This document shows, piece after piece, positions 1-38,756 of a stretch of 38,756 bases of DNA. This DNA is from a virus. Under the pieces are notes generated by a model. That model made no database searches, was not told where the DNA came from, and saw nothing but the letters and a program-made list of their open reading frames with translations. The translations under genes were made by a program, and so were the position numbers. Numbering within the stretch: position 1 is the first letter of the stretch; each line of letters opens with the position of its first letter. The stretch covers positions 1 to 38,756 of the IMG/VR virus record IMGVR_UViG_3300017987_000186, one strand, 5' to 3'.

Positions 1-158
1 TGCGAAGGCTCGCTCGTTTCATCAAGTTTTGTGACGTTCATAACCTAACTCAAGATTTTTTGGGCAACAACAGCGAGGGTTCACAAAAGGTTTTCGTGTG
101 GCAAAGATGGGTCACAACTTTTTTTCTGTTCAATTGAGTTTTACTTAAAAAGGTCAAA
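1..158. promoter_or_regulatory. Upstream region of the late operon
   Basis: This non-coding stretch precedes the first rightward gene. It contains TTGTGAC at 29-35, TTCACAA near 80-86 and GTCACAA at 111-117. The same heptamers recur in the intergenic region 36779-36905, so they may be half-sites for one regulator. I could not identify a convincing -35/-10 pair. An AAAAAGG Shine-Dalgarno lies just before the ATG at 159. In lambda-like phages cos lies next to the small terminase gene. A cos site could be here or between 38647 and 38756, but none can be proven by eye. Confidence 0.4.
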
Positions 159-635
159 ATGCGTAAACCTGGTAAATTAACTTTTCATGCGCGAGCGTTT
201 ATTGATTACTGCGAAGGCGCATCATATAAAGAGATTGCAACAAAGCACGGGGTCAAGCGGACAACGGTAAATAATTGGGTGACTGATGAGAAGTGGCAAG
301 ACAGACGCCGTGACCGTGAAGAGCGGCTTGCGGCGGAACGTGAAGAGCTTATTCAAAAAGCCAACTCGAAAGTTTACGCCCGTCATCAAAAAGAACACGA
401 AGAGCAAATCAGATTGATTCTTGTCAATCTAAAGATCGCGTCGGCTGTTACCGCAGAAGAGGCGCGAAAAATTTACAAACTTGAGCCGGTGAATGAATCG
501 CGGCTTGAAAATATTCGGACTGTCGTAAGTATTACGCAAAAAACGGCAAATGTTTTGTCAATGCTGTTCCCTAAATCTATCATGCAACTTGACGAGGAGC
601 AACAAGAAGTATGCGTATCGAAAGAAGAAAAGTAG
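159..635 (+). CDS. Small HTH protein, possible terminase-associated DNA binder
   Basis: The 158-residue protein has an N-terminal helix-turn-helix at about residues 18-45 (YKEIATKHGVKRTTVNNWV), then a long charged helix at about 50-85 and a further helical part. This is the architecture of phage small terminase or DUF1804-type DNA-binding proteins. A Nu1-type small subunit lies further downstream at 2177, so this gene is probably a regulator or an accessory packaging protein. The start has an AAAAAGG ribosome site. The 3' end overlaps the next gene by 25 bases, which suggests translational coupling. HTH is confident; exact role is not. Confidence 0.55.
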   Translation: MRKPGKLTFHARAFIDYCEGASYKEIATKHGVKRTTVNNWVTDEKWQDRRRDREERLAAEREELIQKANSKVYARHQKEHEEQIRLILVNLKIASAVTAEEARKIYKLEPVNESRLENIRTVVSITQKTANVLSMLFPKSIMQLDEEQQEVCVSKEEK

Positions 636-1123
636 ACGACTTAAAGCCGGCAGAATACAATCCGCGAAAGATTTCCGATAATGCTCTTGCTGGTCTCGAG
701 ACGAGCGTTAAAAGATTTGGTCTTGTGCAGCCGATAGTAATCAATGAACGAACCGGCAATATTGTGGGCGGTCACCAACGACTTAAAGTTGTTTGTGATG
801 AAGAAATTGATTGTGTGATCGTTGACCTTGACGAGTCGGAAGAGAAAGCGCTAAACGTTGCGCTCAACAACCCGCACATTCAAGGCGAGTGGGACGTTGA
901 CAAGTTAGACTCTATCCTCCGCGAGATCAGCGACATCGACGTATACAAGGATCTTAAGCTTGACAAACTTGAGGTGATCATGCCGGAAGACGTGGCTAAG
1001 AATGAAATAGCCAACGTGCCGGTTTATGAAGTTGTAATAGAGTGTACCAGCGAAGGCGAGCAAAAGAGTTTATACGATGAATTCTCAGACAGAGGTCTAA
1101 AATGCCGAGTTTTGACATTGTAA
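611..1123 (+). CDS. ParB/Srx-fold phage protein
   Basis: The 170-residue protein has the ParB N-terminal (ParB/sulfiredoxin) fold at about residues 5-95: DLKPAEYNPRKIS, then SVKRFGLVQPIV and the nucleotide-site box GGHQR. It lacks the central HTH of true segregation ParB proteins, so it is unlikely to be the partition protein; that is encoded at 32105-33034. Stand-alone ParB-fold proteins are common beside phage terminases and in DNA-modification clusters. Some have nuclease or NTPase activity. The last 35 residues (VPVYEVVIECTSEGEQ...) form a small separate beta-rich tail. The gene overlaps both neighbours, indicating one transcription unit. Confidence 0.75.
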   Translation: MRIERRKVDDLKPAEYNPRKISDNALAGLETSVKRFGLVQPIVINERTGNIVGGHQRLKVVCDEEIDCVIVDLDESEEKALNVALNNPHIQGEWDVDKLDSILREISDIDVYKDLKLDKLEVIMPEDVAKNEIANVPVYEVVIECTSEGEQKSLYDEFSDRGLKCRVLTL

Positions 1124-2190
1124 GAAACAGCCGGGCGAAGAAAACCTTTCGCGTTGCCTCGGTGATGGGACGATATGACTTGACCTTTACGAAGATAAAA
1201 GAGTCTTTTGTCGGATCCATCCCGATAGAAAAACAGGATTGGCAAATCGGCGTGATCTACGGCAGATCAGGAACGGGCAAAAGCACGATAGCAAAAGAGC
1301 TGTTTGGCGATGCCGTTATTGATGGATTTACGTACACAAAAGAAAGCGTGCTAGATGATTTCGATGATAAGAACTCCGTCGAAGACATCACAAAAGCGTT
1401 TGTTTCGGTGGGTTTCTCTTCCGTTCCAAGCTGGCTAAAGCCTTACAACGTGCTATCGACCGGTGAAAAGATGCGCGTTGACTTGGCGAGATCTTTAATG
1501 TCAGAGCAAGACCTTGTTGTCTTTGATGAATACACGAGCGTAGTTGATCGTGATATTGCAAAGGTCGGCTCCCTCGCAGTATCAAAAGCGATTAGGCGAG
1601 CAGATAAACGATTTATCGCTGTTACCTGTCATTCGGATATCTCGGATTGGCTAAGTCCCGACTGGATATTTTGCACTGACAATATGTCCTTTGAATGGAC
1701 AAGGGGGAGACATCGGCGACCAGAAATCAAAATCGATGTTTACCGCTGTAAAGGATTCTGGGAGCATTTTAAAAAGTATCACTATCTAAAAGAAACGATC
1801 GGCAATAGTTCAAGGCGATACGTGGGTTTCTATGGCGACAAGCCAGTTGCTTTTGTCTCTGCTACCATACACCCGCTATCCAATGGCATGCGAAGGTATA
1901 TCATTAGAATTGAGCGTGTTGTGGTGTTGCCGGCTTATCAAGGTATCGGCATCGGTGGCAGAATGCTTGATGCCGTCTGTCAGATGTTCTATGAAGCAGG
2001 CGAGCGAGTTTCCCTTGTTACTTCTCATTATGCCCTTAATAGGCATTGGCAACACAGCCCTGATTATGTGTTGCGTAAGAAGTGCAGAAAAAAGAATCAT
2101 GGCGGATCAGCTATGAACAATAGCGGCAGTGGCAATCGTATTATAGCATCATGGGAGTATGTAAAGAGGTCTAACCATGACAATGCTTGA
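1102..2190 (+). CDS. ABC-type ATPase fused to GNAT acetyltransferase-like domain
   Basis: This 362-residue protein fuses two domains. Residues 45-185 form a soluble ABC-type ATPase: Walker A GRSGTGKST at 54-62, signature-like STGEK at 119-123, Walker B LVVFDE at 138-143 and an H-loop histidine in TCHSD near 177. There are no membrane segments. Residues 212-335 resemble GNAT enzymes: a YHYL motif at 226-229 and the acyl-CoA loop YQGIGIGG at 279-286. ATPase-GNAT proteins next to ParB-fold proteins occur in phages. The GNAT half recalls Mu Mom, which modifies adenine in phage DNA. That link is inference, but it fits the position just before terminase. The start is supported by AGAGG upstream, and the 3' end overlaps the small terminase gene. 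Confidence 0.75.
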   Translation: MPSFDIVRNSRAKKTFRVASVMGRYDLTFTKIKESFVGSIPIEKQDWQIGVIYGRSGTGKSTIAKELFGDAVIDGFTYTKESVLDDFDDKNSVEDITKAFVSVGFSSVPSWLKPYNVLSTGEKMRVDLARSLMSEQDLVVFDEYTSVVDRDIAKVGSLAVSKAIRRADKRFIAVTCHSDISDWLSPDWIFCTDNMSFEWTRGRHRRPEIKIDVYRCKGFWEHFKKYHYLKETIGNSSRRYVGFYGDKPVAFVSATIHPLSNGMRRYIIRIERVVVLPAYQGIGIGGRMLDAVCQMFYEAGERVSLVTSHYALNRHWQHSPDYVLRKKCRKKNHGGSAMNNSGSGNRIIASWEYVKRSNHDNA

Positions 2191-2713
2191 GGCGGCGGAA
2201 TTGCTTGGCGTTAGCAAACGTAGCATAACGAACTACATAGACAAGGGCTTGATCTCTGCCAAGAAGGTGCAGAGCAACCATGGGTGCGGCTATGCGTGGG
2301 ATATAGAGGATGAAACGGTTTACGCACTGCTTGAATCGCGTGGCGAGGAGCGACCAGAAGCACCACCGCAGAAGGAGCAACCAGGCAGTAAAGCAAGCGG
2401 CAAAACAAGCAGCAGAGGGCATGACATTACCAGAGGCGAAGCAGAGCGTTTGCTTAAATATGAGCAAATGAAAAGCGCTCGATACAAGAACATGCAACTT
2501 GAGAAACGCCTTGTTGATGCTGAAGAATTGAAAAGCGGTATTGCTGCGGTGTTTACTAGCACGTGGGGTCGGCAACGTGAGTTTATAGAGCAGTGGGCTA
2601 TAGATTTTAATCTGACATTTGGTCAGGTTGACCGCATGCAAAAGGACTTTGACAAGGCGCTTAAAGCAGGCAATGAAGAGCTTGCAAGAAAGGTTGACAA
2701 TGCTAGAGGCTAG
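2177..2713 (+). CDS. Terminase small subunit, lambda Nu1 family
   Basis: The 178-residue protein begins with an excisionase/MerR-like winged HTH (MTMLEAAELLGVSKRSITNYIDKG, residues 1-24). A low-complexity linker rich in Gly, Ser and Gln follows (about 58-85), then a long helical region (about 90-178). This is the layout of lambda gpNu1, which binds cos and recruits the large subunit. The HTH, the length and the 14-base overlap with the GpA-like gene support the call. AAGAGG precedes the ATG. Confidence 0.85.
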   Translation: MTMLEAAELLGVSKRSITNYIDKGLISAKKVQSNHGCGYAWDIEDETVYALLESRGEERPEAPPQKEQPGSKASGKTSSRGHDITRGEAERLLKYEQMKSARYKNMQLEKRLVDAEELKSGIAAVFTSTWGRQREFIEQWAIDFNLTFGQVDRMQKDFDKALKAGNEELARKVDNARG

Positions 2714-4535
2714 CATAATAGCGGGCGTTTTGCAAGATGCCTATAGCCAATCAATGGGGGTGCCGAAATATGGTAGCATCCTTGAATTTTTCGAAGATGG
2801 CTTTTCGCTTACAGACGATGATCGCTTTAAGCGCTTCGAATTAAAGTATTCTCCGTGGTGTAGGGAGCTGTGCCGGTGGTGGTCGGACTATTCAACACCA
2901 TGGATATACTTAATATTTGGTTCCCAGTTGGCAAAAACGTCTTTTATGATGGGATGCTTGCTCTATGTTTCGCAATACGAACGCGGCGCTACACCGTGTA
3001 TATGGGTAATGAGCATAGCAGAAGAGGCCAAAAACTTCATAAAAGGCAGGTTGAAACCGTTTCTTGATGAGTCCGGAGAAGAGGCAATCAAGAAAGATCA
3101 ATGGAAATTGTCTTCTTTCCGTGTCAATAATAGCTCGGTCAAGGTCGGCTACGCAACAGCAAAAACAACCATTCGTACCAAGCCATGTCGCTATGCTTTC
3201 GGTGATGAAATAGGCTTGTGGAAAGAATCGACCAACTACGTAAAGAAACGTACAAGGACGTTTGAAGGCAAGCGGAAAGGCGTATTTTGCACAACACCAC
3301 CAGATAATTCAGATCATCATAGTGTAAGTGAGATGTTCGCAGGTAACTATTACCAATGGTGGGTTCCATGCATGCATTGCGGCAAATACCAAGGCTTGCT
3401 GTTTAAAAATCTGGTGTTCAAGGAAGGCAAGGTTGATGGTGTTTGGGACTTTGAGAAGGTAAAAGAGTGCGTGCGGTACAAGTGCGAACACTGCGGCGGC
3501 TTCTGGTACGACCATCAAAAGTTAGACATCATCAACAAGGGCAAAACGGTATGTGTTGATCCTGACACATACGAATCGAGAGAAGAACGCAAAAGCGATT
3601 CCAAAACGCTTCAAATCAGTGCTCTATATAGTGTCTTTACCGAGTGGGGAACGCTTGCTATCGGGCACTTGAAGGCAGAGCAAGAAGGCTACAAGGCACG
3701 TATCGAGTTCATCACAGATGAGCTTGCCGAAGTTCCCAAAAAACGCCTTGGCCAGAGCTTGAAGAAACACGAGTTAGCAAGATTCATCGATCCGATACGT
3801 AAGAGCGGAATTATCCCAGGCTACAACCTATACACCGCGGGCATCGACGTACAACGTGCCGGCAATCTATATTATTCTGTATGGGGCTTTAAAGGCGGTC
3901 CTGTCATAAGCTCTCACTTGCTAAAATATGGCATTGTCGGATGGAAGGACGCAGACGGCGGTGTAAACTGGATTCCTTTATTACAAGAGTTTGCTGATTT
4001 TCGTTCTAGGTTGTACCGTGCTACGCTTGACGCGACAGATGGCGAAGTAACATTTGTCATATATGATTTCTGTCGATACCACGGCAAGCCATTTGTGCCG
4101 CTTAGGGATGCAGGAACACAGCTTGAAAAAATATGCTTTAAGTCGTTAGACATCGATCCAAGGACCGGGCAGAAGCTAAAAGCAACCGGGTTTAAGTACT
4201 TATCCGTTAATTCAGACATCGTAAAAGACGAAATAGCTACGATGTTTTCACGCCTACCAACCGATGAAGGCGCTTGCACGTTTCCGTGTGACGTGGAAGA
4301 GGTGTTTTTACGTCATATATCAAATGAACACCGGACAGAAGAAGAGAGAAGAGGCCGGATAGTGTCGACCTGGCAGTTGCGGTATTCGGGAGCAGCGAAT
4401 CATTTCTTTTCAACGATGGTTTACGCACATGCCGCAATGGAAGACGTTAGACCGTTACTACAAAAAGCAGGAGGGGCCAAAAAATCAATACGAAAAGCAA
4501 GAAAAAGGATCATATATCCGGGAGAACAGTTGTAG
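2700..4535 (+). CDS. Terminase large subunit, lambda GpA family
   Basis: This is the packaging motor and endonuclease. I chose the ATG at 2700 (611 residues) over an upstream in-frame start because AGAAAGG lies at the right distance and the extra 27 codons fall entirely inside the small subunit gene. Visible motifs are the ATPase loop GSQLAKTS at 74-81, the acidic Walker B FGDE at 167-170, and two CxxC pairs at about 224/227 and 262/265 that probably bind zinc. The nuclease motif YTAGIDVQ has an Asp near 383. The length is slightly below the usual 640 for GpA. The frame ends 51 bases after an A6 run from which a -1 shift would extend it by 106 residues. Confidence 0.93.
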   Translation: MLEASIIAGVLQDAYSQSMGVPKYGSILEFFEDGFSLTDDDRFKRFELKYSPWCRELCRWWSDYSTPWIYLIFGSQLAKTSFMMGCLLYVSQYERGATPCIWVMSIAEEAKNFIKGRLKPFLDESGEEAIKKDQWKLSSFRVNNSSVKVGYATAKTTIRTKPCRYAFGDEIGLWKESTNYVKKRTRTFEGKRKGVFCTTPPDNSDHHSVSEMFAGNYYQWWVPCMHCGKYQGLLFKNLVFKEGKVDGVWDFEKVKECVRYKCEHCGGFWYDHQKLDIINKGKTVCVDPDTYESREERKSDSKTLQISALYSVFTEWGTLAIGHLKAEQEGYKARIEFITDELAEVPKKRLGQSLKKHELARFIDPIRKSGIIPGYNLYTAGIDVQRAGNLYYSVWGFKGGPVISSHLLKYGIVGWKDADGGVNWIPLLQEFADFRSRLYRATLDATDGEVTFVIYDFCRYHGKPFVPLRDAGTQLEKICFKSLDIDPRTGQKLKATGFKYLSVNSDIVKDEIATMFSRLPTDEGACTFPCDVEEVFLRHISNEHRTEEERRGRIVSTWQLRYSGAANHFFSTMVYAHAAMEDVRPLLQKAGGAKKSIRKARKRIIYPGEQL

Positions 4536-4804
4536 AGCGTTCGAACGTTCGAACAGTAATAGAGCATGAACACGAAGGTTTAGAGACGATCACAAGGAGC
4601 AATATCCTTGAAATATACAGTGAGTTTTGCATTAAGCGCAAAATAACGCTTAGAAAGCGCGCAAATGACATAGGCGTGTCACACGGGACGCTTTCGAAGC
4701 TTGAAAACAACGGATTTCCGCCTTCCGAGCGTATTGTATTGAACATTTTAAGCTATTTTGAGCGCTTAAAGAGAGCAAATGGACACGCAAAAACGCCGGT
4801 TTAG
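4484..4804 (+). CDS. XRE-type HTH reading frame without a normal start codon
   Basis: The frame 4451-4804 is open and encodes a clear Cro/CI-type HTH in its last 65 codons: ITLRKRANDIGVSHGTLSKL followed by ENNGFPPSER. It contains no ATG, GTG or TTG. AAGGAG at 4594-4599 is followed only by an in-frame ATC at 4604. Alternatively, a -1 shift on the A6 run at 4479-4484 inside the terminase gene would join 106 residues, including this HTH, to terminase. The coordinates given are for that extension. It could also be a decayed gene or contain a sequencing error. The HTH itself is clear; how it is expressed is not. Confidence 0.5.
   Translation: MNTKSKKKDHISGRTVVERSNVRTVIEHEHEGLETITRSNILEIYSEFCIKRKITLRKRANDIGVSHGTLSKLENNGFPPSERIVLNILSYFERLKRANGHAKTPV
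4539..4554. repeat. Perfect palindrome GTTCGAACGTTCGAAC, copy 1
   Basis: This 16-base perfect inverted repeat is made of two TTCGAA hexamers around a central CG. It starts four bases after the terminase stop codon, inside the HTH reading frame. Longer versions occur at 13132 and 23899. There is no T-run, so it is more likely a protein-binding site than a terminator. Confidence 0.85.
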
Positions 4805-4906
4805 GCTGTCAAATAAGCTGTCACTTTTGCGACCGCTTTAGATGAGTAAAATCGGATGAGACAGCGTTTTTAGGCTGTCAAATAAGCTGTCAAATAAGCT
4901 GTCAAG
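4801..4906 (+). repeat. 12-bp direct repeats (unit gctgtcaaataa)
   Basis: A TAGGCTGTC-type block with the unit gctgtcaaataa appears at 4802-4823 and again at 4871-4905, where it is repeated three times. The second block also pairs with GACAGC at about 4865 to form a small stem. The repeats fill the gap between the HTH frame and the terminator. Every unit contains a stop codon in one frame, so they are not coding there. Function is unknown; they could be binding sites. Confidence 0.7.
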
Positions 4907-4931
4907 GTATATCTTTTTCCATCAAATCGTT

Positions 4932-4971
4932 TAGGCTAGATGCTTTAAAAAAGTATCTAGCCTAATTTTTT
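4932..4971 (+). terminator. Rho-independent terminator upstream of the head genes
   Basis: A perfect 10-bp stem (TAGGCTAGAT at 4932-4941 with ATCTAGCCTA at 4955-4964) encloses a 13-base loop and is followed directly by ATTTTTT. The arrangement fits termination of rightward transcripts just before the gpW-like gene. The terminase and head genes may therefore be separately controlled, or joined only by antitermination. Confidence 0.75.
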
Positions 4972-4979
4972 GGTGGTTT

Positions 4980-5192
4980 ATGGCTATAAAAACGTATACA
5001 GAGCAGCTTGAAGACGTGCAAACGGCTATTACCGCGATAGAAACAAACGCACAGAGCTATAGCATTGGCGGAATGACCATGGCAAAAGCGCGTTTGGAAT
5101 CGCTTTATAAGCGTGAACAGTATTTGCGCACGATGGTAGGCAGAGAAACAACAAGCGGCATAAAAGTACGTCGCGCAGTGCCGGAGCGCTAA
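4980..5192 (+). CDS. gpW-like head completion protein
   Basis: The small 70-residue helical protein lies between terminase and portal, exactly where lambda has gpW (68 residues). gpW plugs the filled head and prepares it for tail attachment. The N-terminus (TYTEQLEDVQTAITAIETNA) and the internal helix (KARLESLYKREQYLRTMV) match the helix-hairpin-helix composition of this family. The ribosome site is weak (GGTGG). The stop shares one base with the portal start (TAATG), indicating coupling. The call rests mostly on position and size. Confidence 0.7.
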   Translation: MAIKTYTEQLEDVQTAITAIETNAQSYSIGGMTMAKARLESLYKREQYLRTMVGRETTSGIKVRRAVPER

Positions 5193-6820
5193 TGAATCTA
5201 CTTGATAAAGCCATCTCGGTCCTTTCGCCACTTTGGGCAATGAAGAGAGGCAGGGCAAGACAAGCGCTTGCCCTGCTTGATTCTTCGTATAAAGGCGCAT
5301 CGCGCAATACAAGAGCACTTGCAACGTGGTACGCATCATCCGGTAGTGCCAATACGGATCTTGCGCCAGGCACGCGCAAAACGCTTATGCACCGCTCGCG
5401 TGATGCTTACCGTAATTGTCCGCTTGGGCGTGCCGCAGTGCTTAGGCCGACAGCAAACGTTATCGGCACCGGCCTGAAATTCCACAGCAATGTTGATTAC
5501 AAAACGCTCGGCATCACTGCCGAGCAAGGAAAAGAATATAGTCAGCAGATCGAACGCGAGTTTAATTATTACGCCTCTACCCCGGACGAATGCGACTTCG
5601 ACCGCCAACACGATTTTTACCAATTGCAGTATCACGCTTTCTTCTCTTCTCTCCTTTCCGGTGATTCCATAACTTTGACTCCGATGATCAGACGGCCAGG
5701 ATGCCTATATAACTTGAAATTCCAGGTTATAGAGGCTGATCGGCTTGATTCTCCGCAAGGTGATAACGTGCCGCACGAAAAAATCAAGGATGGTGTGGAG
5801 CTTGATAAAAATGGTGTTCCTGTGGCTGTCTGGATACGAGAAACACATCCCGGGGAGTATTTGTCAAGCTATGAAAAGCGGTATAGCTGGAAACGCAAGC
5901 CAATATTTGGAAGTAGAACGGGCAGACGTCGCGTGATGCATCTTTTTAAGCAAGAACGCCCTGGTCAGGTACGCGGCGAACCGTTTCTTGCTCCGATATT
6001 GAACGATCTTAAGCAATGGGACCGCTACAGTGATAGCGAGATGATGTCCGCTGTTATATCAAGCTATTTTACGACGTTTGTCACTTCTCCAGATCCGAAC
6101 GCTATAGATGGCTTGAATCTTATGGCGCAAGAGCCGGATGACGGGCATGATGCGGTAGAGCCTTACGCAAGCTCAGCAGAAGAGATTCGCATGGGGCCGG
6201 GTGCTGTTTGCGGATTGCAGCCGGGGGAAGAAGTTAAATTTGCTAATCCTTCACGGCCAAACGCGCAGTATGAACCGTTTTTGTCTGTTAAGGCCAAGGA
6301 AATGGGGGCCGCAACAGGCGTTCCATTCGAGGATTTGATGCTTTATTTTACCTCTTCGTACTCAGCCGCTCGGGGGGCCCTCTTAAAAGGGTGGCAGTTT
6401 ACGAAAGAACGTCGAAAATTGACCGACACGAAATGGTGTCGACCTGGTTTTTTGCTTTGGCTGGATGAAGCGGTTGCAATCGGACGTTTGAAGCTTCCGA
6501 GCTATGGCGACCCAGTTAAACGGCGTGCTTATGCGAAAGGGTTGTTCGTGGGTGATGCGAGAGGTGCAATTGACGAGGTAAAAGAAATCGATGCAGCCAT
6601 GAAACGTATTGAGCTAGGCGTTTCTAACCGTCACATCGAAACCGCCAACCTTATGGGGCTTGACTGGGAAGATGTTGACGATGTTTTAGCCATGGAAGAG
6701 GCAAGATTACAGGAGCGCAAGCCAAAACAGCCGATTTTGGACGGACAGGAACAAGAAGAGGATAAGGAAGATGCCGGAGACGACAGAGAAAAAAAAGATA
6801 ACGATTCCGACGATACATAA
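5192..6820 (+). CDS. Portal protein, lambda gpB family
   Basis: This 542-residue protein forms the dodecameric channel at the head vertex. Family hallmarks are the early segment RSRDAYRNCPLGRAAVLRPT followed by NVIGTGL (about 60-95), the conserved acidic region SAEEIRMGPGAVCGLQPGEE (about 327-346) and the C-terminal SYSAARGALLKGWQFTKERR (about 390-410). The last 30 residues are very acidic (EQEEDKEDAGDD). GGAG lies at a proper distance from the ATG. The 3' end overlaps the protease gene by 50 bases. Confidence 0.92.
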   Translation: MNLLDKAISVLSPLWAMKRGRARQALALLDSSYKGASRNTRALATWYASSGSANTDLAPGTRKTLMHRSRDAYRNCPLGRAAVLRPTANVIGTGLKFHSNVDYKTLGITAEQGKEYSQQIEREFNYYASTPDECDFDRQHDFYQLQYHAFFSSLLSGDSITLTPMIRRPGCLYNLKFQVIEADRLDSPQGDNVPHEKIKDGVELDKNGVPVAVWIRETHPGEYLSSYEKRYSWKRKPIFGSRTGRRRVMHLFKQERPGQVRGEPFLAPILNDLKQWDRYSDSEMMSAVISSYFTTFVTSPDPNAIDGLNLMAQEPDDGHDAVEPYASSAEEIRMGPGAVCGLQPGEEVKFANPSRPNAQYEPFLSVKAKEMGAATGVPFEDLMLYFTSSYSAARGALLKGWQFTKERRKLTDTKWCRPGFLLWLDEAVAIGRLKLPSYGDPVKRRAYAKGLFVGDARGAIDEVKEIDAAMKRIELGVSNRHIETANLMGLDWEDVDDVLAMEEARLQERKPKQPILDGQEQEEDKEDAGDDREKKDNDSDDT

Positions 6821-8006
6821 CACACCGTTATTGATATCAAAATCCGGATTCGATGACATGTTGCTTAAAGCGCGGTGTGAGGCAGAAGTCAAGGCGTTTG
6901 CCGACAATGACGATGAGTTTTTGTCATTGTTTCCCGCGCCGAATGTAATTGGCAATACTGCTGTTTTGGGCGTTTCCGGGACTATTTCGCTTCGTGCGTC
7001 ATGGTGGCAATTGTTTTTTGGTGGAACATCGATCGATGTATTGACAAAACATCTTAAAGTGTTGGTTGCAGATGACAGTATAAGACGGATCGTTTTAGAT
7101 GTCGACTCGCCCGGCGGATATGTTGACGGCGTTGATGTGTTCGCGCAAGCTGTGTTTGATGCGCGAGAGAAAAAAGAAATCGTTGCGATGGTAAACCCCA
7201 TGTGCGCAAGCGCGGCATACTGGATTGCAAGCGCAGCACATGAAATATACATCACTTCGGGAACATCGATTACTGGCAGCATTGGCGTTATTATCTCACA
7301 TGTCGATTACTCGAAGATGCTTGAAGGCGATGGCGTTAAGGTTACAGAGATTACCGCAGGTAAATATAAAAACATCGCATCAAGTCATAAGCCGCTTTCG
7401 AAGGAAGGCAAAGAAGAATTACAGGCACAAGCCGATTATATATACTCTCTATTCGTCAATGATGTGGCAAAACACCGTAACAAAACGGTAGATGAAGCGC
7501 TTGCCATGGCGGATGGAAGGATTTTTTTGGGTCGACAGGCTGTAGATATCGGCTTGGCCGACGGATTTAAAACGATGAGTGACCTTTTGGAGGACAATGA
7601 TTTGCCCGATAAAGAGAAAACGCCTGTCGTTTCATTGGCGTACTTGAAGGAAAACAATCCCGATTTGCTCGCTTCGATCAAAGAAGAAGCGTACAAGGAC
7701 GGTTTTGAAAAAGGTAAAGCCGAAGGAAACGAGGCAGGAATCAAAGCAGAGAGAGAGCGTGTGTCTAAAGTTAGCTCTCTCTCGCGAAAAGGTTATGAGA
7801 ACATCATAACAAAAGCCATAACAGAAGGCAATACGCCAGAACAAGCGGCAATGGCTTTGTGGAAGGAAAGCGAAAACCGAGGGTCGACCGCAAACCTCGA
7901 AAATATGAAAGCAGACTCCACACAAGCGAAAACCGAGAAAACCGAAGACGAACAACCGTCAAGGCTAGCTGGCCTTCGTGCCGGCGCAGGCATCAGAAAG
8001 GAGTAA
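6771..8006 (+). CDS. Capsid maturation protease, S49 (SppA-like), with scaffold-like tail
   Basis: Residues 60-280 form an S49 serine protease: DVDSPGGYVDG at 111-120, the catalytic serine in PMCASAAYW (Ser147) and a lysine in ITAGKYKN (Lys198 or Lys200). This matches lambda gpC and other prohead proteases. Residues 300-411 are charged and helical and may act as an internal scaffold, as Nu3 does in lambda, possibly with a nested start. AAGGAAG precedes the chosen ATG. The gene begins inside the portal gene. Confidence 0.88.
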   Translation: MPETTEKKKITIPTIHNTPLLISKSGFDDMLLKARCEAEVKAFADNDDEFLSLFPAPNVIGNTAVLGVSGTISLRASWWQLFFGGTSIDVLTKHLKVLVADDSIRRIVLDVDSPGGYVDGVDVFAQAVFDAREKKEIVAMVNPMCASAAYWIASAAHEIYITSGTSITGSIGVIISHVDYSKMLEGDGVKVTEITAGKYKNIASSHKPLSKEGKEELQAQADYIYSLFVNDVAKHRNKTVDEALAMADGRIFLGRQAVDIGLADGFKTMSDLLEDNDLPDKEKTPVVSLAYLKENNPDLLASIKEEAYKDGFEKGKAEGNEAGIKAERERVSKVSSLSRKGYENIITKAITEGNTPEQAAMALWKESENRGSTANLENMKADSTQAKTEKTEDEQPSRLAGLRAGAGIRKE

Positions 8007-8010
8007 CCCT

Positions 8011-9225
8011 ATGTCAGAATCTTGGATGAGTAGCGATAGTTCAAACACTCCTGATGATCGATTCGGCGGTTTCGGTGTCGTCAAAACCAAAGAAGTCGTG
8101 ATCCTATCAGGCGAAGGTGAGCTTGACGCTTTAACACTTCTCGGAAAGGTGGGAAGTTCAACGCCGACTACCGGAACGGCTGACGGCGGCAACACTGGCA
8201 ACGGAACGATGACCGGCGTTGCCGGTGATAGCAAGACGGAGTCGGGCGACGTGTACACGGTTATGTGTACCAAAAAGCAAGCGGTCGGAACGGCCAAAAT
8301 TTTCGATCCGAACAAAAACATGATCGACAACGCCGAAGTGGGAACCGGTTTTACATCTGAGTACATCAATCTGACTCTCAACGATGGTTCAATCGACTTC
8401 GCAAAGGGCGATAAATTCACCTGTGTCGCTACCGGGGCGACTCCGACCACGGGTACCGCAGGCGATGACAACACCGGAAACGGAACGTGTGCCAGTGTTA
8501 CGGCAGGTACAAACTGCATAAACGGAACGTACGTTGCAGAATGTATCGATGCCGAAACAAACGGCGGTATTTTCGAGCTGATTAATCCGCTAGGTGAAAA
8601 GCTGGCAAACATCACGGTTGGTACTCCTTACACCGGCGAAGTAAACGCCACAATTTCCGATGGCGCAACCGATTTCGTTGTTGGCGATTTTTTCACGATT
8701 GCTTGCACCGTCACGACTGCCGCAACTGGAACAGCTGACGGCGGAAATGTTGGCAATGGAACGATGACCGGAGCAACCGCAGGTGATAAGTGCATGGCAG
8801 GCACCTACACGATTGAAATCATCGAGGAAACCGTTACATATGAAACCTTCAAGGTCGCGGATCAAGACGGCAATCAGCTTGAAGACGCTGTTGCAGCAAC
8901 CGCTTATACAAGCGAATTTCTTAACTTCTTGATCAACCAAGGCGTAACCGATTACGTTGTTGGTGACCTGTTCACCGTTACGATTGCCGCTGGTAGCGGT
9001 AAATACATACAGTCGCTTGCTGCCGCTGTGGATGGATCGGAAGATCCGGATTGCATCCTCGGTGAAGATGTTGACGCCACATCGGCAGACGTGACCACGT
9101 GGGCATACGAACGAGGCGTTTTCAATGATGATGACATCACGTTTGGCACCGGTCACACCGCAACTAATACGCGCGAAGAGTTGCGAGGCAAGGGAATTTA
9201 TCTTGAAACTAACGCCGTAAGCTAA
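8011..9225 (+). CDS. Head decoration protein, gpD-like, with three extra repeat domains
   Basis: The ATG at 8011 is preceded by AAAGGAG, so I prefer it to the in-frame ATG at 7978 (404 residues). The first 45 residues and the last 60 (DPDCILGEDVDA...FGTGHTATNTREELRGKGIYL) look like a lambda gpD-type capsid stabiliser of about 110-140 residues. Between them are three copies of a beta-rich module of about 85 residues, each with a TG(T/A)A(D/G)GGNxGNGT start and a (T/V)DF or DYVVGD(L/F)FT end. The modules probably project from the capsid surface. Lambda gpD has 110 residues, so most of this protein is additional. Confidence 0.85.
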   Translation: MSESWMSSDSSNTPDDRFGGFGVVKTKEVVILSGEGELDALTLLGKVGSSTPTTGTADGGNTGNGTMTGVAGDSKTESGDVYTVMCTKKQAVGTAKIFDPNKNMIDNAEVGTGFTSEYINLTLNDGSIDFAKGDKFTCVATGATPTTGTAGDDNTGNGTCASVTAGTNCINGTYVAECIDAETNGGIFELINPLGEKLANITVGTPYTGEVNATISDGATDFVVGDFFTIACTVTTAATGTADGGNVGNGTMTGATAGDKCMAGTYTIEIIEETVTYETFKVADQDGNQLEDAVAATAYTSEFLNFLINQGVTDYVVGDLFTVTIAAGSGKYIQSLAAAVDGSEDPDCILGEDVDATSADVTTWAYERGVFNDDDITFGTGHTATNTREELRGKGIYLETNAVS

Positions 9226-9235
9226 GGAGACGCAC

Positions 9236-10258
9236 ATGGCTATCACTTATAATCCTTATGCCGTGCGCGACTTGATGGTGTTAGTTGAAGAACTCAAGTC
9301 TCCGCACAACTTTCTTTCCGATACGTTTTTTCCTGGCAAAAGAACGTCTGCTTCGATCTATCTTGACCTGGATTTAGTCACCGGCAGTAACGAGATTGCA
9401 ACATACGTTGGAAGCGGTGTAGAACCTCGTATTGTTGACAAGCGTGGCTATACGATGAAGTCAACCGAGTTGCCGCAAACGGCAGAAATCATCAAGATTA
9501 CATCAAAAGACCTTCAAAAACGTGCACCGGGTAAAACCATATATGACGGTGGCCGTACACTCGACGAAATGGTCGGCGAAGCGTTCACACAGCTTTATCA
9601 ACGCATTGCAAACCTGAGAGAGTATCAAGCATCCGAATCGCTTCGAACCGGACAAACAACGATTGACGGCAAAGGCGTGAATGCTGTTGTCGAATGGGGG
9701 TATGAAACCGGCGCAGGAAAACACATCGAAGTTTTGGCCGGCGACGATCTGTGGAGTTCTGCCAATTCTGACCCGTGCGCTCAATTTCGTGAATGGCGTT
9801 CTGAAATTGTCAACAGATCCGGGCTTGCTCCGCGTATCGCGGTTATGAGGTACAGCACTTTCAATTATCTGATTGATCATGCAACCGTTCAAACGATGCT
9901 TGACAACCGACGTTTTGAAATCGGTCGCCTCAAATATGAAGAGAAGTACGAAGGGCTTGTCTACTACGGAAACGTGGAAGGCATTGATATCTATGTCTAT
10001 GATTTGCAGTACAAAATTGATGACACCGCAACTGATATTATGCCTGACAAATACGTGCTTTTCGGGTCGACCGCCGCCAAAAATCACATCCATCACGGCG
10101 GTATTGATCATGTTGAGTGTGCAGGTAAAGCCATGGATTACTTTCCGGATACATGGATCGAAAAGGTTCCTTCTTGTATGAATGTGGGCCTGTACACCTC
10201 GCAAATCGCGGCATTGTGTCAACCGAACGCTTTTAAATGCGTTCAGGTGTTAGCGTAA
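9236..10258 (+). CDS. Major capsid protein, lambda gpE family
   Basis: The 340-residue protein matches the lambda gpE family in length and pattern: NPYAVRDLMVLVEE near the start, FPGKRTSASIYLDLD (about 33-47), the conserved block VGSGVEPRIVDKRGYTMKS (about 60-78), and the end region FPDTWIEKVPS (about 300-310). It assembles the HK97-fold icosahedral shell. AAGGAG precedes the ATG. It follows the decoration protein as in lambda D-E. Confidence 0.93.
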   Translation: MAITYNPYAVRDLMVLVEELKSPHNFLSDTFFPGKRTSASIYLDLDLVTGSNEIATYVGSGVEPRIVDKRGYTMKSTELPQTAEIIKITSKDLQKRAPGKTIYDGGRTLDEMVGEAFTQLYQRIANLREYQASESLRTGQTTIDGKGVNAVVEWGYETGAGKHIEVLAGDDLWSSANSDPCAQFREWRSEIVNRSGLAPRIAVMRYSTFNYLIDHATVQTMLDNRRFEIGRLKYEEKYEGLVYYGNVEGIDIYVYDLQYKIDDTATDIMPDKYVLFGSTAAKNHIHHGGIDHVECAGKAMDYFPDTWIEKVPSCMNVGLYTSQIAALCQPNAFKCVQVLA

Positions 10259-10572
10259 TGAGTTTTGCCGATCAGCTTTCTAGCGACATGTCCGTTTTTT
10301 TTAATATGGAAGACTTTGCCGGCTTGAACACCATCGTTTACGCTGGTGTGCCTATAACGGCGGTGTTTGATCCCGGCGAAGAACTCAAAGACGGCAAACG
10401 AGCATTGCATGATGATGCAATTTTATGGGTGCAAATCTCCGAAGTTGCTTCACCTGCTTACCGTGATTCCGTCACGATTAACGGAGACACCTGGAGAGTT
10501 GATAAGGTGCTATATAAAAATAAACAATGGGCAAAACTTACTGTCAAGAAAAACGTTCGAGGTAAATATTAA
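10258..10572 (+). CDS. Head-tail joining protein, gpFII-like
   Basis: This 104-residue protein starts at the ATG overlapping the capsid stop (TAATG at 10256-10260). Its pattern of N-terminal helix, VPITAVFDPGEEL strand-turn, RDSVTINGDTWRVDKV and C-terminal strand resembles the small beta-rich head-tail connectors that follow major capsid genes. No catalytic motif is seen. The assignment rests on position and secondary-structure pattern. Confidence 0.65.
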   Translation: MSFADQLSSDMSVFFNMEDFAGLNTIVYAGVPITAVFDPGEELKDGKRALHDDAILWVQISEVASPAYRDSVTINGDTWRVDKVLYKNKQWAKLTVKKNVRGKY

Positions 10573-11319
10573 ATGGCTTATACATACACAAATCACCCGA
10601 CTTTGGGCAGGGGACGCTTATATTTTGCGTCCACCGCCGATCAATACGTTGATTTGGGAAACGCTTCGGAGTTCAATTTAAACATTGAGCTTGAAAAAAA
10701 GGAGCATTTTTCCAGCCGCGCAGGGTTGAAAGTGCGCGACAAAAATGTCGTGGTGCAGCTTACTGCAAAAGGTAAGTTTGTGCTCGACGATGCGATGAAA
10801 GAAAACGTTCAGTTGTTTTTCATGGCGAATGCGCCGACCGATGTAACGCAATCGCAAACAACCGTGACCGATCAGGCGTTAACTGCCAAGCTTTCTAAGT
10901 GGCAACCGCTGGGCTATTGGAGCGTTTCAGGCGTTGTCGTGCAGGATGTCACCGACACCACCACGTACACAGAGGACACGGATTATTACCTGCAACTCGA
11001 TGCCGGTCTGATCTATCCGATAGATGGTGGTAGCATCTCAGCCGACGACGTGTTGCACATAGATTATGTCGCGGCAACTATCACCATGTATCGTGTGGAC
11101 GCTGGAGAAGATAGCAGTATCGGTGGTCATTTCTGGTTCGTCTCCGATGCTTCGGAAGGCTACGATATCGATGCAAAAGGTTATGCAACACTAACGCCTG
11201 AAGGCGATTTTGCAATGATTACCGACGATTGGCGACAAATGTCTTTTGCGGTCGAATTTGAGACAAACGCCAGTTACAACGGCCTGATCGATCTTTATCA
11301 CAGAGGCGAAGCCGCATAA
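10573..11319 (+). CDS. Major tail tube protein
   Basis: This 248-residue, mostly beta protein begins one base after the previous gene. Its opening (YTNHPTLGRGRLYFAS...YVDLGNASEFNLNIE) and the later EHFSSRAGLKVRDKNVVVQ are typical of siphophage tail tube subunits. These recall the lambda gpV fold, where a beta-sandwich forms stacked hexameric rings. An insert of about 50 residues around 125-165 (DTTTYTEDTDYYLQLDAG) looks like an added beta domain. Confidence 0.75.
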   Translation: MAYTYTNHPTLGRGRLYFASTADQYVDLGNASEFNLNIELEKKEHFSSRAGLKVRDKNVVVQLTAKGKFVLDDAMKENVQLFFMANAPTDVTQSQTTVTDQALTAKLSKWQPLGYWSVSGVVVQDVTDTTTYTEDTDYYLQLDAGLIYPIDGGSISADDVLHIDYVAATITMYRVDAGEDSSIGGHFWFVSDASEGYDIDAKGYATLTPEGDFAMITDDWRQMSFAVEFETNASYNGLIDLYHRGEAA

Positions 11320-11801
11320 TGGCGTATACCGCGCAATACTTTTCAGGTTCGCTATCAGAGCAAATCCGGGATGCAATAGCCAGCGACACAGACGTTGCAT
11401 CCTGGGTTACTGCTCAAGGCTTTACTCAGCTTAAAGTGTTCCTTGCCGTTGATGAGGCGAATCCGCCGGGTGAGGAGAATTGCCCATACGTTGCTATTTA
11501 TAGCGTCTCAAAAGTAGAACGTGGCAACAAGGGACCATACAAGCTTTATTCATGTGATCTATCCGTGTGTGTTGCCAACGAAACGCAGACCGTTATTGAC
11601 AACAAGACGACTTATGATGGCATGTTGCAATCTTCTGATTTATGCCATCTGGCAGAGAACGCTTTGTATAAACTTCGCGGTGTAGGGAAGATTTACAGCG
11701 CTGGCGACACATTGCAAGACACAGATTTTCCGATGTTTTGGACAGATACAGAAGTGTTTGTCGAAGTGCCTAAAAACTTTAGAGGACCTATTGCAAGATG
11801 A
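11319..11801 (+). CDS. Probable tail terminator or tail completion protein
   Basis: The 160-residue protein lies just after the tail tube gene. It has an N-terminal helix (LSEQIRDAIASDTDVASWV), a central strand region with a CPYVAIYSVSKVERG motif and a C-terminal strand set. That composition resembles lambda gpU-type terminators that cap the tube, but no strict motif confirms it. Its last bases overlap the next start (ATGA-type). Confidence 0.5.
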   Translation: MAYTAQYFSGSLSEQIRDAIASDTDVASWVTAQGFTQLKVFLAVDEANPPGEENCPYVAIYSVSKVERGNKGPYKLYSCDLSVCVANETQTVIDNKTTYDGMLQSSDLCHLAENALYKLRGVGKIYSAGDTLQDTDFPMFWTDTEVFVEVPKNFRGPIAR

Positions 11802-12457
11802 CAATGGAGTTTTCATATAATGTAGAATTTCCGCATTTTGAGAAACAAGCAAAAGCTATCATGCTTGCCGCTACAATTATTCGTTCAGCGAAGCATAGCG
11901 CAACAGGCAGTGTTGGCTTTCTTCTCATGGGCGAAATCCGCAATTTTATGGAAAGTGAAGGCGATGGAACGTGGCCAAAAACGCATCCATTGACGCGTTT
12001 CTACAAGAACAAATACGAAGTGAACGGCAAGTGGCGTAGACGTCGCTTGCTTAAGCATAAAGGTGCCTACAATTGGCTTGCTAAATTTGCGCGTTATGTG
12101 GTGTTTGGCAAGCCTGATAATGAAAAGCTCATGATGGGCTTTGGCAAGTTTTCAGCACGCGACATGAAGAAAGGTCGCAGTGCAAGACTTGATCGCAAGT
12201 TGCAACGCATAGCCAAGCGTGTACAACTTGGCAATCGTATCCGAATAACGCCGCGTATGCGTCGCAAGCTTGGCATTGCATGGCGAGAGATGAGCAAGCG
12301 TGGGCATGTTAGCAAGCGTGACACGCACGCCAATAGCTTGCATGTGCCGAAGCGGCCGGTAATGTCGCCGGTGTTTGCAAGGAATCGAAGCAAGATTTTT
12401 CCTTTGCTTCAAGAGAAATTTTGGGATTCAGTTAAAAGAAAATGGGGTGGAAAATGA
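11798..12457 (+). CDS. Tail completion / virion morphogenesis protein, very basic
   Basis: This 219-residue protein is unusually rich in Arg and Lys (KWRRRRLLKHKG, ARDMKKGRSARLDRKLQRIAKR, ITPRMRRKLG). Its place between the tail tube/terminator genes and the tail chaperone matches lambda Z, HK97 gp10 or P2 gpS/Mu gpG-type proteins. The phrase DGTWPKTHPLTRFYK resembles the conserved core of virion morphogenesis proteins (W..L...T). An alternative ATG is six bases downstream. The 3' end overlaps the next gene by an ATGA. Confidence 0.55.
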   Translation: MTMEFSYNVEFPHFEKQAKAIMLAATIIRSAKHSATGSVGFLLMGEIRNFMESEGDGTWPKTHPLTRFYKNKYEVNGKWRRRRLLKHKGAYNWLAKFARYVVFGKPDNEKLMMGFGKFSARDMKKGRSARLDRKLQRIAKRVQLGNRIRITPRMRRKLGIAWREMSKRGHVSKRDTHANSLHVPKRPVMSPVFARNRSKIFPLLQEKFWDSVKRKWGGK

Positions 12458-12963
12458 GAAAGATACGAAAGGTAAAGCTTTCCGACAAGGAAGTAACTGT
12501 CGGCGAAGTGAGAATCAAGGTCATCAACGAGATGATACAGAACGTTAGGAATGCTTTTTCAGCCGGTGCAGATTTGTCATGGTCGAACATGCTTCAAATC
12601 GGTCAAGAGGTGTTCGCAAAGAGCGTCTCAGGCATCACGCTTGATGAATTGATGGATTTATACCCGTCGGAAGCAAAAGTGCTATATGATGCGTTTTTGG
12701 AGGTCAATGCCGATTTTTTGGGGATATTGGATGGCGCAGGAGTGATGGACTTGTTGAAAGAGTTCAAACAGCATATCAGGGAAAACGTGTCATCTCTAAC
12801 AAAGAACTTGCCGAGCGAAAACCAGGAAGTAGAAAAGCCGGTGGACTCCGTAAAGCCACGCACGGAGATGACAGCGGAAGAAATCGCCCGCCACAAAGAG
12901 GAAGCAATGAAGAAGGTATCGCCGAATTTGAAAAAGCCTTCTTGCGTCAAGTTGCCTGCCTAA
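12454..12963 (+). CDS. Tail assembly chaperone, gpG-like (short frame)
   Basis: The ATG at 12454 overlaps the preceding stop as ATGA and has GGGTGG upstream. I chose it over the ATG at 12442, giving 169 residues. The protein precedes the tape measure gene, where lambda gpG coats the tape measure protein during tail assembly. It is helical, with a charged Pro/Glu-rich tail (QEVEKPVDSVKPRTE). Near its end, AAA AAG at 12931-12936 offers a -1 shift into an open downstream frame, exactly as for lambda G to G-T. Confidence 0.75.
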   Translation: MRKIRKVKLSDKEVTVGEVRIKVINEMIQNVRNAFSAGADLSWSNMLQIGQEVFAKSVSGITLDELMDLYPSEAKVLYDAFLEVNADFLGILDGAGVMDLLKEFKQHIRENVSSLTKNLPSENQEVEKPVDSVKPRTEMTAEEIARHKEEAMKKVSPNLKKPSCVKLPA

Positions 12964-13133
12964 TAACGGCAGGTCACAAAGACGTGTGGGAATACGGCTA
13001 CAGTTTTTTTAAGACTTCGTGCGAAGCTGCAAACCAAATCAGACGCTTTATCTCCCAAGACCTTGCGGTTGCTATCCGTGTAGCCATCGGCGCCGATGAG
13101 CAAACATGGAAACAATTTATGAAAACCGAATAG
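12936..13133 (+). CDS. gpT-like extension reached by -1 frameshift
   Basis: After GAAAAAG at 12930-12936, a one-base backward slip would continue translation as AFLRQVACLITAGHKDVWEY and onward for 65 residues to the stop at 13133, making a 226-residue fusion. The -1 frame stays open for roughly 440 bases, from about 12690, which is long for chance. The only in-frame independent start is a TTG at 12942 with no ribosome site. Lambda makes gpG-T in the same way, and T binds the tail tube protein. Confidence 0.7.
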   Translation, partial: AFLRQVACLITAGHKDVWEYGYSFFKTSCEAANQIRRFISQDLAVAIRVAIGADEQTWKQFMKTE

Positions 13134-13153
13134 TGTTCGAACGTTCGAACACT
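13132..13153. repeat. 22-bp perfect palindrome with core TGTTCGAACGTTCGAACA, copy 2
   Basis: This is the longest of three related palindromes. It fills the short gap between the tail chaperone stop and the tape measure ribosome site (GGAG at 13155-13158). Both arms match for 11 bases with no loop. A protein bound here could affect transcription into the longest gene of the phage. No T-run follows. Confidence 0.88.
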
Positions 13154-13164
13154 TGGAGTGATAA

Positions 13165-16100
13165 ATGGCCAATACGCTAGATATCCTTATCCGCATTAAA
13201 GAAGTAGGCTTTAAGCTTCTTGATGATCTAAACAAGAAGCTTAAAGAGTTGCAAAATATCGGTGGCACCGTAAAGTTCGATGCTATAGAGCAAGTTGGCG
13301 AAAAGATTAATGAGATCAGCAAGAACATTGAAAGAGTAGCCCAAAGTACATCTAAAGTTATTGATAGCGTTGCAAGCCAAGCGCAAGACGTCGCCGCTAC
13401 AACTGCCGGGCGTATCGGTAAAGCTGGTCGATCTGCGCAAGAAACCTTTTTAGCTAGGCTGTCTGTTATTGGCGTTATTGTCACTGCTATGGCTGGTACA
13501 GTGTTGGCAACGATAGCACAGAGGATGTATTCTATTAATACGGTTTTTGATTTGATTAATAGGAGGTTATCCAGCTTTGGCAGCTTGTCTAAATACATAA
13601 ACCAAAATTTGATTTCTGCTGATTTAATAATGGGTGCGGCGCATGACAAAATTAAACATTTAAAGTTGCCGATAGAGCTAATAAATCATCAAGCTGCATT
13701 GCTTGCACGCAACTTTAACGTTTTGCTTTCCGTTTTTAGAACTCTGATCGCTTCCAGTTTTGATTTTTTTGTCTTGAAGTTTGCCTTTCAAGAGATATCT
13801 GTCTTGATTAGGCGGATAATCGGCAAAGGCGAAGCCTCATTGACGCCGTTGCAGCGCGCATCAAGACTGGTTAGTACGTTAGATATCGGTTTGCATCAAG
13901 CAGAATTGACCATGGGCAGAATGTTTAAAACAGCAATGTTTGGCATATTAACATTCGTTGGGCCGTTTAATGGTATTTTGATGGCACTCCCCTTTCTCAA
14001 TTCGATGATAACGTCTGTTTTAAACGTTTTTACTGTGCCAAGCTTGAAGATAAAATCATTTTTTGGTGACGTACGGTCGTCTCTAGTGCTTATATTTCTT
14101 CATCTTAGAAAGCTGGGTAAAGCTGGATTGCCCGCGATGTTAGGCGTTGCCAAGGGTTTCACTAAGATGCGGAAGGAGGCGGATAAATCAGAAAACGTCT
14201 TGCGGAAGATGGGCAGCGGTGAGCAACTGAGGCCGTTGCAAGCGCTTTCTAAAATGAAGTTTCCGATGGCGAAACAATTCCAATCCGCTCTTGTAGAATT
14301 CCGCATGTTTGCGCAAGAGATGATTAAAAAACTTGCTGTCATTGCGGCAACACTACAGTTAACGCTTGGCGCATCGACAGCAGACATCGAGAACATCGAA
14401 CAGAAGGCAAACAAGGCGTTAAGCTCTGTAAAGTATAAGATTGACACTACCGTCAAGGCGTTTGAAAACGGTCCTAATGCCGCTAAGAGATTTGCAACAC
14501 AAACAGCTCAAGCGCTTCAAAATGTTTCCTCTAAAAAACTACAAGTTAAAAGCGACATCCCACGACAAGAAAAGTTAAAAAACGCAATAAAAGAGATTGA
14601 GAATCGAGTCAAGATATCGCAAGAAAAAGCAAGAGAAGCATTAGGCAAAACAGAACAAAAGTTTAAAGATCAAGCACAAGCTGTGCGCTTGGTTAGCAAT
14701 GGATTTCAAGGATTAAGACAAACCGTAAAAGGCGTTTCTTTACCATCAAACTTTGTTGTCAAGTTTGATGTCGCGTTGAAGTCACTATCAAAAGAGTTTC
14801 ATTGGGTGGCAAAGCTTGCTAGTGAGGCAATGCTTGCCGTTTTTGACTTTAACAAAAATGCATCATCCGGTTTAAAGATAAAGACATCCTCTGATTATAA
14901 AAAATTAGCCGGTTTTTTTGCTTCGCTGGACATGTATTTAAAGGGTGCGTCTAAATTAGAATCATTCAAAAAGCGCCTAAATGGATTAACCGAAAGCCTT
15001 AGAAAGTTTGCCCTTGTTACAAAAGACAAAACCTTTGCCGATAGGATACCGGAAGCAATACATAAGGGTATAACTCTTGATAAAACAAAACTTGCAACGG
15101 CGTTACTGCCACTTAAAAAAGCTCTTAGCAGTTTAGGCAATGAAGGAAAGATTGCAGGCAAGCATTTAAATGAACAACTGACATCATATTTTGCTAAATC
15201 AGTAAAGGGGTTGCTTTCGTCGCAAGACGTATCTAGGGTTAGAGATGCCTTGTCAAACTTTATGCTGAACGCCGTCGATCCCAAAAAGGTTGACGCCGTT
15301 AAAGATGCCATTATGCAGCGCGCTGTACAAGGGCTTGAAAATTCAGGTTCTAAGTTAAAAGCGTCCGGCGAAAAGATAACGAAACAGTTAAGCAACGGTA
15401 TAAAAGAAGGCGGCAAACATGTAAGAAAAGCGGGGCGTTTAACAGCACAAGATTTTATGGATTATGCACCCCAATCTCCAGCTAAAGTTGGACCACTTCG
15501 TAAGCTCGTAAAATCTGGCTCGCTCATTCCTTATTATTTGTCTCAAGGGATAAAGAACGGCAAGAAACATGTTAAAACAGCTTCCAAATCTGTTGCTGAA
15601 AATATAGCAAACTTTTTTCCTCGCTCTCTTCCGGTTGTCGGGCCTCTCGTAAAGCTTGTCAAGATGGGGCTTTTAATACCTTATTATCTCGGCATTGGCA
15701 TCAAGAAAGGCATCTCAGGCGTTATAAGTATTGTTGATGGTCTTGCCAACAAGATAAGGGAGGTTGTTGACAAAGCGGCGTTGTCTCTTCGTCTCTCCTT
15801 TCGCGCTGGTGTAGATGTCGAAAAAATAAAAGCTCTTGACAATGCGCTTCTTGAAGCAGGAGCAAAAGCGCAAGATTTGCAATATGCTTTTGTTGGTATT
15901 CGCAAGTCGTTAAATACCGCGTTTGATGCAAAAAAGATGGGGCGTTTAAGCCAAATTGGTATTGATATGGATTCGATACGCCGCAGTACCGATCCCGTTC
16001 TTGCTCTATTTTTTGCGGTATCGGATGCCTTGAAACGTCTCCCCTTGGATTCCAAAGCGGCAAGAGAAGCATTAGACCTTGTAGGTGTTACCGCTCAATC

Positions 16101-16224
16101 TAACGTTATTAACGTTATGATGCGGGGATCTAAAGAGATAAGGGCGTTGATGAAAGACAGCGCGGAACTCGGGACTACTTATAGTTCTGCTTTCGCCAAG
16201 ATGTCTAAAAAACATCCGTTCTAA
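13165..16224 (+). CDS. Tape measure protein, N-terminal portion (frame broken at A6 run)
   Basis: The 1019-residue frame starts at an ATG with GGAG six bases upstream. It begins with coiled-coil helices (about 10-75) and contains hydrophobic segments (about 90-115, 240-290), as in lambda gpH-type proteins that set tail length. Near the end are two tandem modules of about 40 residues: YAPQSPAKVGPLRKLVKSGS...IPYYL and FFPRSLPVVGPLVKLVKMGL...IPYYL. The frame stops at 16224, only 12 bases after AAAAAA at 16207-16212. The protein continues in the -1 frame (next entry), so this piece alone is incomplete. Confidence 0.85.
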   Translation: MANTLDILIRIKEVGFKLLDDLNKKLKELQNIGGTVKFDAIEQVGEKINEISKNIERVAQSTSKVIDSVASQAQDVAATTAGRIGKAGRSAQETFLARLSVIGVIVTAMAGTVLATIAQRMYSINTVFDLINRRLSSFGSLSKYINQNLISADLIMGAAHDKIKHLKLPIELINHQAALLARNFNVLLSVFRTLIASSFDFFVLKFAFQEISVLIRRIIGKGEASLTPLQRASRLVSTLDIGLHQAELTMGRMFKTAMFGILTFVGPFNGILMALPFLNSMITSVLNVFTVPSLKIKSFFGDVRSSLVLIFLHLRKLGKAGLPAMLGVAKGFTKMRKEADKSENVLRKMGSGEQLRPLQALSKMKFPMAKQFQSALVEFRMFAQEMIKKLAVIAATLQLTLGASTADIENIEQKANKALSSVKYKIDTTVKAFENGPNAAKRFATQTAQALQNVSSKKLQVKSDIPRQEKLKNAIKEIENRVKISQEKAREALGKTEQKFKDQAQAVRLVSNGFQGLRQTVKGVSLPSNFVVKFDVALKSLSKEFHWVAKLASEAMLAVFDFNKNASSGLKIKTSSDYKKLAGFFASLDMYLKGASKLESFKKRLNGLTESLRKFALVTKDKTFADRIPEAIHKGITLDKTKLATALLPLKKALSSLGNEGKIAGKHLNEQLTSYFAKSVKGLLSSQDVSRVRDALSNFMLNAVDPKKVDAVKDAIMQRAVQGLENSGSKLKASGEKITKQLSNGIKEGGKHVRKAGRLTAQDFMDYAPQSPAKVGPLRKLVKSGSLIPYYLSQGIKNGKKHVKTASKSVAENIANFFPRSLPVVGPLVKLVKMGLLIPYYLGIGIKKGISGVISIVDGLANKIREVVDKAALSLRLSFRAGVDVEKIKALDNALLEAGAKAQDLQYAFVGIRKSLNTAFDAKKMGRLSQIGIDMDSIRRSTDPVLALFFAVSDALKRLPLDSKAAREALDLVGVTAQSNVINVMMRGSKEIRALMKDSAELGTTYSSAFAKMSKKHPF

Positions 16225-18158
16225 TCAAGCGTTTTGAACAAATCAAAGAATCTGTCCTTAATGAATTTGTTGGGGTACTTCTCCCTCATATCATAGAAGT
16301 CGGAAACAAGTTGCTTGACGTTTGGCGCAATAACAGTTCTTATGTTAAGGCGTTTTTTATCGTTGCTGCGAACGTTATCAATCAGTTGTTTTCTATCATT
16401 GAAAAAGCTGTGCAATTTGCAATTAAAGAGCCTAAAAAGGCGATGGATAAGCTTGTTTCAACCTTAGAAATTACCTGGGAAATCATTGTTGCCTCTTTTG
16501 ATTTGTTTATGGATGTTGTCTATAATCGCTTGCTTATGTTCATGTCAAACCTTGGCATTCTGATAGTTAGCTTTCCGATTGAATTTGTAAAGCAGATGTT
16601 TGTTGAGATCAAAAGGGTAGTGTCAACTAATCTCGATAATCTATGGTTAATCATTCAAAGAAAATTCATCTCTTTTCTGGGCGATAAAAGCAAACGAAAG
16701 ATACTTGATTTCTTTTCGCCCGGTGTTTCCATGTCGCTTGGCCCGCTTTTAAAGCATGCTGATGTGTTAGAAAAGAAAATTACTAACAAATTGAGAAAAA
16801 GCGGTGTAGGTGTTTACGAGTGGGGAAACGTTTTCAAAAAAACGCTTGTTGATGTCAAAAAAAATGCCGAAGAGCTTGGAAAAGCATTGGAGCATGTAAC
16901 GACGTATGGGTTATCTGACAAAGCTTCTGTTGATGCCTACAAAACAAAGATAAGCAATTTGACCGAACAGCTAAAGCAGAATTTTGCCGGCACGCCGATG
17001 GAGGCCGAAGCGTTTAAAATCAAGGAGCTTATCTCCCAAAACGCTTTTGATGATGCGCTTAAGAAGGTGGAAGAGTTAAAGCAAAAGTGGATCAAGAGTA
17101 TTGACGACATCGGCAAGAAGCAACTGGAGCTATCAGAGCAAAACAAGAATAACGTTATCGATCATGAAGCGCTTGCAGCGGCAGATATGAAGCGTAAGGA
17201 AGAAGCGCTACACAAGGAAATGCTTGAAACGGTGGATCAGCACGCGAAGCTTGCGGAATTGCGCGCACGGTCAAGCGAAGATACCGCATTGAAGCATGAA
17301 GCGGAACTTGCACAACTACAAGCTAAACATATGCGTGAGCTTGAATCTTACAAAGACATGAAGTTGATGCAGGCGCACTTCGATGAAATTCTTGCATTGC
17401 AGAAAGAAGAGAAAGAAAAGTTACTCGAAAAGCAGCAAATCGAAGTGTTCCATGGGTATCTATCCAATGCAAAAAATGTAACAGGCGGTGTCGCAAATCT
17501 CTTTACGCAATTAAGCGAAGTTGTCGGCAAAGAAAACAAAAAAATGTTCTTGGTTAACAAGGCTGTGAGCATGGCAACAGCAATTGTTAATGTTGCGCAA
17601 GGCGTTACAAAAGCACTTGGCCAAGGCGGTATCATGGGAATAGCTATGGGTGCCTTGGTTGCTGCCGCTGGTGCTATACAGGTAACAAAGATTGCTGCAC
17701 AGCAACCGCAAGGCTTCGCAGAAGGCGGTTTTGTCGCGCAAGGTACAGGCGAGAAGGCCGACAATGTCCCTGCCTGGCTATCACATGGTGAGTTTGTAAT
17801 CCCTGCTGAACGTGTGCGACAAGTCGGTGTTGGCTTCCTGGAGGGCATTAGGCAAGGCAGGAGTCCACTTGCAGCGGCATTGACCGGCAATGTGGGCGCG
17901 GCATTTAGAAATTTGCGTACAAGCTTGCCGGGCATTGCCGCTCCGGCGTTTGCTGGCGGGGGCTCTGTTAGCGCTCAGCCGACGATTAAAACAGACGGCG
18001 GCGAGAAGCAAACGGCGGATAAAAACATTAACATAATGAATATTTTAGAGCCCAATTTATTTGATCAATGGGCTACAACGCCAGCCGCGGAACAGGCGAT
18101 CTTGAACATGATTAGCGCTAATCCCTACGAATTTCAGGCTAGGATGAGCGGCACATGA
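16212..18158 (+). CDS. Tape measure protein, C-terminal portion (-1 frame)
   Basis: Reading one base back from the A6 run gives TSVLIKRFEQIKESVLNEFV and continues for 648 residues, for a full tape measure of about 1664. The first ATG or TTG with independent potential is the TTG at 16311, without a ribosome site. The content is typical of tape measure C-termini: long coiled coils (about 16850-17450 nt), the hydrophobic stretch GIMGIAMGALVAAAGAIQVT, and the hallmark GFAEGGFV...DNVPAWLSHGEFVIP. Either one A is missing (error or mutation), or the phage uses programmed frameshifting here. Confidence 0.8.
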   Translation, partial: TSVLIKRFEQIKESVLNEFVGVLLPHIIEVGNKLLDVWRNNSSYVKAFFIVAANVINQLFSIIEKAVQFAIKEPKKAMDKLVSTLEITWEIIVASFDLFMDVVYNRLLMFMSNLGILIVSFPIEFVKQMFVEIKRVVSTNLDNLWLIIQRKFISFLGDKSKRKILDFFSPGVSMSLGPLLKHADVLEKKITNKLRKSGVGVYEWGNVFKKTLVDVKKNAEELGKALEHVTTYGLSDKASVDAYKTKISNLTEQLKQNFAGTPMEAEAFKIKELISQNAFDDALKKVEELKQKWIKSIDDIGKKQLELSEQNKNNVIDHEALAAADMKRKEEALHKEMLETVDQHAKLAELRARSSEDTALKHEAELAQLQAKHMRELESYKDMKLMQAHFDEILALQKEEKEKLLEKQQIEVFHGYLSNAKNVTGGVANLFTQLSEVVGKENKKMFLVNKAVSMATAIVNVAQGVTKALGQGGIMGIAMGALVAAAGAIQVTKIAAQQPQGFAEGGFVAQGTGEKADNVPAWLSHGEFVIPAERVRQVGVGFLEGIRQGRSPLAAALTGNVGAAFRNLRTSLPGIAAPAFAGGGSVSAQPTIKTDGGEKQTADKNINIMNILEPNLFDQWATTPAAEQAILNMISANPYEFQARMSGT

Positions 18159-18790
18159 GTAATCTTGAAGCGTACAAATTAAGCTATGAAGATTACGACG
18201 TGTACCCCTGGTTTTATCGCTGTAATTGGGGTAAAGCGGTAAAAGTCAAAACGTTTTTTGAAACGGTTGTTGCAAGATCAAAAGATCATTACGAGCAACG
18301 ACGCCCTTTGTATCGATATCCACAACGAGAGGTGGAGGCGTCGTTTTTGATGACTGATACAGAGAATCAACGCATCGTAAACGACATAGCGTTTCTGCTC
18401 GGAAAGATTGTTTTGTTTCCGATCTATAGCGAGGTGATGCGACCAACGAATGTTCTGTACAATCAGGTTTATGTATACACCAACGATCCTTTCGAATATT
18501 ACTTCCATCTGAATTGTGCAAACGTTTACAACACGCAAAGGCTTATATTCTCTGATGAAGAGAGCGGTCTATACAACACGTACCTGCTTGACGACATCTT
18601 AGTTGACCGGATAGAAGTTAGCGCGTTGATAGGCGAAAACTATGCGAAAGAAAGCACTTGGATATGGCCGGCGGTGTTCGGGGTGATTGAAAAGCCGACG
18701 ATAAATCCAATTACCGATAATTGCAAAGAGATAATAATCAAATTCAAGGAAACGATTTTGCATGAAGATCCTGATGGATGGGTTTGGTAA
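18155..18790 (+). CDS. Tail tip structural protein (distal tail type)
   Basis: This 211-residue protein starts four bases before the tape measure stop. Its aromatic, beta-strand-rich sequence (YPWFYRCNWGKAVKVKTFFET, YRYPQREVEASFLM) and its place between tape measure and Fe-S hub suit a distal tail or lambda gpM-like subunit. No motif gives a precise family. It looks related in general plan to the next gene, and both may be tip ring proteins. Confidence 0.5.
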   Translation: MSNLEAYKLSYEDYDVYPWFYRCNWGKAVKVKTFFETVVARSKDHYEQRRPLYRYPQREVEASFLMTDTENQRIVNDIAFLLGKIVLFPIYSEVMRPTNVLYNQVYVYTNDPFEYYFHLNCANVYNTQRLIFSDEESGLYNTYLLDDILVDRIEVSALIGENYAKESTWIWPAVFGVIEKPTINPITDNCKEIIIKFKETILHEDPDGWVW

Positions 18791-19419
18791 TGGCAGATGA
18801 CAAAACAGGACTCGGAACGCATAGTGATATATTCGAATACAAGCCAAACTGGGCGCAAGCTCAAGATTTTAGTTTCCATGTCGCGCATAAAATTTTTGGG
18901 TTTCCAGGCACTATTCACAAAATGTTTAATTTTGACAGTGGCGGCGTATCTCCGGTTGTAATGAAGTTCGGCTATTCTGCGATGGAAAAAGAAGACGAAT
19001 TTAATTTGCTGTCGTTTTTTGCAGACAGCAACGGTAGACATGAGGCGTTTTGGTGTCCGTCATTTTCAAATGATTTTTCGTTAGTTTCCAATGCTTCATT
19101 AGGTGCGACCTATTTAGAAGTTGCCCCTAATCATTTTTTCGATGAAACGCTTGGCACGAATAACGAGAGAATCTATATCGAAAAAACAAACGGGGATGTG
19201 ATCACACGCCAAATAACCGACGCGGACGATGTCGGCGATGTGACGAGGTTAGACCTGGACACCGTTCTTGCCGCTGCGCTTGATATATCGGATGTATTGC
19301 TTTTTAGTCGAATGTATCTTGTGAGGTTTGGCGATGATCGTTTTGATATCAAATCAATAAATCATCACGTCGGCGATGTAACACTAAATTTTGTCGAATG
19401 CAATAGAGAGATGGATTAA
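18790..19419 (+). CDS. Tail tip structural protein, distal tail-like
   Basis: The ATG at 18790 shares a base with the preceding stop (TAATG), giving 209 residues. The first half has the phrase PVVMKFGYSAMEKEDEFNLLSFF and the pattern HEAFWCPSF. The second half is a beta domain ending LVRFGDDRFDIKSINHHVGDVTLNFVE. That beta region resembles the strand arrangement of proteins that precede DUF2163 hub genes in gene transfer agents and related phages. I infer a distal-tail or hub-adjacent role. Confidence 0.5.
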   Translation: MADDKTGLGTHSDIFEYKPNWAQAQDFSFHVAHKIFGFPGTIHKMFNFDSGGVSPVVMKFGYSAMEKEDEFNLLSFFADSNGRHEAFWCPSFSNDFSLVSNASLGATYLEVAPNHFFDETLGTNNERIYIEKTNGDVITRQITDADDVGDVTRLDLDTVLAAALDISDVLLFSRMYLVRFGDDRFDIKSINHHVGDVTLNFVECNREMD

Positions 19420-20261
19420 TGGGTGATTTGCTCGTAAAAATGCAGGAAATTCAATGCGAAGCGATGGCCGAGATATATGATTTTTGGGTATATCAAGAAA
19501 ACGGCATCGGATATGAAGGCATTTTTGAGCAGCACGAGCGATTGACATCTTTTTCAGAGCCAATCACATATGGTGGATATGTATACCAACCGACAACGAT
19601 AAAACGCACACAGGTAAAGCAGGATGACGGCTTCAAAGATCAATCAATCACGGTGTCTGCAAACTTAACTCCACTTTTCAGCTCCTACATTGCCAATTAC
19701 CCCGTAATGCCAATCAATGTTCTAATCAGAAAAGTGCTTGTTTCTGATCCGAACAATTTTGTAATTACTATTCTCAGGGGGAGAGTAAAAGCATTCTCTT
19801 TGAAAGATCAGCAAGTCAGCGTGCAATGTATCGGCGGGAGTTCAATTTTTGGACGCAAATGTCCACCATATATATATCAGAGCTATTGCAATCATCAGTT
19901 ATTCGATGACAGGTGCGGCGTCGACGCTAATAGTTATTATCGCGAGCTATCCAAAAATGACAATTCGTGGAATGGATCAGAATTAACTAATGCTGATTTA
20001 GCTGGGGATGCCGCCGGGTATTGGACCGGAGGTCAAATTTTCGATGACGGATTGCTAGACAAACGCATTGTTACGTATCACAGCGGGAGTATGCTTCGAG
20101 TTAACGTTCCTTTCCCGTATGCTGATTCTGGTTGGTATATCGTTGTCGCCGGGTGCGATAAGTCCCCGGCGACTTGCAAAACGAAGTTTAACAATTTTGA
20201 CAACTTCCTTGGGTTTCCTTATATCCCCAATAATAACCCGGTTGTGTTTGGATTAAAATGA
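19419..20261 (+). CDS. Baseplate hub protein with predicted Fe-S site (DUF2163/BR0599, gpL-like)
   Basis: This 280-residue protein matches the DUF2163/BR0599 family: an N-terminal beta region, then a C-terminal cysteine domain. Cysteines at 157 and 166 (YCNHQLFDDRCGVD) and at 246 and 253 (GCDKSPATCKTKFNN) correspond to the four ligands of the iron-sulfur cluster known in lambda gpL and in the gene transfer agent hub. The family ending NFLGFPYIPNNNP is present. It probably forms the hub between tail tube and central tip protein. Confidence 0.85.
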   Translation: MGDLLVKMQEIQCEAMAEIYDFWVYQENGIGYEGIFEQHERLTSFSEPITYGGYVYQPTTIKRTQVKQDDGFKDQSITVSANLTPLFSSYIANYPVMPINVLIRKVLVSDPNNFVITILRGRVKAFSLKDQQVSVQCIGGSSIFGRKCPPYIYQSYCNHQLFDDRCGVDANSYYRELSKNDNSWNGSELTNADLAGDAAGYWTGGQIFDDGLLDKRIVTYHSGSMLRVNVPFPYADSGWYIVVAGCDKSPATCKTKFNNFDNFLGFPYIPNNNPVVFGLK

Positions 20262-20740
20262 CACCATATTTTGCCATACCAGAAAACAAAAGCCGCTACG
20301 AAAAAATCCTGCGCAGCTGGATTGGAACTCCGTATAGGCATGCTACCGTGCTAAAAGGCAGGGCGGCGGATTGCGTGTTGTTTGTTGCGGCAACATTGGT
20401 TGAACTTGGCGTTTTGCCGCAGTTGCCGAATATGGGCTACTACTGGCGAGACTGGCCGGTGCACGGAAGAGAAGAATTCCTACTTAAAAGTATCGACACC
20501 TACCGAAAAGATTTGATCGATGGTTTGTTTTTGGAACGTTTTGAGGCCGACGAAAAGGAAGTGATTTGGGGCGATTGGATGATTTTCAAAATGTTTACAA
20601 AATTTTCAAATCATAGTGTTGTATATCTCGACGACAACCAAATTTTACACGCGGTTGTTAACGATAAAGTCCGCATTGAGCAGTATAGCAAAGGCTATAG
20701 AAACAGGCACACATACACGTATAGGCTACACCTAAAATGA
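20258..20740 (+). CDS. NlpC/P60 tail peptidase, gpK-like
   Basis: The 160-residue protein has the NlpC/P60 papain-like core. The catalytic cysteine is in GRAADCVLFV (Cys39), the histidine in FSNHSVVYLDD (His119), and a third polar residue probably in ILHAVV (His131). Such enzymes sit at the tail tip and cut peptidoglycan peptides during DNA entry. In lambda this corresponds to gpK. It overlaps the hub gene by four bases and the next gene by an ATGA. No signal peptide is present, so it is a virion component and not a free endolysin. Confidence 0.88.
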   Translation: MTPYFAIPENKSRYEKILRSWIGTPYRHATVLKGRAADCVLFVAATLVELGVLPQLPNMGYYWRDWPVHGREEFLLKSIDTYRKDLIDGLFLERFEADEKEVIWGDWMIFKMFTKFSNHSVVYLDDNQILHAVVNDKVRIEQYSKGYRNRHTYTYRLHLK

Positions 20741-23133
20741 TCGTTGATGTTCTATTGACAACTCTATTGTATACGTTCGCGGCGGTGATCTATCATCAAA
20801 GCGTTTTCGTTTATCATGCTGGCATTGTTTCTCTCATTGTGTTAGGCGTTACCGTAGCGCTCACGGTTGCAATGACCGCATACATGATGATGTCGCAAGG
20901 ATCGCAGGGCGCGGCACATCAAGACGATGCGGCGCCGGCCACGATGGACAGCCTAAACATGACACAAGTCCGCGAGGGTACAACCGTAGCGCTCACATAC
21001 GGCACGGTCAAGTTAGCCGGTAACCTAATATGGTACGGCAATTTTCGCAGCAAAGCGCAGTATCAAGAGTCCAGCATGGGCGGCGGTAAAGGCATGGGCG
21101 GCGGTGGCGGTGGCGGGACGCAACGCTATATATCAGGATACAAATACTACATCGACGCCTGGCAAGCGATTTGCCATGGTAAGGTGAGTCTTGAAACAAC
21201 CTATGTTGCAGACAAAGAACGAACCGTTTCGGCTAATTCGACGACGTGGAACGATGGAACGATGGACACCTACTCAGACCGACCAGGCGATAACGCCAAT
21301 AGGCTGTTAGGTGTAGCTCATATTTTCTGGTACAAATGGTACCTCGGGAAAAACAAAACGTACATGCCGACAGTGCATTATGTCGTGCAGAAAGAGCTAG
21401 ACGACACCGTCATTACAAACGCAAATCACGCCGACGGCAGCAGCAATCCGGCAGCAATAATATATGACCTGATGGTTAATCACAGCGGTTTTCTATCAGA
21501 TGATTTAGATATTGATGAGGCGTCGTTTCAGGCGGCGGCGGATTATTGGGAGGACAGGGATTACGGGCTTAATCTTGTGTTTAACAGCCAGATGGATTTT
21601 GCTCAGATGGTGCGCAAGGTGTTGGGATACGTCGACGGCATATTGTATCAGGATTTAGAGGGACAATGGAAATTAAACCCTTATGATCCCACGGCTACGG
21701 GCACGGTGACGCTTTCCAAAAGTGATTTTCTTGATTTCAAGATGGCCAGACCATCTTATGAAGGCACACCCAACGTCTTTATCGGCAACTACACCGATAA
21801 AGACATGGACTATACACGCCGATCTGTAGCGTGGCGCAACGACGCGAACGTTGCCTTTGTAGGCGAAAAGCGCAAGACGATAGATTTGTCAGGATTTCAC
21901 AATCTGACCATCGCCTCAAAACGCATCGCAGAAATAGGAAAACGTTTGAGCTACCCGGCTGCAAGTATTGAATTTACTACAAATTTAGGGTTTCATAGTT
22001 TGGAGTTGGGCGATGTTATTGGTGTCAGCCACTCCGATTATGGCATTGTTTCGATGGCTTTTCGTGTCGTATCGGTGAGCCTGGAGGAGATCGATAAAAA
22101 TCAGCTTAAATTTAAAGCCATCCAGCAGGTTGAAGCGATGTTTGACGACGAGCACTGGACCAGCGGCGGTAGCGCTGGAAGCGGTATAAATACAGTCGTT
22201 ACACCGTTTGTCAACCAACGGTTATTTGAGTTGCCGTTTTCGCGTTCGTGGGGGCATGACCCGGCCTTTTTGGTGCTTGCCGCGAGAATCGGAGAAGAAA
22301 CCGGCTTAAGTTTGATGTTCTCTTACGACAATGTTGATTACAACCTTGTTGATAATTTTAGCGGTTTTTCTCAGCACGGAACACTTGATGAGGCGTACCC
22401 GATAGACACTAAAACGATCGATGATGAAAATGGAATTTTGTACACTCCGACAAGGGAAGACCCTGAATTTGCAACGATTTCAAGGTCTGAACTGTTTGCC
22501 ACATCCCGCGTTATCATCATAAATGATGAAATGATGACGTTTCAGACCGTGACGCCGGAGGGGGATGACGCATATAGGTTGACAGGTATTATTCGTAATC
22601 GATTGCACACGCCACGGCAGGCGCACTCTGTTGACGATGATGTGTGGATTACAAATATTAGCATGCAAAACATTTTGCCGGCGGTCAAATCTGGCGATTT
22701 CTACGTAAAATTTGTGCCGTACATGTTGGAGACTGAGGGGGAAGCCGCATCGGCAACCGCCATACATGTTACAACGGAGTGGAAAGGCAAGACGCCGTGG
22801 GGCGCTGGTAGATTGGTTGGTGTTCGAACCGGGACAAGTTTAGCCTTAACGATTTGGCCATATACGCAGGATTACAGCGGATCGGGAACAGAGCCGGAAG
22901 ACTCGTACACCGATCAAGGACCAGAATTTCCGCATGAAGGCGATTTTGAATTGGTCTACGGCAGCACAACCGAGTACACAGAATTGACACAGAAAACAAT
23001 AACGATACCGGTAGGCGCTACAACGGTGGTTGTAAAAATGCGCAATTACGGAATGTTGAGCAGGTCATTGACGCTCAGCGTCGGTGCCGGTGACGGTACA
23101 TATATAGCAAATCAGGACGTGACACATGCCTAG
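20737..23133 (+). CDS. Central tail tip / host specificity protein, gpJ-like
   Basis: This 798-residue protein begins with two hydrophobic segments (about 5-25 and 29-54), as in lambda gpI/gpJ-type and GTA megatron N-termini. It then shows the conserved tip motif VREGTTVALTYGTVKLAGNLIWYGN (residues about 77-100) and a glycine run (GMGGGGGGG, about 118-127). The body is beta-rich, with a fibronectin- or receptor-domain-like C-terminus (YTELTQKTITIPVGATTVVVKM). It completes the L-K-J style tip module and probably sets receptor binding. Confidence 0.82.
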   Translation: MIVDVLLTTLLYTFAAVIYHQSVFVYHAGIVSLIVLGVTVALTVAMTAYMMMSQGSQGAAHQDDAAPATMDSLNMTQVREGTTVALTYGTVKLAGNLIWYGNFRSKAQYQESSMGGGKGMGGGGGGGTQRYISGYKYYIDAWQAICHGKVSLETTYVADKERTVSANSTTWNDGTMDTYSDRPGDNANRLLGVAHIFWYKWYLGKNKTYMPTVHYVVQKELDDTVITNANHADGSSNPAAIIYDLMVNHSGFLSDDLDIDEASFQAAADYWEDRDYGLNLVFNSQMDFAQMVRKVLGYVDGILYQDLEGQWKLNPYDPTATGTVTLSKSDFLDFKMARPSYEGTPNVFIGNYTDKDMDYTRRSVAWRNDANVAFVGEKRKTIDLSGFHNLTIASKRIAEIGKRLSYPAASIEFTTNLGFHSLELGDVIGVSHSDYGIVSMAFRVVSVSLEEIDKNQLKFKAIQQVEAMFDDEHWTSGGSAGSGINTVVTPFVNQRLFELPFSRSWGHDPAFLVLAARIGEETGLSLMFSYDNVDYNLVDNFSGFSQHGTLDEAYPIDTKTIDDENGILYTPTREDPEFATISRSELFATSRVIIINDEMMTFQTVTPEGDDAYRLTGIIRNRLHTPRQAHSVDDDVWITNISMQNILPAVKSGDFYVKFVPYMLETEGEAASATAIHVTTEWKGKTPWGAGRLVGVRTGTSLALTIWPYTQDYSGSGTEPEDSYTDQGPEFPHEGDFELVYGSTTEYTELTQKTITIPVGATTVVVKMRNYGMLSRSLTLSVGAGDGTYIANQDVTHA

Positions 23134-23890
23134 AAAATTAGCGAGCGAAAAAAGATTGAAGGCCGTAGAGCTAGACGACGAAGGCCGAAGCGCATGGTTT
23201 AAATATAAGTTCGAACGGTTTATGAAAAAAATCGAGGTCGACAAGCAGGCCAAGTCTGTGTCGAAGGCGATTTTGACATCAGGCATTGAAACGCTTGGAT
23301 ACAGTCTACAGGGTTGGGATGCCGTGCTTGACACCGATTTGGAATTGATCGATGAAAAAGTTGGTGGCCCGTTTTCGTCTACGTATGATATTGGCGATAA
23401 CCGAACAACCGTTACCGATAATAGCACAACGCAGGCAGACCCGGACGCCATAACAGCGCAGACGCTAACAGACAATAGCGGAGGTACGCCGAGCGATACT
23501 ATAGCCGCGTTGGTCATTGACCCTGCTGCGTACACGTCGGCAACCATGACCGACAGCAGCGGCGGCACGCCCGGGTTAACAATCGGCGCCGTGTCCGGCA
23601 GTGGCGCAGATACGGCGATCAATGATAATTTTGCCAGCACAGGTGATCAAATAAACAAATTGATTGTCGACATCGGCGCGATCCGTACGGAACTAAACGC
23701 GGAAGATGACAACCTAAACACAATAAATGCTTCGCTGGTAGACGAAATCAACAAACTAAAGACGGATTTGACATCCGTGAGAACGGCGCTTGTAGGCGTG
23801 ATTGACTACGCCGACGCACTTAAAGCAACGGTAAACGCCTTGCAGGGCAAACTGAGAGAAACGAACGGCTGTGGAATTTTTGACGATTAA
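23126..23890 (+). CDS. Tail fibre or tip-associated structural protein with repeats
   Basis: This 254-residue protein follows the tip gene, overlapping it by eight bases, with AGGA upstream of the ATG. After a helical N-terminus (1-60) it has two copies of a TLTDNSGGTPSDTIAAL-like motif (about 112-128 and 140-156). A heptad-rich helix follows (DQINKLIVDIGAIRTELN...INKLKTDLTSVRTAL). The TDNSGGT repeats followed by a coiled coil are common in phage fibre-attachment proteins. It is the last clearly structural gene before the cargo block. Confidence 0.6.
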   Translation: MPRKLASEKRLKAVELDDEGRSAWFKYKFERFMKKIEVDKQAKSVSKAILTSGIETLGYSLQGWDAVLDTDLELIDEKVGGPFSSTYDIGDNRTTVTDNSTTQADPDAITAQTLTDNSGGTPSDTIAALVIDPAAYTSATMTDSSGGTPGLTIGAVSGSGADTAINDNFASTGDQINKLIVDIGAIRTELNAEDDNLNTINASLVDEINKLKTDLTSVRTALVGVIDYADALKATVNALQGKLRETNGCGIFDD

Positions 23891-23898
23891 TCGGGAAG

Positions 23899-23916
23899 TG
23901 TTCGAACGTTCGAACA
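23899..23916. repeat. Palindrome TGTTCGAACGTTCGAACA, copy 3
   Basis: An 18-base perfect palindrome lies between the structural gene ending at 23890 and the ribosome site (GGAGG) of the next gene. It marks the left edge of the kinase-caspase cargo block. It shares the core found at 4539 and 13132. Confidence 0.88.
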
Positions 23917-23928
23917 GTGGAGGTAGAC

Positions 23929-24684
23929 ATGGGAAAGAACGAAAAAGATTTGCTGGATAAAACAGCGGACATGTGGCGAGAGCCTGTCAAGGGCGTGTTC
24001 GATATCATCGAACGCATAAATATGTTGATAGCGTTTTTCGGTGACAAATGGCCGAAGATACAAGGGATGATCGATTGGGTCAAGACGGTTTGGCCTGAGC
24101 TGTTAGCCTTGAAAGACAAGGTAATCGTTATCTGGACCAAGATCCTTTATTTCATTAAGGAGGTGTTTCGCCAGCTTGAACCGGGCATCTACAGCAAGGT
24201 TGTTGCGGAGTTAAAGGAAAAAGACAAGTGGCCGAAAGATCCGAGATCGTTTCCATTTTTTGAGTTTTTCACTAATCCAGAAATCATAAACGGAGCCGTA
24301 ACAATCCTTGTGAGCGTGTTTAATGGTATCGCTTCGTTGTTCGGTGGTGGTGATAAATCCAGCACACCTAAAGGAGTAGCGCGCGATTCTAAAGGCGTTT
24401 TGGCGACGTTGCAAAGCATCGAGTCGGCAATTGGATTGCTGCCTGATCTGTTGGCTAAGTCCAAGGAGCGTGGGGATAAGAGCATTGATGAGCTTATCGC
24501 GTTTATGGAGAAAAACTTTCTTAAGGATGACGGCCTGAAAACGGTAATCAACGAAGCGGTGGGTGATGCGGTAGAAGTTGGAGTTGCCGCTGGCATGGAA
24601 GACGCTTTCCATCGCGGCAGATTTGAATCCACATCTGAGTGGGTGCCTAACGAAAACGGGCACGAGGACGATGAGGACGAGTAA
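23929..24684 (+). CDS. Unknown protein at head of cargo block
   Basis: I chose the ATG at 23929 because GGAGG stands five bases before it; this gives 251 residues. The protein is mainly helical. Trp- and Ile-rich amphipathic segments (about 35-75: WPKIQGMIDWVKTVWPELLA, IWTKILYFIKEVF) may lie on a membrane. A short hydrophobic run (INGAVTILVSVFNGIASLFGGG, about 120-141) is followed by a helical half with KSIDELIAFMEKNF. The tail is very acidic (NGHEDDEDE). I do not recognise a family. Its position suggests co-expression with the signalling genes. Confidence 0.55.
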   Translation: MGKNEKDLLDKTADMWREPVKGVFDIIERINMLIAFFGDKWPKIQGMIDWVKTVWPELLALKDKVIVIWTKILYFIKEVFRQLEPGIYSKVVAELKEKDKWPKDPRSFPFFEFFTNPEIINGAVTILVSVFNGIASLFGGGDKSSTPKGVARDSKGVLATLQSIESAIGLLPDLLAKSKERGDKSIDELIAFMEKNFLKDDGLKTVINEAVGDAVEVGVAAGMEDAFHRGRFESTSEWVPNENGHEDDEDE

Positions 24685-24686
24685 AA

Positions 24687-24878
24687 ATGATGTCTCCTCG
24701 ACAGTTTGTCAAAGCGGTCAAGATTGACCGCAGATACAAAAAAGAAGATCGGAAATGGTTAGAAAGCAGACCTACGCCGGAAGAGACGCAGGCGATAATA
24801 GAATTAGCGTTATCGATAAGGAAAGAGGACGATGAGCGACGAAACAGAACTCTCGTTAATGGAAACCGAAAAGCCTGA
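24687..24878 (+). CDS. Small basic unknown protein
   Basis: This 63-residue charged protein (MMSPRQFVKAVKIDRRYKKE...) starts three bases after the preceding stop with GAGGA upstream. It overlaps the next gene by 47 bases. No domain is recognised. The overlap at both ends argues that it is translated as part of the operon. Confidence 0.5.
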   Translation: MMSPRQFVKAVKIDRRYKKEDRKWLESRPTPEETQAIIELALSIRKEDDERRNRTLVNGNRKA

Positions 24879-25251
24879 AGCGGAACAACAAAAATCTGAT
24901 GAAGAGCAAGAATGCTCTATCCAAGATAAAGCTAAAGTGGCGTTTGTCCGTTTAGCTGAAAGCTACCCTACACCGGACGATGAGGACGATGAGGACAACG
25001 AAAGCCGGTTAAGCGGCGTGCTTGACTTTTTGGAAAGCGCTTACTATATCCTTGAAATTATCTCGCATCTATCGTCAATGTCTTTAGGGGTAGCGGTGAC
25101 GTGTCTTTTTATCCCAAACATGCCCAAAGGGCTGATAACATTTTTCATCTTGATCCTGTTTGCCGCATACATATTTTCGCAAAAATGTGTGTTTATCGTT
25201 TTCAAACAAAACCGTTCTACCGATTACACTGTAGTAAATCCGGGCATGTAA
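24832..25251 (+). CDS. Small membrane protein with acidic N-terminus
   Basis: The ATG has AGAGGACG upstream. Residues 1-63 are strongly acidic (Glu/Asp runs such as PDDEDDEDNE). Residues 66-125 contain two hydrophobic segments: YYILEIISHLSSMSLGVAVT into CLFIPN, and GLITFFILILFAAYIF. The short C-terminus is polar. This could be a holin-like protein or a membrane effector or anchor of the kinase-caspase system, since it lies two genes upstream of them. No family is recognised. Confidence 0.6.
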   Translation: MSDETELSLMETEKPEAEQQKSDEEQECSIQDKAKVAFVRLAESYPTPDDEDDEDNESRLSGVLDFLESAYYILEIISHLSSMSLGVAVTCLFIPNMPKGLITFFILILFAAYIFSQKCVFIVFKQNRSTDYTVVNPGM

Positions 25252-25252
25252 G

Positions 25253-26206
25253 ATGAGTTATCTTAAGCAAATCATAACCGATGATGACGGCAAGCGTCGC
25301 GTTAAAAGCACAATAGCGTTAACTGACAAATTTGATTTAGGCAAAGGCCATGGGTCCATCTTGCCGGGTACGCCTGGCGGATGGATGCTGCATTGCAATC
25401 ATGGTATACGATTTTGCGGTGCAAAATTTGGCAGCGGGAAAACTCGCATACATGACGAAAGTCTTATAGAGCTAGACACCGGTGAGTGCTATTTGTTTTT
25501 TGATGAGGATGAAGAGCTAACCAGGCGCAAAACCGCAGAGCTTAAGTTGTCCGTACCAGAAAAGGTGCGTGATCAATTGAGCAAACAGGAGCAAGTCAAG
25601 CTTCGCATTGAGATGCAAAAAGTAATTTCAGAAGCACCGAAAGACATGGAAGGTTTTGCTAAATTTTTCAATGCTTACATCCTTGCAACATATCATTTTG
25701 ACCGTGGCATTTTTTATGTGATCAGTGAGCGCACAGTGAACCGTGTATACAGGCGCGGCGAAAAGTCTATCAAGCGTAAAGTCTGCAAGACTAGCCTGCA
25801 ATCATTATCTAGCCGAACAGTCAACGCCGATATTGTCAAGTATGTCCCCCCTAAAAGCATCGCAAGAGATGTTTTAAACGGCGGCGGTGATGCAATCATA
25901 CGCTATCCTGATGAAGAGGAAGACGTTTCATTGTCCATTGTGGAGCGCAAAATACAGACTGTGATTTGCTATCCATGCTATGCCCGAGGTGGTCTAAAGC
26001 CGGTGTCTATCTACTATGTCGATTCGTTGAACGTTATCAAGCGTTTGGATGTTGAGAAGGTTTGTTTTTTATGTTCGCTTTTGGGGTCACAGGTTGACAG
26101 ATTGCTAAAGAAAAAAAGCGTTGCTACGGATGAAGAGAGCGAATTAAAAACACCCGTGCCACCATTGAAACAATTAAAATTCAGGGATGAAGATGAAATC
26201 GATTGA
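25253..26206 (+). CDS. FHA/GAF-like putative signalling protein
   Basis: This 317-residue protein has two regions suggestive of signalling domains. Residues 42-85 (GWMLHCNHGIRFCGAKFG, KTRIHDESLIELDTGECYLF) resemble the second half of an FHA domain. Residues 195-290 have a GAF-like core: SIVERKIQTVICYPCYARGG, then KPVSIYYVDS and KVCFLCSLLGSQVDRLL. FHA-GAF proteins often sit beside Hanks-type kinases, and here the kinase gene overlaps this one. The similarity is read by eye and weak for the FHA part, where the usual Gly-Arg and Ser-x-x-His residues are not evident. A helical segment (about 90-130) links the two. Confidence 0.45.
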   Translation: MSYLKQIITDDDGKRRVKSTIALTDKFDLGKGHGSILPGTPGGWMLHCNHGIRFCGAKFGSGKTRIHDESLIELDTGECYLFFDEDEELTRRKTAELKLSVPEKVRDQLSKQEQVKLRIEMQKVISEAPKDMEGFAKFFNAYILATYHFDRGIFYVISERTVNRVYRRGEKSIKRKVCKTSLQSLSSRTVNADIVKYVPPKSIARDVLNGGGDAIIRYPDEEEDVSLSIVERKIQTVICYPCYARGGLKPVSIYYVDSLNVIKRLDVEKVCFLCSLLGSQVDRLLKKKSVATDEESELKTPVPPLKQLKFRDEDEID

Positions 26207-27236
26207 CGCAATCTTAGGCATATTAGAGCGAAGCAAACGCAAGATTGACGGTAGATGGCAACCGACCGCAAGCGAACATTTCGTAAATCTTATTGAGCGC
26301 TGTTCTCCGAAGCTTAAATATGAAGCCGTGCTCGGCATGGGCACGGAGGCCTTTTTGTTTGTCGTAAAACATTTACCGCTCAACGCAAAAATGGTTATAA
26401 AGATACCCCGACCGCATCTGGCAACGCAGGCGGTAGAACGTTTTATTCGCACAGCGCGTACACTTGAAACGCTAGACAAGGATTGTTTTCCGAACGTCAA
26501 GGATCTTAACGAAGATCCGCTGTATTGCCTTTTGTCGTATTCGGATGGTGACACTTTGCGCGATTGGATCTGGTCATCGCGGTGGCGTTTCCATGCTGGC
26601 ATTGAGTTGTTTAGGCAGGTGTTAAACGCCGTGGCCATTTTGCACCGAGATGATATTGTTCATCGCGATTTGCGCATTGATAACATTTTGGTAATACCTG
26701 GCGGCAGGATCAAGGTTATCGATTTTGGATTGGCAAAAGCGATAACAGATGAAACGCTAACCATGGCGGAAACCGCACTAGGCAGTGTTGGATATAGCCC
26801 GCCAGAGCAGATAGATGACGCCTTGAGTGCTACAAAGGCCAGCGATATATTTACTCTGGGAAGAGTGTTTTATGTGTTGGCTGTCAGAGCCGAAGGCGTC
26901 CGTGTAAAGACTAAAATCAAGTGGAAAACAGAGTTGCTTTACGATGCCGGCTTGACGCAAGACGCAATTGATTTTTATCAAAAGGCGTGCAATTTTTATC
27001 CTGAAAAGCGTTTTCAAACAGGCGGTGAAATGTTGCAAGCATTAAACATGCTCTACAAACCTGAAAATCAAACCATCGGCGAAGAGATCGATAAACTAAA
27101 AGATATGTTCGTTTATTGTGATGGTCATCACGCGAGAACCGCGAGGATGGCCGGTAAGAAAACAGCTCAAGTACATCGTGAGCTAAACGCTATCAAGGCG
27201 AGGATGGCAAAAAAATGGCTTATATCCCGATATTAA
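26193..27236 (+). CDS. Hanks-type Ser/Thr protein kinase
   Basis: I prefer the ATG at 26193 (347 residues), with AGGG six bases upstream, over an ATG six bases earlier. The kinase core spans about residues 42-280: glycine loop GMGTEAF at 48-54, ATP lysine MVIKIP (Lys70), catalytic loop IVHRDLRIDNILV (Asp159, Asn164), DFG at 177-179, and a GYSPPEQ APE-type motif at 200-206. All catalytic residues are present. Arg161 replaces the lysine usual after HRDL in Ser/Thr kinases. No membrane segment or extracellular domain exists, so it is cytosolic. It overlaps the upstream FHA/GAF-like gene by 14 bases and the caspase gene by 22. Confidence 0.9.
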   Translation: MKSIDAILGILERSKRKIDGRWQPTASEHFVNLIERCSPKLKYEAVLGMGTEAFLFVVKHLPLNAKMVIKIPRPHLATQAVERFIRTARTLETLDKDCFPNVKDLNEDPLYCLLSYSDGDTLRDWIWSSRWRFHAGIELFRQVLNAVAILHRDDIVHRDLRIDNILVIPGGRIKVIDFGLAKAITDETLTMAETALGSVGYSPPEQIDDALSATKASDIFTLGRVFYVLAVRAEGVRVKTKIKWKTELLYDAGLTQDAIDFYQKACNFYPEKRFQTGGEMLQALNMLYKPENQTIGEEIDKLKDMFVYCDGHHARTARMAGKKTAQVHRELNAIKARMAKKWLISRY

Positions 27237-28009
27237 AAAGCGGCGTAACGCCGACATTGCCGGCAAAGCCACAAAACGCCGGCAAAAAAGATTGCTACGG
27301 TGCCGTGTTTCTCGGCATCGATAAATACAAGGTGAACAATCATTGGAACCTGCAAGGCTGTGTAAATGATTGCCACAACGTTATAAGCACAGTGCGTAAC
27401 AAATACAATGTCGATACCGTAAACGATGCCAAAAAATTGTTAGATTACGAGGCAACGAAAGCCAACACGTTAAACGCTCTGCGATGGATGGTCAACACCT
27501 ACAGGCGCGGAATATTTACTTTTTCGTGCCATGGTTCGCAGATACCCGATGAAAGCGAGCCTGACCGCAAAGCGGAAGTATTGATCACGACTGACCACCG
27601 GTGGGAAGATCCGCTTATCGACGATGAAATCAAAGCCATTGTCGAGCAAATGGACGAATGCGTGATCATTGCAGATTGCTGTCACGCTGAAGGCATTTCA
27701 CGCGGCGGCTGGATAGCCAAAAGCGTTGTATGCCCTGAAGGCGTTTGCATGCGTTTACCGCGTACAGTGCGCAATTTAGCGCATGTCAAAGAGCTGGCAG
27801 CTTGCAGAAGTGATCAGACAGCCAGCGAGCGATATATTGACGGCAAGCGGCAGGGCGTGTTTACATACACGCTTTGCAAAATATTGCGTGAGCATCCGGG
27901 CATAGCATTGCAAGATTTGCAAGCACGGCTGCGGGCAGAAATTGACGGGCAGACGCCTGTGATTACAGGCACCGGCTTGCTTTTAGAGCACGCCGGCATA
28001 TCAGCATAA
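27215..28009 (+). CDS. Caspase-fold cysteine protease (C14, metacaspase/orthocaspase type)
   Basis: The 264-residue protein is a complete p20-like caspase domain: YGAVFLGIDKY strand (28-38), LQGCVNDCHNVISTV (46-60), catalytic His106 in FTFSCHGSQ, and catalytic Cys156 in IIADCCHAEG. The conserved ELAACRSDQTASE and GVFTYTLCKIL blocks follow. These are the standard signatures of bacterial orthocaspases, which cut after Arg or Lys. There is no signal peptide or transmembrane segment. The start overlaps the kinase gene by 22 bases, so the two are probably translated together. The kinase may control the protease or be its substrate. Confidence 0.9.
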   Translation: MAYIPILKSGVTPTLPAKPQNAGKKDCYGAVFLGIDKYKVNNHWNLQGCVNDCHNVISTVRNKYNVDTVNDAKKLLDYEATKANTLNALRWMVNTYRRGIFTFSCHGSQIPDESEPDRKAEVLITTDHRWEDPLIDDEIKAIVEQMDECVIIADCCHAEGISRGGWIAKSVVCPEGVCMRLPRTVRNLAHVKELAACRSDQTASERYIDGKRQGVFTYTLCKILREHPGIALQDLQARLRAEIDGQTPVITGTGLLLEHAGISA

Positions 28010-28027
28010 CGAAAGGAGGTGGCAATC

Positions 28028-29608
28028 GTGGCAGACGCAGAAATAGAAATTTTTGCAAGCGGGAAAAAAAGCTTTAGCGTAGATTTTGCGGCAGATGAAA
28101 CAGTGAAAACAATCAGCATTAAGCCTGATTTTAGCAAAAATGCTATCATGCCGCTGATAAATAGATTGCACTTAGCAATCCCAAACTGGACGAACAATGT
28201 CACGCTAGATGTTGCATTTACAGACAGCGAAGATGGCAATGATAAGGTGCTAGACAACATGTACACCGCAGAAGCGCGCAACCAAAGCGATGCGCAGCTC
28301 ACAGACATGGATATACCTGTAGGCGGTGAAGTGATATGCACGCTTACATTGTCAGGCGCGCCCGGCAATGCTGGAAGCATTGATGGTACGCTGTATTCGT
28401 CTTTTAGCCGAGGGGGGAACAGCAGTAGCGGCAATGCTGTTCAATGGGAGGGTAGCGGCTATATAGATTTTGACAGCATTGCGGCGCCCGGCAATCCAGA
28501 CGCTGGCACATTGCGCCTTTACAATGAGAGCGGCGCGTTTAATGTGCGCAATGCCGCCGGCACTGTGATCAATTTGCTCACAGACGCGATCGGCGCTAAT
28601 GCGGCATTGTCGAACCTGTCCAGCGTGGCGATTAACACGGCATTGGTGAGTGATACAGACGACACCGACGATCTCGGCACGTCGTCGATCGGTTGGCGCT
28701 CGTTGTACCTGTCGTCATCGATTCTCGGCACGGTTGCAGACGGCGCGAACACCGCGCTGACATTTGGAAATTCTACCGCGCTTACCACGGCGGGTGGAAA
28801 AATTGCGTCGTTTACGTCGGATGCTGGCGTGACCGAGCGGGCGTATATAGACTACCTCGGGAAATACGTCGGTAGCGCGGTGAGGGCAGACGCCGGCAGT
28901 GCGGCGGCGCCGTCTATAGCTATCGGTGCAGATGGCACGGGCATTTATGGCGGTAGCGTTATTGATTTTGCGATCGGAGGTTCAAATGCAGGACGAATCG
29001 AATCAGGCCTAATGCGTTTCGCTGAATACCGACCGCGAAGCGTTGCTTCGTTGAAATTAAACGGGTTATATCAAGATTCGACAACGGCAGTTGCAGCAAA
29101 AATAGGAAACGTTTATTCTTTGTCAACCACAGGCGCAAAAATAGCGTCGTTTTTTAGCGATAACTTCATCACCGAGCGGGCCTACATTAACTACCTCGGG
29201 AAAATTGCAGCATACGGCGGATTGTCCGCAGAATCCAGCACAGGCGGAGGAGAGGCACGAAAACATAGTGAGGCGACTGTAACGCTCTCCGGCGCGTCAA
29301 GTACCTGCCATGTCAACGTACCAATCGGCGCAAAGATAACCGGGTGGCAGTACAACACCGAAACCGCCGTGATATCAGGAGATGGCGCAACGTCTTTAGA
29401 TATCGCTTTCTCGGGAGGGTCAACAACAAACCTTGCTACAGGGCAAGCGTTTGCACAGAATACCAAAGATGGTGCGCTGATTACCCCGGAAATTATCAGT
29501 AGTGAGGCTGATATTGCAGTCACGCCCGACAGCGGGACGTTTTCAGGCGGAGTGTTGCGGTTTATCGTTTATTATTCAGAGATTACCGCGTTAGCGGATG
29601 TCGCATAG
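28028..29608 (+). CDS. Tail fibre protein
   Basis: The start is GTG at 28028, set by a strong AAAGGAGG at 28012-28019, giving 526 residues. The N-terminal 130 residues form a beta domain. The middle carries the fibre phrase YIDFDSIAAPGNPDAGTLRLYNESGAFNVRN, and two repeats follow: GKIASFTSDAGVTERAYIDYLGK and AKIASFFSDNFITERAYINYLGK. Glycine- and alanine-rich strands make up the rest. This is typical of modular phage fibres. The very strong ribosome site fits high expression of a virion protein and marks the right edge of the cargo block. Confidence 0.75.
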   Translation: MADAEIEIFASGKKSFSVDFAADETVKTISIKPDFSKNAIMPLINRLHLAIPNWTNNVTLDVAFTDSEDGNDKVLDNMYTAEARNQSDAQLTDMDIPVGGEVICTLTLSGAPGNAGSIDGTLYSSFSRGGNSSSGNAVQWEGSGYIDFDSIAAPGNPDAGTLRLYNESGAFNVRNAAGTVINLLTDAIGANAALSNLSSVAINTALVSDTDDTDDLGTSSIGWRSLYLSSSILGTVADGANTALTFGNSTALTTAGGKIASFTSDAGVTERAYIDYLGKYVGSAVRADAGSAAAPSIAIGADGTGIYGGSVIDFAIGGSNAGRIESGLMRFAEYRPRSVASLKLNGLYQDSTTAVAAKIGNVYSLSTTGAKIASFFSDNFITERAYINYLGKIAAYGGLSAESSTGGGEARKHSEATVTLSGASSTCHVNVPIGAKITGWQYNTETAVISGDGATSLDIAFSGGSTTNLATGQAFAQNTKDGALITPEIISSEADIAVTPDSGTFSGGVLRFIVYYSEITALADVA

Positions 29609-29618
29609 AGGAGAGAAT

Positions 29619-29969
29619 ATGGGATTAGCAATTGAGTTTCCGAGCAATCACGATTTGACACAAAATGAGACATCATATCTCATGCTGGAGCGAGATTATG
29701 ATGACGTAAGAAAAAGTGGCTCGCTAAACATTAACGCATGGGTGAGCAAAGCCGCGAGGAATGCCGGATCACAAAAATCCTGCCTACTCACGATCCCGAT
29801 AGAAAACGCGGACGAAGTGGTCGACGACGAAAACGGCGGCACGATTGTCTCTCTCAGTTGGGACGACGTCGGATGGGCCGGCGGTGGTGAATTGTATACG
29901 AAGATGAAAACGCTGAAAGTGTTGATACACGGACAGGTTGTCGACTTATCGAAGGCAGAAAACGCTTAA
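29619..29969 (+). CDS. Unknown small protein after tail fibre
   Basis: The ATG at 29619 has GAGGAG upstream (116 residues). The protein has a soluble, acidic and beta-leaning composition (SLNINAWVSKAARNAG, CLLTIPIENADEVVDDENGG). Position after a fibre gene could suggest a fibre chaperone or a minor virion protein. No family is recognised. Confidence 0.55.
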   Translation: MGLAIEFPSNHDLTQNETSYLMLERDYDDVRKSGSLNINAWVSKAARNAGSQKSCLLTIPIENADEVVDDENGGTIVSLSWDDVGWAGGGELYTKMKTLKVLIHGQVVDLSKAENA

Positions 29970-29983
29970 AGGACGAAAGCAAA

Positions 29984-30175
29984 ATGAATTTAAAAGAATT
30001 AAAACTAAAAAAATGCGAGTTGTACGATCAGCGCGAACTTGCGAGAGCTCAAATTGAGCAGTTGGCGAACAAAGAACGCGAGCTAAACTCAACTTTAATA
30101 GAGCTGTCCCGACAAGTACACGCGCTTGAAAGCAAAGAAACAGCGAACATAAAAGAGGTCATCCCTTCCCAATAA
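29984..30175 (+). CDS. Small coiled-coil protein
   Basis: This 63-residue protein is nearly all one helix with heptad repeats (LKELKLKKCELYDQRELARA, IEQLANKERELNSTLIELSR). AAAGGA precedes the ATG. It is the last rightward gene before a convergent terminator. There is no membrane segment, so a spanin is unlikely. Function unknown. Confidence 0.5.
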   Translation: MNLKELKLKKCELYDQRELARAQIEQLANKERELNSTLIELSRQVHALESKETANIKEVIPSQ

Positions 30176-30218
30176 AAGAGACCGATCTTTATACACCTGC
30201 TCTATCCATCCCGTAAAA

Positions 30219-30243
30219 AAGGCCCGGCATTATGTCGGGCCTT
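30219..30243 (-). terminator. Terminator between convergent operons
   Basis: An 8-bp GC-rich stem (AAGGCCCG at 30219-30226, CGGGCCTT at 30236-30243) has a 9-base loop. Read leftward it is followed by a run of six T residues, so it terminates the leftward operon. Read rightward the tail is weaker, but it may also stop late transcripts. Confidence 0.8.
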
Positions 30244-30251
30244 GTCTTCAA

Positions 30252-30277
30252 TGTCACATAAATTAATTTATCAGACG
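30252..30277 (-). repeat. GTCACATAA-type element
   Basis: GTCACATAA is followed by AATTAATTTAT and TCAGAC; ATAAATTAATTTAT is a perfect palindrome. A similar pattern (TCACATAA ... TTATCAGAC) lies at 31737-31766. Shorter GTCACATAA copies occur at 31350 and 36514. All are in gaps of the leftward operon, and the role is unknown. Confidence 0.5.
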
Positions 30278-30496
30278 TTAGAATCCAACACGATACACCT
30301 TCACGGGAAAGGCGTTATCATCACGCGCTTTCATAAAGTTCTTGCCGATTACGCAAAGGTTGCCGCTACCGTCAACGCATATCGTGTTATTTTGGTAAAC
30401 GTTGTTTTTGCGAAAGCGCTTTTTTGCATTATTAACCCAGTCCTCAAATGTTGAAAACTCGAAGACCTTATCGATAACTTCAATTTCTATCTTCAT
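30278..30496 (-). CDS. Unknown small protein
   Basis: A 72-residue protein (MKIEIEVIDKVFEFSTFEDW...) starts at 30496, where GAGGGAATT gives a good ribosome site; the longer frame to 30613 lies inside the Lar-like gene. It contains FSTFEDWVNNAKKRFRKNN followed by a strand-turn-strand part (ICVDGSGNLCVIGKNF). This pattern is frequent among small phage early proteins with no known role. It is the last gene of the leftward operon. Confidence 0.6.
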   Translation of the reverse strand: MKIEIEVIDKVFEFSTFEDWVNNAKKRFRKNNVYQNNTICVDGSGNLCVIGKNFMKARDDNAFPVKVYRVGF

Positions 30497-30503
30497 AATT
30501 CCC

Positions 30504-30746
30504 TCATTCACAGTTAGAGTCATAGTTGCGCGGCGCATAATTCCACATTCGAATAGCTTCTTTGCTATCACAGGTTTCGGGGCCACGTGCTCTACAATTA
30601 ACACACCCCACAAAATGTCTACTGGGGTACGTTTCGCTTATGTAAGGATAAATCCGTTCCTCTTCTCCGCAAAATGGGCATGATTTTATCGTCTGTGTTT
30701 GCAGCCTTGCACGCTCTCTCCAGCAACCACCCTCTGTTTCGCTCAT
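30504..30746 (-). CDS. Lar-like zinc protein (restriction alleviation family)
   Basis: The 80-residue protein has the Lar-type zinc ribbon: IKSCPFCGEEE at about 21-31, GCVNCRARGPE at about 47-57, and the ending EAIRMWNYAPR. Lar of the Rac prophage modulates EcoK restriction; most phage relatives are untested. GAGGTG precedes the ATG. The ATG overlaps the stop of the 45-residue gene upstream (ATGA). It may protect incoming phage DNA from host restriction. Confidence 0.75.
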   Translation of the reverse strand: MSETEGGCWRERARLQTQTIKSCPFCGEEERIYPYISETYPSRHFVGCVNCRARGPETCDSKEAIRMWNYAPRNYDSNCE

Positions 30747-30880
30747 GATTGCACCTCACTGAATTGCACACGTTCTCCACGCTCCTCGTGATTCCAAAGG
30801 ACTGTTTCGGTCCCATGAAATTCGGGTTCGTCGTTTTCGTCGAACCCTGACACAGGCTTTTTGCAGTACGGGCAAATCAT
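30743..30880 (-). CDS. 45-residue CxxC mini-protein
   Basis: A short gene on the minus strand begins MICPYCKKPVSGFDENDEPE and ends with FSEVQS. GGAGGGAAGGAAC gives a very good ribosome site. Its ATG overlaps the stop of the upstream 151-residue gene, and its stop overlaps the Lar-like start; both are ATGA junctions. CPYC resembles half of a zinc ribbon, so it may work with or resemble the Lar-like protein. Function unknown. Confidence 0.65.
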   Translation of the reverse strand: MICPYCKKPVSGFDENDEPEFHGTETVLWNHEERGERVQFSEVQS

Positions 30881-31332
30881 GTTCCTTCCCTCCAATCCAC
30901 GATTGCTTGCATTGCTTTTTGTGTGCGAGCATTCAGCGTATCTGTGCCATGTTCGCGCACATACATGCTAAGCTCAATCAATGCTTTTTGTATGCTGTCA
31001 ATACCTGTTTCGTTAATCGTCTGCTTAGGCTTGCTTTCTTTTGCAGGCTTGACCGGCTTTTGCTCTTCTTGCTCGCTTTCTGCGATACAGATACGCCCAT
31101 ATGTCTTGATCGCATCTGCCAATTTTTTGGCTTCTGGGAAATCCTCAGAAATGCGCTCAAAGTACCAAATATCTTTCATTTTGAAATATTGTCCAGTAAA
31201 AATACCCGGATGCATCTCTCTTATTTTGTTAGAGAGTTCGGGGGACAGCTTCTTTACGGGATCGATGGTCCATTCTAACGACTCGTCCCATTTTTCGGTT
31301 AGGCACGTATCGTTGATTTCTTCAATATTCAT
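30877..31332 (-). CDS. Unknown protein with ParB-like C-terminal tail
   Basis: The 151-residue protein has an N-terminal domain (about 1-88), a Lys/Pro/Glu-rich linker (about 89-108) and a C-terminal helix region with IQKALIELSMYVREHG and QKAMQAIVDW. That tail resembles the C-terminus of the ParB encoded at 32105 (IHKALVEISMHVGTNG, LRALGKVIKDW). Shared tails could let the two proteins interact or bind a common partner. GGAGG precedes the ATG. Confidence 0.6.
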   Translation of the reverse strand: MNIEEINDTCLTEKWDESLEWTIDPVKKLSPELSNKIREMHPGIFTGQYFKMKDIWYFERISEDFPEAKKLADAIKTYGRICIAESEQEEQKPVKPAKESKPKQTINETGIDSIQKALIELSMYVREHGTDTLNARTQKAMQAIVDWREGT

Positions 31333-31368
31333 CGACTTCTTCCTCCAGAGTCACATAACGATTCTCGT

Positions 31369-31402
31369 GGCACTTGTGTTCCCAGTGCCCCTGGGTAGGG
31401 GC
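31369..31402 (-). promoter_or_regulatory. Two mutually exclusive hairpins in an operon leader
   Basis: Leftward RNA can form GCCCCT/AGGGGC (31387-31402) or GGCACT/AGTGCC (31369-31389). The two share three bases, so only one can form. They lie about 40 bases upstream of the gene starting at 31332. The layout suggests attenuation or translational control, but no ligand class is recognised. Confidence 0.4.
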
Positions 31403-31413
31403 GGGTGTGTCAA

Positions 31414-31701
31414 CTACCAAATCCAAGCTATTTGATGATATCCGTTGTCCTTGCGCGAAAATTCGATCTGTATCCATTCCGTCTCGTCGCATAGTGGACA
31501 CTCCACCGATTCAAAAGAGTACTTCTGTAGATCAGCGTCGAGCGGTACGATTTCAGCGTCTGCGAAATCACCGGCCTCAATCATTTCTTTAATGGTTTCT
31601 GGGGTGGCGTACCCAGGGCCACCAGTTCCAGGCCCATCGTCGTTGTAAACGATCCCCGCACCTTGCCGCACGATGTCTTTTATTTTTTCTTCGATATTCA
31701 T
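31414..31701 (-). CDS. Unknown protein with CPLC motif
   Basis: The start at 31701 (95 residues) has AAGGAA at a good distance. The N-terminal helix (MNIEEKIKDIVRQGAG), a Gly/Pro loop (GPGTGGPGYATPE) and a C-terminal part with ECPLCDETEWIQIEF suggest a small metal-binding protein. A GCCCGG/CCGGGC hairpin at 31717-31732 stands just upstream of the ribosome site. No family is recognised. Confidence 0.55.
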   Translation of the reverse strand: MNIEEKIKDIVRQGAGIVYNDDGPGTGGPGYATPETIKEMIEAGDFADAEIVPLDADLQKYSFESVECPLCDETEWIQIEFSRKDNGYHQIAWIW

Positions 31702-31716
31702 CTTCAATTCCTTTCT

Positions 31717-31732
31717 GCCCGGTCACCCGGGC
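31717..31732 (-). promoter_or_regulatory. GC-rich hairpin next to a ribosome site
   Basis: A perfect 6-bp stem GCCCGG/CCGGGC with a 4-base loop ends two bases before AGAAAGGAA in leftward RNA. It may affect translation of the 95-residue gene. No T-run follows, so it is not a typical terminator. Confidence 0.4.
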
Positions 31733-31762
31733 GAATCTCACATAAGCTATGTTATCAGACAC

Positions 31763-32092
31763 CTAAAACCGATCTACCGTGCATACATAAAAATCATAGT
31801 CGCTCATGTCAGCGCCGTGATTGCCTCTTTTCTCATGCGGATCAACGCGATATCTGAGCGTCATAGCCAGCATTGTATCGCCGGCTTTCACCTGCGTTTT
31901 GTCGCGACAGGTTTTAAAATCGGTGCCAAACAATTGATTCAACACCTTGCAGGCATTCGGGTATCCGATGTACTGCCGAAAATCATCTGCATGCTCGTAA
32001 AACAGTTTGCGAGCCTCATCTGCCGTTATCAACTCTGGCCGGTAAACCAGGCCCGGCCTTGGCATCATAAGGCTATTCATTATGTGCAACAT
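31763..32092 (-). CDS. DUF1874 / AcrIII-1-like (viral ring nuclease homologue)
   Basis: This 109-residue protein aligns by eye with the DUF1874 family (STIV B116, SIRV1 gp29): MLHIMNSLMMPRPG at the start, YIGYPNACKVLNQLFG at 41-56, then VKAGDTMLAMTLRYRVDPHEK and the end DYDFYVCTVDRF. Known members such as AcrIII-1 degrade cyclic tetra-adenylate and block type III CRISPR signalling. In them the second motif reads IGH, and the histidine is catalytic. Here Tyr44 takes its place, while an arginine in the later motif (Arg80 or Arg82) remains. It may bind but not cut its ligand, or use another chemistry. AAAGGG precedes the ATG. Confidence 0.7.
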   Translation of the reverse strand: MLHIMNSLMMPRPGLVYRPELITADEARKLFYEHADDFRQYIGYPNACKVLNQLFGTDFKTCRDKTQVKAGDTMLAMTLRYRVDPHEKRGNHGADMSDYDFYVCTVDRF

Positions 32093-32104
32093 GTTGTGTC
32101 CCTT

Positions 32105-33034
32105 TCAAAATCCGTGTGAGCTTTTCCAATCCTTGATAACTTTCCCAAGCGCTCTTAATCCTCCCACACTCAAAAAGTCAAACGCCTTTTCGCCATTAGT
32201 ACCGACGTGCATTGAAATTTCAACGAGCGCCTTGTGTATTTCATCCGGACTCAATTCATCGATCAGGCCGAATTTTTCAAGCTCTTTCGGGCTTGCGTCA
32301 ATGTCCCATTTCGGCGGCTCCGGCATTTCATCCCTGCCGCTGTATCCTCTCGCTTGTGCTTCGCTAAGATCACCTTTCTCAAAGTGTCGGACGTCCGACA
32401 CTTTTTGTTTTGCCTCTCTCACTGAGTCGGCTTTCAAAATCTCATCTTGCTTTTTCGGATCCTTTTCCTTAGCTATTAGGATCAATTTTGATATGTCGGA
32501 CGTCCGACACTTTTCCCGGTTGCTCTCAGGGATCCGTAATATCGATATCAATTCACTCACCCGGCTCCGGCTTAATCCTACCATCCCGGCAAGCTCTTTT
32601 TGAGAGATTTTCCGCCCTTCACTTTCCTCTAATCGCGTTCTGAGGTCGGACAGGGCTTCGGCACGGTCAAACGGCCACAAGTCTTCTCTCATTTCGTTAT
32701 CTAAGAATTGATTGATTTTCAACTCCTCATCATTCATAGAGGGGAAAATCACGCAAGGCAATTCATCAAGACCGGCGTTAACGGCCGCTTGATAGCGCCG
32801 ATGTCCATTTATGATTTTATATCGATCCTTGCTTACCAGCACCACAAGAGGCGTTTTGACTCCCACAGATTTGACCGAGTCGGCCAAATCTTCCATGCTA
32901 TCATCGTTGATTGACCGGCGGTAATTTGTTTCATCGGGATCCAGCTTCCGAATATCAAGCATTCGGTAAACGGGTTTTGTGGGCTTGCCGTTTTTGCCGA
33001 ACATCCCGAAAGATATATCACCTAGTTTTGACAT
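32105..33034 (-). CDS. parB: ParB partition protein
   Basis: The 309-residue protein has the ParB N-terminal domain (about 22-115) with the nucleotide box NGHRRYQAA (GHRR in place of the usual GERR). A central HTH follows (about 146-172: ISQKELAGMVGLSRSRVSEL), and the helical C-terminus ends VEISMHV...VIKDWKSSHGF. It follows ParA on the same strand with a 13-base overlap and a GAGGAG ribosome site. Two palindromes of the TGTCGGACGTCCGACA type lie inside its coding region and encode CRTSDI and VSDVRHF, so candidate binding sites are embedded in the gene. Confidence 0.9.
   Translation of the reverse strand: MSKLGDISFGMFGKNGKPTKPVYRMLDIRKLDPDETNYRRSINDDSMEDLADSVKSVGVKTPLVVLVSKDRYKIINGHRRYQAAVNAGLDELPCVIFPSMNDEELKINQFLDNEMREDLWPFDRAEALSDLRTRLEESEGRKISQKELAGMVGLSRSRVSELISILRIPESNREKCRTSDISKLILIAKEKDPKKQDEILKADSVREAKQKVSDVRHFEKGDLSEAQARGYSGRDEMPEPPKWDIDASPKELEKFGLIDELSPDEIHKALVEISMHVGTNGEKAFDFLSVGGLRALGKVIKDWKSSHGF
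32381..32404. repeat. parS-like palindrome inside parB (24-bp perfect)
   Basis: The core TGTCGGACGTCCGACA is extended to 24 perfectly paired bases. Like chromosomal parS, it is a 16-base palindrome opening TGT and closing ACA with CG at the centre. It lies in coding sequence and encodes KVSDVRHF in parB. Confidence 0.8.
32494..32509. repeat. parS-like palindrome inside parB (second)
   Basis: An exact TGTCGGACGTCCGACA copy lies 107 bases from the first, centre to centre. It encodes KCRTSDI, so the same DNA motif is read in a different frame from the other copy. Confidence 0.8.
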
Positions 33035-33753
33035 CTGTTGATTCTCCTCAGTGTTTCTTTTGCAAAATCCTCATAGCATTTTGCACCGGTTGACCTTGGG
33101 GCATATTCAAAAATGCTCTTTCCATGACTCGGAGCCTCTTCAAGTTTGACGTTTTGGCGAATTTCGGCCTTGTAGAGCATTCCGCCTAAGTGTTTTTTAT
33201 AGAGGGCTAAAACTTCATTTGTGACACGTTTTCGCCGGTCAACCATGGTCGGCAACACTCCCAAAAGGTTTTTAGCGTCCCAATTGCTAAGGATTTGTTG
33301 TAATCCCTCTAATGAAAGATATTGAGGCGTAACCGGGATGATGACCGCTTGAGAGAGTGTAATAGCGGCCACAGATAAACATGAAAAAGAGGGAGGCGTA
33401 TCTATTATAATATAGTCATAGTTGCCGCCGACGTCATTTATGATCGTCTCAAGAGCGTTACTATTTGCTCCGATCACCAAATCAATACCGGCAAGGCCGA
33501 TACCGGCCGGGATGATGTCCCCGCAAGACGTTTTAACGATTGCTTTTTTAGGCGTCCTGTCCTGTAAAATAATCTCATCAAGCGTGATGTCGGGAGTATT
33601 AACGCCGACATGTTTTGAGAGGGAGGCTTGAGAGTCAACGTCAAGCATGAGGACGTTTTTCTTTTTCTTGACATGGAGATAGGCGGCCAGGGCGGCGGCG
33701 GTTGTTGTTTTGCCTACTCCGCCTTTGCTACATACTAATGATATAATAATCAT
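33022..33753 (-). CDS. parA: ParA partition ATPase
   Basis: The 243-residue protein is a small (type Ib-like) ParA. The deviant Walker A is SKGGVGKTTTAA at 9-20. VLMLDVDSQASLS follows at about 34-46, then YDYIIIDTPPSFS (about 111-123). There is no N-terminal HTH, so operon autoregulation probably depends on ParB or another protein. It is coupled to parB by overlap. The upstream 75 bases carry three parS-like sites. Confidence 0.93.
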   Translation of the reverse strand: MIIISLVCSKGGVGKTTTAAALAAYLHVKKKKNVLMLDVDSQASLSKHVGVNTPDITLDEIILQDRTPKKAIVKTSCGDIIPAGIGLAGIDLVIGANSNALETIINDVGGNYDYIIIDTPPSFSCLSVAAITLSQAVIIPVTPQYLSLEGLQQILSNWDAKNLLGVLPTMVDRRKRVTNEVLALYKKHLGGMLYKAEIRQNVKLEEAPSHGKSIFEYAPRSTGAKCYEDFAKETLRRINRCQN

Positions 33754-33768
33754 AATTGGTTTCCTTTT

Positions 33769-33818
33769 TGTCGGACGTCGAAAAGTGTCGGACGTCCGAC
33801 ACTCTCAGACGTCCGACA
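33769..33818. promoter_or_regulatory. Array of three parS-like sites upstream of parA, 17-bp spacing
   Basis: One perfect site (33784-33803, TGTCGGACGTCCGACA plus flanks) is framed by two degenerate sites at 33769-33784 and 33803-33818. The right site matches 14 of 16 bases. The three centres are exactly 17 bp apart. The array begins 16 bases upstream of the parA start. It is a likely centromere, operator or both. Confidence 0.8.
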
Positions 33819-33828
33819 ATTCCCCTAT

Positions 33829-34578
33829 TTAATCCGCTGTCGGTGCCGAAAAAGACCAAAATGCTTTACGCTTTGCCACAACAACCTTATGCCATCCCTC
33901 ACCGCTTATTCTGGGATGTGTCCCCGGTACATGCTTCATTTTGGGATTGAGGGCATATACCTCACCGTTTGCCCTAATCGTATCAGATGAAAGGACGTGG
34001 CTCCCTTCAATTATTACCGGGCCGCCTAAAAAGGGTTTTGCATCCTTAGCGGGACGTCTGACAGGCACAAGGGCAACGTCACCTTGACGTATGCAAGTAC
34101 TGTAATCGGTATCGAAAAGCCAGTTTTGAACACGGTCAATAGGGGATATGCCGTCACTTATCGCCCTTCTGACAACGATTGCCTCAACACTGTGAGCGAA
34201 TACCGAGTCGTCCTCATTGCGCCCCAAAAGAAAGTAATTTTTCCTCACGGATCCGTATTGGTTCTTGTACATTTTTCGATACTGCCTCACCTGGATGATG
34301 GCAAGCCATTTACCGGAATGGATATCCTTTTGCATGTCGTACAAATCCCAATTAAGGGCCTCACCTCTTCCCTTGTCGTCAAATTCACAACCGAAATCCC
34401 ATGAGCCGTGCTCATCAACTTTCGTTGCCTCTCCGGCCTTTTGTACGAGTGTACGAGCGATCTTTTGCTTGTATCGGCTTATAGCAGGGCGGCGGATTTC
34501 TCCCATAAAGTTGCACACCGGGTTGAAAAGGATTTCGCCGTAAGATCCCCGCATTTTTTTGTATGTATCTTTTCTCAT
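33829..34578 (-). CDS. Unknown protein of the par operon
   Basis: The ATG at 34578 has AAAGG nine bases upstream, giving 249 residues; an ATG 15 bases earlier is possible. A basic N-terminus (MRKDTYKKMRGSYGEILFNP) is followed by a mixed region with QVRQYRKMYKNQYGSVRKNY and a C-terminal part with GDVALVPVRR and GEGWHKVVVAKRKAFWSF. Because it sits between par and a further unknown gene and lacks a known family, a replication or maintenance role is possible but unproven. Confidence 0.5.
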   Translation of the reverse strand: MRKDTYKKMRGSYGEILFNPVCNFMGEIRRPAISRYKQKIARTLVQKAGEATKVDEHGSWDFGCEFDDKGRGEALNWDLYDMQKDIHSGKWLAIIQVRQYRKMYKNQYGSVRKNYFLLGRNEDDSVFAHSVEAIVVRRAISDGISPIDRVQNWLFDTDYSTCIRQGDVALVPVRRPAKDAKPFLGGPVIIEGSHVLSSDTIRANGEVYALNPKMKHVPGTHPRISGEGWHKVVVAKRKAFWSFSAPTAD

Positions 34579-34593
34579 CTTAAAACCTTTCAT

Positions 34594-34645
34594 GTCTCAA
34601 TTAGCAATTAACGTGTCTCATGTCAAAGTGTCGGACGTCCGACAC
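34594..34645. promoter_or_regulatory. Leader with repeat and parS-like site
   Basis: This gap contains GTTAATTGCTAATTGAGACA on the minus strand (also at 36485-36508, expanded) and a perfect 18-base palindrome with core TGTCGGACGTCCGACA at 34628-34645. It lies upstream of the 249-residue gene, so ParB could bind here too. Confidence 0.65.
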
Positions 34646-34653
34646 ATTCTAAA

Positions 34654-35076
34654 TTACCTTTTCTTGCCGTGCTTCTCCTTCCATAGCGTTTTAAATGCCA
34701 AGTGTTTATCCAGCCATGCCTTGATTTTTTCCTCGGCTTTACCCAGATCACCGATATAAATCTTAGCTTTTTCCCCCTGGATTTGTAACATTGCATACCA
34801 TTTCTGATATGTCTTGCCGCCGTCTTTTTTCTCAACAGGGCGAATCCGAAACCCTAAAATCCTATCAGGCACGTATTCATCTTTTAAGGCGTCCTCATCC
34901 TCAAAGTCGAGGGCCTGGTAATGTTGGTCGATCAGGGCGTTAATTGCCTTCTGTGCCGTCTCAAATAGGCTTGTATCGATACCTTCAGTTACGACCGGGA
35001 TACAAGCCTTGAGGCCAAATCCGACAATACGGAGCCGGTGAAGGTTTGCGGTTATGAGGTAATCGACTTCTTTCAT
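34654..35076 (-). CDS. Unknown protein
   Basis: The 140-residue protein has a helical N-terminal half (KAINALIDQHYQALDFEDED) and a C-terminal part with KWYAMLQIQGEKAKIYIGDL followed by GKAEEKIKAWLDKHL. That part has the strand-strand-helix look of small AP2/integrase arm-type DNA-binding domains. The domain idea is tentative. AAGGGAA precedes the ATG. Confidence 0.5.
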   Translation of the reverse strand: MKEVDYLITANLHRLRIVGFGLKACIPVVTEGIDTSLFETAQKAINALIDQHYQALDFEDEDALKDEYVPDRILGFRIRPVEKKDGGKTYQKWYAMLQIQGEKAKIYIGDLGKAEEKIKAWLDKHLAFKTLWKEKHGKKR

Positions 35077-35144
35077 CTTGTTTCCCTTGATTTTGCTTGA
35101 CTTACGGTTTAGATCGGCTTAGAATATTTTTGCTTAGATGGTTG

Positions 35145-35163
35145 GGCCTCCTTGCCGGAGGCC
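35145..35163 (-). terminator. Possible weak terminator or hairpin
   Basis: GGCCTCC and GGAGGCC (7 bp) enclose a 5-base loop in the gap between two leftward genes. No T-run follows on either strand. It may mark an RNA-processing or pause site. Confidence 0.3.
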
Positions 35164-35170
35164 GGGAGGT

Positions 35171-35761
35171 CTAGCCAACATTTCGGGCTTGAGAGTAAGC
35201 GTTAGGATTCAACATCCTTTTGAGGTCGGAGTTATTTGCCTCAAGTTCCTTGACTTTATATCTCAACTCATGCAACTCTCTCATGTATTTCTTAGCTTCT
35301 TCGATCATGACTTTTTTGCTTTCTCTCAAATCTTGCATTTCTTTAGCGTTAAGCTTTGCAACGTTTACGAGCGCTTTTTTGTCTTTCTCAATCTCTTCTT
35401 TTTCCTCGATGAGCCTCAAGATTGTCTTTTCCTCGTAACCTTCACAAGCTTTCATTTCCTCAAGCTCTTTTCTCAGGGCGGCGTTTTCATCTTCCAGGGC
35501 GGCAACTCTCAACTCTTCGTGTTTAGCCTCAATCTTTCGGCTCATGCTCTTACATGCTCTTGTGGGGATACCGACGTTTACAAGGCTATGCTCATCTGAG
35601 TACACCGGGGCCACAAGGTAGGATCCGTTGCCCTGATATTCTACATAGTAACAACCGGTTTCGCCCTTCGAGCAATAGAAGGTTCCTTGTTTCGATCCTG
35701 CGTACTCAACTTTCAATCCGGCGGCCTTGATGGCTTGTTTGTGGGTTTCGTTCTTTTTCAT
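35171..35761 (-). CDS. Coiled-coil protein, first gene of the main leftward operon
   Basis: The 196-residue protein has an N-terminal domain (1-75) with two cysteines in FYCSKGETGCYYVEY, then a long coiled coil (about 72-185: EENAALRKELEEMKACEG, LRYKVKELEANNSDLKRML). AAGGAG precedes the ATG. A very good promoter lies 44-71 bases upstream. As the promoter-proximal gene it should be strongly made. It could be a scaffold, regulator or host-takeover protein. No family is recognised. Confidence 0.6.
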   Translation of the reverse strand: MKKNETHKQAIKAAGLKVEYAGSKQGTFYCSKGETGCYYVEYQGNGSYLVAPVYSDEHSLVNVGIPTRACKSMSRKIEAKHEELRVAALEDENAALRKELEEMKACEGYEEKTILRLIEEKEEIEKDKKALVNVAKLNAKEMQDLRESKKVMIEEAKKYMRELHELRYKVKELEANNSDLKRMLNPNAYSQARNVG

Positions 35762-36028
35762 TCGGTTCTCCTTAATTAATTGTTATTGTTATCGTACTGT
35801 AGACAGTATACCCCAGATTCAGGGTATGTCAAGGGGTATTTTTCAGGGGACGCGAAAATAACAGCAAAATCGGGCTGAAACCCAAATAATATAAGGTCGG
35901 AAAATTTATCACAAAAACATATAAAATATATTTACAGGGGGCTATAAGCAGGGGTATATGTGGCTTTTAGGGGTAGAATATGATAGTGGTGTATGGATGA
36001 TCATTGTGGTTTACGGCCAGGCGGAAAG
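35762..36028. promoter_or_regulatory. Intergenic region between two leftward genes
   Basis: The part next to 35761 holds the promoter and operator-like sites listed separately. The remaining 35840-36028 is AT-rich at first (AAAACATATAAAATATATTT) and later mixed. I see no gene or tandem iterons in it. Confidence 0.5.
35794..35832 (-). promoter_or_regulatory. Strong sigma70-type promoter with overlapping operator
   Basis: Leftward, TTGACA (35827-35832) and TATACT (35805-35810) are 16 bases apart. The palindrome TACTGTAGACAGTA at about 35795-35808 overlaps the -10 box. ATACCC/GGGTAT arms lie in the spacer. This looks like a repressible promoter for the operon from 35761 to 30278. Confidence 0.8.
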
Positions 36029-36051
36029 CGGAGAGGCGATGCCTCACCGCT
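36029..36051 (-). terminator. Probable hairpin terminator
   Basis: GCGGAGAGGC and GCCTCACCGC form a 10-base stem with one mismatch and a 3-base loop. It lies just after the stop codon (leftward) of the gene at 36062. The T-run is poor, so termination may be partial. Confidence 0.45.
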
Positions 36052-36061
36052 TGTGAGGGGA

Positions 36062-36469
36062 TTAAATGCGTTCCGGCATATCCTCAAGGGCTTCTGAGAT
36101 TATATGATCCCACATTCTCTTGAGATGCCGGAAAAGGTTTGCTTGACGATCCGTGTATTGAGGTCTATCGGGAAATCCGATCTTTTCGAGGTCTTGAGGG
36201 GAAAAGGATTTTAACTCCTCCCTGGCCGCCTTGTCTGTATCGACAATCTCACAGAAAAACCGGTCTGATTCCCCCTGCCAATTGGTATGATATATCCATT
36301 CGGCAACGAATTTACCGGTTTTGGTTTCGTAGATTTTGGCCTCAAACCATCGGGCTTGATTCGAGCCGTTAAAGTAATATGTATCCTCTTCAAAAAGGAT
36401 TTTGCCATCAAAGGATATAGGGGCATTGCCCTCACGCCGGACTTGGTAAGGTTCGTAGGTTTGGCTCAT
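36062..36469 (-). CDS. Unknown protein with long leader
   Basis: The 135-residue protein is beta-rich in its first 85 residues (ILFEEDTYYFNGSNQARWFE, GKFVAEWIYHTNW) and helical at the end (RQANLFRHLKRMWDHIISEA). GGAGAA lies at a good distance from the ATG. Its promoter candidate is about 260 bases upstream, so the transcript would have a long structured leader. No family is recognised. Confidence 0.55.
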   Translation of the reverse strand: MSQTYEPYQVRREGNAPISFDGKILFEEDTYYFNGSNQARWFEAKIYETKTGKFVAEWIYHTNWQGESDRFFCEIVDTDKAAREELKSFSPQDLEKIGFPDRPQYTDRQANLFRHLKRMWDHIISEALEDMPERI

Positions 36470-36484
36470 GGTTGGATTCTCCTT

Positions 36485-36523
36485 GTCTCAATTAGCAATT
36501 AACAATTAACGTGTCACATAAAG
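36485..36523 (-). repeat. Leader repeat related to 34594-34612
   Basis: Leftward, it reads TTATGTGACACGTTAATTG and then TTAATTGCTAATTGAGACA. The second gene with this leader starts at 34578. The shared block lies just upstream of each ribosome site, so it may be a translational or transcriptional control element. Confidence 0.6.
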
Positions 36524-36529
36524 TTACAA

Positions 36530-36555
36530 GCCGGTAAAATCAAGGTTTTACCGGC
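36530..36555 (-). terminator. Strong hairpin in the leader (attenuator or terminator)
   Basis: GCCGGTAAAA and TTTTACCGGC form a perfect 10-bp stem with a 6-base loop. In leftward RNA it is followed by TTGTAACTTT, a weak T-rich tail. It lies between the 36756 promoter and the gene at 36469, so it could attenuate that gene. Confidence 0.55.
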
Positions 36556-36644
36556 CTGTGAGGTAATTTAATATGGATGTGTGCCTTATTAAAATAATAC
36601 CTGTTTCAATCCTCATGCGTCCTTAGTCCGATTACTTGAGCTTG

Positions 36645-36677
36645 GCACTAAGCAAAATTAAAATTTCGCTTACGTGC
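36645..36677. ncRNA. Long imperfect hairpin in the leader
   Basis: GCACTAAGCAAAAT (36645-36658) pairs with ATTTCGCTTACGTGC (36663-36677) with one bulged base and one G-U pair around a 4-base loop. It is near the start of the leader transcribed from 36728. It might be a small RNA, an RNA stabiliser or an origin hairpin. Confidence 0.4.
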
Positions 36678-36727
36678 TTCGCCAATCTCAATCACAAATT
36701 TCAATTCTATGGACACATGCTATTATT

Positions 36728-36756
36728 ATAGTAGCATCGCGTATTTTGCATGTCAA
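36728..36756 (-). promoter_or_regulatory. Leftward sigma70-type promoter
   Basis: TTGACA at 36751-36756 and TACTAT at 36728-36733 have an exact 17-base spacer. TATAAT is also present a few bases on. It probably drives the gene at 36062-36469. Confidence 0.72.
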
Positions 36757-37037
36757 GTGCTATTTTGTCAGTATAAAATTGTGACACCGTATGTAACAAA
36801 TTGCGACAGACTAGCAAAAATTACTATCGGCATAGTGATTTTTATTAGTGTCACAGAATGCGACTATTACAGGCTATGATTGTCATATTTTGTTACAGAT
36901 CACAACGTGGTATCTGTGTGTGAGGCTTGATTTTGCTGGAATTATGAATTTCCCCATGTACGGCATTATGTTTGCATATATAGCCCGTCAAATTTTGCTA
37001 ACTTGAGTTTGCTGCTTGATAGGCTTGTAGAAAAACA

Positions 37038-37059
37038 TGCCGGGAGGGCGTTCCCGGCA
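37038..37059 (-). terminator. Rho-independent terminator of the repressor-lipoprotein operon
   Basis: TGCCGGGA and TCCCGGCA form an 8-bp stem with a 6-base loop. Leftward it is followed by TGTTTTT. It is about 80 bases after the lipoprotein stop. A second stem, AAAGAAC/GTTCTTT, lies between the stop and this hairpin. Confidence 0.75.
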
Positions 37060-37138
37060 ATGCTAAAAGAACGTGATAGCGTTTTTGTTCTTTCACAATT
37101 GAATATAGCACATTTTATGCCGGGATGTGATTTTATTG

Positions 37139-37447
37139 TTATCGGCCGGAAAAATTGAAATGGATTTCAGGCGGCCATGAGGTACTTTCTCCGATACTCC
37201 CGGTTGTATAGTTGCTATGGATTGTTGAGCCTTTGACGATCATTCTTTCTTGCGCCTGGCCGTTGTATTCACACCGGATAAGAGCGGAGCGCTCACCCCA
37301 AAAACCGGTAAGATCGACGGCAAGCGGAGTAACACCGGCATAATCACCACGTATGTAAACTTTCGCCCCTTGTGGAGATGAGTTTATTGCAGTTGTGGCA
37401 CAACCGGCAAGGATGAGGAGAGAGAGGATATAGAGGTATTTATTCAT
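37139..37447 (-). CDS. PEGA-domain lipoprotein
   Basis: The 102-residue protein has a short signal peptide ending in the lipobox LAGC (Cys16), so it should be lipid-anchored. A PEGA-like domain follows at once (INSSPQGAKVYIRGDYAGVTPLAVDL, 21-46). It is encoded with the repressor, overlapping it by eight bases, so it is likely expressed in the lysogen. Small lysogen-expressed lipoproteins often block superinfection or change the cell surface. That role is inference. Confidence 0.8.
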   Translation of the reverse strand: MNKYLYILSLLILAGCATTAINSSPQGAKVYIRGDYAGVTPLAVDLTGFWGERSALIRCEYNGQAQERMIVKGSTIHSNYTTGSIGESTSWPPEIHFNFSGR

Positions 37448-37790
37448 TGATTTTATCCTTTAGCGTTTTGTAAAATTTAGCTCTTGTTGCACTATCTAAA
37501 TTATCCAAATGACTAAGGATAGAATCAAGCAAAAATAGTACCCCTTTTTCGTCTATTTCTATTTCTATATCTTTGTGTCTAGGGTCGAAGTGGGATAGAT
37601 CTTTTTCAAATGCTATAGCTATTCTAAATAGGTTTCTCAATGATATCCAATGTTTGCCAGATTCCCATTTTGAGATTTCACGTTGTTGTGATAGCGGATC
37701 AACTTTCTTTGCAAATTCTTTTTGAGTCAATTCGCCCCTTAACTCTCTTATGCGTTTTGCAATGTATTTTATGTATTTTTTGTCTTCCAT
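37440..37790 (-). CDS. XRE-family repressor, CI-like
   Basis: The 116-residue protein has an N-terminal HTH (about 8-65: IAKRIRELRGELTQKEFAKK, SQQREISKWESGKHW) and a helical C-terminus suited to oligomerisation. It has no LexA-like peptidase domain. No ribosome site precedes the ATG; a TATGAT -10 box at 37802-37807 would place the transcript start only about five bases away, so the mRNA may be leaderless, like lambda cI from PRM. It faces away from the rightward promoter at 37821. Confidence 0.8.
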   Translation of the reverse strand: MEDKKYIKYIAKRIRELRGELTQKEFAKKVDPLSQQREISKWESGKHWISLRNLFRIAIAFEKDLSHFDPRHKDIEIEIDEKGVLFLLDSILSHLDNLDSATRAKFYKTLKDKINE

Positions 37791-37801
37791 AAAAAAAGTC
37801 T

Positions 37802-37849
37802 ATCATATTTAAAATAAGTATTGACAAGTATGTACTAATTAGCTAATAT
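37802..37849. promoter_or_regulatory. Divergent promoter region, candidate lysogeny switch
   Basis: Rightward, TTGACA (37821-37826) and TAATAT (37844-37849) are 17 bases apart. Leftward, TATGAT (37802-37807) serves the repressor. Between them are two AAGTAT direct repeats and the palindrome ATTAGCTAAT (37838-37847) overlapping the rightward -10, where a repressor could bind. Confidence 0.7.
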
Positions 37850-37878
37850 ATGTAAAATATGGCTATTGAGAATAAAGA

Positions 37879-37977
37879 ATGGAACTATATCGACGTAAGC
37901 TGCAAACCAGATATATTGTAAAACGAAAACGCAAAAGGGGTATGAGACATTCGGGACTTTCATTTAACGATATTTGA
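37879..37977 (+). CDS. Possible 32-residue basic peptide
   Basis: The frame reads MELYRRKLQTRYIVKRKRKR and ends SFNDI just before the next ribosome site. It is highly basic. The ribosome site is weak (AAAGA). It may be a small Cro- or leader-like peptide, or simply untranslated leader. Confidence 0.3.
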   Translation: MELYRRKLQTRYIVKRKRKRGMRHSGLSFNDI

Positions 37978-37986
37978 GGAAAGATT

Positions 37987-38646
37987 ATGAGTAGAGAAAG
38001 TTTTGTATTCGAGTATGTTCATCCTATGTCCAATGAAGAACTACTTAAAGAATTTGTGGTATTGAACGCTAAAATACTTGTTCATTCTCACTTAAGGCTT
38101 TATCTTAAACAAGAAAAATATGAGATAGTAAACATAACAATGTTTATAGTTGATCGTTCAAGGGGTGAAAATCCATATTACGCCAATGAAGAAATACGTT
38201 TTATCGATAGCGAAGAAGCAAAATCTAAAGTTCCTAATACTGTATCAGTTAAACCTATCAATGAGTTTTTTCCGTTTATCAGGAATGTTGATCGATTAAA
38301 TGATTTTTGCAAACCGAATAAACATAAAGAGCTGAAAATAGTTGTGTTTTTTGAGAGAGAAGAAAAACCAAATCGCAAATTTTATCATTATGGAAAGAAC
38401 GGTATTTTTGGATTTCATCTAAGAATGAACAATAAAGGTATAAAGAAATTTGCTTATGACAAGCAAGAACATGTCGTAATTATGAAAGTGATACAACTTA
38501 GAAATCGAGGATTATCCACTTCAAAAATTACTAAGCTCTTGAATGATGAAGGGATCAAAACAAAAAGAGGAAAGAAATGGGACTCAAAAACTCTCTATCG
38601 GTTATGCAAAAAATATGAATCAATCTATATTCTTGACTCAATCTGA
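37987..38646 (+). CDS. Unknown protein with recombinase-like C-terminal HTH
   Basis: The 219-residue protein has GAGGAAAG before its ATG. Its first 160 residues are a mixed domain I do not recognise (FVFEYVHPMSNEELLKEFVV...). Residues about 163-212 (IMKVIQLRNRGLSTSKITKL, LNDEGIKTKRGKKWDSKTLY) closely follow the DNA-binding Recombinase domain of large serine recombinases. The catalytic resolvase domain is absent. It is transcribed opposite to the repressor and is AT-rich compared with the structural genes, suggesting later acquisition. It may be a regulator of the switch or a recombination factor. Confidence 0.6.
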   Translation: MSRESFVFEYVHPMSNEELLKEFVVLNAKILVHSHLRLYLKQEKYEIVNITMFIVDRSRGENPYYANEEIRFIDSEEAKSKVPNTVSVKPINEFFPFIRNVDRLNDFCKPNKHKELKIVVFFEREEKPNRKFYHYGKNGIFGFHLRMNNKGIKKFAYDKQEHVVIMKVIQLRNRGLSTSKITKLLNDEGIKTKRGKKWDSKTLYRLCKKYESIYILDSI

Positions 38647-38756
38647 AACGTGAAAGATAGTTAAGGGTACAGTAAATATAGGTTAACACTCTTGCCGTAA
38701 AAGTTACTTGATTATATAGGCGGGTTAAAAATTTATAGATTAATTGTCTTGCCGCA
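38647..38756. other. Right-end AT-rich stretch, no gene seen
   Basis: This short tail contains two TCTTGCCG copies (about 38690 and 38747) and AT-rich sequence. If the molecule is circular it joins position 1 and forms a gap of about 270 bases in front of the late operon. No terminator hairpin with a T-run is evident. Confidence 0.4.

Follow-up and report, generated by a model that had tools for sequence, protein, structure and literature searches.

A recurrent phage gene block encoding a divergent Hanks-type kinase and an overlapping orthocaspase-type protease beside a putative tail fibre gene

Organization of the kinase-caspase region

The DNA analysed here, referred to as the window, is a stretch of 38,756 nucleotides from the viral record IMGVR_UViG_3300017987_000186. 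It contains the late genes of a lambda-type phage, closely packed on the plus strand, in the order terminase, portal, ClpP-like protease, decoration, capsid, tape measure, tail assembly and J-like hub, followed by the kinase-caspase region (Table 1). The initial annotation of this region described a Hanks kinase with its Lys, HRD, Asn and DFG residues intact, an orthocaspase with an intact His-Cys dyad, a 22-base overlap between the two genes, and a location between the tail-tip genes and the tail fibre gene. The residues of both enzymes were found as described, and the coordinates place the overlap at 27215-27236. The tail-tip assignment was likewise borne out, by the match of the hub gene to phrog_1101, whereas the "tail fibre" label rests on position and repeat-like sequence, the gene having no Pfam match.

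Table 1. Features of the window referred to in the text
Feature	Position	Strand	Description and evidence
ClpP-like head protease	6771-8006		The phage's own
J-like tail hub/tip gene	20737-23133	+	phrog_1101 (1.6e-64); outside the mobile block
P0004	24832-25251	+	139 aa, two predicted TM segments close together (hydropathy); first gene of the block
P0003	25253-26206	+	Sensor-like protein; beta-rich N-terminal region (possibly FHA-like), then putative GAF fold (homologues, AF2/Foldseek)
P0001	26193-27236	+	Hanks-type protein kinase, 347 aa (PF00069, residue table, orthologues)
P0002	27215-28009	+	Orthocaspase/metacaspase-type protease, 264 aa (PF00656, AF2/Foldseek, conserved residues)
Shine-Dalgarno sequence AAAGGAGG	28012-28019		Strong
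Putative fibre gene	28028-29608	+	N-terminal ~150 aa homologous to the gene following the L219 and L220 caspases
ParA/ParB-like genes	32105-33753	-	

The start of the putative fibre gene was placed at GTG 28028 rather than at 28019 because of the Shine-Dalgarno sequence upstream. With phmmer, this gene matched the genes following the caspase in two other phages, L219 (5e-21) and L220 (6.6e-15), with identities of 41% and 37%, respectively, across the aligned N-terminal region.

The genes of the block are closely spaced, with short overlaps or gaps, and a consensus scan of the region, of a kind that a promoter of another type would escape, gave no promoter-like site above chance. Because of this packed arrangement and the lack of an above-chance promoter, expression of the block is most simply viewed as late and lytic, which counts against a purely lysogenic role in defence.

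A repressor gene and the ParA/ParB-like genes lie on the minus strand and no clear integrase was found in the window, which together suggest a phage-plasmid lifestyle. When the tail hub was used to search for a host, one of 297 Thermodesulfobacteriota genomes gave a strong prophage match (E value of 2.9e-230) and one of 399 Pseudomonadota genomes gave a weak one, so that Thermodesulfobacteriota is only a suggestion as the host phylum. A search with ParA revealed no host. Close to the terminase gene, at 1102-2190, the window also encodes a phrog_11143 protein, part of which is ATPase-like and part acetyltransferase-like.

The orthocaspase-type protease

P0002 matched PF00656 with an E value of 1.1e-17, far above the cut-off. 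Its AF2 model (pLDDT 81, pTM 0.80) had as top Foldseek matches AtMCA9 (TM 0.70) and the structure of the bacterial protein GSU0716. The dyad, His106 and Cys156, and two acidic residues, Asp52 and Asp154, are kept in the caspases of L219 and L220 as well as in that of the window. Forty-nine compact caspases from phages and bacteria were aligned, the window sequence among them and that of L220 not, and D52, H106, G107, D154 and C156 were invariant (49/49). The position of G107 is occupied by Arg in the L220 caspase, with the dyad and D52/D154 still present. By analogy with TbMCA2, D52 and D154 are predicted to form an acidic S1 pocket with a preference for a basic P1 residue, and on the strength of these residues P0002 is predicted to be an Arg/Lys-specific caspase. 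One feature overlooked in the first reading is that Cys105 precedes the catalytic His in the window caspase, where the other 48 of the 49 sequences have Gly. In the tree, most caspases of the further IMG/VR phages described below formed a clade with compact ones from bacteria (SH-aLRT 95); the window caspase was on a long branch, and its position there is unreliable.

The Hanks-type kinase

P0001 matched PF00069 over residues 44-274 with an E value of 2.9e-25, above the cut-off. There is a second in-frame ATG at 26187, and the start at 26193 was favoured because of an AGGG about 7 nt upstream. The catalytic residues are intact, namely Lys70, HRD157-159 (Asp159), Asn164 and DFG177-179 (Asp177), and no TM segment was found in the protein. 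The glutamate of the alpha-C helix, however, is missing from P0001, which has Thr87 instead, a substitution also overlooked at first. The corresponding residue is A in L219, S in L220, S in L221 and T in L225; all others in the comparison, phage or cellular, have E. Owing to this loss, P0001 is placed in a divergent, possibly atypical kinase-fold subfamily, and its status as an active canonical kinase is open to doubt. Among PADLOC models the best match was the defence kinase PD-T4-6 (7.5e-37), and many kinase models scored alike.

The kinases linked to a caspase, those of the window, L219 and L220, all keep the Lys, HRD, Asn and DFG residues. In contrast, the related kinases without a caspase have lost catalytic residues, Lys being replaced by Asn in L221 (5923-6975) and DFG by DFS in L225 (5593-6909). 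Among the kinases compared, loss of Lys or DFG was confined to these two.

The membrane and sensor-like proteins upstream

The predicted TM segments of P0004 start at residues 76 and 101. Two-TM genes of similar size lie upstream of the sensor or kinase gene in L219, L220, L221 and L225; significant sequence homology was found solely between L219 and L220 (5e-13), and the correspondence of the window P0004 to these proteins rests on position and topology. Short GAGGACGATGAGGAC-like runs at 24660-24685 and 24975-24997 correspond to acidic DEDDED stretches in the gene at 23917-24684 and in the P0004 gene.

Homologues of P0003 precede the kinase in L219 (8.7e-17), in L221 (3.6e-8) and, detected via L219, in L220. 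The L221 homologue matched Pfam FHA above the cut-off (1.3e-5) and GAF just under it (2e-4); no Pfam FHA match was obtained for P0003 or its L219 and L220 homologues, and P0003 itself had no Pfam match over the cut-off. Its AF2 model was of modest confidence (pLDDT 62). In Foldseek, the PDB structure that this model matched best was a GAF domain (3.4e-5), and GAF or GAF-containing proteins made up the majority of the top 50. P0003 is thus putatively a GAF-domain protein, with an N terminus that is possibly a degenerate FHA-like domain. A Dicer_platform identity (0.023, below the cut-off) was dropped in favour of GAF.

Recurrence and mobility of the block

Single-sequence pattern scans with the kinase, caspase, hub, capsid and P0003 returned matches from the same virus only, and the caspase profile scan overlooked L219 and L220, whose motifs deviate from the patterns used. 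The view that the kinase-caspase pair was unique to one virus was overturned by the kinase profile scan, which detected homologues of P0001 in L219 (4.9e-57) and L220 (6.8e-50), each followed by an overlapping caspase gene (1.7e-31 and 9.2e-23, respectively). Identity to the window proteins was 36% and 35% for the kinases of L219 and L220 and 30% for both caspases. The recurrence that the initial annotation had left to be checked in phage collections was therefore found, with the same order and overlapping genes. The pair it described is genuine but incomplete, in that the order common to the three phages comprises the two-TM gene, the gene of the putative GAF-domain protein, the kinase, the overlapping caspase and the homologous fibre gene. 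Retention of this order and of the overlaps at ~30-36% identity indicates a unit that has been conserved for long.

The full block was found in just these three phages. L221 carries a TM gene, a sensor gene and a kinase gene and no caspase; L225 has a TM gene and kinase behind a hub homologous to that of the window, again with no caspase. The head genes of L220 and the window are homologous (portal, 5.5e-124; capsid, 3.5e-37), and similarity between the tail genes of the two was undetectable. Since L220 has the block together with tail genes of no detectable similarity, the block appears to move as a unit. Conversely, relatives of the window tail hub were found in L132-L138 and L225, in none of which a caspase was seen, and the window-type tail is common to L132-L138 and the Thermodesulfobacteriota prophage. 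The block is absent from L132, L133, L135 and the prophage, which are those with several kilobases covered beyond the hub. Because phages sharing the tail exist without it, the block is better regarded as exchangeable accessory cargo than as a core structural function. The initial annotation would have counted absence of the pair from all related phages against its proposal; such absence holds for these tail-hub relatives and not for phages at large, and it accordingly bears on cargo status and does not refute the pair.

A similar fibre N-terminal domain was present in one Thermodesulfobacteriota genome region where the kinase, caspase and sensor were undetectable, and a search with the fibre domain gave no second cassette in 395 Thermodesulfobacteriota genomes. 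L132, one of the tail-hub relatives without the cassette, encodes a phrog_20754 "protease" (16479-17351) about 4 kb behind its hub.

Caspases and kinases in other genomes

About 30 further IMG/VR phage records (L018-L047) carry a PF00656 caspase, mostly compact (about 270-370 aa), and none has an adjacent kinase. A PF00069 kinase was present in 2 of the 30, one match being weak and the strong one lying ~270 kb away. We sought a neighbour conserved among phage caspases overall and found none; the contexts differ, with genes for an HNH endonuclease, exonuclease, Holliday junction resolvase, tail chaperone or tRNA nucleotidyltransferase nearby. Caspases are thus recurring phage cargo. Of the kinase-bearing records searched, 38 of 40 had no caspase.

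The nearest relatives of the kinase found in Thermodesulfobacteriota are encoded beside PP2C or in trypsin-FHA/kinase/FHA cassettes. In L296, L297 and L298 the latter consist of three genes, encoding a trypsin-FHA protein, a Hanks kinase and a 166-aa FHA protein with a Zn ribbon (this third gene being checked in L296 and L297). These provide a cellular precedent for kinase-protease cassettes.

Possible function of the block

The presence of a caspase, a kinase, a sensor-like protein and a membrane protein that have stayed together through deep divergence points to proteolytic signalling run by the phage. In the reading that we prefer, and whose chances we consider evenly balanced, the block is a mobile moron whose four proteins would form a single membrane-proximal, phospho-regulated protease relay inside the infected cell. 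The GAF and membrane proteins would sense a signal and switch the kinase, which would license the Arg/Lys-specific caspase through phosphorylation or binding. Once licensed, the caspase would cut proteins of the host or of a rival phage, leading either to cell shutdown or death, as in superinfection exclusion or abortive infection, or to timed takeover and lysis. What counts for such a relay is the long-conserved order of the unit, its mobility and close packing, its phage-like codon usage, the protease dyad and S1 residues, the kinase core kept in the caspase-linked kinases and the predicted GAF fold. Precedents are the Thermodesulfobacteriota cassettes, the 933W kinase and the orthocaspase MaOC1 discussed below. 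Against it, the loss of the alpha-C Glu in all cassette kinases may mean a weak kinase or a pseudokinase, and the presence of the fibre gene next to the block in every case would suit a role in the virion as well. Abortive infection, which the initial annotation proposed along with host takeover and cleavage of virion proteins, is a possible role of the cassette; its place in the late operon, where no promoter is obvious, makes expression in a lysogen less likely, and a defence role that needs such expression is weakened accordingly. A more specific proposal, tentative and in our judgement somewhat improbable, is that the four genes make up an entire sensor-kinase-caspase switch for death or takeover, which an event such as superinfection would trigger inside the infected cell and which would cleave specific host or phage proteins. 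If true, phages would carry their own counterpart of the immune pathways that activate caspases.

Dedicated assembly proteases are common in phages, and the location of the block in the late operon, with a homologous fibre gene next to it in all three phages, would suit a function in virion maturation, in which the adjacent fibre or further tail proteins would be trimmed by the caspase at a late stage, with the kinase controlling or modifying those same structural proteins. This is unlikely, however, given that the phage has its own ClpP-like head protease, that trimming needs neither a membrane protein nor a GAF sensor, and that the similar fibre N-terminal domain in Thermodesulfobacteriota lies in a region where no kinase, caspase or sensor could be detected. 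We are equally doubtful that the kinase, having little or no catalytic activity, is a scaffold that by binding the caspase recruits or activates it, with no phosphorylation cascade. The T, A or S found in place of the alpha-C Glu in the three caspase-linked kinases favours such a scaffold, as does the frequent catalytic disruption of kinases in conflict systems (PMC7159879), but these three have kept the residues equivalent to Lys70, Asp159, Asn164 and Asp177, suggesting selection for catalysis.

That the kinase and caspase are independent morons that became neighbours by chance would agree with the many phages having one without the other, as set out above. It is nevertheless very unlikely, as three phages at 30-36% identity share the gene order, the overlapping frames and the flanking genes. 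Least credible of all is an assembly chimera or a piece of host DNA within the phage contig, which the initial annotation had raised. The source is indeed metagenomic, with no isolate, but a second IMG/VR record, of 50,640 bp, includes the whole 38.7-kb window with a single 1-base gap as the difference, the codon usage of the block agrees with that of the phage (r of 0.88 and 0.81), and the block is found again in L219 and L220.

Comparison with known systems

Caspase-type proteases of bacteria are discussed chiefly as host cell-death or defence enzymes. The initial annotation knew of no phage system of this composition, and we likewise found no phage kinase-caspase cassette described in the open-access library searched; the cassette is real and recurring, and apparently undescribed within that library. 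A 2021 paper (PMC8008677) counts just two characterized protein kinases of phages, those of T7 and 933W. The latter, Stk of prophage 933W, is cited there as causing abortive infection upon HK97 superinfection. By this description it resembles the cassette in being a protein kinase carried as phage cargo, and differs in that the account in PMC8008677 gives it no caspase, GAF or TM partner and has it acting in lysogens, whereas the cassette sits in a late operon with no evident promoter.

The L296-L298 cassettes are similar in having adjacent genes for a kinase, a phospho-reader domain and a protease. They differ in being cellular, in encoding a trypsin-type rather than a caspase-type protease, and in having bigger kinases with the alpha-C Glu intact (checked in L298). 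Signalling cassettes of the kinase/FHA/protease kind are already known, and the phage block would be a variant of them in a phage setting. The Caulobacter CARD-NLR-like system LypABC is comparable as a peptidase-containing, immune-like system that controls lysis releasing phage-like particles (GTA), but it is host-encoded and NLR/ATPase based, and no kinase is named in the abstract of PMC13236601. PMC7159879 describes conflict systems of bacteria that contain caspases and kinases, many of the latter disrupted. In a Rhizobium caspase-trypsin-serpin-kinase locus (L014), a few genes likewise separate a caspase from a Ser/Thr kinase, but the genes are plasmid-borne and cellular, the caspase is larger, and no GAF or fibre genes are annotated in the stretch examined. 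PMC3501461 mentions a Rhizobium protease/inhibitor operon as well as phage-related metacaspase operons of Clostridium botulinum.

P0002 itself shares with the prokaryotic orthocaspases and metacaspases of PF00656 (GSU0716, yeast Yca1 and AtMCA9) the fold, the His-Cys dyad, the S1 acidic residues and a p20 plus p10-like half in one chain. It is set apart from them in being phage-encoded and long-branched, with a Cys before the catalytic His and a kinase gene ahead of it. Within this family, the orthocaspase MaOC1 cleaves an antitoxin (PMC7935541).

Follow-up and report, generated by a model that had tools for sequence, protein, structure and literature searches.

Profile comparisons, scored against shuffled sequences and real open reading frames (ORFs), together with an earlier GAF call in the initial annotation, indicated that P0001, a 317-residue phage protein encoded directly ahead of a Ser/Thr protein kinase and a caspase-fold protease, very probably carries a GAF domain, and this GAF domain is very divergent. 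An FHA fold, which the initial annotation had placed ahead of the GAF domain, was rejected at the sequence level by profile searches, model scores and a signature search. The leading proposal, in which P0001 regulates the kinase as a partner of GAF type, is considered evenly balanced.

The window, which is the whole stretch of DNA analyzed in this study, is the IMG/VR virus record IMGVR_UViG_3300017987_000186 (38756 bases, 45% GC). A second record, IMGVR_UViG_3300029267_001908 (50640 bases), spans the window with 100% identity except for one gap. Genes for terminase, portal, head protease, major capsid, major tail, tape-measure and tail-tip proteins are located on the + strand. The ORF encoding P0001 was found exactly where the initial annotation had placed it, and the kinase and protease genes follow at once. 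The features of the region from the tail-tip gene onward are as follows:

20737–23133, + strand: tail-tip gene, which precedes genes at 23126 and 23917 and then a 56-residue ORF at 24687
24832–25251, + strand: membrane-type protein of 139 residues with an acidic N-terminus and a hydrophobic C-terminal half (hydropathy peak 2.2 at residue 106)
25253–26206, + strand: P0001, ORF of 317 residues, an orphan by sequence
25253–25537, + strand: N-terminal part of P0001, about 95 residues, the proposed FHA region, to which no fold is assigned
25580–26095, + strand: probable GAF domain of P0001, about residues 110–281, delimited by a GAF model built from FHA-GAF proteins
26187–27236, + strand: Hanks-type Ser/Thr protein kinase by profile and motifs, 349 residues (347 if the start is at 26193)
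27215–28009, + strand: metacaspase-type caspase-fold protease by Peptidase_C14 profile, His106 and Cys156, 264 residues
starting at 28019: fibre-like protein, so called from a reading of its sequence by eye

The genes in this region are tightly packed. The gene for the 139-residue protein ends 1 base before P0001, the kinase and protease genes overlap by 22 bases, and all genes from the tail-tip gene to that of the fibre-like protein overlap or are at most 26 bases apart. The overlap of P0001 with the kinase gene depends on the start codon of the kinase: the 14 bases given in the initial annotation hold if translation starts at the second in-frame ATG (26193), and the overlap is 20 bases if it starts at the first (26187). 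Promoter-like sites (14 found, 11.8 expected) and terminator-like sites (7 found, 10.7 expected) in this stretch were at chance level. Gene order, overlaps and the lack of a clear terminator fit a single transcript, as the initial annotation had proposed for P0001, the kinase and the protease. No family above noise was found for the 139-residue protein in Pfam, PHROGs, PADLOC and NCBIfam, and it is regarded as a candidate membrane partner or effector within the cassette. Directly before the cassette, a 255-residue protein with hydrophobic stretches and no clear family is encoded at 23917–24684 (+), and it could be a cassette member. A foreign origin of P0001 and the kinase gene was rejected on composition, since their GC content and codon use were similar to those of the structural genes; those of the protease gene were slightly off.

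The position of the cassette in a late operon makes a lytic or virion role possible. In this alternative, the cassette would belong to the late lytic programme or the virion, encoding tail-associated or injected proteins, rather than form a module of its own for defence or lysogeny. Such a role is favored by the position of the cassette, flanked by the tail-tip and fibre-like genes on the late strand, by the overlapping genes and by the chance-level counts of promoter- and terminator-like sites, but the cassette proteins matched no structural family, kinases and caspases are to our knowledge not usual parts of virions, and the place of a lysis function may already be taken by a holin-like gene at 31673–32119 (+; weak match to phrog_1129, E 0.0017). 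A late lytic or virion role was judged improbable, and the cassette is unlikely to be a lysis module because of the same holin-like gene. The ORF at 32082–32603, adjoining the holin-like gene, had no match and could encode a lysis partner.

Other genes in the window bear on the lifestyle of the phage. At 32105–33753 (-), a ParB-like gene (ParB_N 1e-15) adjoins a ParA-like gene (AAA_31 2.1e-37), as in a possible plasmid-like prophage, and a repressor-like gene is located at 37440–37790 (-; phrog_8, 9e-12). These three genes suggest a temperate, perhaps plasmid-like phage, in which case a lysogen could express the cassette. An integrase/recombinase-like gene is present at 37987–38646 (+; phrog_95, 1.1e-8). 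The product of the gene at 1102–2190 (+) resembles phage proteins whose annotation is ABC-transporter-like or siderophore transporter (phrog_11143, 8.3e-93); the highest identity, 49%, was to a protein of Lactococcus phage P335.

The family assignments of the two enzymes were supported by both profile matches and catalytic residues. The product of the gene at 26187 matched Pkinase (Pfam, 2.8e-25), phrog_2361 (1e-30) and StkP in the PDB (1.4e-23), and the motifs VIK, HRDL and DFG are present at residues 70, 159 and 179; it is, on profile and motifs together, a Hanks-type Ser/Thr kinase. Its best PADLOC match had an E value of 7.6e-37, but 34 kinase-type models matched, so the PADLOC result says only that the protein is a Ser/Thr kinase. 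The product of the gene at 27215 matched Peptidase_C14 (Pfam, 1.1e-17) and metacaspase-1 in the PDB (1.8e-13), and His106 and Cys156 were invariant in two alignments; with this profile and the His-Cys dyad it is assigned as a metacaspase-type C14 protease.

In contrast to the two enzymes, P0001 matched nothing usable in sequence searches of Pfam, NCBIfam, PHROGs, PADLOC and the PDB. Weak matches to Dicer_platform (E 0.022–0.078), Ribosomal_S7 and Zeta_toxin in Pfam and to RadA in the PDB (E 0.21–0.31) were taken as noise. No relatives were found among 50,697 phage or 72,556 plasmid records (E up to 1), only P0001 itself matched in viral contigs, and genome contigs yielded none with single-sequence patterns, which reach close relatives only. 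Six-frame searches were carried out as well. One of 20 chosen genomes matched at E up to 0.1 (L149, with one stop inside), and at E <= 0.001 there was one match among 392 genomes of the phylum of genome G033 and one each among 395 and 398 genomes of the phyla of G032 and G039. One match in each of three phylum samples means that such matches occur at chance rate, and the matches in the samples of 395 and 398 genomes appeared spurious. L149 and another locus, L183, in a frame with two stops, were judged chance, as was L184, a 625-residue protein that by eye resembles a periplasmic folding factor.

The match among the 392 genomes (L150) aligned residues 209–300 of P0001 with the GAF domain of a 537-residue FHA-GAF-HD protein, in which Pfam identified FHA (3.3e-18), GAF (1.5e-12) and HD_5 (5.5e-38). 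A contig of G033 (L102) is titled Sedimentisphaerales, which we take to be a planctomycete order. Searches with the L150 protein gave matches in 140 of 149 genomes, from which 30 FHA-GAF loci were taken for building GAF and FHA models. Two over-long rows (659 and 529 residues) were left out, giving 28 rows, or 27 without L151, the row retrieved by P0001 itself. A GAF model from ten plasmid matches was dropped, as its usable rows were of a different GAF type.

P0001 scored 15.4 bits on the GAF model with all 28 rows, and the alignment covered approximately residues 110–281; the GAF-like block of the initial annotation is therefore supported in kind, with a different extent from the residues 195–290 given there. 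With the self-retrieved row removed (27 proteins), the score was 13.9 bits, compared with 5.7 bits for the best of 2000 shuffled sequences, and hhalign gave 28.2 for P0001 against this model and at most 22.3 in 100 shuffles. When 8762 real ORFs and P0001 were ranked on the GAF model, P0001 was second, behind a true GAF protein (L105, 59.4 bits), and the next ORF scored 6.2 bits. These full-length scores are partly selected, since the GAF family was chosen via the L150 match. Because that choice was made through residues 209–300, residues 96–208 were scored alone, and this unselected half of the domain reached 5.1 bits, a value reached by 12 of 2000 shuffles and thus of modest significance only.

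Curated GAF models did not detect the domain: no GAF family appeared in Pfam, either at E up to 1 with the entire protein or at E up to 10 with five separate segments, and a six-frame search of the record with PF13185 (GAF_2) found none. Curated Pfam GAF models miss divergent members. Scans of viral contigs with FHA-GAF alignments returned just this phage or an FHA-only locus, and a DNA pattern for a GAF motif returned three loci with no convincing GAF among them.

Structure predictions for P0001 were weak. The single-sequence AlphaFold2 model of the full-length protein, which was the only model covering residues 1–100, had a pLDDT of 31.7 and was too weak to use, and a model of residues 100–295 had a pLDDT of 53.3 and a pTM of 0.49. 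Foldseek comparison of the latter model with the PDB gave a best E value of 0.25 and mostly proteasome chains, which were taken as noise, and no GAF chain was seen among the 50 matches listed. In the VIA-align comparison of the Foldseek candidates, rows 1 and 2 were PDE6C (Z 4.5) and row 6 was the NifA GAF domain (Z 3.6), amid unrelated folds; these noise-level matches of a weak fragment model are consistent with a GAF domain. It may be argued that the GAF resemblance arose by chance and that P0001 has a different fold and stands alone as an orphan, given the weak models and the lack of support from Pfam, NCBIfam, PHROGs or the PDB. This explanation is very unlikely, as the scores against shuffles and real ORFs and the prior, independent call in the initial annotation speak against it.

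The FHA-like block that the initial annotation had proposed at residues 42–85 did not withstand the same analyses. There was no FHA match in Pfam for whole P0001 (E up to 1) or for five pieces (E up to 10), P0001 gave no FHA match when the record was searched in six frames with PF00498, and the FHA model built from the FHA-GAF proteins did not report it. The hhalign score against this model was 11.4, lower than that of the top shuffle (18.0), and residues 1–100 scored -0.8 bits, which 398 of 2000 shuffles also attained. As a control, 12 of the 27 true members, each left out in turn, scored 74–115 bits on the FHA model. The phosphothreonine-binding signature of FHA domains consists of GR...SxxH and SxNG, and a pattern search found these residues absent from P0001. 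A very degenerate FHA-like sandwich in residues 1–100 is possible. Profile searches for the two folds, suggested as a check in the initial annotation, thus recovered GAF with the FHA-GAF-derived model and neither fold with curated ones. Of the input sensor proposed there, a GAF domain adjoining a kinase fits, but the FHA half failed all tests made.

The arrangement of these genes was compared with that in other genomes. One caspase alignment retrieved 41 viral contigs, one of which is this phage, and a second retrieved 367 bacterial caspase loci, many of them deltaproteobacterial by record title, from which the best 80 were taken. ORFs of at least 60 residues were searched in flanks of up to 6 kb (viral) or 8 kb (genome), less at contig ends. 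A kinase relative was found near the caspase in none of the 40 other viral contigs and in one of the best 80 bacterial loci (L099, Bacteroidetes), and one was also present in an Enterococcus phage whose locus had been taken for its kinase. In the loci searched, neither P0001 nor the membrane-type protein had a relative outside this phage. Among 20 FHA-GAF regions, a kinase relative was present in 2 and absent from 18, and no caspase relative was found. In one of the 20 regions, L191 (2251–6118, -), an FHA-GAF gene is followed at a distance of 10 bases by a Ser/Thr kinase gene, so FHA-GAF and Ser/Thr kinase genes do occur as neighbors; by eye, this FHA-GAF gene also encodes PAS and histidine-kinase parts. 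Because the whole arrangement was found in a single phage, a pathway has no backing from co-conservation, and the chain of sensor, transducer and effector put forward in the initial annotation lacks this support. In two of the caspase-bearing viral contigs (L018 and L020), the caspase gene is preceded at a short distance by a gene for an HNH endonuclease, and a caspase encoded in a 485 kb huge-phage record (LR745208.1, L010) is 27% identical to that of the window.

No paper on a phage-borne GAF-kinase-caspase cassette appeared in search listings of the open-licence literature, and known systems resemble it in part. P0001 is similar to Planctomycetota FHA-GAF proteins, such as the FHA-GAF-HD protein of L150, in having the same GAF type after an N-terminal domain of similar size, and these proteins are at least once encoded beside a Ser/Thr kinase gene. 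Unlike them, P0001 has no detectable FHA domain or output domain of its own and is encoded in a phage with a caspase. The PD-T4-6 and Stk2 kinase defences (PADLOC models) share the Ser/Thr kinase domain, and PD-T4-6 is a single-gene system. Stk2 is likewise described as a single-gene system (PMC11341870), whereas the kinase here is located in a multi-gene cassette. KKP is a prophage module of two kinases and a PP2C phosphatase, in which PfkB carries an FHA domain, and no caspase is mentioned in the available part of its description (PMC11341870). Prophage-borne Ser/Thr kinase signalling is common to both, but the cassette combines a single kinase with a GAF protein and a protease. Pfam searches of nine genes in the interval 20737–29969 found one kinase and no phosphatase. 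Kaur et al. 2020 describe caspase conflict systems, such as EACC1-caspase, in which the gene for a caspase-superfamily peptidase of bacteria is accompanied by a partner gene (PMC7159879). The cassette shares this pairing, but its partners are different ones, and neither EACC1 nor MoxR-vWA nor a fused C-terminal domain was seen; the match to the EACC1-type caspase model scored 20.1 bits, where the cut-off is 140, with no EACC1 match in eight genes scanned.

Among the readings considered, a sensor-kinase-protease order suits the anatomy of the cassette best, although what is established is its domain content and gene packing. A partnership of P0001 with the kinase is somewhat favored. In the proposed mechanism, the GAF domain of P0001 would bind a small ligand or protein that changes in the course of infection or of lysogeny, and the ligand state would alter the contact of P0001 with the Ser/Thr kinase encoded by the overlapping gene. 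The kinase would then phosphorylate members of the cassette as well as host or phage targets. Control of the protease by the kinase, put forward by analogy with caspases and kinases in other systems, is judged rather less likely than not; once on, the protease could cut a target, for which the membrane-type product of the gene just upstream is one possibility. The cell might be harmed or killed, leading to exclusion of a second phage or affecting the timing of release, and such a cell-death outcome, drawn from the same analogy, is doubtful.

Alternatively, P0001 may be a substrate of the kinase or a scaffold, in which a ligand-free GAF-like dimerisation domain brings the kinase and protease together. 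The strong divergence of the GAF domain and an N-terminal domain to which no fold is assigned would suit this role; nothing direct speaks against it, and GAF domains commonly bind ligands. It was considered unlikely. The regulatory reading of P0001, taken to its full extent, would make the cassette a late-operon phage death switch, in which a GAF sensor controls the kinase and the kinase controls the metacaspase-type protease; this complete scheme, from one phage, is rather unlikely as it stands. It is with the same reserve that the cassette may be viewed as a virus-encoded sensor-kinase-protease chain, a kind otherwise met in pieces in bacteria.

In conclusion, prophage kinase modules (KKP) and bacterial conflict-system caspases are each already known. 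The weight of the cassette is limited by its occurrence in one lineage so far, but a sensor-like protein, a kinase and a caspase encoded together in a phage tail region would join phosphorylation to proteolysis in one viral unit.

Follow-up and report, generated by a model that had tools for sequence, protein, structure and literature searches.

A phage branch of the DUF1874 (AcrIII-1) family with tyrosine in place of the catalytic histidine and a rebuilt active site

INTRODUCTION

The AcrIII-1 family is taken to be defined by the catalytic histidine, which acts as the general acid (PMC7371418, PMC12830947). The structural setting of this residue is seen in AFV3-109, where two monomers form a cradle in which bound glycerol stacks on His45. 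This histidine is hydrogen bonded to Glu86 from the partner monomer; Arg64 makes close contact, Arg83 takes part in the dimer contact, and the counterparts of the residues called Asn6, Arg63, and Arg82 below line or support the cradle (PMC1796864). DNA binding by AFV3-109 was reported in the same study (PMC1796864).

Loss of the histidine has been examined in two relatives. SIRV1 gp29 with the H47A substitution is catalytically inactive and binds cA4 with a KD of ~25 nM (PMC7213978), and the H495A mutant of the Csx1-Crn2 fusion binds cA4 at ~20 nM, leaves it uncut, and does not prevent RNA degradation by Csx1 (PMC7293037). The DUF1874 fold can thus bind its ligand tightly without its histidine. 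Nonenzymatic cA4 sponges are found in Csx15, another ring-nuclease family; since the cA4 output of type III systems is large and may overwhelm a sponge, it has been argued that viruses need degradation instead (PMC13148439).

A recent survey of ring nucleases dropped matches that did not have the conserved residues (PMC12409355). A filter of that type would discard a sister branch without the histidine; with no filter, such a branch would be misannotated as a cA4 ring nuclease. Here, we describe a branch of this kind, encoded mainly by phages.

RESULTS

The DNA analyzed here, referred to as the window, is the 38,756 nucleotides of IMG/VR virus record IMGVR_UViG_3300017987_000186; this virus is also represented by a longer contig (IMGVR_UViG_3300029267_001908, 50,640 bases), which carries an identical gene. 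The open reading frame of interest (Table 1) begins with ATG and encodes 109 amino acids, with a ribosome-binding-like stretch, GAAAGGGA, just upstream. The initial annotation had assigned its product to DUF1874, and the assignment holds. The protein belongs to this family by its match to PF08960 (STIV_B116-like; 41.5 bits, E of 1.5e-10, against a curated cut-off of 26 bits) and by its fold; in a phmmer search of solved structures, it matched AFV3-109 (PDB 2j6b), the nearest by sequence, at 7e-5, with IGY aligned on IGH. Identity to SIRV1 gp29 in the alignment is only 16%. PHROGs places the protein in phrog_5063, a group of unknown function, and NCBIfam gave no match for it.

Table 1. Features of the window and of the DUF1874 gene
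Feature	Position	Strand	Basis or remark
DUF1874 (PF08960) gene, [IV]GY branch, 109 aa	31763..32092	-	ORF, Pfam, alignment, fold
Tyr44 codon (TAC), catalytic His position	31961..31963	-	phmmer, alignments
Cys62-Arg63; Arg invariant in family, His-form Asn62 changed	31904..31909	-	alignment
Tyr81-Arg82-Val-Asp84-Pro85-His-Glu-Lys88-Arg89, Y-R-x2-D-P-x2-K motif	31826..31852	-	alignment
ParB-like protein	32105..33034	-	stop codon 12 bases before DUF1874 start codon
ParA-like ATPase	33022..33753	-	overlaps parB
16-bp palindrome TGTCGGACGTCCGACA, perfect copies (probable parS sites)	32385-32400, 32494-32509, 33786-33801, 34629-34644		
TGTCGGACGTCCGACA, two partial copies	near 33769-33818		
Protein kinase	26187-27236	+	Pkinase 89.7 bits
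Caspase-domain protein, 264 aa	27215-28009	+	Peptidase_C14 64.9 bits, residues 30-250
ORF, 362 aa	1102-2190	+	first part ABC-type ATPase-like (PADLOC mad3, 37 bits)

An AlphaFold2 model of the protein, built with 34 aligned sequences, has a mean pLDDT of 91.9 and the DUF1874 fold of AFV3-109 and B116. The sole block of low confidence is residues 81 to 90 (pLDDT of ~68), and the geometry of the Asp-Pro-x2-Lys motif lying there is not fixed by the model. In VIA-align 2, the model matched AFV3-109 (2j6b) with a Z of 14.7 over 102 residues at 2.2 A, SIRV1 gp29 at 14.4 (6scf) and 13.1 (2x4i), 2j85 at 12.6, and the cA4-bound Csx1-Crn2 H495A mutant (8y7g) at 14.3. Matches to the family, STIV B116 among them, thus ran from 12.6 to 14.7, with the first unrelated fold at 3.2, and Foldseek agreed. 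The Thoeris sponge Tad1 was not among these structure matches, which is weak evidence against kinship. The same fold is seen in BFVD in several proteins of the Erwinia phages Kwan and phiEaH2 (A0A1B2IEC3, A0A1B2IEJ3, J7KCD4, and others); the models suggest that these may be diverged, multiplied copies.

PADLOC offered a second label. Its Csx16 model matches the window protein with an E of 1.2e-3 and all 15 Tyr-form proteins described below. It equally matches 12 of 12 proteins in an alignment made mostly of His-form members, and so does not separate the two forms, and we made no use of the link to Csx16. A profile search with PF09652 matched nowhere. This PADLOC model (PDLC01147) matches DUF1874 proteins strongly, at best 9.1e-21, and may mix Crn2/AcrIII-1 sequences with Csx16 in a way that could mislabel such proteins.

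The initial annotation further claimed that Tyr44 occupies the position of the catalytic histidine. We looked in the alignments for a histidine there and found none. Tyr44 falls on the otherwise invariant histidine in the phmmer match, in a multiple alignment with AFV3-109, SIRV1 gp29, STIV B116, and other viral members, and in a profile-profile alignment of the Tyr and His forms (99.4%); its counterparts are His45 of AFV3-109, His47 of SIRV1 gp29, and His495 of Csx1-Crn2. The change extends beyond this residue. In an alignment of 12 sequences (AFV3-109, SIRV1 gp29, STIV B116, and members from phages), no variation is seen at Asn6, Gly43, Arg63, or Arg82, and the window protein departs from the near-invariant columns of His44, Asn62, Glu85, and Gly86. 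The Glu-Gly pair that follows Arg82 is absent, the sequence there reading RVDPHEK. The arginines of the cradle, Arg63 and Arg82 (Arg64 and Arg83 of AFV3-109), are kept and are invariant in all 65 sequences compared below. Glu-Gly and Asn62 had not been part of the initial annotation, and similar changes are present in 15 further proteins.

Near relatives of the window protein are very rare by protein-pattern search. A tblastn search with it against phages gave no match, and scans of genomes and viral contigs with the single protein or with a broad alignment gave few or no relatives. Pfam searches of 398, 386, and 296 genomes from three phyla yielded 14 DUF1874 proteins above the cut-off, 3 of them from centre genomes that had themselves been chosen as carriers of the gene. 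Thirteen have the histidine; one (L071) has IGY. The L071 gene adjoins large-terminase-like and small-terminase-like genes and so lies in a prophage-like stretch. With tyrosine now met twice, in the window protein and in L071, we designed a DNA pattern in which [IV]GY had to be followed by a small residue three positions later, by Arg63, Gly71, and an acidic residue at 72, and then by two hydrophobic residues and Arg82. It matched once in the window and nowhere in shuffles of the window. In viral contigs, it found 16 stretches: one was from the same virus, one (L100) was a chance match, and the remaining 14 encode additional DUF1874 proteins. The only Tyr-form gene from outside the viral contigs is that of L071, in the prophage-like stretch. 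PF08960 matches all 15 members of the Tyr-form alignment at E of 0.1 or below (best, 7.6e-15). The pattern demanded tyrosine, and its invariance at position 44 is thus partly a product of selection by the pattern.

The fingerprint of the branch was defined by comparing 50 [IV]GH and 15 [IV]GY sequences, all nonredundant. In every His-form protein, the residues at +3 and +4 after Arg82 are Glu and Gly, and this pair occurs in none of the Tyr-form proteins (Fisher, 5e-15, a value that ignores shared ancestry and so describes the contrast and does not count independent events). Instead, 12 of the 15 have Asp or Glu at +3 (Asp84 of the window protein is at +2) and 12 have Pro at +4. Lys or Arg at +7 is found in 15/15 Tyr-form and 1/50 His-form proteins, Tyr or Phe at position 81 in 13/15 and 0/50, and Asn62 in 2/15 and 46/50. 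The common motif, Y/F81-R82-x2-(D)-P-x2-K(G), replaces R-x-x-E-G, and the window copy is one residue shorter. None of these features (loss of Glu-Gly, the acidic residue, the Pro, Lys/Arg at +7, Tyr/Phe81, and loss of Asn62) was demanded by the DNA pattern.

A tree made without the columns that distinguish the two forms still split them at one branch (98/91) and put L096 next to the window protein, within a subclade of six members (100/100); the alignment behind the tree is short, and support for many of the inner branches is weak. Codons of one pair of siblings (L091 and L093) differ by 16 synonymous and 4 nonsynonymous changes (dN/dS of ~0.06), placing at least that lineage under purifying selection. 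From the fingerprint, the split in the tree, the fold match, and this ratio, we conclude that the Tyr form makes up a re-tooled branch that is sister to the viral ring nucleases. This branch is separate and conserved; its catalytic histidine has given way to tyrosine, and the remainder of its active site has been rebuilt. The Tyr44 protein is neither an isolated mutation nor a product of decay. A long-branch DUF1874 member in Synechococcus phage S-CBWM1 (L103, 622-957), annotated as "putative DNA binding protein," keeps IGH and has Cys in place of Asn62, the same change as in the window protein.

The DUF1874 gene is third in a minus-strand run after parA and parB, and it likely shares an operon with parB. 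All copies of the palindrome (Table 1) lie around parA-parB and, judged from sequence, probably serve as parS sites in the partition system of a plasmid-like phage. At the other end of the window, the 362-amino-acid ORF, which has a ParB-like ORF on one side and the terminase genes on the other, has a C-terminal part that reads as acetyltransferase-like.

The initial annotation had drawn attention to a caspase-like protease in the same phage, given that some type III CRISPR systems use caspase-like effectors. This link was not borne out. The caspase has an intact-looking His/Cys pair (motifs SCHGS and DCCHAEG), and lies ~3.8 kb from the DUF1874 gene, on the opposite strand and in a different gene block, beside the kinase and tail-type genes within a phage late-gene region. 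In this protein, Pfam found a caspase domain alone, with no CARF or SAVED domain, and no relatives of the caspase, the kinase, ParA, or ParB were found in the short flanks of the sibling Tyr-form genes. Beyond the Csx16 and mad3 matches, PADLOC gave only generic caspase and kinase models on the window. On present evidence, the combination of caspase and DUF1874 gene is a coincidence.

DISCUSSION

The [IV]GY branch is a real, conserved variant, new within the known DUF1874 family; no description of the Tyr form was found in open-licence papers. The evidence favors a site that has been re-tooled over one that is dead. What would such a site do? We infer that the window protein targets a signal like that of the ring nucleases and probably neutralizes this alarm molecule in a different way from the known members.

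In the mechanism we imagine, the protein would be a phage counter-defense factor. Two copies would form the DUF1874 cradle, which would bind a cyclic oligonucleotide, either cA4 or something related to it, that a host defense (type III CRISPR, for example) produces as an alarm signal. The His/Glu pair that cuts cA4 in AcrIII-1 is gone from the site, with Tyr44, Asp, and Lys/Arg there instead, and Arg63, Arg82, and Asn6 of the family are retained. Its main action would be to take the signal out of circulation, as a sponge, with cleavage slow or absent. We give this reading, neutralization mainly by sequestration, a probability of about 0.4, and rank it first because binding without the histidine is experimental for two relatives. 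Consistent with it, the His and Glu that are paired across the AFV3-109 dimer are replaced together in the Tyr form. On the other side, the conserved Tyr, Asp, and Lys look catalytic in their conservation, and the H495A mutant of Csx1-Crn2 did not stop RNA degradation (PMC7293037). As to the presumed host system, a single Csm1 (Cas10) model scored above the cut-off in 2 of 23 genomes with DUF1874 and not in the sole, fragmented genome with the Tyr form.

Cleavage by a Tyr/Lys-based site is nearly as likely as sequestration. RelE, Cas6, and tRNA splicing endonuclease have Tyr/Lys/Arg sites that use a metal-independent 2'-OH route. By analogy, Tyr44, the nearby Lys/Arg, and Arg82 might together cut a cyclic oligonucleotide, making the protein a ring nuclease with other chemistry. 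The basic residue at +7 (15/15 versus 1/50) and the aromatic at 81 (13/15 versus 0/50), together with an acidic residue kept in 13 of 15, fit this, and the search pattern did not ask for them; the argument that degradation and not sponging is necessary against type III systems (PMC13148439) points the same way. Against it, both known His-to-Ala variants of the fold lose cA4 cleavage, and loss of the Glu partner suggests that general-acid chemistry was abandoned.

A less likely explanation is that the pocket changes reflect a new ligand (cA3, cA6, or one of the cyclic di- or trinucleotides of CBASS, for example), neutralized by either mechanism. The joint alteration of several pocket residues on a single branch fits a change of specificity better than loss of one catalytic group; yet a cradle with two-fold symmetry is suited to cA4, and cA4 is what the solved relatives of known ligand bind. 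Less probable again is a DNA-binding or regulatory protein that works with the ParA-ParB partition operon and binds no signal. The position of the gene, on the strand of parB and only 12 bases behind it, and the reported DNA binding of AFV3-109 (PMC1796864) bring it to mind, but the limited flanks of sibling genes contain no ParA or ParB relative, and the branch is defined by pocket residues and not by a surface patch. Finally, a decaying, nonfunctional AcrIII-1 copy could account for the end branch of the window protein (1.86, the longest in the Tyr clade) and its shortened motif, but is very improbable, with an open frame, a confident fold, a fingerprint common to 14 other nonredundant proteins, and siblings under purifying selection.

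Looking beyond sequestration of cA4, we tentatively propose, as a view that may well prove wrong, that [IV]GY proteins are a separate class of phage signal-neutralizing proteins, in which a rebuilt Tyr/Asp/Lys site would cut by new chemistry or capture a signal other than cA4. If so, part of the AcrIII-1 family in phages would be directed against defenses beyond the reach of its known members. If active, the branch would represent a naturally occurring cA4 sponge built on a ring-nuclease fold, a second way of cleaving cyclic oligonucleotides, or a protein aimed at another signal.

How, then, does the window protein compare with the described systems? With AcrIII-1 (SIRV1 gp29, PDB 2x4i and 6scf; THSA-485A), it shares the Pfam family, the fold, carriage by viruses, invariant Gly43, Arg63, and Arg82, and conserved Asn6. 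AcrIII-1 has the catalytic His, Glu-Gly, and Asn62, whereas the window protein has Tyr, a motif of the D-P-x2-K type, and no Asn62. AFV3-109 (PDB 2j6b) is nearest both by sequence (7e-5) and by fold (Z of 14.7), but keeps His45 and Glu86, hydrogen bonded across the dimer (PMC1796864). Crn2, including the Csx1-Crn2 fusion (PDB 8y7g, 8y6z, and 8y7f), has the same fold (Z of 14.3 to the cA4-bound H495A mutant); it differs in lying in host type III CRISPR loci and in keeping the histidine, whereas the window gene is a stand-alone phage gene. Because two defining residues of AcrIII-1 and Crn2 are changed, we do not file the window protein as a ring nuclease. The Csx15 sponges offer a parallel in possible mode of action, as a ring-nuclease-type family with nonenzymatic signal binders (PMC13148439); they are host encoded, have a CARF-superfamily fold, and were homologous to the window protein by no test used here.
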